Shown piece after piece: positions 1-64,000 of a stretch of DNA of 64,000 bases (position 1 is its first letter; every line of letters begins with the position of its first letter). The position numbers and the translations under genes are program-made. Under the pieces are notes generated by a model, which saw nothing but the letters and a program-made list of their open reading frames with translations, made no database searches and was not told where the DNA came from. Source of the stretch: Vitis vinifera (Eukaryota > Streptophyta > Magnoliopsida > Vitales > Vitaceae); assembly GCF_030704535.1 (NCBI RefSeq), contig NC_081812.1, forward strand, positions 17,741,501 to 17,805,500, read 5' to 3'.

Positions 1-1132
1 ATAATACCTTAAGTTTTACAATCTCTCAAAGTTTCCATATATGATTGAGTTCTTATTTATATAAAATGTAAAAATCTCATATATGATAAGCAATCAACTT
101 ATTATATATTATATATGTGATTATAATTGTTTATATATATAATTATTATATGAATATTTTTATATATTATAATATATTTTATAAATTAATAAAAATAAAA
201 TTATTATAAATTAATTAATTTTAAATAATAAAAAAATTGTATCAAAATATTTATCAATATTTTTATGATATATTCGATATATCTATAAAATTCAAGTATT
301 ATATATATATGTGGTTATTAATATTTTCATCATTAGTTTTAGCTTATCCTAGTGCCTTAAATAGGATGCTTGATTTTATTTGTTTTTCAATTCAACAATG
401 AAATAAAAATAAAAATATAAAAGAATTCAAGTTCTTTTTTAAAATAAAAAATTTAAATATAATAAAGATTACTCAAAATTATGATTATATTTAGGAAATG
501 TTTTTAAAAATAGTTCTAAAAAAATAATCTTTGATAATTATTTTTTAAAATTATTTTATGATGTTTTTATAAGAAAAGTTTGTTTGAGGATATTTGAAAT
601 ACTGTAAACTTATCTTTTATATTTTTAAAACAATATTTATATGTAATAATTTATTTATTTAATCATTCTTTATATTTATATAAATACTTATTAAAATCAT
701 TACAAAAATGTAAGTGAAAATAAGTAAAAACAAGTAAAATATGTTATAAAAAAACATCTTATTTTATATTTTTTAAAATTGAATTTTTTTTTCATTTTTT
801 GCTATCAAATGTAATATGTTTTCCTCTTTTTGGTACTTCAAAACATAAAATTATTTTCGAAAACAAAACATATCCTCTACATTTCAAAGTTTTCAAATTT
901 TTCCTAAAAGGATAAATTTGAAAAAGCATATACAAAAATTTTATTTAATATAATCCTATTTTTTATAATTTCCTTTCCACTTGTCATTGTGGCTTCCAAT
1001 TTTAGTCACAATTATGAACTGTAAGAGGCAATTGAATTCATGCACACGTACTATTTTATCCAACATTAACTTTTAGAAATATTTGATTAAAATAATGAAA
1101 TAATACCAATATTTGGAAAAATAATTTTTATA
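1..1132. other. AT-rich spacer; 3' flank of an aspartic protease relic
   Basis: No gene is seen. From about 550 onward the sequence is a diverged direct copy of about 14080-14625. Shared stretches include 'ggataaatttgaaa', the segment about the 'cattgtggcttccaatttta' string, and 'ccaacattaactt'. This marks it as flank carried along with the aspartic protease relic that follows, so it helps define the edge of duplicated block I. The first 550 bases are AT-rich with short TA runs and nothing I can name. Confidence 0.6.
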
Positions 1133-1428
1133 GTTGGACATTGCTTCTTCAACTCAGCTGCCACCATATTAAAAACCGGTCTTGTCATGCATCCGAAGCC
1201 GAAACCTGAGCCAGATACTTGTGTGGGATCCTCAGGAGCTTCTCGCCGATCATGATATCTGTGACACAGTGACACCTATGTAGTAATACACAGGAAATTA
1301 GTCATCTGGGTTCTTGAGAAAGGGAGTGTAGCTAAGTCCTTCGGTTTCGCCATCACGGTAATCCAACATCAACACGACATTTTTCGGGGTTTCGTCGAAG
1401 TCGTGAGAATTGAGACAGCAAGCGAACA
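1133..1428 (-). pseudogene. aspartic protease relic (psi-AP-a)
   Basis: On the minus strand this 0.3-kb piece matches the middle of the aspartic protease genes in this window. It covers the region from the 'CLNSHDYDD' segment, through 'GLSYTPFLKNP' and 'YYYIGV', to 'MTRPVFNMVAAELKKQ'. It lacks the start, the first catalytic Asp region and the C-terminus. The frame is broken by stops and shifts, and the segment around the second catalytic DSG is garbled. It is more like psi-AP-b at 15.2-15.8 kb (both read 'VAAELKKQ') than the intact genes, which read 'VTNELKKQ'. Both flanks also match those of psi-AP-b, so the two relics come from one older pseudogene copied with its surroundings. It cannot encode an enzyme. 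Confidence 0.85.
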
Positions 1429-1830
1429 GAGACGTAAGCAGAGTATATATAGCATCGAGTCATTCCCATCTCCTCCCCATTCTTATCATTTTCTTATTCA
1501 ATGAGTGTCATTTGCACATCCATTCTTGTTGTTCTTATACAACCCATAAAACATCATCGTCAACGCATTATATGACCCGCATTAAATGTATAATATTTAT
1601 AAATTGAAAAATATATATTTTTAAACTTTTATATTAATTTTTACCCCCTTTTTTTTATAGGATTTTGCTATTAATGACTGTCACTTATCAATTTCCTTCA
1701 TAAACAACACAGCATAAAAAATCTTGTTAATTTTATATAAAATTACACCCCATACAATTATAAGCCTAATAAATCCACAAATCATTTTTTTTTGTATAAA
1801 TTTATATCACATACAACTTTAAACCTAATA
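1429..1830. repeat. paralogous flank of the AP relic
   Basis: This is a direct diverged copy of about 15912-16310. Both contain 'gacgtaagca', 'aatgagtgtca', 'cataaaacatcat', 'aaaaatcttgttaatttta' and 'cctaataaatcca'. No gene is seen. The match stops near 'tatatcacatacaa', where block I carries about 1.9 kb that block II lacks. Confidence 0.65.
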
Positions 1831-1885
1831 AATCATCCAACGATTTTAACAAGAAAATAAATTTACACAATAACACATTTACATA

Positions 1886-2160
1886 AACCAATAAAAATAA
1901 AACTAAATAAAAGTGAAAAATAAAATATGTACCAAAACAAGCCTATAATAAACATAATGTTCCATTTGAGTCTCATTTTTATTTGTGAGATTGAACCTTC
2001 CACATGTCATGAATGAACCAATAAAAATAAAATTAAATAAAAATGGGAAATAAAATGTGTACCAAACAAACCTATAATAAGTCTAATGTCCCATTTACAA
2101 CATTTTTAAGTCTTATTTTTTTTCATGAAATTTAACTTTCCACATATCAAGAATGTGTGC
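1886..2160. repeat. 130-bp imperfect tandem duplication
   Basis: Two adjacent copies start at 1886 and 2016, each with 'aaccaataaaaataaaa'. They share 'taccaaa', 'cctataataa', 'taatgt' and 'tttccacat' in the same order. The copies have diverged by substitutions and small indels. No coding potential is seen. Confidence 0.65.
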
Positions 2161-2959
2161 TCAACCAATCGATAGGAGTAGTGGTGAATAGTATCACGCA
2201 AAACAAAAATGAACCAAAAAGTAAATATCCAAAAATGTATAAAGCTTTTCAATAAGCCCCAAAACAAACTTCAAATCAATCTAATAAATTTCATTAATAA
2301 AATAGACCAAATTAGCAAATGTAGTACAACAAATCTATTTTTCAAATTAATAACCAAAATATAAGGACAAACCTAAATATAACAAATCAAAATAAATCAA
2401 ATTAGAGCTAAATTTAATATAGTATAATCCAAACTTAATTTAATAAGCAAACTCAAGTCCACTACTAAAACCAAACTCAATTTAATATGCAAAGCCTAAA
2501 ATGACATCTAAATATATACCATAATTTTCTAATATCTAAATTCAATAATTCAAATGAGTAAAACTCATATCAATTATTGACTCATGTAACAAATTTCACC
2601 AACAAGAAATGAGCTCAAATTCCATGTTAATTAATAAGTCCAAAATATAAAAAATCAAAATAAATTCAATTAGAACTAAATTTAATATCTCATAAATAAT
2701 GCAAAATAAACTATTACTCAAGTAATAAAAAAAAAATTGCAAGCCAAAAATCCAAACATAATAGTAATGAATAACAATAATATATATAAACCAACCATAA
2801 ATCCGATCAAAGATTCTAATAGCACAATATCCATAGATAAATCCAAATTGAATTACACAAACATGCCCACAATCAGATACAATTAAAGTAAAAGGAAATT
2901 TAACCATTTTTTAAGAACCTATGAATGACCTGAGTTGCTAGCCGGCAATGGCGGCAGTG

Positions 2960-3470
2960 GCTGCTGGTAGTGAAGGGTGGTGGATGGAGAGAGAAAATGG
3001 GTATGATGAGATGAGAGAAGAAAAAGGAAAGAAGAAAGAAAAGGGAAATAAATGAAAAAAAAATGAGAAGGAAGGAAGAGAAGGGTGTTTGGATGGAGAG
3101 ATAATGAGGGAAATGAAGAAAAGAAAGGGGAGTGACGGATAGGGAGAGAAGAAAATAAAGGAAAGGAAAAAATGGAAGAAGAAAAGAAGAAAAAAAGAGA
3201 GAAAAAAAAAAGAGTGGGGGGAAGAGTCTTCTGGCCGTGGGAATGGGATGAGGGAGGAAGAAGAAGAGAAAGAAAAGAAAAGGGAGGAAAATGGGGGAAA
3301 GAAGGAAGAAAAAAAAGAGGAAAAATGAAAAAGAAAATGGAGGAGAAGAAAGAGACGGGAGGGGAATGTGCAGGAGGTTAGTTGTGGGAACGAGGGGTAC
3401 GGACAAGAGAGGGAAATGAGGGAGTGACTGGGTGGAGTAAGCGGGAAAAAAGGGAAAGGAAGACGAATAT
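2960..3470. repeat. purine-rich (G+A) low-complexity tract
   Basis: The plus strand is almost entirely A and G over about 500 bases, mixing 'gaagaag', 'gggaaa', 'ggagag' and similar words without a fixed period. Apparent long frames on either strand (Phe/Ser/Pro-rich on minus, Lys/Glu/Arg-rich on plus) follow from this composition and show no domain. Confidence 0.8.
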
Positions 3471-3754
3471 AAAATAAAATAAATAATAATAATAATAATT
3501 TAAAATATATAAATGGATTGAAACATTCATATGTAATTGGGTTTGAATTTTAAGAATAAAATTAAATTTATAATTAATATAAAAATAAATTCAAAACAAA
3601 TTTTAAGATTTATAGACTTCTTATTTTAAAAATATTAATGTGTAAAATTGTTATATATGTAATATCGATAAATAAGAAACTCAAAATATGATAAAATAAT
3701 AAATAAAGCATTATACTTTATTTCCAAACATATCATTTTTTTTTTCAATTTTTC

Positions 3755-5261
3755 TATTAATGCATATTGAATAATACTAACTGTTACGACATTTAAAGTA
3801 TATATTGATATAAAAAGTAATCCCATTTTTTCTTTTATACCAACTTCTATATAATGAAACTTCTTGCCATAAACAGAATTTGCTTTGTTTTGATAACGGA
3901 TTTTACTTTTTTTATTTTAAGTCATATCTCTATCTACCCGGAATCAAGTTTGACCTCATGGGATTGAAGTAAAAAAATTACAAACTTGCAATAATAATAC
4001 TTCATATTTTAGAAATAATACTCCCACTATCATTCAATAAAATAAATAATTATTATTAACATTAATTTATATAAAAGAAATAAAAATTTTATAACGTACC
4101 AAATTAAATAATAAAAATACTAATAAAAATGTTTTTGATTTTAAGGTTACTCTATAACATGTTTCAAGTATCAAATAAATATTTGTTTTATAAAATATTA
4201 AATAATAATTTTTAAAAGCTATTTTCAAATATTGTTTTAAAAAATAGTTACTAAATAAGATTTAAATATCTCATTTAAAAATGTGATTTCCAATTCCAAA
4301 AGTATCATAGTGGAAATTCCTTACTTAACGTCAACGAATAAGAAAGTAAAATTATAAATAAAAAACATTATATTTTCTAAACATTTCAAAATTTCCCATT
4401 TTATTATTAATACAGATTGCATTTGTAACAACTACAATAATATCAAATGAAGTATAAGTGGTACTTGACAGAAAAATTTATTGTTATGTAACACTAAGGA
4501 TCATAAAGCATAAATAAACTTTTAAAACAAAAATCCTTTTGAATTATAAATATTAGACATATGTGATAATAATAATTTTATTTTCTATTTTTTCAAAAAA
4601 AGAAAAGAAAAATAAGGACATATGTGATAATTATAATTCTATTTTCCATTTTTTTTAAAAAGGAAAATAAGAACTTTTTACTAATTAATTATAATAATAA
4701 GTAGATTTTTTTAATGATTTCTCAATATCCGTCTATGAGTTGCAATTACTTTTTAATAATTGCATACGAGACTCTAATTTTATTAGTTTAGTATACATGA
4801 ATACGAGGGACAAACGAGTGTAATTTCCCATTTTAATTTATTTTTTTAAAATCCTGAGGATAATTTTATTTTTTTTTAAATACATTTTAAATTTTTTTCT
4901 ACTAAAATTTGGGAAAGAGAAAAGTAAAAATATGTCATGAACATGATTTAAAAAAATTAATTTATAATTTTTTAATTATAAAGACAAAAATGCCATCAAA
5001 AGCGACTAAATTTATATTTAGTACACTTCTTTTATTCAGACTGGAGAGCTTAAACACAGCCTTTCCAGTGGTCCAACAATGAAGGCAGGTACGTAGTTAA
5101 GGGTGGGCGGTATTCTCCCAACTGCCATCGGACTGGTACACTACTTAACAATACACGCTCCTCCTAGGTTGCTATTATCAACTATTTCTGCCCAGCACAA
5201 ATCTTTAGCCAGTGGCAGTGATGTCATCGACTAGCAAGTTTGTTGTCGGAAACCAAGACGC
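3755..5261. other. downstream flank of AP1, shared with AP2 and AP3
   Basis: No gene is seen. The part from about 4490 is a diverged copy of about 18055-19030, and the last 300 bases also match about 35345-35636 behind AP3. Shared landmarks are 'cttcttttatt', 'acacagcctttcc' or 'acacaaagcctttcc', 'gtgctccaaca' or 'gtggtccaaca', and 'cccaactgccatc'. It therefore belongs to the unit duplicated with each protease and may include the 3' untranslated region. Confidence 0.6.
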
Positions 5262-6608
5262 TCATTTTTTTAGGTCAAACTCCACATAATAATCCACGTG
5301 CTGATAATTCCCCAGAATAATAGACGGTCCCGGAGTGAATTCCAAGGTGCTGGTGCCTGCATCAGTGACGACAGGGAAACAAGCCAAGCTTATCTCAGGA
5401 ATAAACACAAAATAATTCTTTCCTGGCACCACCATATTTGCGCCACCTCTAAATTGGTAAATTAAGTCGGGGATTTTTATGGATTTGTGGCCTGTGAAAT
5501 TATAACAAGGTGTGAAACCGGACAGGGTTTCTAGCTCAAGAGATCTCCTATACTTGGACATCTGCTTTTTCAACTCATTTGTCACTATCTTAAAAACCGG
5601 TCCTGTCATGTATCCGTACGCGAAACCAGAATCTATCATGAGACCACCTCGGCCGTCAGATACTGGAGCCAGATACTTGCTTGGAATCCCGAGGAGCGTG
5701 TTCCCGATCTTGATATCTTCGACACCCAAGTAGTAGTAAATCGGGAAGTCAGGAGGGTTCTTGAGAAAGGGAGTATAGGAAAGTCCTTTGGTTTCGCCAT
5801 CACTGTAGTCCAAAATCAACTTGCTGCTGTTCCGGGTGTCATCGTAATCGTGCGAATTGAGACAGTAAGCAAACTTCTTCACACCCATCTGCATTGGCAA
5901 CGAGAACATTGTGCGACCGAACCCCGCAAGTGCGTCAGAAGTAGGTACACGAGCAGCGGATGTTGTACACCCAACAAGAAATTTATGAATGGTTTTCCCG
6001 GGAAAGTTGAGGTTTTCTAATAGAAAAAACCCAAATGCTGCTCCTGTGCCATACTGAAGAGTGTATTGTGGGCAAGCGTGGGAGCATTTTTTGGAATTGC
6101 CATTGCAGCGGGGGCACCCGAGGTAAACATCTGGGGAGGAAGTGTTTGCACATTTGGGATCTCTGCACCCCAAGATCTTATCAGATGACGAAAGTTCGGG
6201 ATTGAAGATAGGGACCTTTTTGGGGTTTGAAAAAGAACAGTTAGTGCATGTGTAGTGAGTTGTGCACGGGGCCCATACTACATGACTTCCTGTGTCCACC
6301 AGGAAGGAGAGTTTTTGTGGAGGAGTGCCGAAGCTGAGAGGGATGGTGTGACCCCCATAACTATGAGGAAAAAGAGAGGCTTTTACGAGAGGACTGGTCG
6401 TACCATGTTTCAAGTGATGGGCTCTGGACAAGGATGCAGAGGCAAGGTGTTGGAGAAAGACCCTGGGTTCCGTGGATAGTTTGCTTGTAAATGTTGAGGT
6501 TAGAGGGATGGTAATGGTGGCAGGTATGTTATCATTGGAGGAGGATGCCAAGAAAAGGATAGAGAAGAGAGTAAAAACAGGGAAAAGCAAAGAAGTAGAA
6601 GAAGCCAT
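5262..6608 (-). CDS. nepenthesin-like aspartic protease AP1, C-terminally frameshifted
   Basis: Single-exon A1-family (pepsin-like) plant aspartic protease, 448 residues, closest in type to Arabidopsis At4g16563 as I recall that family. Residues 1-24 are a hydrophobic signal peptide, so the product should be secreted. The first catalytic motif is D105-TGS, the flap Tyr is Y186, and nine cysteines of the plant-specific insert lie between 115 and 179 with the same spacing as AP4. The second motif is D326-SG followed by Phe (DSGF), where the family normally has Ser or Thr. The frame ends at DLKK-stop. An A7 run at about 5262-5268, where AP2 has C plus A5, adds one base, so the last 11 codons (ending FRxQTC) fall out of frame. 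The enzyme is probably folded but impaired. ATG 6608 is supported by AP2 and AP4. Confidence 0.85.
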   Translation of the reverse strand: MASSTSLLFPVFTLFSILFLASSSNDNIPATITIPLTSTFTSKLSTEPRVFLQHLASASLSRAHHLKHGTTSPLVKASLFPHSYGGHTIPLSFGTPPQKLSFLVDTGSHVVWAPCTTHYTCTNCSFSNPKKVPIFNPELSSSDKILGCRDPKCANTSSPDVYLGCPRCNGNSKKCSHACPQYTLQYGTGAAFGFFLLENLNFPGKTIHKFLVGCTTSAARVPTSDALAGFGRTMFSLPMQMGVKKFAYCLNSHDYDDTRNSSKLILDYSDGETKGLSYTPFLKNPPDFPIYYYLGVEDIKIGNTLLGIPSKYLAPVSDGRGGLMIDSGFAYGYMTGPVFKIVTNELKKQMSKYRRSLELETLSGFTPCYNFTGHKSIKIPDLIYQFRGGANMVVPGKNYFVFIPEISLACFPVVTDAGTSTLEFTPGPSIILGNYQHVDYYVEFDLKK

Positions 6609-6657
6609 GACTGTGAAGCTTCAGAAGCGCACACCAGTGAAAGTGGTAGAGAGAGTC

Positions 6658-6668
6658 GTTTATATAGA
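6658..6668 (-). promoter_or_regulatory. TATA box of AP1
   Basis: The minus strand reads TCTATATAAAC about 50 bases before the AP1 ATG. The same position holds a TATA-like element in AP2, AP3 and AP4, which supports a short 5' leader for the whole family. Confidence 0.6.
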
Positions 6669-8327
6669 CAATGACATGCGTGGTTTATATGTAGTTATTT
6701 TAAAATCCATTGTCAATTTTATATGGGAATTTCAAAGTGCCGAGAAACAAATGGAGATTTGTATTATAAAAAAATTATTAAAAAGATTTTGTTAGTAAAA
6801 TAAATACAAAAATATGATTTTATTTATTTATTTATTTTTTGCATTGAATATTATCCTGTCCTACCCATCTTGCTTTTATACTAAACCCGTGGAATTCACT
6901 TTTAATGCTGAATAAATTATTTTTTATATTGAAAGTTTAAAATTTAATTTATTTTTTCAAGAAGACAAGTTTCACGTTATTTTTTAGATTATTTGTTATA
7001 GGACTTTTTTCAAAAATAATTATTATAATCATATAATAAATCAGTTTTGGTAGAGGTGAACACATGTGGTCCCATATTTGCATTGGTGGTGGCCTCTATC
7101 ATGTTGATAGAGTGACAAATATGATATATTTTTAGATTAAATGACTCAAATATTAGGAAACATTTTTAGATTAAAAAACTAAAACTAGATTATGTGGTTG
7201 AAATTATCAATGTCAAATGTAAAGTATGATCGCTACTTTTGGAAGCAAATAATAAGAACCCTTGGTACAAATTTATTTGATATTTTAGGTCTACACCATA
7301 ATTATGAAAATATAGATATTTTTTTAAATGCAACATTATTTAATAAAAGTGAGAAATAAATGGAGATTTTAAGCCTTGAAAAATATTTATTTAAAGAAAT
7401 TCAAAAAATAAAATAAATTTACAAATTGTGATTCAATTTCCACTATTCATTGTGTAATATTAAAATTCAAGTGCAATAAAACTATTAATAGGGGGTAGTG
7501 AAACCTTTAAGCACTACTACAAAAATAATATATGATGTCACTATTTATGGTATCGCATTTAAAATAATGACACCATTGAACTTAAAATTTATAAAGGTGA
7601 CACATCATATAAAAAATCTTCAATTAGGATAGTTAGATGATGCTAATTTCAGATTTACGATGTCATTTTTTGGAAGTGACACCATATGAAATAAAAAGTT
7701 TTAAATTTTATAACTCAATGGGCCCTTTTTAAAAATAGTGAGTAGGAACAATTTATGAAAAGTCCATTGTTTCCATATATACATTAACTAATATAAAAGA
7801 TCTTATTGCTTAACCCTAACCATCGTTTTCTTCTCCTTCTTCTCACACCCATGGTCGGCACACCCATAATTAATATTCTTTGCTTCGTAAAATCTCGGGT
7901 AAGTCAAAATCTCTTATCTACCATCTTCATTTTTTTTATTAATGCAAAAAACTTTGTTTGTATAATTGTTTTATATCTCTTGATTTAGTATATCTATGAT
8001 GTGGGTTTTGTAAATGGTGTTTTTTATCGAGTTCCAAGGAAGTAAAAACTAGGTTTAACATTCTAACATATTTTTTGTTTCATTGCTAATAAGCCCCAAA
8101 CAAATGAAAACAAGAAAAATGAATTATTTTTTAAAATTTTGTCTAATTGAGAATGAGAGATACACTAGTTTGTAGTAATTTTTCGCATGAAATAGTATTT
8201 TATTGAAGACTTGACTATATTTGATACTTTTTTCCACCGTGCTAGGAGCTTTTTGGTGAAGTCTAACAATAGAGATTGACATCTACTACAAGATGATACT
8301 CAATTAATCTAAAAGCACTTAAGTTAT

Positions 8328-9046
8328 TTAGGGTTTTCTTCGGTTAACCTAAGAAAACATTCCCACTTTCTTTGTATTGAGTCACCTAAATAGAATAGAA
8401 TATTGGGTATCAGAGTCGTAAAGGGTATTATAAATATGACTCTTTTTTTTTAGAGTCACCTACATGGAATGAATTATTGGTAGGTGAACAAAATATTGGG
8501 GTGATTGTAATAGTTGAATTAGTAAATGGAAGATAAGTGTATGTTGCTTTGTTTATTCTATAAAAACAATAATTTTAGTAGTTGAAATTTACATGCTTTG
8601 TTGTTTTATAAAAACAATAATTTTAGTATTTGAAATTTTAAAATGTGAATGAAATGTCTGAAAATATGTTTTGAAAAATAGGATAGTAATAAATGGAAAA
8701 TAACTCATTTCCTAAAAATATTTTGATAAATTAAAATAATATGTGGTTAAAATATATTTTTGTGAAAGTATTTAAAAATGAATCAAAATATTAATAATTG
8801 TTATTTTGTTTGAAAATAATTTAGGAATATAAAATAATATTGGGGATAATTTTTGAGTTTAAATTGGGTTATAAATGGTTAATTTTTTTAGGACTGTCCT
8901 TTTTGAAAATAATCCAATGATAATTTTTTTAAATAAGAATGTTGAAAATAATTTTAAAAATAAAATTTTGTTGGCAATGATTTTTCTAAAAGTATTTTAG
9001 GCATAAATGGAAATTTCTTGTATGAAAATAAGAGAATTTATATATA

Positions 9047-9119
<73 letters not shown>

Positions 9120-9953
9120 GATATAAAAATAGACTTCTTTGATATTTAATAAATAAGTGAATTTTTCTCTAAAAAAAGAATAAAATAAGAATTTCTCTAT
9201 ATAATAAAATAATTTATATATGAGATAGTTTTCAATAAGAAAGTTTTGAAAATAAATTTGGGATAAAATATTTTTTAGTAAGTTTTGTTTAGATAATTCA
9301 AGAATAAAGTGGTTTATTAACTTTTCTTAAAAAATAACATTCTTCTTTCTTTTTTGAATTGATCAATTTTTTTAGAAATAAAATTGTTAGATTCTATTTT
9401 TTGTAAATGTTTAAGAAATTCTAAAAAATTCTTTAAAAATGAAATGACCTTTCTACCACATTCCTTGTAATAAATAATTGTTTTTTTTTATACATATTGT
9501 AAAGTAAAAAAAAAAAGTCTTTGTTTAGTTAACCTAAGAAGACATTCCTACTTTTCTTTGTGTCGAGAGTCACCTAAATGGAATAAAATATTCAATATAA
9601 TAGGAGAGTAAAAAGTATTGTAGAAATGATTTTGTTGAGAGAGTTATCTAAATGGAATGAGATATTGGTAGGTGAATAAAATATTATGGTGATTGTAATA
9701 GTTGACTTAGTGAGTGGAGGAGAAGTGTATGCTTCTTTGTTTATTCTATAAAAACAATAATTTTAGTAGTTGAAAATGTGTATGAAATGACTGAAAATAT
9801 TTTTTGAAAAATAAGAAAATAATAAATGGATAATAGCTCATTTCCTAAAAATCTTTTGATAAATTAAAATAACTTGTAGTTAAAATATATTCTTATGAAA
9901 GTATTTAAAAATGAATCAATATATTAATAATTGTTATTTTGTTTAAAAATAAT
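8328..9953 (+). repeat. internal duplication inside the CACTA element
   Basis: About 8328-8824 and 9519-9953 are diverged direct copies. Both contain 'ttaacctaag', 'gagtcacctaaat', 'ataaaaacaataattttagtagttga' in part, 'tcatttcctaaaaat' and 'attaataattgttattttgttt'. The copies differ by many substitutions and small gaps, so the duplication is old. It has no coding content. Confidence 0.7.
9038..9117. repeat. (TA)n microsatellite
   Basis: An almost uninterrupted run of TA dinucleotides, broken once by 'tctata' near its start, inside the CACTA element. It is likely to be length-variable. Confidence 0.95.
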
Positions 9954-11868
9954 TTAATAGTAAAAAAATAATACTAAATTCAAATATGACTACTTTGTTA
10001 TGAGATTCATTAAAGAAATAATTGTTGATTTTACAGTTATTGCATCAAAGGTTTTACTCGTTTAATGAATAGTACATAATTTCATACTTTCAATTATTGT
10101 GATATTAATGTTATTCTCATTTGATTTCAGTTTGATGACAAATAAAACATATTCTCAAGTAGAATTTGATGAAATTAGAGAAAAATAGATTACTTTTGTG
10201 TTATAACTAATCATGAATCATATTGATGTATCGTGATCATTCATGATAAGTCCCTAAGTTGTTATATGATTGAATTTTCCATTGATATTGTATAACATTA
10301 CTTATTCTTTACGAACTATTTTTATACCAAAATGAGAAAAAGGAAAAAGAAAAAGAAAACATTAGTACTTAGATTTGTTTATTGTTTATAACATCACATT
10401 TTTATTTTCAATAAGAACTCTAAAACTCATTAAACTATGAAATGCAGGTATACACTCTTGGGAGGACAATATGAAGAATAAAAAGAAAGGAGAAAGAGGC
10501 AACAAGATTTAGGTTTTTAGATATGACTCTTATGTCATACATTATAGGACATAAATGTTACTTTATTTGGAATTGAGAATTTTGGGTTTTTGGATGCAAC
10601 TCTTGTGTCATTTTATGGTTAGCCGGTTTTATGCATATGAAATGCAAGTATACATGAATGTTGGGAAGCTTAACATTTCTAAATCATGTTTTAATGTGTA
10701 TTCACTTTTCTTTTTTAGTTTTGATGGGTTTGATGTGTTTGATGTACTATCATTTTGTGAACATTTGATATACAAATATTATTGGATGATGTAATATGTT
10801 ACAAATTAATTCATAAGCATTATGAAAATATAAGTTAAATGTAATATGATTATTATATTTATGGACAATTTACACAGGTTAGTCTTATTTATTAATAAGC
10901 ATTACAAAAATCTACAAACTAATCAACAAAAAACAACCATATCTTCCATAATCATTTACAATGATGTGACACCATAAATTAAAGGTGATACATTTAACGT
11001 GACACCATAACTCAAAGATGATGCATTTAATATGACACCTTATATATCTCATACAACTCTATATCAAATTAAGCATCACTAAAAATATATGGTGTCTCTT
11101 CTGAATGTGTCACCATTTATCTACTTTGGTGTCGCTTCCAAATACGTCACCAATTGATACCCTCTATGGTGTCAGTGGATAAGGTGACGCTATGTTGTAG
11201 TGACACCCTATGTTTATAGTGACTTATTATAAATGTCACCATATATCTTTTTCCTTGTAGTGAAGTTCCGAAGGATTAGTTATGGTTTTAGTATGAGATT
11301 TGTTTTAAAACTTTTAATAAATTTAATAACATCCCACTATGCATTTATACTATTTGTCAAGTAAATAAGAACTTATTTTCCTTTGATTTCATTTAGTTTT
11401 GATTTTATCGATCTTTATAATTATTTTATCTTTTATCAAATAATTTGTTCACTTTTATATGCTTAAGGCCATAGTTCAGCTCAAGTGAGAAAAAAAAATC
11501 ATTGCTAATTCTCAATTAATTAATAATAATTTTTTTAATGTAAATTACCCATTACAAATTTATCACTTTTTTGATATTCATATTTTATTTTATTTTTTTT
11601 AAATCTTTTATCTAAATCTAACTATTAGATTTTTATTTTTTTTCTTAACATTAAAGGAGAGTTGATGCACCCGTCAAAGTCTTCATCTATAATAGAAGAA
11701 AAACGACAAATATTTTGTTGTTGATTGCAATTCTCATTAGCTGGACCTGCGTCTTATACGTTTTTGTAGGTAACAATGGTTGTCACAACTAGGAAGAGTC
11801 GTGGTTGTCTCGGCTAGGAAGAGTTGTGATTGTCTTTGTTAGGAAGAGACAATAAAATCTTTGGTGGA

Positions 11869-12893
11869 GGTGAATACATGTGGTCCATGTTTGCATTGGT
11901 GGTGGCCTATATCATATTGGTGGTGCCATATATAATATATTTTTAGATTAAATGACCCAAATATTGGGTAACATTTTTAGATTAAACAACTAAAACTAGA
12001 TTATGTGATTGAAATTATCAATATCAAATGTAAAATATGATTGCTACTTTTGAAAGCAAATTATAAGAACCTTTGAATAGGTACAAATTTATTTGATATT
12101 TTAGGTCTGTGCCATAATTATGAAAATATAGATATTTTTTGTTTTAAAAAAATGCAACATTAATTAAAAAAAATGAAAAATAAATGGAAAATTCAAGTCT
12201 TGAAAAATATTTGTTTAAAGAAATTCAAAAAATAAAATAAATTTACAAATTGTTATTCAACTTTTGAGTATTCATTATATAATATTAAAATTCAAGTGCA
12301 ATAAAACTATTAAGAGAGGTAGTGAAACCTTTAAGTTCCAAAATATTAGTTATGTTTTTAGTATAAGATTTATTTTTAAACTTTTAATAAATTTAATAAC
12401 ATCCCACTGTGAATTTATACTATTTGTCAAGTAAATAAGTACTTATTTTACTTTGATTTCATTTTGATTTTATCAATCTTTATAATTATTTTAACTTTTA
12501 TCAAATAATTTGTTCACTCTTATATGCTTTAGGCCATAGTTCACCTCAAGTGAGAAAAAAAAAAATCATTCCTAATTCTCAATTAATTAATTAATAATAA
12601 TTTTTTAATGTAAATTACTCTTTACAAATTTATCACTTTTTTTATATTTATATTTTATTTTTTAAAACCTTTTGTCTAAATCTAACTATTAGATTTTTTT
12701 TTCTTAATGTTAAAGGGGAGTTGATGCACCAGTCAGAGTCTTCATCCATAATAGAAGAAAAAAGACAAATATTTGGTTGTTGATTGCAATTCTCATTAGC
12801 TGGAACCACGTCTTATATGTTTTTGTAGGTAACTATGGTTGCTTCGGCTTGGAAGGGTTGTGACTATCTTTGTTAGGAAGAGACAATAAAATC
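11869..12893 (+). repeat. tandem repeat unit B, complete, with empty CACTA site
   Basis: This is the second copy of the 1-kb unit, from 'ggtgaatacatgtggtcc' to the next 'aaaatctttggtgg'. At 12300-12345 it reads 'gtgaaacctttaagttcc', exactly the sequence that flanks the CACTA element in unit A with only one AAG. No coding domain is seen. Confidence 0.75.
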
Positions 12894-13329
12894 TTTGGTG
12901 GAAGTGAATACATGTGGTCCTATGTTTGCATTGGTAGTGCCCTATATCATATTGGTGGTGGCCGATATGATATATTTTAGTATTTTAGATTAAATGACCC
13001 AAATATTGGGTAACATTTTTAAATTAAACAACTAAAACTAGATTATGTTATTGAAATTATCAATATCAAATGTAAAGTATGATTGCTACTTTTGGAAGCA
13101 AATTATAAGAACCCTTAAATATGTACAAATTTATTTGATATTTTTGGTATGTGCCATAATTATGAAAATATAGATTTTTTTTTTCAGAAAAATGCAAATT
13201 AATTAATACAAATGAGAAATAAATGGAAAATTTAAGTCTTGAAAAATATTTATTTAAAGAAATTAAAAAATAAAATAAATTTACAAATTGTGATTCAATT
13301 TTTCAATATTCATTATATAATATTAAAAT
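12894..13329 (+). repeat. tandem repeat unit C, truncated
   Basis: This is the third copy, starting 'gaagtgaatacatgtggtcc' and following unit B to 'cattatataatattaaaat', where it stops abruptly about 430 bases in. The sequence that follows is unrelated. Confidence 0.7.
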
Positions 13330-14079
13330 GAAAAATTCTAGAGTACCAAATTGATACTATACCAAAAAAAAAATTTTCTAGCCGTTGGATGTCCAAGATT
13401 AGATCTTGACCATTCATTTTAAATTTGGGGGAAAAAAAACCAAGATAACCTGTTAAGGAAGTAATTAGTTCTCTCATTCTCTCTTCTTCATTTTGTCTTT
13501 TTTGCCTTCGTTGTGACTTCATTTTGTCCATTTTTCTTCCACATGGACTATAAATGCACCTATATTTTAAAATATTATAATTTCATATTGTTTCATATAT
13601 AGAGTGGCCTAATGATTTTTTTTTTTTCCAACATATTGATGAGAAAGTGCATAAAATATGTAACTACAGTTAAACAATTAATATTTTACTTTCTATGCTA
13701 GCGCTTATCATTTCTCATCTTTTTCCAGATTTAACACATGATTTTAATTAATGTCAATGCTGCAAGCCCTCTTTTTAAAAGATATTTACAAAAAAGCTTG
13801 GGCATTGTAGTTTAGATGGAGATTGTCATTATATTTATATATGTTACCTGCGAGGTACCTGGAATCTACACCATTTTATGTCCTAAAAATTTTGTGCCTA
13901 AAAAGCTTTAGCATATACCATATTTGTATACCAATTAAATGTCATGTCACATTGCATATACAAGATTTTATTGATCCAACTCCGACCCTCCAACTCATGT
14001 AAACATGGATAGATCCAAACCAGTGGACAAGGTAGAAAATTTTATTATGGGGGTAAAATAGGAAAATTATAAATTATAA
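13330..14079. other. spacer without recognised genes
   Basis: AT-rich sequence. A short less AT-rich stretch about 13380-13430 ('ctagccgttggatgtcc') resembles sequence often seen in plant repeats, but I cannot assign it. I see no coding frame with a domain. Confidence 0.5.
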
Positions 14080-15156
14080 TAATATTAGATAGAATTCATA
14101 ATTTGAAATATTTTAAACTTATTTTTTATATTTTTAAAATAATTTTTATCTATAATATTTTAATTTTTGATCATTCTCTATATTTATATAATTATTTATT
14201 AAAAAATAAGTAAAATATGCTATCATAAATTCCTTATTTTATATTTTTAAAAATAGAAAAATATTTTCTATTTTTTTTATTATCAAATATGTTTTCTTTC
14301 TTTTTCTTATTTCTTAAAAACATAAAAGTATTTTTGAAAACAACTTCCAAACATACCATATACATCTCAAACTTTTCAAATTTTTATAAAAAGATAAATT
14401 TGAAAGAGCATATACAAAATTTTTATTTAATATAACCCTATTTTTTTATAATTTCCTTAACACCTATCATTGTGGCTTCCAATTTTAATCACAATTGTGA
14501 ATTGTAAGAGGCAATTGAAATCAATGTACTCCATGTACATTATGCACTATTTTATCCAACATTAACTTCTAAAAATATTTTATTAAAATGATTAAATAAC
14601 ACCTATATTTGGAAAAATAAATTTAATATATATATATTTAAAAGTAATAGGTTGACTCGCCCTTTATACAATAGTGTTTGTTGATTTTTTAAATCAACCA
14701 TGATGGTGCTTTCAGTCTTTTAGTTAGTTTCCAAATCAGAAAACACGAGTTATGTCAGTGTAAAAATCATGGTGACCAGGTGAGGATGTATGGAGGTACC
14801 ACTAGTCGATGGTACTTAGGGAATGTCTCATTTCTTTATTTAGGGTTGGAATTGACTACATCCTCCCAGCGTACTTGGTCAACACATACCTATTTTTGGT
14901 ACCATCAATATTCATTCTTTAAAGTTTGTGTTTTTAATAACCTTTTAATAATCCAATAACCTAAATTTTGCAATGTAGATGATAAGCATAAATATAAAAT
15001 ACTAAATTCATATTTAAGAAGAGTAGTATTTTATTTAGACATGAGATTGGAAACACGGGCTCCAACAATACAATATTGTACTTAATAAAAGCCCAGCTAG
15101 GCCTCGGCACTACTCTCCCAACTGCCACCATATAATTGCATTAATTTCATTTTGCA
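14080..15156. other. block II flank of psi-AP-b, plus extra sequence
   Basis: About 14080-14625 is the block II copy of 550-1110. From 14626 to 15156 lies sequence missing from block I, where the flank joins the relic directly at about 1132. Block I therefore lost this part, including the C-terminal third of its relic, or block II gained sequence. No gene is seen. Confidence 0.6.
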
Positions 15157-15775
15157 TGCACGCACCTTCGTAATCCACGGAATAATGGATGGTTCCGGGG
15201 TGAATTCCAAAACGTTGTGGCATCAGCGATGATTGGGAAAGAAGCGACTGGGAGCTGGGAGACAAAATAATTCTTTCCCGGCACCACCATATGTGCTCGA
15301 TCCGCTGCTAAATTGGTAAGTTAAGTCCAGGATTTTTATGGAGTTCTCGCTCGTAAAGTTGTAACAGAGTGTCAAACCGGTGGCAGCTTCGAGTTCAATA
15401 ACTCTTTTATACTTGGACATCTGCTTCTTCAACTCAGCTGCCACAATATTAAAAACCGTTCTTGTCATGTATCCTAAGCCTGAGTCTATTATGAGCTCAC
15501 CTCTCCGGTCGGATCCCGGAGCCAGATACTTTCGTGGAATCCTCAGGAGTTTGTCGCCGGTCATGGTATCTTTGACACCTATGTAGTAATAAATTAACAG
15601 GAAAGTCATCTGGGTTCTTGAGAAAGGGAGCTTAGCTAAGTCCTTTGGTTTCCCCATCAGGGTAATCCAAAATCAATTCGCCGTGAGAATTGAGACAGTA
15701 AGCGAACTTCTTCACACCCATCTACACCGACGAGCAATGAGAATAGTATGCGACTGAATCCCGCAAGTGCCGTTG
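15157..15775 (-). pseudogene. aspartic protease relic (psi-AP-b)
   Basis: Minus-strand remnant of the C-terminal half of an AP gene. It runs from the 'KFAYCLNSH'-like segment (about 15690-15715), through 'GV-KDT', 'RIPRKYLAPGSD', a second catalytic region IIDSGLGYM and 'VAAELKKQMSKYK', to 'TGLTLCYNFT' and a damaged C-terminus near 15160. The longest open piece is 144 codons (15223-15657). The signal peptide and the first catalytic Asp are absent. After DSG it has Leu, again not Ser or Thr. It is a longer version of psi-AP-a with the same neighbours and is non-functional. Confidence 0.85.
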
Positions 15776-16560
15776 TTGTACGAAGTATGTGGATGATATA
15801 ATTCTCCATAACGATGATAATACAATTCCTATGATGTCCATCTATTGATCATGCATGTAATTCTATTGTTATTTAATAATATAATAATATTACATCATAT
15901 ATTTTTATATATGTATAGACGTAAGCAAAGTATATGCATTACCGAACCGTTCCTCTTATCATTTTGTAATTAAATGAGTGTCAACATTCTCACATCCATT
16001 ATTTTTGTTCTTGAGCATCTCATAAAACATCATTGTCGGGTATTGTATGACCAGAATTTAATGCATAATATTTCAAAAAAAAAAATTAATTTTTTTTATA
16101 TTAATTATTTGTCATGATTTAAAAGAAAAGGCCCAATTGGAAGCACGGGTACGTAATCAATATTTTTACCCATTTTTATAGGATCTATGTGACTAATCAA
16201 TTTTCTTCATAAAAAAAACAAGCATAAAAAATCTTGTTAATTTTAGATAAAATTATGCCCCATACAACTATCAACCTAATAAATCCATAAATCAATTTAT
16301 ATCACATACAATTCATTCCTTTCTATTAATGCAGATTGGATAATAATAACTACTATGACATTTGAAAGGGCTAAAAGTTTGATTCACCTCGATAAAAAAG
16401 GACTTTAAAATTGAACCTCCTTCGAGCAGTTCATGGAAAATTCCACACTTGAAAAAGTTTGCATAAAAAAAAAAAAAAAAGTTACTGCAAGCATGAGAAA
16501 AGCCATAAATCATAATCCCAAGGCATATCAAGTTGCCATCCTGCTGACAATGAAAAAGGA
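15776..16560. other. flank of psi-AP-b, partly shared with block I
   Basis: About 15912-16330 matches 1429-1830 and a short part about 3755-3800. No gene is seen. From about 16370 the sequence has no partner in block I. Confidence 0.55.
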
Positions 16561-16564
16561 AGAA

Positions 16565-16850
16565 ATAAATCCAATCAAGGAAACTTCCTAGAAAATCATA
16601 TCAGCTACCACTCTACTCTAACAAGTGAAACAAAGGGGGAAAAAATCAATTAAGGAAACTTCGTAGAAAAAGCCAACAAGGAAGTTTTCTTGAGTAAGTA
16701 TAAATAAAAGCTATAAATAGTAAATACTTATGGGAAGGAACAATCCAATTGAGGAAACTTCCTAGAAAAAGCCTAAAAGGCAAACAAGGAATTTTCCCGA
16801 GCACAAATAAAAGTTATAAATACTAGAGGGCAAGGGGGTAAAGGGCAAGT
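16565..16850 (+). repeat. imperfect tandem repeat, about 70-100 bp, three copies
   Basis: Three successive copies centre on 'aa(t/g)gaaacttcctagaaaa' at about 16576, 16650 and 16750. Copies two and three also share 'aacaagga', 'caaataaaag' or 'gtataaataaaag', and 'tataaata'. The period varies because of indels. The function is unknown and there is no matching sequence in block I. Confidence 0.65.
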
Positions 16851-17768
16851 CTCTCTTCACTCGTTCATCCAAGGGCGGAGTCAACATATGCTTTGGGAAA
16901 TTAGATAAGTATTGTGTATGGACACAAAATATATTTATAAAATATTTGTTTGTTTTCATTTTTAATTTAAGTTTAATATTTATAAAATTAAATTTATTTA
17001 AATCCTAATATATATATATAATATTCTTCTAAATATTTTTTTTATATATAATTTTGTATTGAATACTTTATTAAATATTTTTTGGTGGTAAGTTATCTTT
17101 TATTTTATTTTAAGATTTTAAAGTTTTTTGGACTTTTAGGTTTAATCAAATACTCACTAATTTATGAATAATTATATAATTATGATAATTATATCACTCA
17201 CAACTCTTTTCTCTTATACCAATTTTTTATAAAATGGATATTCCCTCTACCCATAATTTTTTCCATCTAGAGTTTTTTTTACGTATATCTATATGTTTTT
17301 ATTCAATTTTTTCTATTGTTTGTTCTCGTTGTTTCGTAACATATATTATAGATAACATTTAAATAAAAAATTTATTACTATCAAATGATTTATTTTTTAA
17401 TTATTGAAAAAAAATCAAAGAAAAATTATTAGAGAAATTATTGAATTTTTCTAAAAAGTTCTCTATAACAAATATTTCTAAAAATTATTAAAAATATTTT
17501 AGTCATATTTATTACAATATTTTTAAGAGTTTTAAAAAAAATATTATTTGAACTTTTTAACGAACTTTTTGTTAAAATCTAAAACTCTTTAATATGTTTG
17601 TGATTTAATTTGATAAATTATAATATTTTCTTTTTTTATATATAGCTAATGTCAATAATTACTTATTTTATTGAATGGAATAATGTTGTAGAGTCATTTA
17701 TAAAATATGAAAATTTATCTATATTTATTATAATCATCGTATACTATTTCATCCCATCACCAAAAATT
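16851..17768. other. AT-rich spacer
   Basis: AT-rich sequence with no recognised gene. About 17200-17230 ('cttataccaat') resembles about 3830-3850 in block I, which suggests the shared block resumes there. Confidence 0.4.
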
Positions 17769-17868
17769 CTAGCTTTGGTTTGGCACTGCATCCACGACAA
17801 ACAAAAGTAATTTATCTTCTTCAATGAGAGTAAAAAGGGGTAACTCCCCCCTAAGGTTCCCCTCTATC

Positions 17869-18012
17869 AAATCCATCTTTGTATCTACCAAACAAATTAA
17901 TTCTCCCCTCTCTGCCAAATCCATCTTTGTATCCACCAAAGAAATAAATTCTCCTCTCTCTACCAAATCCATGTTTGTATCCACCAAACAGATGAATTCT
18001 CCCCATTCTATT
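17869..18012. repeat. 48-bp minisatellite, three copies
   Basis: Units start at 17869, 17917 and 17965, each beginning 'aaatccat' and containing 'tttgtat', 'accaaa' and 'aattct'. The unit is 16 codons long, so open frames run through it on both strands. On minus it reads as repeated VDTKMDL-type peptides in a frame ending at 17769. No flanking domain supports a gene. Confidence 0.85.
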
Positions 18013-18054
18013 TCAACATCAAAATGACGTATGAGTGGCTTTTGGATGTAAAAT

Positions 18055-19030
18055 TAATAGTTACGTAACATTAGGATTTTACGAAGTGGAAATAGACTTC
18101 TAGAACAAATAAAATTTTAATTACAGATATTAAACATATTCGATAATTATAATTTTTTTTTTTAAAAAAAAAAGAAAATATTTTTTTTGCTAATTAATTA
18201 TATAATAAATAAAAAACTAATGATTTCTCAACTATCTTTATTATTTATATGCAAGAGACTAATTTTATAGAAAAAAGTGAGCTCTCAAGCACACACTTGA
18301 AAATAATCCAATAATAAAAATACTTTAAAAATAAAGTTTTATATGCTGGAAAATTAAAAGTAGTATTTAAAATTATTAAATGTAATACATATATTATTAA
18401 AAAAATAGTACCTATATAATTAATTAAAAATACATAAAATTATAATTATTTTTTAAGTAAATCACTTAATTGAAAAATATATAAACTTCTAATTATTTTT
18501 AAATAAATTTTTATTAAATTTAAATTTTCTAAACTCGGAATTCTTATTTTATGATTTTTTTTAAAGTATAAAAACACACTTTTTTCAATTTTTTATTAGT
18601 TTGGTGACCAAGAATAGGATTGGGTGGACTCATGGGTGTAATTTTTCATTTTAAAATTTGTTTAAAAACTCCGAGAATAAGAGTTCTTTTATACCTTTAT
18701 TTTTTAAATTTTTGCTATGAAATTGCGAAAGTAAAAAATATGCCATTAAACATGATTTTAAAATTTTTAATTATAAAAATAAAAATACCATCGAAAGCTC
18801 CATAATTTGTATTTACTAAGCTTCTTTTATTTAGACCGGAGACTGTAAACACAAAGCCTTTCCGGTGCTCCAACAGTACAGGCATGTCGGTAATAAAGAG
18901 TAGGCAGTATTCTCCCAACTGCCATCTTCCTCTTACATTACTTAACAATACTGCAGGATCCTCCTAGGTTCCCATTATTTACTATTTCTTTGCCGCACCC
19001 AACTAGACCCATTGGCATGGATGTCATAGA
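18055..19030. repeat. downstream flank of AP2 (block II copy)
   Basis: Diverged copy of about 4490-5261 behind AP1. From about 18738 it also copies about 35345-35636 behind AP3. Shared landmarks are 'acacaaagcctttccggtgctccaac' in part and 'cccaactgccatc'. It holds no gene and probably includes the AP2 3' untranslated region. Confidence 0.65.
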
Positions 19031-20249
19031 CTAGCAAGTCTGTCGTCGGAACCCAAGACGCTCATTTTTGAGGTCATACTCCACATAATAATCCACATGC
19101 TGAGAATTCCCCAGAATAATAGACGGTCCCGGAGTGAATTCCATAGTGTTGTTGCCTGCATCAGTGACCATGGGTAAACAAGCCACGAGGCTTGTCTCAA
19201 GCCTAGACATTAATAAATAATTCATTCCTGCGACCACCATATTTGCGCCACCTCTAAATTGGTAAATTAAGGGGGGGATTTTTATGGATTTGTGGCCTGT
19301 GAAATTAAAACAAGGCGTGAGACCGGACTGGGTTTCTGCCTCGAGAGATCTCCTATACTTGGACATCTGCTTTTTCAGTTCATTTGTCACTATCTTAAAA
19401 ACCGGTCGTGTCATGTATCCGTACGCGAAACCAGAATCTATCATGAGACCACCTCGGCCGTCAGATCCTGGAGCCAGATACTTGCTTGGAATCCTGAGGA
19501 GCTTGTTTCCGATCTTGATATCTTTGACACCCAAGTAGTAGTAAAACGGGAAGTCAGGAGGGTTCTTGAGAAAGGGAGTGTAGAAAAGTCCTTTGGTTTT
19601 GCCATCACTGTAGTCCAAAACCAACTTGCCGCTGTTCCGGGTGTCATCGTAGTAGTGAGAATTGAGACAGTAAGCAAACTTCTTCACACCCATCTGCATC
19701 GGCAACGAGAACATTGTGCGACCGAACCCCGCAAATCCGTCAGAAGTAGGTAGACGAGCAGCGGATGTTGTACACCCAACAAGAAATGTATGAATTGTTT
19801 TCGCGGGAAAATTGAGGTTTTCTAATAGAAAATATCCAGATGATGCTCCTCCGCCATACTGAAGACGGTACCGTGGGCAAGCGTGAGAGCAATTTTTGGA
19901 ATTGCCATTGCAGCGGGGGCACCCAAGGTGAACATCTGGGGAAGAAGTGTTTACACATTTGGGATTTCTGCACCCCAGGATCTTAGAAGACGACGAAAGT
20001 TCGGGATTGAAAATTGGGGCTTTTTTGGGGCCGGCATCTGAAAAAGAACAGTTGGTGCATGTATAGTGAGTTGTACAAAGAGTCCATACTACATGACTTC
20101 CTGTGTCCACCAGGAAGGAGAGTTTTTGTGGAGGAGTGCCGAAGCTGAGAGGGATGGTGTGACCCCCATAACTATGAGGAAAAAGAGAGGTTTTTACGAG
20201 AGGGTTGGTCTTACCATGTTTCAAGTGATGGACTCTAGACAAGGATGCA

Positions 20250-20254
20250 GAGGC
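20250..20254. repeat. target site duplication GAGGC, left
   Basis: Five-base direct repeat next to the first base of the left LTR. It matches 24987-24991 on the other side and occurs once in AP1. Confidence 0.95.
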
Positions 20255-20520
20255 TGAAAGTTTTAGAAACTGGGTTTCAGAAACTGGGAAAAACCAATAT
20301 TTCTCATTGTCTATTAAGAAAAGATGATGAGTATTTTTACACTGACGTTTTCTTATATTTATATCTACAACAACCTAACTAACTAACTTCCTTCTTCAAG
20401 ACGTTCTTAACCGGCTTCTGTTTGTTGCAGCTGACCTCAGTTTGTTGCACCTGATCTCGGTTTGTTGCAGCTGACCCCGGACAGTTACTTTCTTGTTGAT
20501 CAGCTAGGTATCTTCTATCA
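20255..20520 (-). repeat. 3' LTR of the copia element
   Basis: 266 bp, matching 24721-24986 at all but one position. In element orientation it starts TGATAGAAG and ends CTTTCA. The gag-pol frame runs into it and stops at 20379-20381. Confidence 0.95.
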
Positions 20521-23500
20521 TCCCCCCGCAAGCTCACAGGGGAGGGAACAACAGATAGCTTCGTTCTGAAACTAAGGAACTGGGAGCTTGAAATATGTTT
20601 AGTGAAAATGTCAGCAACCTGTTCAGCGGAAGGAAGATACTGAATGACGAGCTGTTTACGAAGAACATGATCCCGTATAAAGTGAAGATCCATTTCAATG
20701 TGTTTGGTCCTAGCATGGAACACGGGATTTGCAGCCAAGTGAGCTGCACTTTTATTATCACACCAAAGTAGAGGTGGAGAGGAGGAAGAGAGACAAAGTT
20801 CTTGTAGAACATATTGAATCCAAATCATCTCTGAAGTAGCAGACGCAAGAGCACGATACTCAGATTCTGCACTGCTGCGAGACACAACCTTTTGTTTGTT
20901 GGAAGACCATGACACTAAATTCGGACCAAGGAAGATGCCATAGCCACCGGTGCTTCTTCTGTCATCTGGACAAGATGCCCAGTCGGCATCAGTATAGCCA
21001 TGAATATCCAACGAGGTGGACTGCTGCATCTGAATGCCATAGGATAAAGTGCCTTTGAGATATCGTAAAATCCGTTTCACAGCAAGCCAATGAGTAGTAG
21101 TGGGTGTAGCCATGAATTGACAAGCCTTATTAACAGCAAAAGAAATGTCTGGTCTGGTAAGGGTAAGATACTGAAGCGCACCAACCGTGCTGCGATATAA
21201 GGTGGCATCCGAGAAAGGTTCACCATCCAGATGAGATAATGTTTGTCCTAACAGTCCCGGAGTAGTAGCAGGCTTGGAGTCTAACATGGCTGTGCGAGAT
21301 AAGAGGTCTTGTGTGTACTTGTGCTGACTGAGATGAAACATAGTACCAGAACTAACTACTTCTATGCCCAGAAAATAATTGACATAGCCCAGGTCACGAA
21401 GAGCAAAAGAATAATTCAGCCGAGTAATAAATGAGGAAACTTGAGCTGAACTGCTGCCAGTTACTAGTATGTCGTCTACATAAATGAGTAAAATAAGGAC
21501 ATCATGTGTTGAATGATGAATGAACATCGAACTGTCAGCTCGAGAAGCTTGAAATCCCCAGCCAAGAAGTGAAGTGCTGAGTTTGTTATACCATGCCCGG
21601 GGGGCCTGCTTAAGGCCATATAAAGCCTTGTTAAGCTTGCAAACATGAGAAGGATATTGAGAATTGATAAAGCCCGGGGGTTGTTGCATAAACACATGCT
21701 CTTCAAGATCTCCATGGAGAAAGGCATTCTGAACATCAAGTTGGTGAACTGACCAGTTAAATGAGAGTGCAACTGCAAGTATAATGCGGATAGTAGAAGC
21801 CTTGACAACTGGACTAAAAGTCTCAAAATAATCGAGACCCAGAGTTTGAGTAAATCCTTGTGCAACTAACCGGGCCTTATAGCGATCAACTGTTCCATCG
21901 GGTTTATATTTGAGTTTGTAGACCCATTTACAACCAATTATATTGCCATTGGAGGGTGGTGGAACTAGATGCCACGTGTTGTTTCTTTGGAGAGCAGAAA
22001 ACTCTTTTTCCATGGCAAGAACCCAATTTGAATCTTTAACAGCCTGTGTGAATGTAGTAGGTTCAGAGATGTGAGATGAGAAGTAGACCTTCTTCTTGCT
22101 GATGCCATTCTTTGCACGTGTGACCATGGGATGCTGATTAGTAGGGTGAGGTTCAGAAGTGGAGATGTCAGCAAAAGGAACTTGTATCAGGTCTGGTAAA
22201 GAAATAGTGGAGGAAGGCATATTAGTTAACGGTGGGCTTGAGGTGGAAGGAGTTGTATGAGAACGTAGTGAGGACACGGGAGGAGATGAGCAAGGAAGAA
22301 AGGCTGGAGTGGGGATAGTAACTACAGATGAGGATTGATCCGGAGTAGACTGAAATGGGAATACCGTTTCATGAAACACAACATGCCTAGTAACATAGAG
22401 ACGGCCTGTCAAGGGGTTAAGACACATATAGCCTTTGTGATTGGAACTATAGCCAAGGAAAACGCATTGACTGGAGCGATAGGAGAGTTTATTTTTGTTG
22501 TATGGTCGAATATAAGGGTAGCATAAGCAACCGAAAATTTTAAAGATGTGATAATTTGGTGATTTGCCAAAAAGAATTTGAAAGGGAGATTGATAATTGA
22601 GAACCTTAGTAGGTAGCCGATTTATAAGGAAAATAGTTGTATGAAATGCATATAGCCAAAACTTGAAAGGTAAGGATGCAGTGGCTAATAGAGCAAGACC
22701 AGTTTCAATTATATGTCGTAATTTGCGCTCCGCTCGACCATTCTGTTCAGGTGTGTATGGACAAGAAAACTGACTTTTAATACCATGCGTAGCAAGATAT
22801 GAAGAGAAGGCTTTAAATTCACCACCATTATCAGACCGTAAACATTGTATCCGAGAATTAAACTGATTTTCAACTAGACTTTTGAACTTTATGAATACAG
22901 ATAATGCTTGATCTTTGCTGTGCAATGGATAAATCCAAGAGAAACGAGAGAAATCATCAACAAACAAAATGAAGTAGCGTGCACCAGTTGTGGACGGAAT
23001 GGAAGCAGGGCCCCAAAGATCAGCATGAAGTAAAGCTAAAGGATGAGAAGCTCTAGAAACAGACACATTGAAAGGCAATTTATGACTTTTTGCAAATTGA
23101 CAAGCACAACAGACATTGTTTTTATGGCATTGATGTGAAATATTACAAGAGGTAAGAATGTGTTTCAAGATATTATCAGCAGGGTGTCCAAGCCGAGAAT
23201 GCCAAAGTGTAGTTGTGGTTGTTAAAGAAAGATTGGAAGACCTGTCATAACTGGAAGAAACAAAAGCTGCAGGTGAAGGCACAAATCTGGCAGGGAATCT
23301 ATATAAGCCATGTTCAAGACTTCCTTGAAGAAGTATCTTCTTGGTGACCTGATCCTTGACAAAAAAGAATCGAGGATGAAACTCAAAGAAAGTATTATTA
23401 TCGGCACAAAACTGTGAGACACTAATGAGATTAGTAGCAATATCAGGAACGTGAAGTACTTGTCTCAGTTGAAAGGTTTTAGAAGAGGAAGGAAAGAAAG

Positions 23501-24629
23501 TAGTGCCTGTATGTAAAATACGAAGGTGCTTACCATTCCCAACAATCACCTTGTCATTACCCATGTATGGCTGTACATCTGAGAGTGGATCAATACTTTG
23601 TGATAGGTGATGTGTAGCACCAGTGTCAAAAAACCATGCCTCATCAGATATAGTGGAAGGAGATGCCATCATAGCTTGTACTTGATTCTTGGCATTTGGT
23701 TTATTGGTTTGAACGGTGTCCATATTAGGGTTGTAGCCTTGGAAGTTAATATCAAACCTATGGTAGCAGCGAACGACGGTGTGCCCAAACTTGCCACAAA
23801 GCTGGCACTGTGGTCGATGCTGAGATGATTGTGAGCGCCCACCATTTGTACCTCTTCTTGTGTTGAACCCAGACTGCCTATTTTGACCAGAGGATCTTTT
23901 ATTGTTAAAATGTTGATATTGTGGTGTAGCAAGATTAGCAGAGATGACGTTATCTTCTGCAACTGAATTCTGAAAGCTAAGTCGTTGTTCATGGGTGAGT
24001 AAAATGCTGTGTACAGAGTGGAGAGACATCTCATCTTCACGTGCTGTAAGAGAGGCTACTATGGAGTTGTAGTCTGCCCCAAGACCTCCAAGAAGTTGGA
24101 GGATTTGATCTCTATCAGTCACAGGTTCTCCAATGGCCGCCAAATTATCGGCCAAACTCTTTAGTTTAAGAATGTATTCCATCATTGTCAATGAACCTTT
24201 CCTTGTGGTTTGGAACTCTAGGCGTAGTTGCATCACCCTAGCCCTTGAAGAAGCCGAAAAGATTCGTTCTAAAGCAAACCAGGCTGCATGAGAGGATTGA
24301 TAGCCAACTATCTGGCCCATGATTTCAGGAGTGAGTGAGGAGTAGATCCAGCTAAGGATCATGCGATCGAATCGTCGCCACATAACAAAATCTGGGTTTG
24401 TTTCTCCAGAACTTGTTTTCTGAGGTGGACAAATTTTCAGACCTTCAATATGATCTTCAAAACCATTGGCAAAGACAACGTTCTCCATTTGTGTTCTCCA
24501 AAGAATGTAATTGTTTCTATCAAGTTTGATCGGCAGTGCATGATTCAGCATCTGCATTGTTTGAGTAGCACCGGTAGATGAAGGTAGGGTACCAGCTTGT
24601 AACCCTGATGACTGTGTTGAACTCATCAT
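20379..24629 (-). CDS. gag-pol polyprotein of the copia element
   Basis: An intact 1416-residue polyprotein that drives element replication. Gag (about 25-220) is followed by a CCHC zinc knuckle (C275, C278, H283, C288). The aspartic protease has D335 in FFDTGATHH. The integrase has an HHCC region (about 477-510) and catalytic D537, D600 and E634. The reverse transcriptase (about 875-1110) has YVDD at 1050-1053. RNase H acidic residues are about D1214, E1255 and D1291. No stop or frameshift interrupts it. The last residues are unusual: the frame crosses the purine tract and ends inside the 3' LTR, adding about 46 residues encoded by the LTR. The start ATG lies 91 bases inside the 5' LTR border. 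Confidence 0.95.
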   Translation of the reverse strand: MMSSTQSSGLQAGTLPSSTGATQTMQMLNHALPIKLDRNNYILWRTQMENVVFANGFEDHIEGLKICPPQKTSSGETNPDFVMWRRFDRMILSWIYSSLTPEIMGQIVGYQSSHAAWFALERIFSASSRARVMQLRLEFQTTRKGSLTMMEYILKLKSLADNLAAIGEPVTDRDQILQLLGGLGADYNSIVASLTAREDEMSLHSVHSILLTHEQRLSFQNSVAEDNVISANLATPQYQHFNNKRSSGQNRQSGFNTRRGTNGGRSQSSQHRPQCQLCGKFGHTVVRCYHRFDINFQGYNPNMDTVQTNKPNAKNQVQAMMASPSTISDEAWFFDTGATHHLSQSIDPLSDVQPYMGNDKVIVGNGKHLRILHTGTTFFPSSSKTFQLRQVLHVPDIATNLISVSQFCADNNTFFEFHPRFFFVKDQVTKKILLQGSLEHGLYRFPARFVPSPAAFVSSSYDRSSNLSLTTTTTLWHSRLGHPADNILKHILTSCNISHQCHKNNVCCACQFAKSHKLPFNVSVSRASHPLALLHADLWGPASIPSTTGARYFILFVDDFSRFSWIYPLHSKDQALSVFIKFKSLVENQFNSRIQCLRSDNGGEFKAFSSYLATHGIKSQFSCPYTPEQNGRAERKLRHIIETGLALLATASLPFKFWLYAFHTTIFLINRLPTKVLNYQSPFQILFGKSPNYHIFKIFGCLCYPYIRPYNKNKLSYRSSQCVFLGYSSNHKGYMCLNPLTGRLYVTRHVVFHETVFPFQSTPDQSSSVVTIPTPAFLPCSSPPVSSLRSHTTPSTSSPPLTNMPSSTISLPDLIQVPFADISTSEPHPTNQHPMVTRAKNGISKKKVYFSSHISEPTTFTQAVKDSNWVLAMEKEFSALQRNNTWHLVPPPSNGNIIGCKWVYKLKYKPDGTVDRYKARLVAQGFTQTLGLDYFETFSPVVKASTIRIILAVALSFNWSVHQLDVQNAFLHGDLEEHVFMQQPPGFINSQYPSHVCKLNKALYGLKQAPRAWYNKLSTSLLGWGFQASRADSSMFIHHSTHDVLILLIYVDDILVTGSSSAQVSSFITRLNYSFALRDLGYVNYFLGIEVVSSGTMFHLSQHKYTQDLLSRTAMLDSKPATTPGLLGQTLSHLDGEPFSDATLYRSTVGALQYLTLTRPDISFAVNKACQFMATPTTTHWLAVKRILRYLKGTLSYGIQMQQSTSLDIHGYTDADWASCPDDRRSTGGYGIFLGPNLVSWSSNKQKVVSRSSAESEYRALASATSEMIWIQYVLQELCLSSSSPPLLWCDNKSAAHLAANPVFHARTKHIEMDLHFIRDHVLRKQLVIQYLPSAEQVADIFTKHISSSQFLSFRTKLSVVPSPVSLRGDDRRYLADQQESNCPGSAATNRDQVQQTEVSCNKQKPVKNVLKKEVS
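20521..20531 (-). other. polypurine tract
   Basis: In element orientation the bases just before the 3' LTR read TTGCGGGGGGA, a purine tract that primes plus-strand synthesis in this class. It lies inside the open gag-pol frame. Confidence 0.85.
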
Positions 24630-24708
24630 GAATAGAATAGAGGTTATCTACAAAGAACTAAAACTGATATGAAGAAGAAGAAGTCTTGTAAAAAAAAAAA
24701 ATACCAAA

Positions 24709-24720
24709 GCTCTGATACCA
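24709..24720 (-). other. primer-binding site (initiator tRNA-Met)
   Basis: In element orientation the bases directly after the 5' LTR are TGGTATCAGAGC. This is the standard plant copia primer site, complementary to the 3' end of initiator methionine tRNA. Confidence 0.95.
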
Positions 24721-24986
24721 TGAAAGTTTTAGAAACTGGGTTTCAGAAACTGGGAAAAACCAATATTTCTCATTGTCTATTAAGAAAAGATGATGAGTAT
24801 TTTTACACTGACGTTTTCTTATATTTATATCTACAATAACCTAACTAACTAACTTCCTTCTTCAAGACGTTCTTAACCGGCTTCTGTTTGTTGCAGCTGA
24901 CCTCAGTTTGTTGCACCTGATCTCGGTTTGTTGCAGCTGACCCCGGACAGTTACTTTCTTGTTGATCAGCTAGGTATCTTCTATCA
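24721..24986 (-). repeat. 5' LTR of the copia element
   Basis: 266 bp, one difference from the 3' LTR. It should hold the element promoter. Because it is transcribed in the same direction as AP2, the AP2 promoter reads straight into it. Confidence 0.95.
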
Positions 24987-25156
24987 GAGGCAAGGTGTTG
25001 GAGAAAGACCATGGGTTCCGTGGATAGTTTGCTTGTAAATGTTGAGGTTAGAGGGATGGTAATGGTGGCAGGTATGTTATCTTCGGAGGAGGATGCAAAG
25101 AAAAGGATAGAGAAAACGGTGAAGACAGAGAAAAGCAAAGAAGTAGAAGAAGCCAT
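24845..25156 (-). CDS. chimeric frame: AP2 signal peptide joined to LTR-coded tail
   Basis: The AP2 start region (57 codons, including the signal peptide) continues in frame into the 5' LTR for another 46 codons and stops at 24845. The LTR part has the same sequence as the last 46 residues of the element's own gag-pol frame (DRRYLADQQ to LKKEVS). A transcript from the AP2 promoter could therefore give a 103-residue secretable peptide. Whether it is expressed or stable cannot be seen, and it may simply be a by-product of the insertion. Confidence 0.4.
   Translation of the reverse strand: MASSTSLLFSVFTVFSILFFASSSEDNIPATITIPLTSTFTSKLSTEPMVFLQHLASDRRYLADQQESNCPGSAATNRDQVQQTEVSCNKQKPVKNVLKKEVS
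24987..24991. repeat. target site duplication GAGGC, right
   Basis: Matches 20250-20254 directly after the last LTR base. Confidence 0.95.
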
Positions 25157-25206
25157 GGCTGTGTAGCTTCAGAAGCGCACACTAGTGGAAGTGGTAGAGA
25201 GAGTCG

Positions 25207-25216
25207 TTTATATGGA
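25207..25216 (-). promoter_or_regulatory. altered TATA box of AP2
   Basis: The minus strand reads TCCATATAAAC about 50 bases before the AP2 ATG. AP1 has TCTATATAAAC and AP3 has TCTATATATAAAC in the same place, so AP2 carries a T-to-C change at the edge of its TATA element. Confidence 0.5.
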
Positions 25217-27680
25217 CAATGACAAGCGGTTAGGCAACATTTATAATCCGTGGGCAATTCAAAGTGCAGAGAAACAGTAAATGGTTTGGTTTGGTTTTTT
25301 TATTATTATTATTATTATTTTTTTAATAAAAGATTGTTGAAGAGATTGTTTGAAAAATAAATGTAAAATTATGTCATGTTTAATAATTTTACTTTATATT
25401 ACATATTTTACTTGTGTGATAATTTTATGGAATTCACTTTTTATATTAAACTCTTCTTTTTAAAGAAAGATTTTATTTTTTATATTGAAAGTTTTTCAAT
25501 CAACCTTATCTTTCCAAAAAATGAGTTTAACGTGATTTTTAAAATTACTTTTAATAAAACATTTTTACATTTTTTGTTAAAATATTATTATAATTATTCA
25601 AAAAGCTCAACAAATGAACAATACAACAATGAAGTGACACTATTAAGTATTGGAAGAATGCATGCGTAATTTTTTCATTAGAAAGAAACAAGAACATTAA
25701 GCGGTTTACACTTTTTCAAAAATGCTTACGGAGAAGAAAATGGAAGCTGACCCAAGCCCACCCCTAAAATTTCATGGACAAGATTAAGGAGGGCGTATAA
25801 GTCTTCAATTATCATTTTGGTTTTTGCTTTCAATACCTTTTTGGCTTTCTTTAATTAGTTTCGAATTGGTCCCTATTCTATTTTTCCAATACTTAGATGC
25901 GAAGGTTTAATACCCTACTCCACCATTCCCTTGTGAGCTCAAATATCCTTTTATCGGCAAAACGACAGAATGTATTTGATTGACCAAAGATTCCATTATC
26001 TCTTCCTTGTGGAGACAACCATGCTTGCTTGCAAAAGCATACATGGCACAAATCCATGTGAATGTCATCACCATCGAAATGTCTTTTTCCTTGGTTTGTT
26101 TCTTTCTTTCTTTTTCCTTTTGTTCCGTTTCTTTTTTTCTTCCTTTTAAACGTCATGTTTTGTATTTGTGGGTCATGTCTTGTGTGTGTAGAGACCACAA
26201 CTCTAAATCATGTAGTTTATTGCTACTTTTGTGGCTAGGTGTATTTTCTCTCTGTGAGGAGACTCTCGGTCGCTGAGTCAGCTCCTCTCTAACCTTAAGA
26301 GTTAGATTTAGAAATAAAGATATACCAGGAAAATAAAATAAAATATAAATATTAAGAAGTAAATTTGTAATGGATAATTTTTATTTTTTATTTTAAATTA
26401 TTTTTTTATGGAAACTGAAGAAAATTTTGTTCAATTTTAATTAAAAGAAATAAAAATGATGAAGTGTTTTAATAAGAAATATTGGATTGTATCAACATCT
26501 TCGTATGGTTGACACCAAGCCTCTTGTGGTGATACCTTACACTCATGAGTGCCTATGGCATGTGGGATAACATGCCATGAACAAAACAAGGTGACAAGCG
26601 AGAGTAAGGAATATGTTGATGCAAATGGAATGATGTCATGAGTTTAGGTAAATGCTAGATAATGGCTTAAGGGTGGTAGTATGTGATGTCATGAGTTTAG
26701 TCATGCAAGCATAGACATGTAAGGCACCACGTGGGTGGCTTAACTCATAAAAAAAAATCAAGTATGGGATTTTTGGAAGTTGATATTTTACTTCAAAGAA
26801 AATAACTTGAGAAAAGGTTTTTATTTCTGTAATTTTAAAAAATTCATTATGAAATAACTTGAGAAACACCTATGATATCTTCTCCTCACACATTGAAATA
26901 ACTTAAATGCTCTTTAGGAAGGGATGTCTAGCTCAAAGGTAGTGATGAAGGCACAAGTTATACAACATCAAAAGCACAATATGAGTCTCAAGCACCAAAA
27001 AGGTGTGATGGTTTTTCTTGTTAGCTCACACACATAAGTGTAATGTCATAAGTATGGTGCAACATGTGGGCATAATGACACATGATTTGGCTATTGTACA
27101 CGTTATAAGCTATGCATGCCTTGGATTGAAGAATCTAACAAACTTGACATGTACAGGACAATGATGTAATGGGCATGGGATAAAAAAAGAGCTAGTGCAC
27201 CAAGAAAATATTACAAAAGTATGTAGGCTAAGAGAGGGCTTGGCACATATGGGCTACTTACACACAACAATAGGTTGGATGACCCTCATAGGCACGACCA
27301 AATATAACACTTGCTTTAAGAAAAGGCCAAGCGAGGGCTAACAATAAGGCATAACACATGGAGACACAAGGTTGGGTTGAAGAAACAATGATATGAAGGG
27401 GATATAAGTAAGTGTAAAGGCGACATGACAACTAAGTGGGTCGTTGAGCTTACAGGCAGGTGGCAAGATCAAAAGTCAACAATGCATGTAGCAAAACAAA
27501 TGACAAATGACTAAAACCTTTGAAAGAGTCCATAGGAGAGATGGCAATAGTTAAACCATTTGACTTCAAATTTGAAGGAGTCTACTTCCTATATAAGACG
27601 GAGTTGGTTAACCGATCTCTATCACGTGGGTAGGGTTTGGATGCCTATAAATACTTAATATTTTCAAAATTAAACTAATA
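25217..27680. repeat. upstream flank of AP2, long duplication shared with AP3
   Basis: Direct diverged copy of about 37060-39385. Landmarks in the same order in both are 'gcagagaaacagtaaatggtt', 'aagattgttgaagagattgtt', 'tctcttccttgtggagacaa', 'catcaccatcgaaatgtct', 'gcaccacgtgggtggct', 'ttgtacacgttataagct' and 'ggagtctacttcctatataag'. The first 350 bases also match AP1 upstream (about 6670-7035). No convincing gene is seen. A small frame of equal length in both copies is out of register in its middle. Confidence 0.8.
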
Positions 27681-29164
27681 TACTTTTGTGTCTTATGTCT
27701 TTAAAACTATATTTCCACCTTCCTAAATGAGGTTTTTGCCTAAAAGTCTCACTTTTCCATAGAAAGTCCCTTTAAATTTGCTCTAACCTCAATCTAACCA
27801 TTCTTGGCATGCAGAGTAAAGACAAAAAATAAATGGGCAAGCTAGACAAAGTGTTTTGAATCAACGAGATTTTCTCTCTTTTATAAATGTATTATCTCTT
27901 CTACATGGTCAACCTCTTGCAAAACCTCCCTTCTACTCTATCTTAAGCTAACATGAACTTAAATAGAGCACCCAACGACATCTCTAAGTAAGTCAAAAGA
28001 TTTAAAACACCTAAACCATTAATTTCTTATACTTTAAGTTTGATTTTCAAGAATTAAGTTAAGAAATGGTATAAGTCAAATTGCCTATAAATATTGCAAA
28101 AAAAAAAAAAAAAGGAAATATATATGTAAAATTTTCAAACTTGTAATATAATCAAAAAATAAAAAGAAATGAAAACATATAGCTAAATAAACTCTATAAT
28201 TATAGGTATATAATTAAAGTCAAGCAAAAGAATGATTTCTAACAATTAAATAAAAGAAACAATAAAGAATCTTTCATATTATGGATGATTTTGAAAGATT
28301 GAAAGAGAATGATGAGAAATCAAGTATGGCTTAATGTGATTAAGAATGAGTTGAGAGGTCGACAATTTATGAGATTGAAAGAGAATGTTCAAAAAGAAAA
28401 GTACAAAAAATAAGTTTGAGAAATTGAAACTTTAAGATCTTGGGAAAGAATGTTGAAGACAAATGTAAAAAAAAATTAGAAGCAATAATATTTAGAAAAC
28501 ATTAGACAATTAAGAAATAATGAGTCAATTAAAAGTGAGATTAAAAGATTCAAAAAGATCGAGAAAAAATATAATTAAGAAATAATCAATGCAATGATAT
28601 GAATTGTCATTTCTTTTAAGAAAAGGAAATAACAAAGAAGATTAAAATATTTTGAAGACATCGCAAATTCTAGAGAAAAAAAATGATTAAAAAAAAAAGC
28701 ATATATGTCAATTTGATAATTTTGTTTTCTTGGTTACATGTTGAATAATGAGGGTGTAAAGTTGAGGGAAGTTGAGGAAAGTTTACAATAACTTATTTTT
28801 TAATAGTACAAGCAAAAAATTAATACACGTTCAAAAGGAACATAAATAGATCTTAAGGGTATACCAAGCCGTCAATCAAAAAGCAACGTTAAACCTCATT
28901 ATATACATGCTAGAGAAACACATAAACACATGTAAAAATAAAATTATTACAGAAAAACCAACATCAATCAAACATAAGAATAGAGAGTTAAACGCAATCA
29001 TAAAAATAACATTCTTTGGACCAAGTTACTAAAGGTAATAGAAATCAAATATTGCTAAGGAAATACGAAATATAGGATAAAAGAAACCAACAAAAGGATA
29101 TCCAAAAAATCTCAAAGTAAGAGAACATAATGAACTCAATAGCAAGAAATACTAGCTAAGGGAA
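27681..29164. other. AT-rich spacer
   Basis: Begins where the AP2/AP3 duplication ends. It is A-rich on the plus strand (for example 28230-28700), with no coding frame of note and no structured repeat that I can define. Confidence 0.5.
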
Positions 29165-30290
29165 ATTCATGGAACTAGATTATGGAGGGCAATTATGAAA
29201 ATATGGGAGGATTTTAAAAGCCAAGTTCACTTTATTATAGAAAATGGGAGGAGAGTAAAGTTTTGGTTGGATAAGTGGTGTGGTGATGCTTCGTCGAAAG
29301 ACTCTTTTCCTTCTTTATTTAGCATAATTAGTTAAAAGATGTGTGGATAACAAATATGTGGGAGCAAGATAGGGATGGAGCACATTGAAATCCTTACCTC
29401 TCAAGACAATTCTATGATTGGGAGTTATAAATGGTGGAAGTTTTTCTATGAAAACTTCAAAAAAAAAAAAAAAAAAAGTAATAAGACAGGCTATAGAAGA
29501 TAGGATGGTATGGTCGAACTTGAGGAGTGGTAACTTCTCAATTAAAGCTTTCAACTCTTTTTTAGCACTAGAAGGTTCACAACATTTTCCAACTAAAGTT
29601 ATTTGGAACTCTTAGATCCCAACGATAATGAGTTTTTTTACATGAGAAATAACATGGGGAAGAATATTGACATTAGACAAATTGAAAAGTAGAGAGGTAT
29701 AAATGTTATATGTGTAAAAGAGAAAAAGAATTCATTGATCACATGCTTCTTCATTATGTTTCAATAGGAATTCTAAGGCAGTTGGTTTATTCTATGTTTG
29801 AGATACATTAGGTGATCCACTCTTCAACTAGATTGATGTTGCTAGGTTAAAATAGGTTCTACATGCTCATTTGTCTTTTTTTAGATCTTTTGGCTAAAAA
29901 GAAGTTAGAAAGTTTTTGTAAATAAGGAAGAATCAAAACAATCGCACTCAAATTCTTTTTTGTGTAATTTTTTAGAATGTGTTGAGTCATTGTATAACAG
30001 GTTTTTCTAACTATATGATGGTTTTTATTGATTGGTTAGGATCAAAGTAGGTGTAGGAATGTGTTGTCTTTTTTTGGCTGCTCTTTGTGCTTGGTGCCCC
30101 TAGTATACTCCCTATGGTCTTTGGCAAGCCTTAGTTGCAACCTTTTTTGTATTTTCTTTTTTTATATATTTATATATTTTATTTATCATGTGTTTATTTT
30201 TTAGCTACCGATTTTCCTTTTTTGGTTGCTCTTTGTGCTTGGTGTCTTTAGTATACTCCATGTCCTTTTATGTTACATTAAAGACATCTA
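29165..30290 (+). mobile_element. decayed LINE (non-LTR retrotransposon), 3' end
   Basis: The plus strand reads as the reverse-transcriptase-associated C-terminal region of plant LINEs, broken by stops. About 29175-29310 gives 'IMKIWEDF', 'NGRRVKFWLDKWCGD' and 'SFPSLF'. About 29505-29610 gives 'MVWSNLRSGNFSIKAFN' and 'FPTKVIWNS'. About 29630-29760 resembles a zf-RVT segment ending 'EFIDHMLLHY'. The 3' part holds 'ttgattggttagg' and two copies of 'tgctctttgtgcttggtg' with 'agtatactcc', like LINE 3' untranslated regions in grape. It is incomplete and inactive. The 5' border is not clear. Confidence 0.7.
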
Positions 30291-32853
30291 GTAAAGGTTA
30301 GAAATGGAATTTGTCAATACCTTGTTTTGAGGGTGATCAATGAACCTATAATATGTGTATAATACATATGTGTATATATGGGAACTCGAATGTGTGTTAT
30401 TCTGAAAAAAGGAAAATTGAGGCACGATATAAGAATTCCCATTACCCAATTTCAAACACGATAATTCACAATACATCTTACAGTTCCAATATTAGTGGGA
30501 TTAAGTCTTGGTAAAGTTGCCCATAGTTGTGCCCAGGTTATAAGATCAACCACTTGACCCAATGCTTCAACAAAAGAGACCCTTGCCTATTACGAACAAA
30601 TTATTTCAAAAAACAAAATATAATGTAATTAAAAAAAATGTAAAAATCTCAGCGTGAAAATTGAATGTTTAGAATGTTTAACCATAAAGAAAACCCAATT
30701 TTTCAAAAAAAAAATTCTTATGTTATTTAACTATAGAAGAATTTTGGAAAAATAAAAAAACAAAATAAATAATACAATATTTCGTGTAACGTGGATGATA
30801 TATCACCTAAGCATGTAGATAGAGAAAAGCATGAAATCCTAACTCGACTTTTCTGGTTTTGTTCCAATAATATGGATACAATATGAATCTTATTTTAAAA
30901 AGCAAGCAAACAACAAAAATTTACGTTTAACATAACAATAATACAAATTAAGATAATAACCAATAGAATAGTATGTCTTTAGTGCAACATTAGAACAACA
31001 GGTTTTCTGAAAGGGAAAGGACAAGGATAAAAGAACAATGAAATTTATTCAAGTAACCTTTAGATCCTCGAAGTTTCCTAAACTCTCAACAAAAGTTCAA
31101 AAGTAGAATTCAAAATTGCCTATGTAAATGAGAAATTAATTTCAGACAAAACGACTATGTAAAAATCATACAAATCCAAACATAAAATAGGAGAACACAT
31201 AAAAGCATAAAATTGATTTCACATCACATCAGCATCAAGAAGTGAAGTCAATGGAAAATCCATATTATATTGCCAAGAAGGCTAACACCTACACTTAAAA
31301 CACTGGAAAATGCTTAACATAAGTTACAAGCTCAAGCTCATTCCTTACTAAATCAAAAAGAGAAAGAATAGTGAATATAAAGCATCTCTACAACAAAGTC
31401 ACCATGAGAAAAGATTTGCAAACTCAAATTAATTTTTCTTTTTTTTAATGAATGAAACATTATTTAAAACAAGCCTTGAACTTAGACCCAAAAAGTGAAA
31501 AGTATATCAACTAATCATCTTCTTTTAGTAGATAAAATCCTTTTCAACTGCAACAAAAATATAAGATGGGATGATGCCAAAACAACAAATTCTAGCTAAG
31601 AAAAAAATCATTTCATGGCTAACCTAAAAAAAGGCATAGCTACAGTTTGGAATGTTGGGTGAAATTGTTCAGCTTGACAACCAGAATGAAATGTAGGAAA
31701 TATTTCATATATATATATATATATAGATAACACGTATGATGCTACCTCCTCAGTAAAACTCAAAACAAATCAATCAGCATGGTCAGAAGAACATCCCAAA
31801 GGTAAAGGTAAGTCTGGACTATGTCAAAACATTTAATAGTAGGGATTTGGAATGAAAACATGGAACTATTGAACTAAAGTTAAACTCTCTAGCCATCTAG
31901 TCCTGTCTAATTCAAGATACCAAAACAGAATGATTTACAATAAATCAAGTGCCAAAACATTTTTATAAGCATAGTATGCCTATAACAATGACATAAAAGA
32001 ATCAACCACATCATTAGCAAAGACTGGCCAATGTGCAACTTTGACATTTCCAAGTATAGGCAGGACTTGAGAAAGTATACCTTTTAGTTGTGAAGTGCAA
32101 GGCTTCATTAGATTTTAGAGAACAGGAGACACTTTAGTTTATGGAGAAAACTTTCATACGACCCAAACACCGTCATCTGAATATATATTATAAAGAAAAA
32201 AAAGTTTAATGATTAACCATCAGCAAAAGCAAAATCTGAAAGAATTTGAACCATGGCAGGTAAAGCTTAATTTGGATCTAATAAATAAAGAAATATTTCT
32301 TTCATCATCTGCCAAAGAAATAAAAATAAAAGAAGCAAAAATCACTAAATAGAAAACAGAAATATTGAACAGCATATCCGTCGAAAAAAAGGGGTAGGGA
32401 GAGTAATTTGAAGTCAAATATTACACAACATCAAAAAGATCATATACATTGTAACAAGAATGTACATATAAAAAATGAAATGTTAAAAGAGCCCATGGTC
32501 TCCTCCATGTACTTTCTTCTAGGGTTTATTCTCTATTACACAAAGAAAGTCCTCCATGCCATGCAATCGCACGGAAAGTCCAAACTGTGGGATGGCATGA
32601 TGCTCATCTCAAAGCAAGAACTTATAGATTTAGAAGCTGGACTCAATAGCCCACTTATTCTCAACTATATAATATTATAATGTCCCTTTTGTATGAATCA
32701 CCCAAGAAATGAAAGCCTTTGTTTAAAAAAACAAGTTCTATAATATGTAAAGAATAGTTATAATGGAAGGAAACAGAGTTCTTCCAAGGGAATAACTTAG
32801 CTCAGTGATATGACAATACAAGTAGAAAACAAGTTAAAAAGGATAAAGCAAGA
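30291..32853. other. AT-rich spacer, unassigned
   Basis: No recognised gene. It holds a short TA run at about 31708-31726. A more balanced segment at 32490-32670 has an open frame on the plus strand (for example 'LWDGMMLISKQELIDLEAG'), but I see no family, splice context or partner copy, so it is left unassigned. Confidence 0.4.
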
Positions 32854-34950
32854 CTACTTGTGCTCCAAGTCATGATGGGTAATTGTGACCTCCAGTGAGT
32901 CCTTACCAAGGAAAAAAGTAAGTGTCAATCACCTTCAAATCCAATGTCTTCTCACAAAAACTGTTTAGCATATGATCTTATCAATCTTAGATTTATTCAA
33001 TCTCCCATCCAAAACAACAGAAATCTTGGTACAAAACAAGAAGAGTAGTAAGCTCTAAAGGATATCTCTTCACCCAATTTGGACTGGAAAGGAAATCCAT
33101 AAATTTTGTCAGTTGAGTGGCATCCTGGTCAATTGTGTGGCTCCAGTCAATGCTTTGGGTTGGTCTCACCTCCTTACCCTTTTTGTTGGAGTATTTGACT
33201 CCTTTTCTTCCATACACGGCACTTATAAATTTTTCAAGTTTTAGATCAGAATCACCTAGACAGAGGAGGGTGTGGAGGAGAGAATGCCAAGAAAGGAGAA
33301 GAACCCGTCACAACTAAAACACCTTGTATTCTAACTAATCCAAGAAATTGCAAGTAAAAATGAAATATGAGGTCACTTCCACAGGTTCTCCAATAATGAT
33401 TCACTATTATCTTAGACGAAAGCAAGTATTTCAACTAAAGTAACAGTTTTCAGTTTCTAAGTGATTAAGCAAATCGACAAAACTTACTAGGTCAAGCAAA
33501 TAAGAGCCAATGCAAACAAGTACCTGCTGCAGCCCTTTGCTAGTCTGCATTGAGTTCCTACATCAAAGATGAAAATAAAAAAATATAATAATGATTAGGA
33601 GCGATCCATGAAATATCAATTTGCAGTAAAGAAGGAATCATGATGAAGGTGTTGTTCAACTTGATAAAAACATAAGGCTGTCATTGCATTGAGTGTTATC
33701 AGTGTTTTCCATATCAAATAAAAATTAATGGTACAGATCAGTGCATTACTTGAAAGGCTTGCCCCAGCTGTTGCAGACTTACAGTAAGTTACACGATTCC
33801 AAGTACTAATAAAACTTATGTTGGATTCTCAAAAAATTTTGGGAAATATGAAGAAAAGAAAATAAAGAGAAAAAGTGAAAGAAAATAAAAAAAAAAAACT
33901 AAAAAAAAATTAAATAAAATAAATAAATTATTTTTATATATTTTTTAAAATTTATTTCACTTATTTTCTTATATAATTCTAATTAATTTTAATTATATTT
34001 GATTTTCTTTTATATGAAATTATACGAAAAAACCAAATATAAGAAAACCATTTCTTTTAATATTTTTTTGTTTCCTATTTTCCAAAACCAAACATAACCT
34101 AAATTTTATAGTCAACCCTAGATATTGAGTTTCTATTTTAATTTCAAATAAAACGTACACAAATAAAGGGGGCTAAAATTCAAATATATCAGCCATTTTC
34201 AACCTCTCAAAACAATAGCTACGTAACTTAGGGTTTTGATGCACCTTGGACGAGATCATCTCTGCGGTGGCGATCTTGGCCAGATTTGCCATGAATGTTG
34301 GATCGACGTCTCTCTTTTATTTGGAATACCCCATCGTATTCCCAAATGACTGAAACATTTTCAAATCAAAAGCCTAATTAATAAAACACATTCTTTGAGA
34401 GAGTGTAATTTAGATTCCAAAGAAACACCAAAGGTAAAGAGAACAAGTACCCGACGACCTCCTCGAGATAAGTAGAGCAACATTCAAGTACCAAAATAGG
34501 GTTTCTGCAATCGGGAAAACATTAGATCCACGAATCATTCGACGTATATAGATATAAACAAAGAGAAAATGAGGAAAGAATGGGACATGGCAACGATGCC
34601 TCTATAAGTGCAGCCATGGAGCTTGTCTGATCATATGAGATTCATCTGCGAGCTGCAAAACCAAAACCTGCAGGGCCTCTGAAACAAGCAAAAGCGTAAA
34701 ACAGTAATAAACCGTTCAAATCGGAGAAGTAATCGTAATTAGATGGAATTTACAGAACTGAAAGAAGCCATTCCGGCTCCAACCAGATCGTCTGTTCTTG
34801 ACCGTTGGAGTCGGTGAGGGCGCACACACATATATATATATAGACATTGGAGCCTTTTTAACCGCCTCCAGCTGGCTCTCTACATACTTTTTATTTTTGA
34901 ATCCTATTTGAAAATTGAAACTCCTTCCCCGCTGGCTACATACTTTAATC
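32854..34950 (-). other. possible multi-exon minus-strand gene, unrecognised
   Basis: Several short segments with higher GC and splice-like borders lie in order on the minus strand. These are a TATA run (34830-34842); leader-like pieces about 34500-34800; a piece at 34215-34350 after 'gtttcag'; a 34-base segment 33524-33557 between 'gatgtag' and 'gtacttg'; an open segment 32993-33255; and a last segment ending at 32854-32856 with 'KDSLEVTITHHDLEHK' and a stop. I do not recognise the family. Reading phases of the middle pieces do not join cleanly as I see them, so an exon is missing or the locus is a relic or non-coding RNA. Confidence 0.3.
32993..33255 (-). other. candidate coding exon of unknown family
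   Basis: An open minus-strand segment preceded by a pyrimidine-rich acceptor ending CTGTCTAG. It contains 'ISAVYGRKGVKYSNKKG', 'SIDWSHTIDQDATQLTKF' and 'MDFLSSPNWVKRYPLEL'. Its base composition is less AT-rich than its surroundings and the peptide has a natural-looking composition with three Trp. The real donor may lie before the stop at 32993. The function is unknown. Confidence 0.35.
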
Positions 34951-35344
34951 AAATTAGAAACCTTCCTTTTGCAAGATTTGAATGATACGTATATCTTATT
35001 TGAATTTTTTAAAAATGTCTTCCTTTTTCATGTTATATTTAATAAATATTTCCTTTCACTAGCAACTAAACAAGACATTTTATTATAATAAATTTGAATT
35101 TTTTTTTTATTTTAATTGCTTCTATTAACCTTTATATATTTTTCGAACAAGATATGTTTTAGTCAACATTGAGTCTATCAAATTCAAACCACTCAAAACA
35201 AATACAACTTGTATTTATAAGGATGGGATATATATGGCAGACTTTAACTTTAGTGTCATCATTTTTTGATTGGTTTTAATTAATTAAAACAAGAAAAGGT
35301 TTTTTCTCCAAAATTGGACTAGTCAGAGTAGCTTGTTGAACAAT

Positions 35345-35636
35345 ATGTCATTAGACATGATTTTAAAATTTTTAATTGTAAAAATAAATTACCATCGAAA
35401 GCGCCGCAATTTATATTCACTAAGCTTCTTTTATTTACACCGGAGCATGTAAACACAAAGCCTTTCCGGTGCTCCAACAGTACAGTCTTGTAGGTAATAA
35501 AGAGTATGCAGTATTCTTCCAACTGCCATCGTTCTCTTGCATTATTAGCCATACTGCAGGGTCCTCCTAGGTTGCCATTATTTTGTACTATTTCTGGGCG
35601 GCACACAACTACACCCATTGGCATGGATGTCATAGA
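35345..35636. repeat. downstream flank of AP3 (block III copy)
   Basis: Matches about 18738-19030 behind AP2 and, more weakly, 4930-5261 behind AP1. No gene is seen. It is probably in part the AP3 3' untranslated region. Confidence 0.65.
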
Positions 35637-36989
35637 CTAGCAAGTCTGTCGTCGGAAGCCAAAACGATCATTTTTGAGGTCATACTCCACATAATAATCC
35701 ACATGCTGAGAATTCCCCAGAATAATAGATGGATCCGGAGTGATTTCCAAAGCGTTGGTGCCATTAGTGTCCATGAGGAAACAAGCCAAGCTTTCCTGAG
35801 GACTTATCCCAAAATAATTCTTTCCTGGCACCACCATATTTGCGCCACCTCTAAATTGGTAAATTAAAGGGGGGATTTTTATGGATTTGTGGCCTGTGAA
35901 ATTATAACAAGGTGTGAGACCGGTCTGGGTTTCTGCCTCGAGAGATCTCCTGTACTTGGACATCTGCTTTTTCAACTCATTTGTCACTATCTTAAAAACT
36001 GGTCCTGTCATGTATCCGGCGCCACCGTAACCAGAATCTATTATGACACCACTTCTGCCGTCAGATCCTGGAGCCAGATACTTGCTTGGAATCCTCAGGA
36101 GCTTGTTGCCGATCTTGATATCTTTGACACCCAAGTGGTAATAAAACGCCGAGGCAGGAGGGCTCTTGAGAAAGGGAGTGTAGCTAAGTCCTTTGGTTTT
36201 GCCATCGCGGTAGTCCAAAATCAACTTGCCGCTGTTCCGGGTGTCATCATAGTCGTGAGAATTGAGACAGTAAGCAAACTTCTTCACACCCATCTGTATC
36301 GGCAACGAGAACATTGAGCGACCGAACCCCGCAAGTGCGTCAGAAGATAATTCACGAGCAGCGGATGTTGTACACCCAAGAAGAAAATTACGAATTGTTT
36401 TCCGGGGAAATTTCAGGTTTTCTAATAGAAAATACCCGGATGATGCTCCTGTGCCATACTGAGTACTGTATGGACAAGCGTACGAGCAATGTTTGGAATT
36501 ACCATTGCAGCGGGGGCACCCAAGGTGAACATATGGGAAATAAGTGCTTACACATTTGGGGTTTCTGCAGTCTAAGATCTTAGAAGACGACGAAAGTTTG
36601 GGATCGAAGATGGGGACCTTTTTGGGGTCGGCAGCTGAAAAAGAACAGTTGGTGCATGTATAGTCAGTTGTACACGGGGCCCATACTACATCACTTCCTG
36701 TGTCCACCAGGAAGGAGAGTTTTTGTGGAGGAGTGCCGAAGCTGAGAGAGATGGAGTGACCCCCATAACTATGAGGAAAAAGAGAGGTTTTCACCGGAGG
36801 GTTGGTCTTACCATGTTTCAAGTGATGGGCTCTGGACAAGGATGCAGAGGCAAGGGGTTTGCTTGTAAATGTTGAGGTTAGAGGGATGGTAATGGTGGCA
36901 GGTATGTTATCTTTGGAGCAGGATGCCAAGAAAAGGATAGAGAAGAGAATAAAGACGGAGAAAAGCAAAGAAGAAGAAGAAGAAGCCAT
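35637..36989 (-). CDS. nepenthesin-like aspartic protease AP3, intact
   Basis: Single-exon A1-family protease, 450 residues. The start is set at ATG 36989 (MASSSSSLLF), since AP1, AP2 and AP4 begin alike. The frame stays open 37 codons further upstream, but that part lies in the leader and crosses the TATA box. Residues 1-24 are a signal peptide. The first catalytic motif is D96-TGSD, and the insert cysteines are conserved (from C105 on). The second motif is D318-SG followed by Tyr, in a glycine-rich DSGYGGAGYM in place of the normal DSG-S/T. Ten residues are missing from the propeptide compared with AP1 ('TSKPLASAS'). The C-terminus is complete (FGFRRQTC). It is probably secreted. Activity is uncertain because of the changed second motif. 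Confidence 0.88.
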   Translation of the reverse strand: MASSSSSLLFSVFILFSILFLASCSKDNIPATITIPLTSTFTSKPLASASLSRAHHLKHGKTNPPVKTSLFPHSYGGHSISLSFGTPPQKLSFLVDTGSDVVWAPCTTDYTCTNCSFSAADPKKVPIFDPKLSSSSKILDCRNPKCVSTYFPYVHLGCPRCNGNSKHCSYACPYSTQYGTGASSGYFLLENLKFPRKTIRNFLLGCTTSAARELSSDALAGFGRSMFSLPIQMGVKKFAYCLNSHDYDDTRNSGKLILDYRDGKTKGLSYTPFLKSPPASAFYYHLGVKDIKIGNKLLRIPSKYLAPGSDGRSGVIIDSGYGGAGYMTGPVFKIVTNELKKQMSKYRRSLEAETQTGLTPCYNFTGHKSIKIPPLIYQFRGGANMVVPGKNYFGISPQESLACFLMDTNGTNALEITPDPSIILGNSQHVDYYVEYDLKNDRFGFRRQTC

Positions 36990-37041
36990 AACTGTGTGTC
37001 TCAGAAGCGCACACCAGTGAAAGTGGTAGAGAGAGTACTCG

Positions 37042-37052
37042 TTTATATATAG
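37042..37052 (-). promoter_or_regulatory. TATA box of AP3
   Basis: The minus strand reads CTATATATAAA about 55 bases before the AP3 ATG, aligned with the TATA boxes of AP1 and AP2. Confidence 0.6.
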
Positions 37053-37059
37053 ACAGTGA

Positions 37060-39385
37060 CATGCGTTGTCGGCAAAATTTAAATTCCGTGGGCAAATCAA
37101 AGCGCAGAGAAACAGTAAATGGTTTTTTTTTTTTTTTTTAATAAAAGATTGTTGAAGAGATTGTTCGAAAAATAAATTCTAAATTATGTCACGTTTAATT
37201 TTACCTTACTCTACCTGTTTTACTTTAATGCTAAATTGAGGAGTTCACGTTTTATATTAAACTCCACTTTTTAAAGAAAGAATTTACTTTTTATATTAAA
37301 AGTTTTAAAATTGACTTTATCTTCTCAAAAAATGAGTTTGATGTGATTTTTAAAAATATTTTTTATAAACTATTTTAAAACTTTTTTAAGATATTATTAT
37401 AATTATTCAAAAGCCTAACAAATGAAGTGACACTACTTAGCATTAAATTGTTTATGCTTGAAATGGAAGCTCACCCAAGTCCACCCCTAAAATTTCAAGG
37501 ACAGGATTAAGGAAGGCATAGGAGTCTTCAATTCTCATTTTGGTTTCTGCTTTCAATCCTTTTTTGGTTTTTATTTATTTATTTTAATAGTTCTAAATTG
37601 GCCCTTATTCTGTTTTTTCAATACTTAGATGTGAGGGTTTAATATCCTACTCCACCGTTTCCTTGTGATCTCAAATATACTTTTATCGATAAAACCATGA
37701 AATGCATTTGATTGACCACAGATTCTATTGTCTCTTCCTTGTGGAGACAAACATGCTTACTTACAAAAATATATGTGGCATGGACCCATGTGAATGTCAT
37801 CACCATCGAAATGTCTTATTCCTTTGGTTTGTTTCTTTTTTTTTTTTACTTTTTGTTCTGTTTCTTCATTTCCTCCTTTCAAACGTCATGTTTTGAATCT
37901 GTGGGTCATGTATTGTGTGTGTGGGGACCACAACTACAAATAATGTGGTTTACCGCTATTTTTGTGTCTAGGTATGTTTCTCTTTTTGATGAAACTCTAG
38001 GGTACTGAGTTAGCTCCTCTCTAACCTTTAGAGTTAGATTTAGAAAAAAAGTTATACAAGGAAAATAAAATATAATATAAATATTAAGAAAGTGATAAAT
38101 TTGTAATGGATGATTTTTAATTTTTTTTAGTTTTAATTGTATTTTTAAATTTTTTTATGGCAACTAAAGAAAACTTTGTTCAATTTTAATTAAAAGAGAT
38201 AAAAGGATGAAATGTTTTAATAAGAAATGTTGGATTATGTTTGCATCTTTGTATTGTTCACACCAAGCCTCTTGTGGGGGTACCTTATGCTGATGAGTGC
38301 CTATGGTTTGTCGGATAAAATACCATGAACAAGATAAGGTGACAAGTGAGATTAAGGAATATGTCAATATAAGTGGAATGATGTGATGAATTTAGGCAAA
38401 GGCTTTGATGATGGCTCAAGGATGTCATGAGTTTAGTCATGCAAGTACATGTAAGGCACCACGTGGGTGGCTCAACTCATAAAAAAATAAAGTATGAAAT
38501 TTTTAGGAGCTAATATGTTTTTTCAAAAAGGATAACTTGAGAAAGGGTTTCTATTTCTCAAATTTTAAAAAATTCATTATGTCTAGTGAAGCACCTATGA
38601 CATCTTCACTTAGCGCATTAAAAATAGCTTAAAATGCTCTTTAGAAAGGTAGTGATAGGGGCACAAGTTATGCGACACCAAGAGCATAATATGAGGGTCT
38701 CGGGCATGAGAAATGTGTGATGGTGAGTCTTATTAGCATGCCCACGTGCATGAGTGTAATGTCATGAGTGTGGTGCAACATGTGGGTGTATGTAAATGAC
38801 ATAGGGTGTGGCTATTGTACACGTTATAAGCTTTGCATGCCTTGGATTGAAAAATCTAACAATGTTGACACGCAAGGACAATAATGCAATGGACATGGGT
38901 CACAAGCTAAAAAGAGAGCTTTCACACCAAGAATATTACACAAATATGTAGGCTAAGAAAAGGCTTAGCACACATAAGCTTCCTACACACATCAGTAGGT
39001 TAGATGACCTCATGGGCTCAACCAAACATAACACTTGCATTAAGGAAAACCCAAGCAAGGGGTAACAATAAGGCATAACACATGGAGACACAAGGTTAGA
39101 TTAAAGGAACAATGATATGAAATGCGTACAAATAAGTCCGAAAGCAACATGACAACTAAATGAGCTATTGAGCTTATGAATAAATGGTAAGATCATAAGC
39201 TAGCAATGCATGTATCAAGACAAATGACAAATGACTAAAACCTTTGAAATAGTCCACAAAATGGGTGGAATAGTTGAAGCATTTGACTTCAAATTTGAAG
39301 GAGTCTACTTCCTATATAAGAGGGAGTTGGTTGACTGATTTCTATCAAGTGGGTAAGGTTTGAATGCCTATAAATACTTAATATT
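37060..39385. repeat. upstream flank of AP3, duplicate of the AP2 flank
   Basis: Block III partner of 25217-27680, as described there. It ends near 'aatgcctataaatacttaatattttc', the same point at which the block II copy loses similarity. No convincing gene is seen. Confidence 0.8.
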
Positions 39386-40289
39386 TTCTAAATCAGACTC
39401 ATCATCAAATTGGAAAAACTACTTGCTCATGGTTCATTATATTATAAATATTTAATTTATATAATATTAAAATAAAAAATAGCTATAGAAATGGTAGATA
39501 GTCACGTTTGACAACCCTGTAAAAATAAAAAAAGGTAGTGGGCCAAGGAGAAGAGTGACCATAAGAGAAAGGAGAGAGAGCCAAGAGAGCCATCTAGTTT
39601 AACGAAAATTGTCTACTCCATTGGTTCAAGGGTCTGACTGGTGATTCAAATAATTCATTTCTAGTTCAATATTTAAAATAATTCAACAACGCAACAAAAT
39701 TAATAACATAACTTGTTGATAGTCTAATCGATTGAAGTGGCTTGTTTTTTAAAATATTAAATAAATAATGTGCTCTGTAAAACATTCTCTACATGAATTC
39801 ACCAAAGAGTGTTGTGAGAGTCTTGTTAAGAGAGCCTTAGTTGTTTCTTGTAAATTTTGTAAAGTAACACAAGTTGGGGTATTACCATATGATCAAGGAT
39901 ATCATTTGTAAAATTTTTGGGGCATCTTGTGTGGATTGGTTAACAATAACCAATAATGTGTTGTGTTATGCATTCCCGGTATGAAATCACCAAGGAGTGT
40001 TGTAGGAGTCTTGGTTGTTTCTTCTAAAGCTCTCTAAAGTAATACAAATTGAGATGTTACCCTATAATCATGTGTTTTGTGTGCTTTTCTTCTAGTATAT
40101 TTAATGTGGATTGCAAAATGTTAACTTAGAGCGCTTCTAAAAGTCACTCAAGTAAAATAAAAAAGTGAAAATGATGAGAAATTTTGTGCCTACACCATAT
40201 TATTAATATGTCAAGTGTTCTTCTACTGTATTTCATGTGGGTTGCAAAAGTTTGACTTAGAGTGTTTCTAAAAACCTTTTAAAGTTAAA
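39386..40289. other. spacer with short direct repeats
   Basis: No gene is seen. About 39785-39890 and 39975-40065 are diverged direct copies ('aatcaccaaggagtgttgt', 'gagtctt', 'gttgtttctt', 'aagtaatacaa'). About 40085-40150 and 40208-40275 form a second pair ('ttcttcta', 'ttgcaaaa', 'gacttagag' or 'aacttagag', 'tttctaaaa'). Confidence 0.5.
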
Positions 40290-40990
40290 TAATTTGAAAA
40301 AAAATGATTTCTTATTTGCTCCACAAATAGTATAAATGTGCCGTGAGATATTATTAAATTTATTAAAAGTTTAAAATTAAACCTCACACTATAAATGCAT
40401 GATAAATTCTTTGCAATTCAAAAATAATCATTTCACTGTTGGATTCTCTTAATAACTTTATTGCACTTAATTATAATATTATAATTATTAAATGATGCAT
40501 ATTGGAAAATTCAATCTCAATTTATACATTTATTTTATTTTTTAAATTACTTTCAAAAAATACTTTTAAGACTTAAAATATCCATTTGAAAATAATGCAT
40601 ATTGGAAAATTCAATGTCAATTTGTACATTTATTTTATTTTTTAATTACTTTAAATTAATATTTTTTTAAGACTTAAATCTCCATTAATTCTCATTTTTA
40701 TTAATTTATGTTGCATTTAAAAAAAAATCTATATTTTGATAATTGTGGCACAGACCTAAAATATCAAATAAATTTGTATCTATTTAAGCATTCCCATAAT
40801 TTACTTCCAAAAGTTGCAACCACACTTTACATTTAACATTGATAATTTCAATCACATAATCTTTTGTTATTTAATCTAAAAATGTCTTCCAATATTTGGG
40901 CATTTAATCTAACAATATATGATATAGGCCACCACCACCAATGCAAACATAGGACAACATGTGTTCATCTCCACCAAAAGTAGTTTATTA
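40290..40990 (-). repeat. inverted dispersed copy of the 1-kb repeat unit
   Basis: The reverse complement of units A-C. On the minus strand it runs from 'acttttggtggagatgaacacatg' in part and 'ttgcattggtggtggcc', through 'gattatgtgattgaaattatcaa' in part, to 'aacttttaataaatttaat' and 'tatactatttg'. It has no CACTA insertion. It shows the repeat is dispersed as well as tandem. Confidence 0.7.
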
Positions 40991-41746
40991 TAAGGCTATA
41001 GAGAATTAGAGGAAGAGAATAGTCTGATTTGGTAACCTCATATTGAGGATTGATTAATGAAAGTTGATCGAAGTTGAAAATAAAGAAGCAGGCCACTTTT
41101 TTTTTTTTTTTTGCACCAAGTACTCATTTTGTAGATAAAGAAATTAACTACTTTTAAAGTTGGTAAAAATAATGAGCCTATTTCCCATCACAACCTGCTT
41201 CTTACTAGTATTGTCTTACATTTTAAACTATGAAGTAAACATATTCTACAGATTTTATAAACTTATCTATGATTATAAAATGAAATATCTACAAGTGAGT
41301 GTTTTTTTTTCCAAGAATATTAATTAGTAATTTATTACATCATCAAATCTTAATTTTAGTAGCCGTTTGGCTTCAAATAAGTCTCCTTAGCTGTGATGAT
41401 CTTAGTACATAAATTTATTTTATCACTAATTAAAGTACACATCAGACTTGATTATCCTTAGAAGGCCAACTCTAGACTTCCCCGAACCCAAAATACTTCC
41501 ATTTGGTATAGGTTTAGCCAATTGTGTCATTTAAACCATAAATGCAATTATGATATTTTACAAAAAATTCATAATATTATATATGTAGTAGATTCTTTTT
41601 AATCCTAGAAACACATTTGAAAATCAATTAATATTTGATCCAAAGCAAACAATGTTTACATAAGAAAAAAAGGTCATTACAATAACCCAATATCTTGAGT
41701 TATACCAAATAGCATTACTCGTATAAAAAAAAAATTAAAAAAAAAA
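40991..41746. other. AT-rich spacer
   Basis: AT-rich, with a T17-18 run at about 41099-41116. I see no gene or defined repeat. Confidence 0.45.
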
Positions 41747-41758
41747 CTCTAAAATTCC
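41747..41758. repeat. target site duplication of the SINE, left
   Basis: CTCTAAAATTCC, repeated exactly at 41907-41918 after the A tail. Confidence 0.9.
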
Positions 41759-41906
41759 AATCCTGAGGGGTAGTTTAGTTGGTCCTATCTTGGGTTTGCT
41801 TCTCAATGATCATCAGTTCGAGGGCCCCGTGGGATTAGTTGAGATGTGTGTAAGTTGGTTCGGACATCCACGGTTATTAGAAGAGAAAAAAAAAAAAAAA
41901 AAAAAC
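41759..41906 (+). mobile_element. tRNA-derived SINE
   Basis: A 148-bp element with RNA polymerase III internal promoter boxes: box A TAGTTTAGTTGG at 41771-41782 and box B AGTTCGAGGGC at about 41815-41825. It ends in a 20-base A tail and is flanked by exact 12-base target duplications. It encodes no protein and would have moved with LINE-encoded enzymes. The tail and duplications are well preserved, so the insertion is not very old. Confidence 0.9.
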
Positions 41907-41918
41907 CTCTAAAATTCC

Positions 41919-44062
41919 TATCAACTTGTTTCATGTGATAACTATGTTTTTGTTCTAATTGGAGGTTGTACTCTATATACATTGCTTTTCCATAAGTAAG
42001 ATTTTATTTTATTTTCATTCAAATTATTTTTTTATTCTATTTTCATCTTGGTTATCAAAGATGAGAATAAATAAATAAATAAAGCAATTCCTACCCCTCA
42101 TTCCCGATATCAAACATAGTCTGAATGTAGGTGTATAGTGTTGGCTTTTGTGCCAAAGGAGTTATTGCAAACTTTGCTGCAACAAACTTGGACATTAATT
42201 GCAACTTTGCATATGGGCTTCTGCCTTGGGCTGGGAGTGGTCCGTAGGATCTAAATTTCAACGTTAGGTGACACTAGGGCCCTTCCAAGCCCGGAAATCT
42301 TTGGGTAAAAAAGGTAGTCCGACAGCAAGTATATATTCACCATACTTGAAAAAAGACAAATGCCACTTTAACCCCTAGTGAGCAACGTCAGGCCATGCCT
42401 TTTTTACTAACCATTAGAAAAAATGAGACGATTATTTGTTAAGAAAGATGAACAAGTATATGAGATTATTTGTAAAACCACATTGTTCAAAATTACCATT
42501 TTATCCCCTTTAATTTATGTTTAAAATAAAGAAAGTTATTTGTGTAATTTTAATTTCTGAGAAAGAATATGAAACATAGGAAAAGAGAAATTGATCTCTT
42601 TCTTGGATAATATTAGTTGCATCATACTTGCCACAAATATAAAGTAATGCAAACCAGCCACCGCCCACCGTCCACCGCCCTATATTTTTTTCCAAATTCC
42701 TTGCCCTTGCCCTTGTCCTCGTCCAAGGTATTATGCTTTAAAATTGACGGCTGACTTGTTATCAGCCCATGATCAATCCAGCCCAAATCGCACTGAAAGC
42801 CTAAAAGCTCCAGAATCATTTTGTTTTATTCAAGTAACAAGATATAAAAGAGAGACCCGGAAAGGCAGGTGAAAGAGAGCTGATTGAAGCAACAAAAGTA
42901 GAAAAAGCAGATATAAAGTAATAGCACCTTGAATCATCCGGTAATTGAGCCAATTTTGAAAACAAAAGTTCACTTAAAAAAGAAAAAGTACTTATGAGGA
43001 GTTTCATGATTCTATCATTTGAGATGATGATGTTGATGGTAATATTAGACCCAGAGCCACTTAGGAGGCTCTTAAAATTAGTTATTAGTAAGCGATGAGG
43101 TAGTAGGTTGAGCTAATCATGAGGAGGAATGGCTTTGTTGCTAAAGTCCACTCATAATTATTCAAGGCGCTTAATGGACTTACCTCAAGTAAATTGATTT
43201 TCAATGAAAAAGTCGTTCCAAAAAGCACTTCTATTTAATGTATTAATTCCAGATAATTTTAAAAAAAAATTGACTAGTCCATGATAAAATCTTAATGCGA
43301 TACTTCGACGATGCACCCTACATTAATTCATCATGTGGAGTGGGGCAGTTTAATTTTACGAATAAATTTAGGCCGTATAAAATGCCCAGCATGTCATGCC
43401 TCCAGACACCCTGATGGAGTACTGGACGAATGGGGCGAGCACTAAGGAAAGTTATAAAGACGAGAGGGAAAAAAAAAAAAAAAAAAAAGTTCAAAACACC
43501 ACTTAGCCAGCTCCACACTTTTAGTGTAATGGGCGATGAGTAGATGGATTCCTTATAAAATCAGACCATGTGCAAACGTCAGCGTCTTTTGTTTCATTCT
43601 AATGTTCTCTCACATGACTCCCGTCCCTCGTCACTGTTCACTGACACATCCCCCTCTCATTTTCCAAAATCTATTTCTTTTATTTTACTGTTCGAACTTA
43701 CCGTAAGTCAAACCCCTTCTTTTAATTAATCATCCCCTCAACTGATTGGACCCGCTAGCAAAAAAAAAAAAGGTTACCATACTAAATTAATTGATTTCCA
43801 TTTAAAAATTCTCCTACCTTCTATAAAAAAATTCTGGAGAGAACCCGATACAGTGAACCCCACCGTATACATCCAAGACTCATCACATATTTGCATTATG
43901 CCCAAAATGGAGCAAAAGTTGATCATTATTTTACAGTACATGGTTCCAATGTAACATTATTCATGACATAAGAAATTTCCTAAGCAATACTTGTAATGCA
44001 ACAAGTAGTAGATATTTTTGGGTCCAGCTGCACCGCCATTGGTATGTTGGAGTGTGGGGTAC
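41919..44062. other. spacer downstream of AP4
   Basis: No gene recognised. It contains homopolymer A runs (for example 43470-43488) and moderately GC-rich patches (42660-42720, 43360-43440) without coding support. The 3' untranslated region of AP4 should lie in the last few hundred bases. Confidence 0.45.
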
Positions 44063-45472
44063 TTACTTACAACGTTGTCTCCGAAAGCCAAATCTCTCAT
44101 TTTCCAAATCGTATTCGGTGTAAAAATTCTGAGACTGATAATTACCGAGGATGATAGATGGGCCGCTGCTTAATGTGGAACCCACAGCCTCATTACTCAC
44201 AATTGTCAAGCACAAAACGCTTAAATCGCCAACGAGCGAGAAATAATTGGCCACCGGTAACTCCATTTTTGCACCACCTTTGAATTGGAAAACCAAACTT
44301 GGGAGTGCAACCGAGCCAACTCCCGATAAATTGAAACAAGGTTTCAAACCGGAAAGAGCTTCCACGTCAGCAGCACGTGTGTAGTTGGCCATTTGCCTGT
44401 CAAACTCGGTTGCCACCGCCTCAAAAACTGGCTTTTCCATGAACGTAAAAGTCGAGCCGGAGTCCACTATGGTCCCGCCGTTGCCGTCAGATCCCGCCAC
44501 CATAAAGCTGTACGGAACCTTCACGCGCTTGTCTCCGACAATGATATGTCTTAGAGTTACGTAGTAGTACTCTTTGAATGCAGAATTTGAGGAAACCGGG
44601 TTCTTGCGGAAGGGAGTGTAGCTAAGGCCGCCGGTCTTGTCGTCCTTCGAATCTGGGCCAACGTACAAAGTCATTTTACTACTTTTTGGGGAGTCGTCGA
44701 ACCGGTGAGAGAGAAGACAGTAAGAGAACTTCTTGAGGCCCATTTGCTTCGGCAACGAAGATGGGCCGCGACCGAATCCGGCGATTCCTGAAGGTTGACG
44801 AGAAGAGAGAATCGAACATCCAACAACAAAATCAGGCTCAGTTCTCTCGGCAAAAACAAGGGATTCTAATAGTAAAAGCCCCACTGTTGTTCCTAAGCCA
44901 TACTGAATAGCATAAGTGGGGCAAGCCTTGGTACAATTAGCGGAATTCTGGTCGCAGCCCGGGCAGCGAGTTCGAACCTCTGAGTCCATAACAAACCCAC
45001 ATTTGGGGTTTAAGCACCCCACAATCTTTGCAGAAGACGAAAGTTTAGGAATGAAGGTTGGGATCTTCGCGGGGTCTATGTTAGGGAAAGAACATCTTGT
45101 GCAGACATAGCGGCTAGTACATGGGAACCACACCAGACTACTACCGGTGTCCATGACGAAAGATAGTGTTTGTGAGGGAGTGCCAAAGCTGAGAGACACA
45201 GAGTAACCCCCATAGCTGTGAGCAAAGAGAGGGGTATTGACTGAGGAGGTGTTTTTGCGGTGTTTCAGGTGGTGGGCTCTTGTCAAAGATGCAGAGGTGA
45301 GGTGTGAGAGAAGCTGCCATGGATCTGAAGATGGGTTCTTGGTGAACAGTGGTGTTAAAGGGAGAGTAATGGTGGCGGGGTTCTTATCTGGAGATGAATT
45401 TGCCAAGAGGAGCAGAGAGAACAGAGTAAAACCACAGAGGATGAGGATGATAGAAGAAGAAGAAGAGGCCAT
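44063..45472 (-). CDS. nepenthesin-like aspartic protease AP4 (At4g16563-like)
   Basis: Single-exon A1-family protease, 469 residues, full length for the family. Residues 1-26 form a signal peptide, so the enzyme enters the secretory route, probably to the cell wall or apoplast. Catalytic motifs are canonical: D108-TGSS and D337-SGST. Nine insert cysteines (C118, C124, C127, C153, C158, C170, C173, C180, C184) match those of AP1. The flap Tyr is Y191 in QYGLG. The C-terminus is complete (FGFRRQRCK). Of all copies here it is closest to what I recall of Arabidopsis At4g16563 (for example 'SLVWFPCTSRY' and 'SGSTFTFME'). It is likely the conserved member from which the AP1-AP3 group diverged. Its substrate is unknown. 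Confidence 0.93.
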   Translation of the reverse strand: MASSSSSIILILCGFTLFSLLLLANSSPDKNPATITLPLTPLFTKNPSSDPWQLLSHLTSASLTRAHHLKHRKNTSSVNTPLFAHSYGGYSVSLSFGTPSQTLSFVMDTGSSLVWFPCTSRYVCTRCSFPNIDPAKIPTFIPKLSSSAKIVGCLNPKCGFVMDSEVRTRCPGCDQNSANCTKACPTYAIQYGLGTTVGLLLLESLVFAERTEPDFVVGCSILSSRQPSGIAGFGRGPSSLPKQMGLKKFSYCLLSHRFDDSPKSSKMTLYVGPDSKDDKTGGLSYTPFRKNPVSSNSAFKEYYYVTLRHIIVGDKRVKVPYSFMVAGSDGNGGTIVDSGSTFTFMEKPVFEAVATEFDRQMANYTRAADVEALSGLKPCFNLSGVGSVALPSLVFQFKGGAKMELPVANYFSLVGDLSVLCLTIVSNEAVGSTLSSGPSIILGNYQSQNFYTEYDLENERFGFRRQRCK

Positions 45473-45524
45473 GGATTTCTCAATGAAATTAGCTGTCTCA
45501 TGTGTTGGTTTGTATTCTTGGGTT

Positions 45525-45534
45525 GTTTATAAAG
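45525..45534 (-). promoter_or_regulatory. TATA box of AP4
   Basis: The minus strand reads CTTTATAAAC about 53 bases before the AP4 ATG, the same spacing as in AP1-AP3. Confidence 0.6.
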
Positions 45535-45559
45535 CGACGAGGGATGGCGACAACGGTGG

Positions 45560-48010
45560 GTGATGGGAATCGAGTTGGACTACGTCTGAGACACCATTGC
45601 CATTACATTGCATAGAATTAACAAAATTGCCACTGAGCTTTTAGGTAAAATTTTATCATTGTGTTAAAATGTCCCCACGCGTTTTAACTTTTTGCGTTTT
45701 CATTTTTAACATTTGATTTATTTTTATCATTATTCTCTGTTCTTGTCCTGGACTTTTACCCTAGACTTTCCCAAGATACCTGATTTTTTTTATTTTTTTT
45801 ATTTTAAAAACAATTCCAATACAAGAAGTAAGAAGTACTCAAGTCACAGAATATTGCGATTTTACCGATTAAAGCTACACTATTCTGCAATTAAAATTGA
45901 AATTGCAATCTCCCAAGTCCCATCTTTGGTCTGTCTGGCTAAATTTTGTTCTATACTTCGTTCTCACTTCAATGCACTTTGAACTTGAAATAGCGAACAG
46001 TAAATAGAGCGGTTGGGTGTTTTTCTTTGGACTCAATGATAAATAATTAAATATCAGACTCTTATGTCATATTGTCGTTGAGGTCGAAAAGCGTAGAAGT
46101 GACCTCGATTAAAAAGAAAATAAGGTTGTAGCCGTTGAAGCAGGGGAGAAGTCGGGCGCTGAAGGCCGTATGGCGAATGAGACATATTTGATATTTCTGC
46201 CCAGTGCCCATTGAACCAAAATCCCGGAGTTTTTATCTACACAGTAAGTAGTAAATGAGGGAAGTAGAAATGATCTGGTGGGCCCTGCGGAATACAGGAC
46301 TTTGGAGGCAGGTCATGACTCATGGAACGCGACCCGTGAATGAAGGTGGAGCGTGGCCTGGGTGTCATCCCTCTCATCGCTCATCATCATCATCCTCACG
46401 TTGTATTGACGCGCAGCTTTCCTTGGTTCTCAGCCTCCTGTCCCAACGTCTCTTTATCTTGTTGGTTGTTAATTGTTATCCACGGCCCACGCCCATCAAG
46501 CATCATCCTCCTGTTTCCCATACCCAGCTATTTTTCACATTTCAAGATGAAATTCATTATTATAATGATAATAATAAACTCAGTTACAACATCATTTTCC
46601 TATAGTTTACTTCCCCCATTTTTTTTTCTGTTAAATCTTGCCGATTTGAATGGAGCTATCAAAAATTTTGTCGATCTTTTCTATCATCGAGAATTTTGTA
46701 GTTTAATAAATATTAGGTTATGTTTGATTCTAAGTAAATTTATGAAAAAATTTGTAAGAAATAAACATTAAATAAAATAAATATAAAAATAATAAATAAG
46801 TTTTATTTGTTATTTTAATTTTATTTCACTCGTGTTAACATAATAGTTATAAAAATTAAATAATTTAAAATGGTATAAAAAGTTAAAATTTTTCATAAGA
46901 TAATTAAATATTAAAAAATTATAAATTCCTTGTCACATATAAATCACAGAGAAGATGAGAATCTGTTGATTCTATTCTCTTTTAATTGGGTGGGTCAGCG
47001 TGAAGACGAAAAGCACATGCAAAAACCGAAGAAAGCTTTCAGTTGTTCTCCTGATCTTTTTCTTTCACAACTTGTAATGCGTATGATTTAAAAAAGTTTA
47101 TTGTCTTATCTCTCCTTCAATTTATATTCACAAACTTGAAAGATAAAAAAGGACACTCATTGATGTGGCCATTAACATAAAACGGTATCTACTCTCTACC
47201 AACCGTATATTTATGAACACGGACCAAGTCGTCCTCACAATAACTTAAACCAAATATTATTTTTAAGAAAAACTAAAACGAGCCAACTGTCATATTCTCA
47301 AAAACATTAACTGAATGTCATGTTTTAAAAACACAATCACGTATAATTGAAAAAGAATCATTTTTATTTATATTATAAGAAGTTATCACTTGCTCTATTG
47401 AAAAATACCGCATGAACTCCTAATAATTATAAATATAAAAAATAATTGAAAATTAGTTGATTTATGCTCACCCCACCAATTTTTTCTTGATTCCCTGTCT
47501 AAGGAATAAAAGAAAACACAATCAATCCCTTTCCTCATTTCCATTTCTTGAAAGCAATTATAGTACGCATGCAATCATCATTTCTATTTTTGAACCTAAA
47601 ATACAATCATGTAAATATTTTGTTTTTTTTTTTCTTTTTGAAAATCTGATTCATGTGAAAGCCCCCACCCTTTTTTTGTTTTTTTTACATAATTTTTTTA
47701 TACCAAGAAATTGGATATTCATTGGTACACCTCTAAATTTGTCTTCTTATCCAATGCAATGGGAGGTTATTGGTATACGTTTCAGATTTTAGATGGTATA
47801 CTTTTCATTTTTTATTTATTTATTATATGTTTTTTAATTTTTTATTAATCTAAAAGAATCAAAACATTTGATTTTTTTTTACTAAATATTAAAAATTATT
47901 TTTTGAAACAATTAAAACAAAATCTCAACCCAATTCACGCTATTAATACTTAATATTTAATAAAAATAAAATAATAAAAAACAAGTAATATATATTTAAT
48001 ATTATTAACT
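45560..48010. other. spacer between AP4 and LOG, first part
   Basis: The AP4 promoter side, then AT-rich sequence. A more GC-balanced patch at about 46130-46530 has overlapping open frames but no recognisable domain, so I do not call a gene. No repeat borders are seen. Confidence 0.45.
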
Positions 48011-48024
48011 TGGCATGTTTTGGG

Positions 48025-48330
48025 CTCACATTGAAAAAAAATAAAAAAAGAGAGATGGGGAGAGTGGGGGAATAAGAGGTTGGATTATAAAAGGGAAAAA
48101 GATGAGGAGATTGGGGGCTTGGATTGGGAAAAGTCTCAAAAGAATTGAGAGGGAAAAAGGAAGAGAATAAGATTCTGAGGGGAGATTGACAACCAAAAAG
48201 GAAAAGAATAAAAGAGTATGAAAGAAAAGGGTGATTAGGGTTTTGGATGGAGAAAAAAAAAAAAGAGTATACGAAGAAGAGGGGCACAGTTCAAATTGGG
48301 GGCTGAAATTGGAGAGAAGAGAGTGGTTTG
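48025..48330. repeat. second purine-rich tract
   Basis: The plus strand is nearly all A and G ('gagagatggggagagtggggg' in part, 'gggaaaaag'). It gives Phe/Ser/Pro-rich frames on the minus strand that are compositional. Similar in character to 2960-3470 but I see no base-for-base alignment. Confidence 0.7.
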
Positions 48331-50180
48331 GAAAGTTTAAAAAGAGAAGATGAAGAACCAAAAGAGGCGACCATCACAAATACATCGCCAAAGTGAGGAA
48401 AAAGGTGGGAAATCTTTATCCAAGTGAGAATCTATTTATCTCTGACCATCCAATCCTTCTTTTCCTCTCCTTTTCAATGTGATCCCAAGCGTGTGTATAA
48501 AATCTAAAACATGGATAAGTAATTGGTATGTGATTTGTTTAGTTTATTCCTCATGGATGATGCCTTCAATAGTTCTTGTATTTCAATTTTGTCTCCTTTC
48601 TTAATTAAAAAATTAAATAAATAAAAAACTTGCTTTTCATATGAAAAATGGTGAAATAGACAATGAATATTGGAATTGCTTTTAAATGAAGCAAACGACA
48701 AATTCTTATCATTCTTTTGAAAGTAGAGATTTAGACTTATATATATACAGTGAAATCTTATCATTCTTTGGAGGATTTTAAATTGGGTTTGACCTTTTTA
48801 CCTTAAATTTCATTATTTTGGGCTACAGGAGTAAATTGGTTTGAATTTAATTATGGACTATGGGTCTAGGTCTAGTTTTGAATTTGCATATTGTTTGGGT
48901 TTGGGTCCGAGTCTGTCATTTTATAAAATGGAGTTGTTTTATCTTGGTAGGTTTGTTTCTATTTCAATTAATCATGGTCCGTTTAGATTTGAAGGACTGA
49001 CCTAGTTCAACTAGTGGATTTTAATTTAAGGGGCTTGAACTTGTTTATTTGATTTGGGTCTTGGGGCTTTATTTGTGGATATTGGATTTATTTTTATATA
49101 AGTTTATTTGATTTGGGTCTTAGGGCTTTAAGATTTATTTGGACAAATTTGGACATGGGTTTTGGGCTTGGCATATGATTTTAAGATTGGTTTTTAGTTA
49201 ATTCAGAGTATTTCATGTGGATAATTGAATTGAACATTGGGCTTTAATTATTTAATTTGCGATTTGGTTATTGATTGGTTTTGGGTTGTAATTTTTTTGG
49301 GCTTTTCATATGCCCAAAAGGATGGCACTATTTTGAAATGGCCTTAATACAAACTATCATATCCGAAAGGCCCGGCCCAATTTTGGATTGCCCAACCTAC
49401 ATAATCTCTTAGCAAACTTAGCAAGTCACAGGCTGGCCTCAAAGGCTAGAAAACCAGGGCCCATAGTTCTGAACCCAAACATGGAGCCGCATGAGGAACT
49501 AACGAACCTTCAGAAACAGGGCAGGAATCAGAACGCAGCCGGAATGGATTTGCAGACGCACAATTCGAATCCCTTTTCAATTCAAACAAAATAACAACTT
49601 GTAATGAGTCTCAGATTCAACTTCAGGTGATGGGCTTTTTATATTATTAATATTATTGCTATTATAACATATGCGCATATTTGGAAACCGGGGATCAAAT
49701 TTGGGATCTTGACCGCTGAGTATAACGATGTCCACTTCACTTGGAAGAAAAACCCAAAAATTTAAAGTTGGGGTGTGCTACCCAACAGCAGAATTTTATG
49801 TAGCTTTCATGTCCAATTGAAGGCCCCAGGGAGTCCATAGGAGCCACATTGCATGTTTTGCCTTGATTGTCCTTTCATTCTTGAACCACGTGTGAGGAGT
49901 GGTCATGTCGCCCCCTTCCCTTTCAAAATTCATCATTTAAATCACTTCACCTTTTCATTTTTTTCTTTATATTTGTGTTTAATATATGTTTTATAATTTT
50001 CCAAAAAATTGAATACGAGTTGGGGAATGAAAACACGGAATAAATGTGAAGAGATTGGGGGAGGAGAGGGGAGTTTCGAAGTGGATGCGAATCTGGAGAG
50101 AGAGAGAGGGTTGGATCACCACATACTTGAACGTGAATCACTGTAGAGGGTTGAGTAAGGAGATTAAGTGACGCAGACGT
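48331..50180. other. spacer, possibly old retroelement sequence
   Basis: About 48780-49340 is rich in 'tttgggctt' and 'gatttgggtctt' words. About 49365-49600 is GC-balanced with an open frame of 68 codons and no domain. The make-up resembles untranslated parts of plant LTR elements, but I found no LTR pair, primer site or coding domain. Confidence 0.35.
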
Positions 50181-50330
50181 ATCTGGTCTGATTCGTGTGG
50201 CGGCCTTGGGAGAGAGACGCGACGCTGTTCCTCACGTCGGTTGTCCCGCGGCGGCTATGTCGCACGTGCGGCCCCCAACCCCACCACCATCGCTCCATCG
50301 CCACTTTTGCGCCGCTTATATTAAATGCAT
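50181..50330. other. GC-rich island with a perfect G-box palindrome
   Basis: A 150-base GC-rich patch in an otherwise AT-rich spacer, about 2 kb upstream of LOG. It includes the perfect 10-base palindrome CGCACGTGCG at 50261-50270, whose core CACGTG is the G-box bound by plant bZIP and bHLH factors. A 75-codon frame crosses it without a domain. Confidence 0.4.
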
Positions 50331-52160
50331 GTACACATCACCCACCTGCTTAAAAGTAGAGCCTACTTGCTTCTACTTTAAACAGTGTCGGCACCAAGTC
50401 CAGGGCATACTGGCAAAATGGTAATGGCCCTGTGTTTTTTCATTTTACTAGCTACATATTATTTTCACTCGTGTCCAACGTTATCAATTGAGTCGTCTAC
50501 ATGTGTTCTCGGTGTTTGTCTGCTGCGCAGGTGTTTGGAACCTTCATTCGGTTATAATTCATATCCACCCTCCACACGCAATCTCCCACCGCCGTCTCTA
50601 CCAACCATCATCCTCTGTTTTTATAGCAAGACCCTCTCCCTGCAGCTTCTCACTTGGTGATATCCTCTCTCCAGATGAGGAAAGGCACTTTCTGCTTCAA
50701 TATTGGACCCCCGTGGCCTATATGTCTCCCCCATGCTGCTGCTGTCTCTATCACGAAAATCTTCATTTTCTCTGCTTATTTATTTTTTACTTTATTAAGA
50801 AAACGTCGAATTTTGAATTTAATTTATAAAAAATTAGCGAAATTCGAACCAAATGCATTTTAAATTGAGTTAAAATAAAGAAAGCAAATTGGGAAGAGGC
50901 TGCCACATCGTCGTTTGGTCCAATCCAATTCGACGTTTCAGTTAAAACAGTCGGGAGGAATAGAGAGCGGAGAATATAGGGGATAGGTCGCAGAGAGGCA
51001 ATCAAGTGCTTCGAATGTGTTGAAAAATGTGAAAATGTTTCTGACTTAAGTGGTAGTCGGGTGAGGCGACCCATATTTGGCAGTTTTAGGATACAAACAA
51101 AAAAAAGAAAAAAGAAAAAATGCAAGGAGAAAAGGGGGAAGAACTGAGATAAAAATCAAATCAATCAGTCAAAACGCATAAATCAAGCAAAAGGGAAATG
51201 ATTACATGTCAGTTAAGAAAGAAGAGAGATCATTCTTTCATTTCCCAAGACAGGCTCGACTTGCTCAGTGGTTGTGTCTCACCAAATCCCCATCTTCTCC
51301 TATTTTTCCAATTTCCCACTTTTCCAACCCATAACAAAAATCAATCTAATAGTAAATCGATACATTCCTTACAATTCAAGTGGGAGGGTTCACACGTGAC
51401 CTGCGTGTCCTACAACGAAGACAAAAACCAGCAATCTCAGAGGAAGTATTTATTTATTTATTTACTTTCTAAGTGAAACCAACCAAATTCAACACAAAAC
51501 CAGGAAAGCGTGGTTGATTATCGAATCACACCCTGCATTGATCCGTTTGGTATTCGTTTTCTCAACGATATATCAAACACTTTCTATTTAATTATCATCC
51601 AACATGTGTACAGTTCAACCAAACATTTTTATTATTTTTTTAATAAAAGCAATTAAAAAAAATTGCTTTCGTATTTTTATTGTTTCAATTTCAAGTGGGT
51701 AGCGCCACCCAAATAGGTGTGTTTACATGTGAGCAGCATGTTTCATAAATAACACCCAATTAGTATATCCTAATGAATAAGACATAAGCTAGAAGAAGCA
51801 GGACTCAAATCTTCTCCTTTTATTAAATTGCAATGCAAATAATTGTGATTATGGTCCAGCTTTAGACTTGATTTCTGTTGCCATGACAATAAATTTTCAT
51901 TGTTTTTTTCCATCATGGTGGTCTTAGAATTAAAAAGGTAGATCATGTGACACATTGCATGTGATGAGAAATGTGTCTTATTTTAAAAAAGGGAGTAGGA
52001 TGGGGGTGTGGCTTGTAAAGGTGGGGTGCGAGACAGGGTATCTTTCCTCTAAGTCGTTTTAGAATTGAAGGACTCCTCCCAGAAAGGAATCATATTTTAA
52101 ATTTTAATGATATATAGAGGTAAAAAGATATATTAGGACTTAGGGGAGGGAGATTGGGAT
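50331..52160. other. upstream region of LOG
   Basis: No gene recognised. The overlapping small open frames show no family features. The last few hundred bases should be the LOG promoter. Confidence 0.45.
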
Positions 52161-52164
52161 TAAG

Positions 52165-52172
52165 CTATAAAG
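52165..52172 (+). promoter_or_regulatory. probable TATA box of LOG
   Basis: CTATAAAG about 140 bases before the LOG ATG. The position allows a leader of about 105-110 bases that includes the GA repeat. Confidence 0.5.
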
Positions 52173-52271
52173 GCTTGAAAGTAGGCTTTGAGGGGTTATT
52201 TGTATATTTAAACAAACACTCCCTTTATTTTCATTCTCAAACCCGCCCCTTCTTCCAGGAGTTTGATCGTT

Positions 52272-52292
52272 GAGAGAGAGAGAGAGAGAGAG
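52272..52292 (+). promoter_or_regulatory. (GA)n tract in the LOG leader
   Basis: A run of GA dinucleotides directly before the start codon region. GA tracts in plant leaders and promoters are known binding sites of BPC/GAGA-binding proteins. A role here is inference. Confidence 0.5.
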
Positions 52293-52306
52293 GAGGAGAG
52301 AGGGAG

Positions 52307-55300
52307 ATGGAGGACACCAGGTCTAGGTTCAAGAGGATTTGTGTGTTTTGTGGGAGTAGTTCTGGGAAGAAAGCTAGCTACCAGGAGGCTGCGGTTGAGT
52401 TGGGGAAGGAACTGGTAACAATGGGCTTCTTCTTCTTCTTTTTATTTTTTATTTTTTTCTTGGTTTTTTGTTTTCCTTTCGTTCCAGTCTTGAATTAGAT
52501 GGTTGGATGAGCAATGGGATTGATGCTTTTCCCTTTTTTATTACCCTCTTTGGTTTGGAAAATCCGGTGTTGTTTTTGAAGATATGGATTCAAAACTACC
52601 CTCCAAACAGGCTCGTATGGGTAGCCATTGACGATTTCTGGGACTCCATCACATCGTTCTTTCTTTGGTGTCTAGGAATAGATTCAATGAGAAGTATTTT
52701 CGGAGAAAAATGTCGGTTCTGAATTGGGTGCAAATTGACTTCTTCTCTCTTTCTTCCTTACCTTCTCCTCTTAAAAAGTAAGGAAAAAATTTGGTTTACT
52801 GTAAACTTTTCTTCTCTTCTGCGTATTCTTCATGTGGTTTTTCTTTGAAATGATCTTGTATAGTGTTTTGTCTTCCTTCTCAAGTGGGTGTGGTGGTGGT
52901 GTGTTGCAACAAACCAGCTTTGAACGTGGGCTTATGATTGTTGGGGAATTAGGGGGAAGGTTTAGGGTTTATGTTTGGCATGAGAGATTGCTAGCTGTAA
53001 CCTGGCTGTCAGTTGAGCAGCCTTCTTGCATGATCTTTGTTTTGGTTTTTAACTCTTTTTTTTTTTTCTTCTTTTTTTTTTTTGCCCCTCATGCTTTTCC
53101 CTAGGGAACCAAACGTGCTTCCTTGGTATAATGACTCACTAAGCGTGTTCTAACCTTGGGCACTTCCACAAGCCACCATCACCCTAAAACCTCCATGATT
53201 TTTGTTTATGGGGTTCCATGAAATATTTTTATACCAACCATTCACTCACCCACTGCCCCCCTCTATCACTGCTAGCCTTCTAATCTTATCTCACTCCTTA
53301 TTGTCATCATTTTCATTTTCATTTTCATTTCCTTGTTTCAGTGATGAGGTCTCTGACACGTGTGTTGCTTTTTCAATGTGTGTGTTTTTTTAAGGTGGAG
53401 AGAAGGATTGATTTGGTCTATGGAGGTGGGAGCGTGGGACTGATGGGTCTTGTTTCTCAGGCTGTTCATGATGGTGGGCGCCATGTTCTAGGGTTTGCTC
53501 TCTCTCTCTCTCCCTCCCTCTCGTGAAGTTTCAAAAGACAAGCATCATTTCATCCCATATTTCTCTTTCTTATCTGGTTCTATAAAATGGGTTTTCATTT
53601 TTTTTTTCTCTCTTGAAACCATGCACAAGTTTTCAATTTTCTAAGAAGTCTGTTCTCATACCACTCAAAGGCAGACATCATGGGATCAAATGCCGGGTCC
53701 TGGTGAAAAGGGGATTTGTGCATTTTTTTTTTCTCCTCCTCCCGGGAAAATACGCCTTTTTGGAGGATCTGAGCATATGTTTCTAATACATGAAAAGCAT
53801 GTTTATCTGCTATACAGAAGAATCTAAAAGTATGCCTTTACTAATTGTTTTTGGAGCTTTTCTAGCAGTTTTGATCAGAAGGCTAAAGTGAATCCATTTG
53901 GGTCTTTGTAATGTCAGTACACATACTGGAATTTCTAGTTGGAAAGAATGGAATGGAAAAAGGAGTTAAAAAGTATGGAAACTTTTAGCCAGTGATTGGA
54001 GCACCTTCTATTTTGAATAAAAGGGGCACCCTCATATGTGAAAAGACATTGACCATTGGTTTGTCTTGCCTACAAAGGGAACCTTGGAATTTCTTTCTTT
54101 TTTATGCACTTCATTAACAAGTGGTGCCCACATCACTGTCCCAGGGTTCTTTGTTTCCATTTTCTCTTCACCCAACCTCTGAAACTAACACTTGATGCTT
54201 CTCCTCCTTTATTATATTTCTTGGGAATGTTATGTCTTGTTCAGTTCTCCAACCTTCGCATGTAGGGTGAATCCATTGGGAGTAACATCATATGTCCTAA
54301 AGCTAATAAAAAAAGATGATGTTGTATAGGATTGTGACTGAACGGTGTACCTTGGGTTGTTTGCAGGGTTATTCCAAGGACTCTAATGCCTAGAGAGGTA
54401 TATTCAGAAACTTAAAAACAAAATCTACCCTATTTTTTTCCTCTCTCGTTTCAGTTGCTGAATGCAATATCTTGTGATAAGACTGTTTCGTTAACCGCAT
54501 TTATTTATCATTTTCTTTGCTTGTTATTCACTTGTCCTCTATTTTCTGTGCTCTTCTAAATTCCTTGAGGCACATTAAAAAAACCACTTTTTTCCTTAAA
54601 AATAAAGATTTTTTCGTTTATTTATCATGCTCTTTTTAAATTCATAGAGGGACTCTCTCTCTCTTCTGTTCCCTTTCTTCGTTTTCCTTTTTATTTTTAT
54701 TTTTGGTCTTCTTCTTCGGTTTCCCAGATTCACGTTATGTGTTATTTTTGCAGATTACTGGAGAGACTGTTGGAGAAGTGAGGGCTGTATCCCATATGCA
54801 CGAAAGGAAAGCTGAGATGGCCCGTCAAGCTGATGCCTTCATTGCCCTCCCAGGTATATATTTATATATATATGATCCATGGATCAGAATTTTGAATGTA
54901 GAGCTCTGCAGTAATATGTCATTAGACTCATTAGACATATTTGTAACTTCTCCATTTATTAATGTCAGGTGGGTATGGGACCCTTGAAGAGCTGCTTGAA
55001 GTCATTACATGGGCACAACTTGGAATCCACAAAAAACCAGTGAGATATATTCTCCTTAACTTCCATTCTCTTTTGGAAGTGAAGATTGACACATTTTTCA
55101 TTTCTGATTTGCTTTAAATGGAAATTACATAGTGGATGAGTCATAAGTCTTTGTAGCACTAACGGCATATATTAAGAAAAAAATTTGCTGGTATGACGCA
55201 AACTCTTTTAAAATCAGACTTCCAGCTGGTTTTATGCATTAAAAAAAGTGTTCTTTAATTGATATAACTAATTTTTGTAAGATTGTATTGGAGATTTTAC

Positions 55301-56132
55301 TTCCCTAATGAACTAATTTAATATCATAAGCAGTAAGATTTTTGTTTTTTGGTACCTCCAAGTTTATAATGTTGAGTAGATTATTTTTAATTCAATATCC
55401 CTGGCAAAGCCAAGGAGGCAGGAGCTTTGGTCAATAGTGTGTTTCAAAGTGGATGGATAAGAAGGGGGAAACCACAGAATCGGTGCATGTGGGCATATGC
55501 TTTTGGATTCACATGGAAAGATAGCACAAGATTTGCTACTCCAATCAAAGTCACGCATTGTATGATGTGGGGAGTATCTCCGTTTGAATGGGAGAGAAAA
55601 GCTCTGAATAAAGGCTTAAAAAAGTAGAAATGTTGGTCAAAGATATTCTGTTTGTATCATTGGTCACCTAATGAAAATTAATAATAATAATCCAAGATTT
55701 TGATTTTGATATTACAAACTTTCCACTAACATAATCATGAACTTGTGTAGGTGGGTCTGTTGAATGTGGATGGATACTACAATTCCTTGTTGTCTTTCAT
55801 TGACAAGGCTGTCGATGAAGGCTTTGTTTCACCAACTGCTCGCCGCATTATAGTGTCCGCACCAACAGCCAAAGAATTGGTCAGAGAACTTGAGGTACAG
55901 AGACTAATGCCTTTTTGTTTTGGACCTGTTGAATTCAAATTTAAAGGAGTTAAACGAGCAACTCATTGAAACTTAATGGTTGGGTGTGGATTTCAGATCT
56001 TAATTTTGATTTAGTTTGGATGTTTTATGGCAGGAATACGTTCCGGAGCATGATGAAGTGACATCTAAGCTGATCTGGGAAGAGGTGGAAATAATAAGTT
56101 ACGCGTCAGAGAAGCCTGGTGTGGCCACATGA
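52307..56132 (+). CDS. LOG: cytokinin riboside 5'-monophosphate phosphoribohydrolase (LOG)
   Basis: Seven exons: 52307-52414, 53395-53492, 54367-54397, 54754-54853, 54969-55039, 55751-55894 and 56034-56132. All introns are GT-AG and phases join to a 216-residue protein, normal for the family. The enzyme removes ribose 5-phosphate from cytokinin nucleotides, giving the active free base in one step, in the cytosol. Visible features are [10 protein letters not shown] (11-20), GGGSVGLMG (46-54), MHERKAEMA (94-102) and the signature PGGYGTLEE (112-120), which holds the catalytic Glu; the Arg of the ERKAEM motif is also present. The short C-terminus ([12 protein letters not shown]) varies within the family. 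It is a LOG1/3/7-type member; I cannot fix the ortholog. All key residues are intact. Confidence 0.97.
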
Positions 56133-58358
56133 TTGCTACACGGTTTTACTCTCTGTAATTTTTTTGGGGTTTTAGCTTACTTGGTATATAGGTATATACG
56201 GTCTATACCGTACAATTTCAGCACAGAAACCTTTTTTTGCCTTTCTTCGAACTGCGCCAATATCACTGTGACTCAGGAAGTTTTGATATACATGTTCACC
56301 TTTTCCCTTTTTTTTTAACTTAATTATATAGTGTCTTTTTTTTTTCCTTTGTAATTTCTATAATTTTCTTTCATTTATTTTAGCTCCAAATAAGCTTAGG
56401 AAATTAAATATCAAATGAAAAGGCGAGGCGTATTCATAACTTCGAACGAAATATTTTTTATAAGGGGTTGTTAATCTTTGTTAAATGTGATGAAGAGGAT
56501 GTCAAAGCGGGGCAGTTAAAGAGAGAATATGGCATAACTACTGCTAAAATACTGTGTTGGAAGGTGGGTCACCATGGAAATAGATAGACGGAGTGCAAGT
56601 GCTTTGTTAGGTGGTGGGTCACATTTGTTTCCACCGTCTGCTGTCTTGACCTCTTCCTCAAACCCAGTCTCCATCTCTTCAGCGTCGTCAGGGTATTCAC
56701 TCCAATCACTCCCCGTATTGATGGGGAAAGCGTTGTATAATGAGATAATATAAGCATGACAAATGTTTCGACTTCCAACATCATTATCTCGAGTCAGCCA
56801 AAAAGATCATACTCCTAAGTCTTCTGAATTTTCCGTTTCCACCGCAAGCTAGCATGGTTTCACAGGGTTCAGCAGTAAGCCTTTATGGTCAGGCCTTGCA
56901 GCCAAATAGACTCATCAGACTCTCGGGCCCCCATCTCTCTTTCCATGCCTGTTCCTTCTTGCGTATTTGATTTTGGTTCTCACCCTTATGAAAACGAAAT
57001 ATCAAGCTGGTCTTACTATTTCAGCAGATGCATTATTAGAGAATTGTAGGGAGTTGTGGTACCATGCCGCGGAATCTTGGGCCTTATAGACACGTATCGA
57101 TTATATATTTTCAATGAGATACATCTCCTTATCCTTATCCACCCTGATTTTTCTCCACATGAACCTCCTAGAATCATTAGCTTATAGTTTGCGTTATTAT
57201 AAGATCTAAATAATTATTATCTGTCTTTTTTAAGGATTTGGACTTCTGAATCATAATAAGCAATGAAATGATATTTATAGGGATTGAAAAGAAAGACTTG
57301 CATAATTGTTGGGAGTGAGAGAAAAGAGGTATTGTTTTCATATGTCAAAAGAAACAGCGGCATATTCCAAGTTGTCTTTCTCATCCAATACTAGAATAAA
57401 TAAAGATTCCACCAACTTATTGAATTTTTAAAAATGGAATAAATAACGGCAAATCCGTCTCACAATTTCAGTACTCAAGCCTCAATAAAATGTTAATGAT
57501 GACACTAATAATTATGTGCTTTATTTTATCCATGAGACCCACATGGCGTGGACATGTGAGGAACCTAATTGAATTTGATTTGCTTAGATCTGGCGCAATC
57601 CGCAGAGGATTCTTCAAAACCAACCAAAATACGAACAATCCAGCTAAATCTCCAACCTATATTTACAAAGCATCCACCAAGATACTAAAAATCAATCTGA
57701 AACAATAACAAGTAGCGCCCTGTCCTCTGTTTGATGACTTTATGATCGTTCAGTTAATTAGTTAATCAATACTGTTGAAATTAATAATTTTTCCAAAATA
57801 AGTGCACTAAATTGTCTATTCTTGCCACAGCCACCAGGAGAGCAAAGAAACTAGCCAATAAAAGAATTCATGTTCAATTTTTCAGACAGTCCTTGAGAAG
57901 AATATCATGGTATCATAGGTGATATTTATGCCATTCAGATAGTATTTGAATTGCTGGTGTTGCATTTGATATATTTCTGCAATTCTGCATTTCAATTGAT
58001 AGGGGAAAAGAAAACAAATGCCTTACAAGATTTCTGGTCTGCATCGCTTGTGCCGTGCCACTAGTAGAAGATGCAACATAGAACCAAAACCCACCACCAT
58101 GAGCCCCTCCCTCCTTTCAAAAAACATCAGCTGGCACATTCGTTCTGATACCGGCCATAAGATTGTATTTCAATCTGCAACTTGAGCTATAAACTACCTA
58201 TACTACCTGCCAAAAACAAATACTCCAAATAGCGTTTTGACCTGCCTGGATTAGCCCAAAACATAGTTTAAAAAGAGGCAACAATGGGAGGCGATACTGT
58301 TTTATACATGAATGGATTAAAAAAAGAACAGGATAGATCATACATGCTGTCTGATATG
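56133..58358. other. spacer between the convergent LOG and BAS1 genes
   Basis: The LOG 3' untranslated region occupies the first part. No other gene is seen. Open frames such as 56569-56784 and 57490-57708 show no domain. Two active genes end toward each other here, about 2.3 kb apart. Confidence 0.5.
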
Positions 58359-58364
58359 TTTATT
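58359..58364 (-). terminator. polyadenylation signal of BAS1
   Basis: AATAAA on the minus strand about 103 bases after the BAS1 stop codon. Confidence 0.5.
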
Positions 58365-58466
58365 CCCAGGAAGTACTTCTCAAAACTCAACTAAATGAAC
58401 ACTACATGAGTAAAAAACTCTTTCAAACCTCTCCAAACAACAATTAATATGCTAACAATATCCCCT

Positions 58467-61400
58467 TTATATTGCTGCAAAATATTCCTTGCTGAGCTTG
58501 GGATCTGGCTTCATGGACTTCTCTCCAGGCTTCCACCCAGCTGGGCAAACTTCATCTGGGTTCTCTTGCACATACTGTAATGCCTGTGGGACCAATATGC
58601 AGAAGACAAGGTAAGAAAACCAACTATTAAACGGTCAAACAAGAGAACACTTCCAAATCTTAAAAAAATGGTAAAAGCTTCAAATCTTTTATGCCTCAAC
58701 CATCGTTGAAAATAAATACCTGGAGTGTTCTCATTGTCTCATCGACGCTCCGCCCAATGGCAAGATTGTTGATAGTGGCGTGCTGAATAATTCCTTCCTT
58801 GTCAATAATGAAAAGCCCCCTGAGTGCAACTCCCTGACACATCAAAACCAAGATAATCAGACTATAATACTGATTATAGTGACACCAAGTCCATAGCTAT
58901 GAGCTAATATAATGGCAAAATGAAATGAAGCATCACTCCAACATTTTATCTTTGGATAACAGTAATGTGTGTATTTCCCTGACATGTTGAAAACAACCTA
59001 ATGACAGACAACAGCAAGGTTACAGCTATAAGCTAATAAGGCAAAAGCATAATGGAAAAATGGGGTAAAGAATCACTCCTAACTTTTAATTTCAGAAAAA
59101 CAGTAACAAACATGCAAAATGGAAGTGTGTATAGCACTCCCTTGAAGCCACAGAAGCCCACCATCAGCTTGTTCATCCAGATTCATAACATTCCTTGCAA
59201 TTACTCATAGGCTTATGAGCATCTGTGCAATGTGCAATGGTAAATAATGGATACCAAGATGAACCACACCCACAAAGTATAAAACCCAACACTTGGGAAA
59301 TATTGGTGACTAGATGCCACGGAAACCCACTATCAGGTTGTTATCAATTTTAGCCTCTGCAAAACCATGACACCAGATGCAACATAGGTACATAATAAAT
59401 TTCTTTAAGTACAGCATTTGATCAAGAATGCTAGCACTCTACCTAAAACTAGATTTTAACAATCGCATCCTTAGAACCCTTGCAACCAATATTGTCTCAT
59501 TAACAGCAATATAATCTTCAATTTTATGAACAGCCCATCATACTTGTACTGAAATCATAATACATATCTCTTCACAAATTCAAAATGAAATACCTTAGGA
59601 TCAACCAATCAACCCACAATCCAATCCGCAGCATACTTATTAGATTCAAACTGGAAAACACCATATTATCTGAAAATACTCAAAATTCTCACGACCAGAC
59701 AAACTGCAGTTCTGATTACCAATCACAGAGATTACCCATCCTTTTTTCCCCAAATATAACCAGTATGCTCTACAAATATAACATGCTGAAGATGGGAGGA
59801 AAAATCCCTACATATCACAAAATCTTTGGCTTTCACAGAGCTCCATTCCCAGCAGGCTAATAGCATCAACAAAGAGAACAGCTGGAATCCTCTTCATCAG
59901 GGTTGAGGAGTTTATGGCTCATTTTTGTATCTGGAATGGATAAATAAATAAAAGATTCCCAAATTTTTCAAAACTTATATGTTTTTTATTTTGAAAATAT
60001 TCAAATTTAGCCTAAATAGCAAACATGTGTGTTGTAATTTTAAAACTTGTAACTTCCCTTTTTATTTCATAATTGGAACTGCAGGGTATTCATTTTTTTT
60101 TCAGTTTTTCTTTTTGGCAAAAGAACCCTAACTATAGGCCATAGGCTAGGCCAGCCCACATCCCCTATATATGGATGCAAGTAATGCTTCTAGGATATAT
60201 ATCCAATTTCAAATTTTCTTATTTATTTATTTTAAAAGAAAAGGTTGGCTTCCGAGTACCATCCTTCCAAGCTTTGTCATCTCCAAAAAATTGCATCAAA
60301 CACTAGACCAGCAACCCCCACATGTAGAAAAGGTAAATGCAATATAAATAATAATCAGGAGAACATAAAAGAAAAAATTACAAGAATATCAGTTTAGCTA
60401 AGCTAAGACCAAATTAATTTATTTTGTTTGTAAAAAGTAATCATGAAAATGATAGACCAAATGAAAGAATCAGGGGGGTCAGCATCAGAAATCTATTGTA
60501 CATGCTACTCTGACAGGAGTAATCTGCATACAGTACTTAGCCAGTATATATTTATTTGGAATCAATCACACTACTTTTTTATTTTTTTAATAGGTAAAAG
60601 ATAGGCATATATAAATTGACAACAGAAAAAGTACACCAAAGTACACAAGATGTATACAAGGGGCACCTAAAGGAAGGCCTCAAAAGATAAGTCAATCATA
60701 CTACATTCTCTAAATATAGTCTTTAAGATAAACAAGACAGCAATATCGTTCAAGGATAAAGTCATAGAAAATGAGTTAGATCATACCTGATCTGGAATCA
60801 GCACATCATAAGATTTTGAAATTGACTTAGTGACATCAGAGACCAGGGGATACTTGAGATCACCAAGGCCACCTGACTTTCTATCTGTTTGGACCCATGC
60901 AAGGTGCGAGAACTACAGCAAAGCTAATGTTAGACCAACAAGAAGTATAAACAATAACAGATCTAAGCATAATGTTAACCTAAATCATAACACAACAAAC
61001 TGAAGTTCCAAACACAAGGACACATATCATTCTGACACATTCAGGTTGAATTCCACAGTAACTTGAGAAATTATGTTATAGACTAATTGATAAGCAGTAA
61101 TTGCCTCAATAAAAACCACTTGTTGATTTGTCAAATAAAATAAAATCATGTAGATGATGGACCAAGGTCATAGCTGGATTAGAAATAGATTCACATTTGT
61201 TAGCATTATCTCCATTCTAAATAGCACTTTCACTGTGTCACTAAGTAAACCTGAACCAAAAGAAATAACATATTTATTCCCAATCCCACCCCAGGTTCAA
61301 CTGTAGTTAGTAGAGTCAAAAGTATGATGCATCCAAATCTAGTCCATTGATGCTCGACCATGTGAACAATCAAAATCTTCTAAGATGTCAATACCACAAA

Positions 61401-64000
61401 AGAATAATAATAATTTATAAAGTATAATTGAAAAATACAATTTATTATGTAGCTTAATGGGAATATAGCATGTGCATGTGAGTGTGTAGACATATACACA
61501 CAGGGGCAATCTCAGCTCACATTTTGTGCCTATAGCCCCATGATACTGCAAGGTTTGGCAGGTCTAGTTCAGCTTCTCACTGGAAAAACATGTCATCAAA
61601 ACCATGTATATAGAATGCATTATTAAGCACCAGCACTCAATCTCCCTTTCTAGAACCTGCAAACCAAGCAAAAGGGAAACAAAGCTCCAATGGAGACTAA
61701 ACCACATCTATAGAACCTCCACCAACAAATTTCATCTGCTAAACTAGGCATATGACTTTACCATGTGAACAAAGACACATTCAAATTACATGTCATCAAA
61801 ACCATGTATATAGAATGCATTATTAAGCACCAGCACTCAATCTCCCTTTCTAGAACCTGCAAACCAAGCAAAAGGGAAACAAAGCTCCAATGGAGACTAA
61901 ACCACATCTATAGAACCTCCACCAACAAATTTCATCTGCTAAACTAGGCATATGACTTTACCATGTGAACAAAGACACATTCAAATTACCAATGCATCAA
62001 AAACTAAAATGTAAAAAGTGAAAATTATAAAGGTCACAAGTGTTGGGGCATAAACATCATAGAATAAATAGAATAGAAAACAACTTACCACACTGTCAAT
62101 AGAAACACCCAATATTTCTGTGTTTAACTTCTCAAACTCTTCATAGCGGTCACTGAAAGCAGTGATCTCTGCAAAATGGTTTAGGAAGGGGATAAAATAG
62201 ATTCAGCATCCCCCATGCGAATGCGAGAAAAAGAAAAAACAAAAAGACGAGATTCAGTGCCCACAACTATCAAATTTCAACTGACATTTTCATACATCAA
62301 ACTGACCTGTAGGACAAACAAATGTGAAGTCCAGTGGGTAGAAAAAGAGAATCACATATTTCTTCCCAATATACTCTGAAAGTGTAACCTGAAAGAGCAA
62401 GTCCTTAGTCAGGAAAAAATGGATATATATAGTACTACCAACCATTTGGTACCCGATAGAACAACTTGGACCCAACAAAACAATCTAATTTTCCCACAGC
62501 CAAAACTATTACGCAAATTCAACCAAATATCTATATTGCATTTTCAAAGACAGGTGCAGTTCAATACAGGTGTACAAACCTGATTCAGCTCACACTAGTA
62601 TAGTGTGCCGAATCAACTAAAGTTCAGAAAATATGAAACAACTAATTCAGTTACAATGGCACATGTGCATGCACACACACTGCACAACCATATGTATATG
62701 TATATGTATATATAATGAAATAAGCTACAACAAAACTAAATTTCATTTTACCTTATAAAAAGTGTGTGCACGCTTATATCTATATGTGCATGTATACATA
62801 ATGAAACAAAATAAAACGAAAATAGATATCATGTTATCATGTAAATGAGTGAATAATTATTACTAAGAAAGTAATACTTTGTAGCCCTTAGTATGAGAAT
62901 GAAATTGTAGATATGTAAGCTGCCAATGAATCTCTCTATTTATATTTACATCCCTCCACAAGCAAAACCTGTACCTCAGAAAGGAGATAGAGCAAATATT
63001 TAATAATCTAATTTGCTGCAGACAATTCAATGTGCTTTCAATAAAAAAACACCCAATGTATAGAAACCTTTATAGTAATTGTGGCTTGCGACTTTAAATG
63101 TTACTATATTTTCACAACATTGCTCTTCTATAGATACCTTGATGAACTCCTGATCAAAAACAGCTTCTGCCTCAAAATCCGGTGCCTTATTCCCAACCAG
63201 TGGAGCTTCACTCTGTAAAACAAGAAATCAAATGGAACTAAAATAAAAATTAAAAATAAAAGTTACACAGTAGCCAAGTCAGCTGACAGATGTGATAAGG
63301 AAATTGAAACTCTGATCATTTAAGTAGATCTATTTTCCAATCTAGTTTCAAGTTACATTAATGATTAATGCTTAGCAGAGAAAATCAGCCATTATGTGAA
63401 TGTGATTCACATATGATATGTAATCCCATAATTCGGAATATTAGGAGCCTGAGTAGCCACATGATTAACTTAAAACTCGTGTCAGAAACCTAATTTAAGG
63501 GTTTAGTGGTTTAGATCAACTCTGATGACACGCTGTTTTTATCCCAATTAATGCAGCATATTAGCACTGCAAAGTTGAATGGAATAAGCTCATAATGACA
63601 TAAAAGTTATAGACCGAAAGGAAGTAACCCGAATGCATAAACGCATTCTACAAAACCTCGATTCTTTGTTTGTTTGTCGAGAAAGCGTAGGGAAACGAGA
63701 GAAACATAAGAAGAACCTACTCTCAGAGGAATTACAGATAAGATTTAAATTTTGACATAATATGGTTTTCAACCATCGTATCCGCAACCAAACAAGGGGC
63801 ATTTTCACGAGAAGTACATCCAAATGGAAATCGCAAAACCTCGGAAGCTAGTGAGTCTAAACCGCATTGACGGAAGTACCAAAAATCCACCACAGGTAGT
63901 GAAAATAAGAGCAATAGAGCCAAGGAAAATACTTACAGCCCTGACAACGAGGCTACGTCTGGAGTGAGAGCCACGGGAGGAAATGGAGCGGGGGACCGGA
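58467..64000 (-). CDS. BAS1: chloroplast 2-Cys peroxiredoxin, 5' end outside the window
   Basis: Thiol peroxidase of the plastid stroma that reduces hydrogen and alkyl peroxides and is recharged by NTRC or thioredoxins. Minus-strand exons: 63937-64000 (partial), 63138-63212, 62307-62388, 62089-62168, 60787-60912, 58720-58833 and 58467-58583. All introns are GT-AG and phases join. The first visible exon is Ser/Arg-rich ([14 protein letters not shown]), the end of a transit peptide. The mature part begins about [13 protein letters not shown]. The peroxidatic Cys lies in [12 protein letters not shown] and the resolving Cys in [10 protein letters not shown]. The GGLG loop and the C-terminal YF motif (EYFAAI), which make this class sensitive to over-oxidation, are both present. 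Only the start of the transit peptide is missing, through the window edge. Confidence 0.97.
60575..60691 (-). mobile_element. 5'-truncated LINE 3' end in BAS1 intron
   Basis: About 117 bases ending in a T-rich run on the plus strand (an A tail on minus). They contain GGTGCCCCTTGTATAC and GTGTACTTTGG on minus, typical of LINE 3' untranslated regions. They are flanked by 13-base target duplications, TCAATCACACTAC (60562-60574) and TCAATCATACTAC (60692-60704), with one difference. It is in the same orientation as BAS1 and inside the 1.95-kb intron between exons 60787-60912 and 58720-58833. Confidence 0.75.
61588..61987. repeat. exact 200-bp tandem duplication in BAS1 intron
   Basis: 61588-61787 and 61788-61987 are identical over 200 bases as read by eye, starting ACATGTCATCAAAACC and ending CATTCAAATT. 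It lies in the intron between exons 62089-62168 and 60787-60912 and is not near a splice site. Confidence 0.95.
62670..62715. repeat. CA/TATG microsatellite in BAS1 intron
   Basis: A short mixed run of 'cacacaca' and 'tatgtatatgtatatgtatata'. Confidence 0.7.

What the first reader, a model, noticed from the sequence alone, without database searches (positions are those of the whole stretch)
20255..24986. Very young, apparently complete copia element inside a protease gene
The two 266-bp LTRs differ at one base, the target duplication is exact, the primer site and purine tract are intact, and the 1416-codon gag-pol frame has no stop. AP1 and the AP2 flanks show the unfilled site. The element could still be mobile, and the AP2 knock-out may be absent in some cultivars or on the other haplotype.
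Basis: partly seen in the sequence, partly recalled or inferred. Interest (0 to 1): 0.75.

Follow-up and report, generated by a model that had tools for sequence, protein, structure and literature searches.

The report
Young retrotransposon interrupting a grapevine gene
A structurally complete jumping gene of a known kind landed recently in a grapevine protease-like gene and cut it in two; the copy it came from was not found in the searched genome assembly.

Summary
A Ty1/copia LTR retrotransposon (20255-24986, minus strand) has 266-bp LTRs that differ at 1 site, an exact GAGGC target duplication, primer-binding and polypurine sites, and one 1416-codon frame without a stop with gag, protease, integrase, RT and RNase H signatures. 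It splits a TAXi/aspartyl-protease-like gene within codon 57; 6 of 6 paralogues aligned lack the insertion.

It is really young, not merely homogenised. Six sibling insertions decay at near-neutral ratios (219 nonsynonymous: 83 synonymous private changes, 71% C>T/G>A) and carry stops; this copy's private changes are 12:16 with 36% C>T/G>A (with outgroups). Its source line therefore stayed functional until shortly before insertion, roughly 0.15-0.3 My ago, with wide limits.

No possible source was found in the assembly: best other LTR 94% identical, RT 97%, gag 98%. The family is small; its LTR start matches none of the copia families of PMC2576258. Current mobility and polymorphism among cultivars could not be tested. 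This is a new member of a well-known kind.

The parts
20250..20254 (.). target-site duplication GAGGC, copy 1
20255..20520 (-). 3' LTR (266 bp)
20521..20529 (-). polypurine tract GCGGGGGGA beside the 3' LTR
   Evidence: sequence; role inferred from position
20379..24629 (-). single gag-pol frame, 1416 codons, no stop
   Evidence: examined in four pieces
23970..24392 (-). gag (Retrotran_gag_2, PF14223)
   Evidence: E 1.3e-20; a CCHC knuckle follows at codons 275-288 (recalled motif)
23616..23633 (-). aspartic protease motif DTGA (codons 333-338 with the two residues before it)
   Evidence: recalled motif
23085..23309 (-). gag_pre-integrs domain (PF13976)
   Evidence: E 2.7e-11
22749..23048 (-). 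integrase core (rve, PF00665) with a D-D-35-E candidate that starts here and ends just downstream
   Evidence: E 6.6e-14; (recalled motif)
21390..21983 (-). reverse transcriptase (RVT_2, PF07727); YVDD at 21471-21482; the low end given is the piece boundary, the domain runs somewhat further
24709..24720 (-). primer-binding site TGGTATCAGAGC
   Evidence: the same start is reported for grape Noble elements in PMC2576258
24721..24986 (-). 5' LTR (266 bp); carries the one derived base
24987..24991 (.). target-site duplication GAGGC, copy 2
24987..25156 (-). 5' part of the interrupted host gene (AP2): 170 nt from its ATG at 25156, that is 56 codons and two bases, one target copy included
19031..20254 (-). 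3' part of the interrupted host gene (AP2): TAXi_N/TAXi_C, aspartyl-protease-like (starts with the other target copy)
5262..6608 (-). AP1, closest paralogue in the window (86% protein identity), empty site
35637..37100 (-). AP3 paralogue (79% protein identity), empty site

Best explanation
A structurally complete, autonomous-type Ty1/copia LTR retrotransposon of a small grapevine family was copied from a still functional source element and integrated once into the coding exon of an aspartyl-protease-like gene (AP2), in the same transcriptional direction, duplicating 5 bp (anatomy shown by sequence). The insertion cuts the AP2 frame to a 103-codon ORF that ends inside the 5' LTR (shown), so AP2 is presumably null in this genome (inferred). 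Insertion was recent, about 0.15-0.3 My ago with wide limits (inferred from one LTR difference). No copy near 100% identity was found elsewhere in this assembly, so the source is polymorphic, lost, or present only in other grape lineages (inferred). Whether the copy is expressed or can still move is unknown.
For: LTR pair, TSD, PBS, PPT and ORF; domains in copia order. Empty site in 6 of 6 paralogues aligned. LTR K2P 0.0038 against 0.024-0.080 in the 5 siblings with both LTRs. Stops: 0 in 1416 codons here, 2-10 in each of 7 related copies over the codons covered. Private coding changes N:S 12:16 here against 219:83 in 6 siblings, C>T/G>A 10 of 28 against 214 of 302, Fisher p 0.002 and 0.0004; with an outgroup requirement 9:11 against 138:42 and 5 of 20 against 114 of 180, p 0.006 and 0.001. 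No near-identical copy found in the genome.
Against: One LTR difference gives a wide age range (0.007-1.6 My at 6.5e-9 per site per year). The genome search scores only the best candidates (40 of 469 for RT, 40 of 163 for gag; 26 of 26 for the LTR), so a missing source is well supported but not absolute. The outgroup test drops 8 window and 122 sibling sites, and the siblings are not fully independent of each other. Against the stop rate of the least decayed sibling, a stop-free frame here has P 0.09. RNase H is recognised only by motif, not by Pfam.
Confidence: 0.9

Rival explanations
1. The insertion is as old as most of its siblings (K2P 0.024-0.036, about 2-3 My at 6.5e-9) and gene conversion between its two LTRs has erased their differences, giving a falsely young age.
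For: In RT the window copy is as far from the siblings (35-51 differences over about 1000 bp) as they are from each other (34-58), leaving out C18a.
Against: Conversion of LTRs would not protect the interior, yet it has no stops and a selected change pattern poor in C>T/G>A, unlike the 6 siblings. AP2 shows no second lesion; this is weak, since under an assumed 15% disabling share P is 0.07 at 2 My.
Confidence: 0.05
2. A source copy exists in this genome but was missed because the assembly is collapsed or incomplete, or because the search did not score it.
For: The search scores only best candidates (40 of 469; 40 of 163); the assembly's identity is inferred.
Against: Three separate pieces (LTR, RT, gag) each return the window copy first and then nothing above 94%, 97% and 98%; 26 of 26 LTR candidates were scored. 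If this is PN_T2T, it is described as gap-free (PMC10199708, passages).
Confidence: 0.1
3. AP2 remains functional because the element is spliced out as an intron or the gene restarts downstream.
For: Element and gene share orientation; the 3' part of the frame is fully open.
Against: The 5' frame ends in the LTR after 103 codons. The first in-frame ATG in the 3' part lies well downstream of the DTGS motif, so a restarted product would lack it. Splicing was not tested.
Confidence: 0.05

Closest known systems
Plant Ty1/copia (Pseudoviridae-type) LTR retrotransposons
   Same: Short TG...CA LTRs, 5-bp target duplication, PBS TGGTATCAGAGC, single gag-pol frame, order gag-PR-INT-RT-RNase H.
   Different: Nothing clearly outside the normal range. 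The frame runs 142 nt into the 3' LTR; in 4 of 7 related copies a stop lies within that overlap.
The 13 grape LTR families of Moisy et al. 2008 (Cremant, Edel, Noble, Gentil, Huben and others, plus Tvv1, Vine-1, Gret1; PMC2576258: outline, parts 1-3 of 6 and passages seen)
   Same: Size (ten canonical elements 4,086-5,519 bp, LTRs 147-502 bp), PBS start, recent insertions, some intact frames of 1,298-1,486 residues.
   Different: LTR starts TGAT; the paper gives TGTT, TGTG or TAAC for its ten copia families and TGTT for Tvv1 and Vine-1; Gret1 is Ty3/gypsy. About 8 close and 13 recognisable copies here against 91-212 per family there, by a different search. Sequences were not compared directly.
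Vine-1 in the grape Adhr gene, Tnt1 in tobacco nitrate reductase, Gret1 at VvMybA1 (named in PMC2576258)
   Same: Retrotransposon insertion in or at a host gene.
   Different: Different element and gene; I know of no phenotype here.

Membership tests
Ty1/copia LTR retrotransposon | Two near-identical LTRs with TG...CA ends and a short target-site duplication | tested here: met
Ty1/copia LTR retrotransposon | tRNA primer-binding site after the 5' LTR and purine tract before the 3' LTR | tested here: met
   by the recalled initiator-Met motif and by PMC2576258, not by an alignment to a tRNA of this genome
Ty1/copia LTR retrotransposon | Integrase upstream of reverse transcriptase; copia-type gag and RVT_2 | tested here: met
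   (four pieces)
Ty1/copia LTR retrotransposon | RNase H downstream of RT | tested here: inconclusive
   No Pfam match for the last piece beyond the end of RVT_2; copia-like DADWA, AESEY and DNKSA motifs are present (recalled motifs)
One of the copia families of PMC2576258 | LTR beginning TGTT, TGTG or TAAC | tested here: not met
   LTR begins TGAT (for the paper)
Autonomous, currently mobile element | Transcription and new insertions | not testable with these tools
   No RNA or population data
Repbase Vitis Copia families | Sequence match to a named entry | not testable with these tools
   Repbase is not among the tools

The most novel reading that the evidence does not exclude
The window copy is the only trace, in this reference, of a low-copy copia lineage that kept functional genes for about as long as its siblings have been decaying and that still lives elsewhere in the grape gene pool (other cultivars, wild grapes or a donor species). 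The AP2 knock-out would then be a segregating null allele that tags a lineage.
Probability: 0.4. Interest if true: 0.5.

Novelty: new member of a known kind. Interest (0 to 1): 0.3.

Why it matters
Recent LTR insertions inside coding exons make natural knock-outs and possible cultivar markers. The interesting part here is the contrast inside one small family: six insertions decaying by near-neutral, C>T-rich change beside one young insertion whose separate history shows selection on gag-pol, with no source found in the assembly. That makes a simple question testable in grape pangenomes: where does a low-copy element keep its functional source? The effect on the plant is probably modest, because AP2 sits in a tandem cluster with five near-full-length close paralogues.

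Tried and rejected
LTR gene conversion as a cause of false youth: disfavoured by the interior's selection and mutation pattern. C18a as an independent insertion: dropped, since it shares the 12-bp left flank and a 3' LTR at K2P 0.004 with C18b and differs at 6 of 985 sites in RT, i.e. a segmental duplicate. AP2 dN/dS as an age test: no power, because the AP cluster evolves fast (pairwise w 0.53-0.77 among the five close copies). Search of solved structures with the RT piece: no match at E 0.01. Matching AP2 to VvAP22-VvAP24 of the 2013 grape AP survey (PMC3751884, passages): the cluster location fits chromosome 8, but gene-by-gene assignment could not be fixed. A published name for this family or a report of this insertion: the paper searches listed 25 of 84, 12 of 92, 15 of 62, 15 of 87 and 8 of 9 papers; no title or abstract start shown names it. 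Passages of PMC9097378 (Copia-3 and Copia-23 as the most recent families in Pinot noir) and PMC10501149 (TE insertion polymorphism near 61% of collinear genic regions in five grape genomes) were seen and do not name it either. This is not a claim that it is unpublished.

Full report
What is there. The two direct repeats at 20255-20520 and 24721-24986 are 266 bp each and differ at one site, a transition. They begin and end TG...CA and are flanked by an exact GAGGC duplication. On the element strand (minus) the 5' LTR is followed directly by TGGTATCAGAGC, and the 3' LTR is preceded by GCGGGGGGA. A frame of 1416 codons runs from 24629 to 20379 without a stop. Examined in four pieces, it gives Retrotran_gag_2, Pol_BBD, gag_pre-integrs, rve, SH3_retrovirus and RVT_2 in copia order, with a gag CCHC knuckle, DTGA, an integrase HHCC and D-D-35-E candidate, YVDD and RNase H-like motifs (motifs recalled). 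Pfam does not recognise the RNase H part. The frame overlaps the first 142 nt of the 3' LTR; in 4 of 7 related copies a stop lies in that overlap, so its last codons may be dispensable (inference; those copies are decayed elsewhere too).

The host gene. The flanks read, with one GAGGC, as one 462-residue frame with TAXi_N, TAXi_C and Asp matches in the 3' part; the solved structures matched are EDGP and xylanase inhibitors (4 sequences at E 1e-5). The element sits 170 nt into the coding sequence, within codon 57, in the gene's own direction. Read from its ATG, the gene now ends in the 5' LTR after 103 codons. A genome search with the 3' part gives 12 matches, 11 of them (AP2 included) on contig C8 between about 17.696 and 17.778 Mb. 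In 6 of 6 paralogues aligned across the junction there is no insertion. AP1, AP3 and AP4 in the window are 86, 79 and 50% identical to AP2 at the protein level.

Which genome. The assembly has 495,616,077 bases in 21 contigs. A PDB thaumatin-like chain (4jru; that it is from Vitis is recalled, the tool names no organism) is encoded at 100% over 201 of 201 residues on contig C2. PMC10199708 describes a 494.87-Mb, 19-chromosome, gap-free PN40024 assembly, 99.8% homozygous (passages). PMC3751884 places a tandem AP cluster (VvAP22-24) on grape chromosome 8 (passages). I infer Vitis vinifera, probably PN40024. By their descriptions the tools held no second plant genome, so no other accession was searched.

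The family. LTR searches return 28 matches (26 of 26 candidates scored): the window's two LTRs, then 94% and lower; 14 places reach 89% or more. An RT piece returns 43 matches, the best other at 97% (40 of 469 candidates scored). A gag piece returns 41, the best other at 98% (40 of 163 scored). I used seven related copies (C15, C4, C6, C18b, C18a, C2, C18c) and, as outgroups, C16, two on C13 and one on C14; the more distant matches were not analysed further. C18a is a segmental duplicate of C18b. Five siblings have both LTRs: K2P 0.024 to 0.080; three of these five have exact target duplications. LTRs of this family begin TGAT, unlike the copia families of PMC2576258. Repbase could not be consulted, so 'undescribed family' is not claimed.

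Is it really young? One difference in 266 gives 0.29 My at 6.5e-9 (95% limits 0.007-1.6) or 0.145 My at 1.3e-8 (0.004-0.81). PMC2576258 used 6.5e-9; 1.3e-8 is a recalled alternative. If it had the LTR divergence of any of the five siblings, one or no difference would have P 0.013 or less. The stronger evidence is inside. All 7 related copies carry 2-10 stops in the codons covered; pooled over the six independent ones, 34 in 7163 codons, this predicts 6.7 in 1416 and none are seen (P 0.001; at the lowest sibling rate P 0.09). Over 1124 codons with at least 5 of 7 rows, private changes are 12 nonsynonymous and 16 synonymous in the window copy against 219 and 83 in six siblings; the ratio expected without selection is about 2.8-3.4. 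C>T/G>A makes up 10 of 28 against 214 of 302. Requiring the covered outgroups to agree drops 8 window and 122 sibling sites and leaves 9:11 against 138:42, and 5 of 20 against 114 of 180. The siblings have thus decayed in place, in the manner of methylated, silenced DNA (inference), while the window copy's line was selected for function until shortly before it inserted. LTR gene conversion does not explain this.

The missing source. Leaving out C18a, the window copy and the siblings are about equally far apart in RT (35-51 differences over about 1000 bp, against 34-58 between siblings), a star-like pattern. The source had therefore run separately for about as long as the siblings have been in place, yet no such copy was found in the assembly. 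Loss, or survival on haplotypes that this plant did not inherit, is the natural reading; introgression is possible. None of these could be tested here.

Verdict. Ordinary in kind, well documented in detail: a young, complete-looking copia insertion that breaks one member of a tandem protease-like cluster. Mobility and polymorphism remain open.

Noticed in passing
G000 C8:17695954-17786972 (window 1141-45472 is its right part): A tandem cluster of AP-like genes and fragments, those found all on the minus strand, with fast protein evolution (pairwise w 0.53-0.77 among five close copies). In AP1 and AP2 the second catalytic-type motif reads DSGF and in AP3 DSGY, against DSGS in AP4; loss of protease activity was not tested.
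   Followed up: partly
window 5262-6608: AP1's frame ends about ten residues before the C-terminus shared by AP2 and AP3.
   Followed up: no
window 15181-15785 and 1141-1426: Degraded AP-like fragments in several frames.
   Followed up: no
L006 and L005 (G000 C18 near 21.063 and 21.459 Mb): Two element copies share their left flank and have near-identical LTR and RT: a segmental duplication about 0.4 Mb apart.
   Followed up: partly
L003 1506-1776 and L004 1501-1757 (G000 C15): One copy's two LTRs differ by a 14-bp duplication near the LTR end; the window LTR, 9 bp longer than most siblings' 257 bp, looks similar there, suggesting slippage or recombination between copies.
   Followed up: no
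seven related copies (loci in L003-L022): Some in-frame stops recur at the same codons in copies at different loci, and 36 of 38 fall at Q, R or W codons of the window frame, mostly fitting C>T/G>A: hotspot deamination or spread of defective copies in trans.
   Followed up: partly
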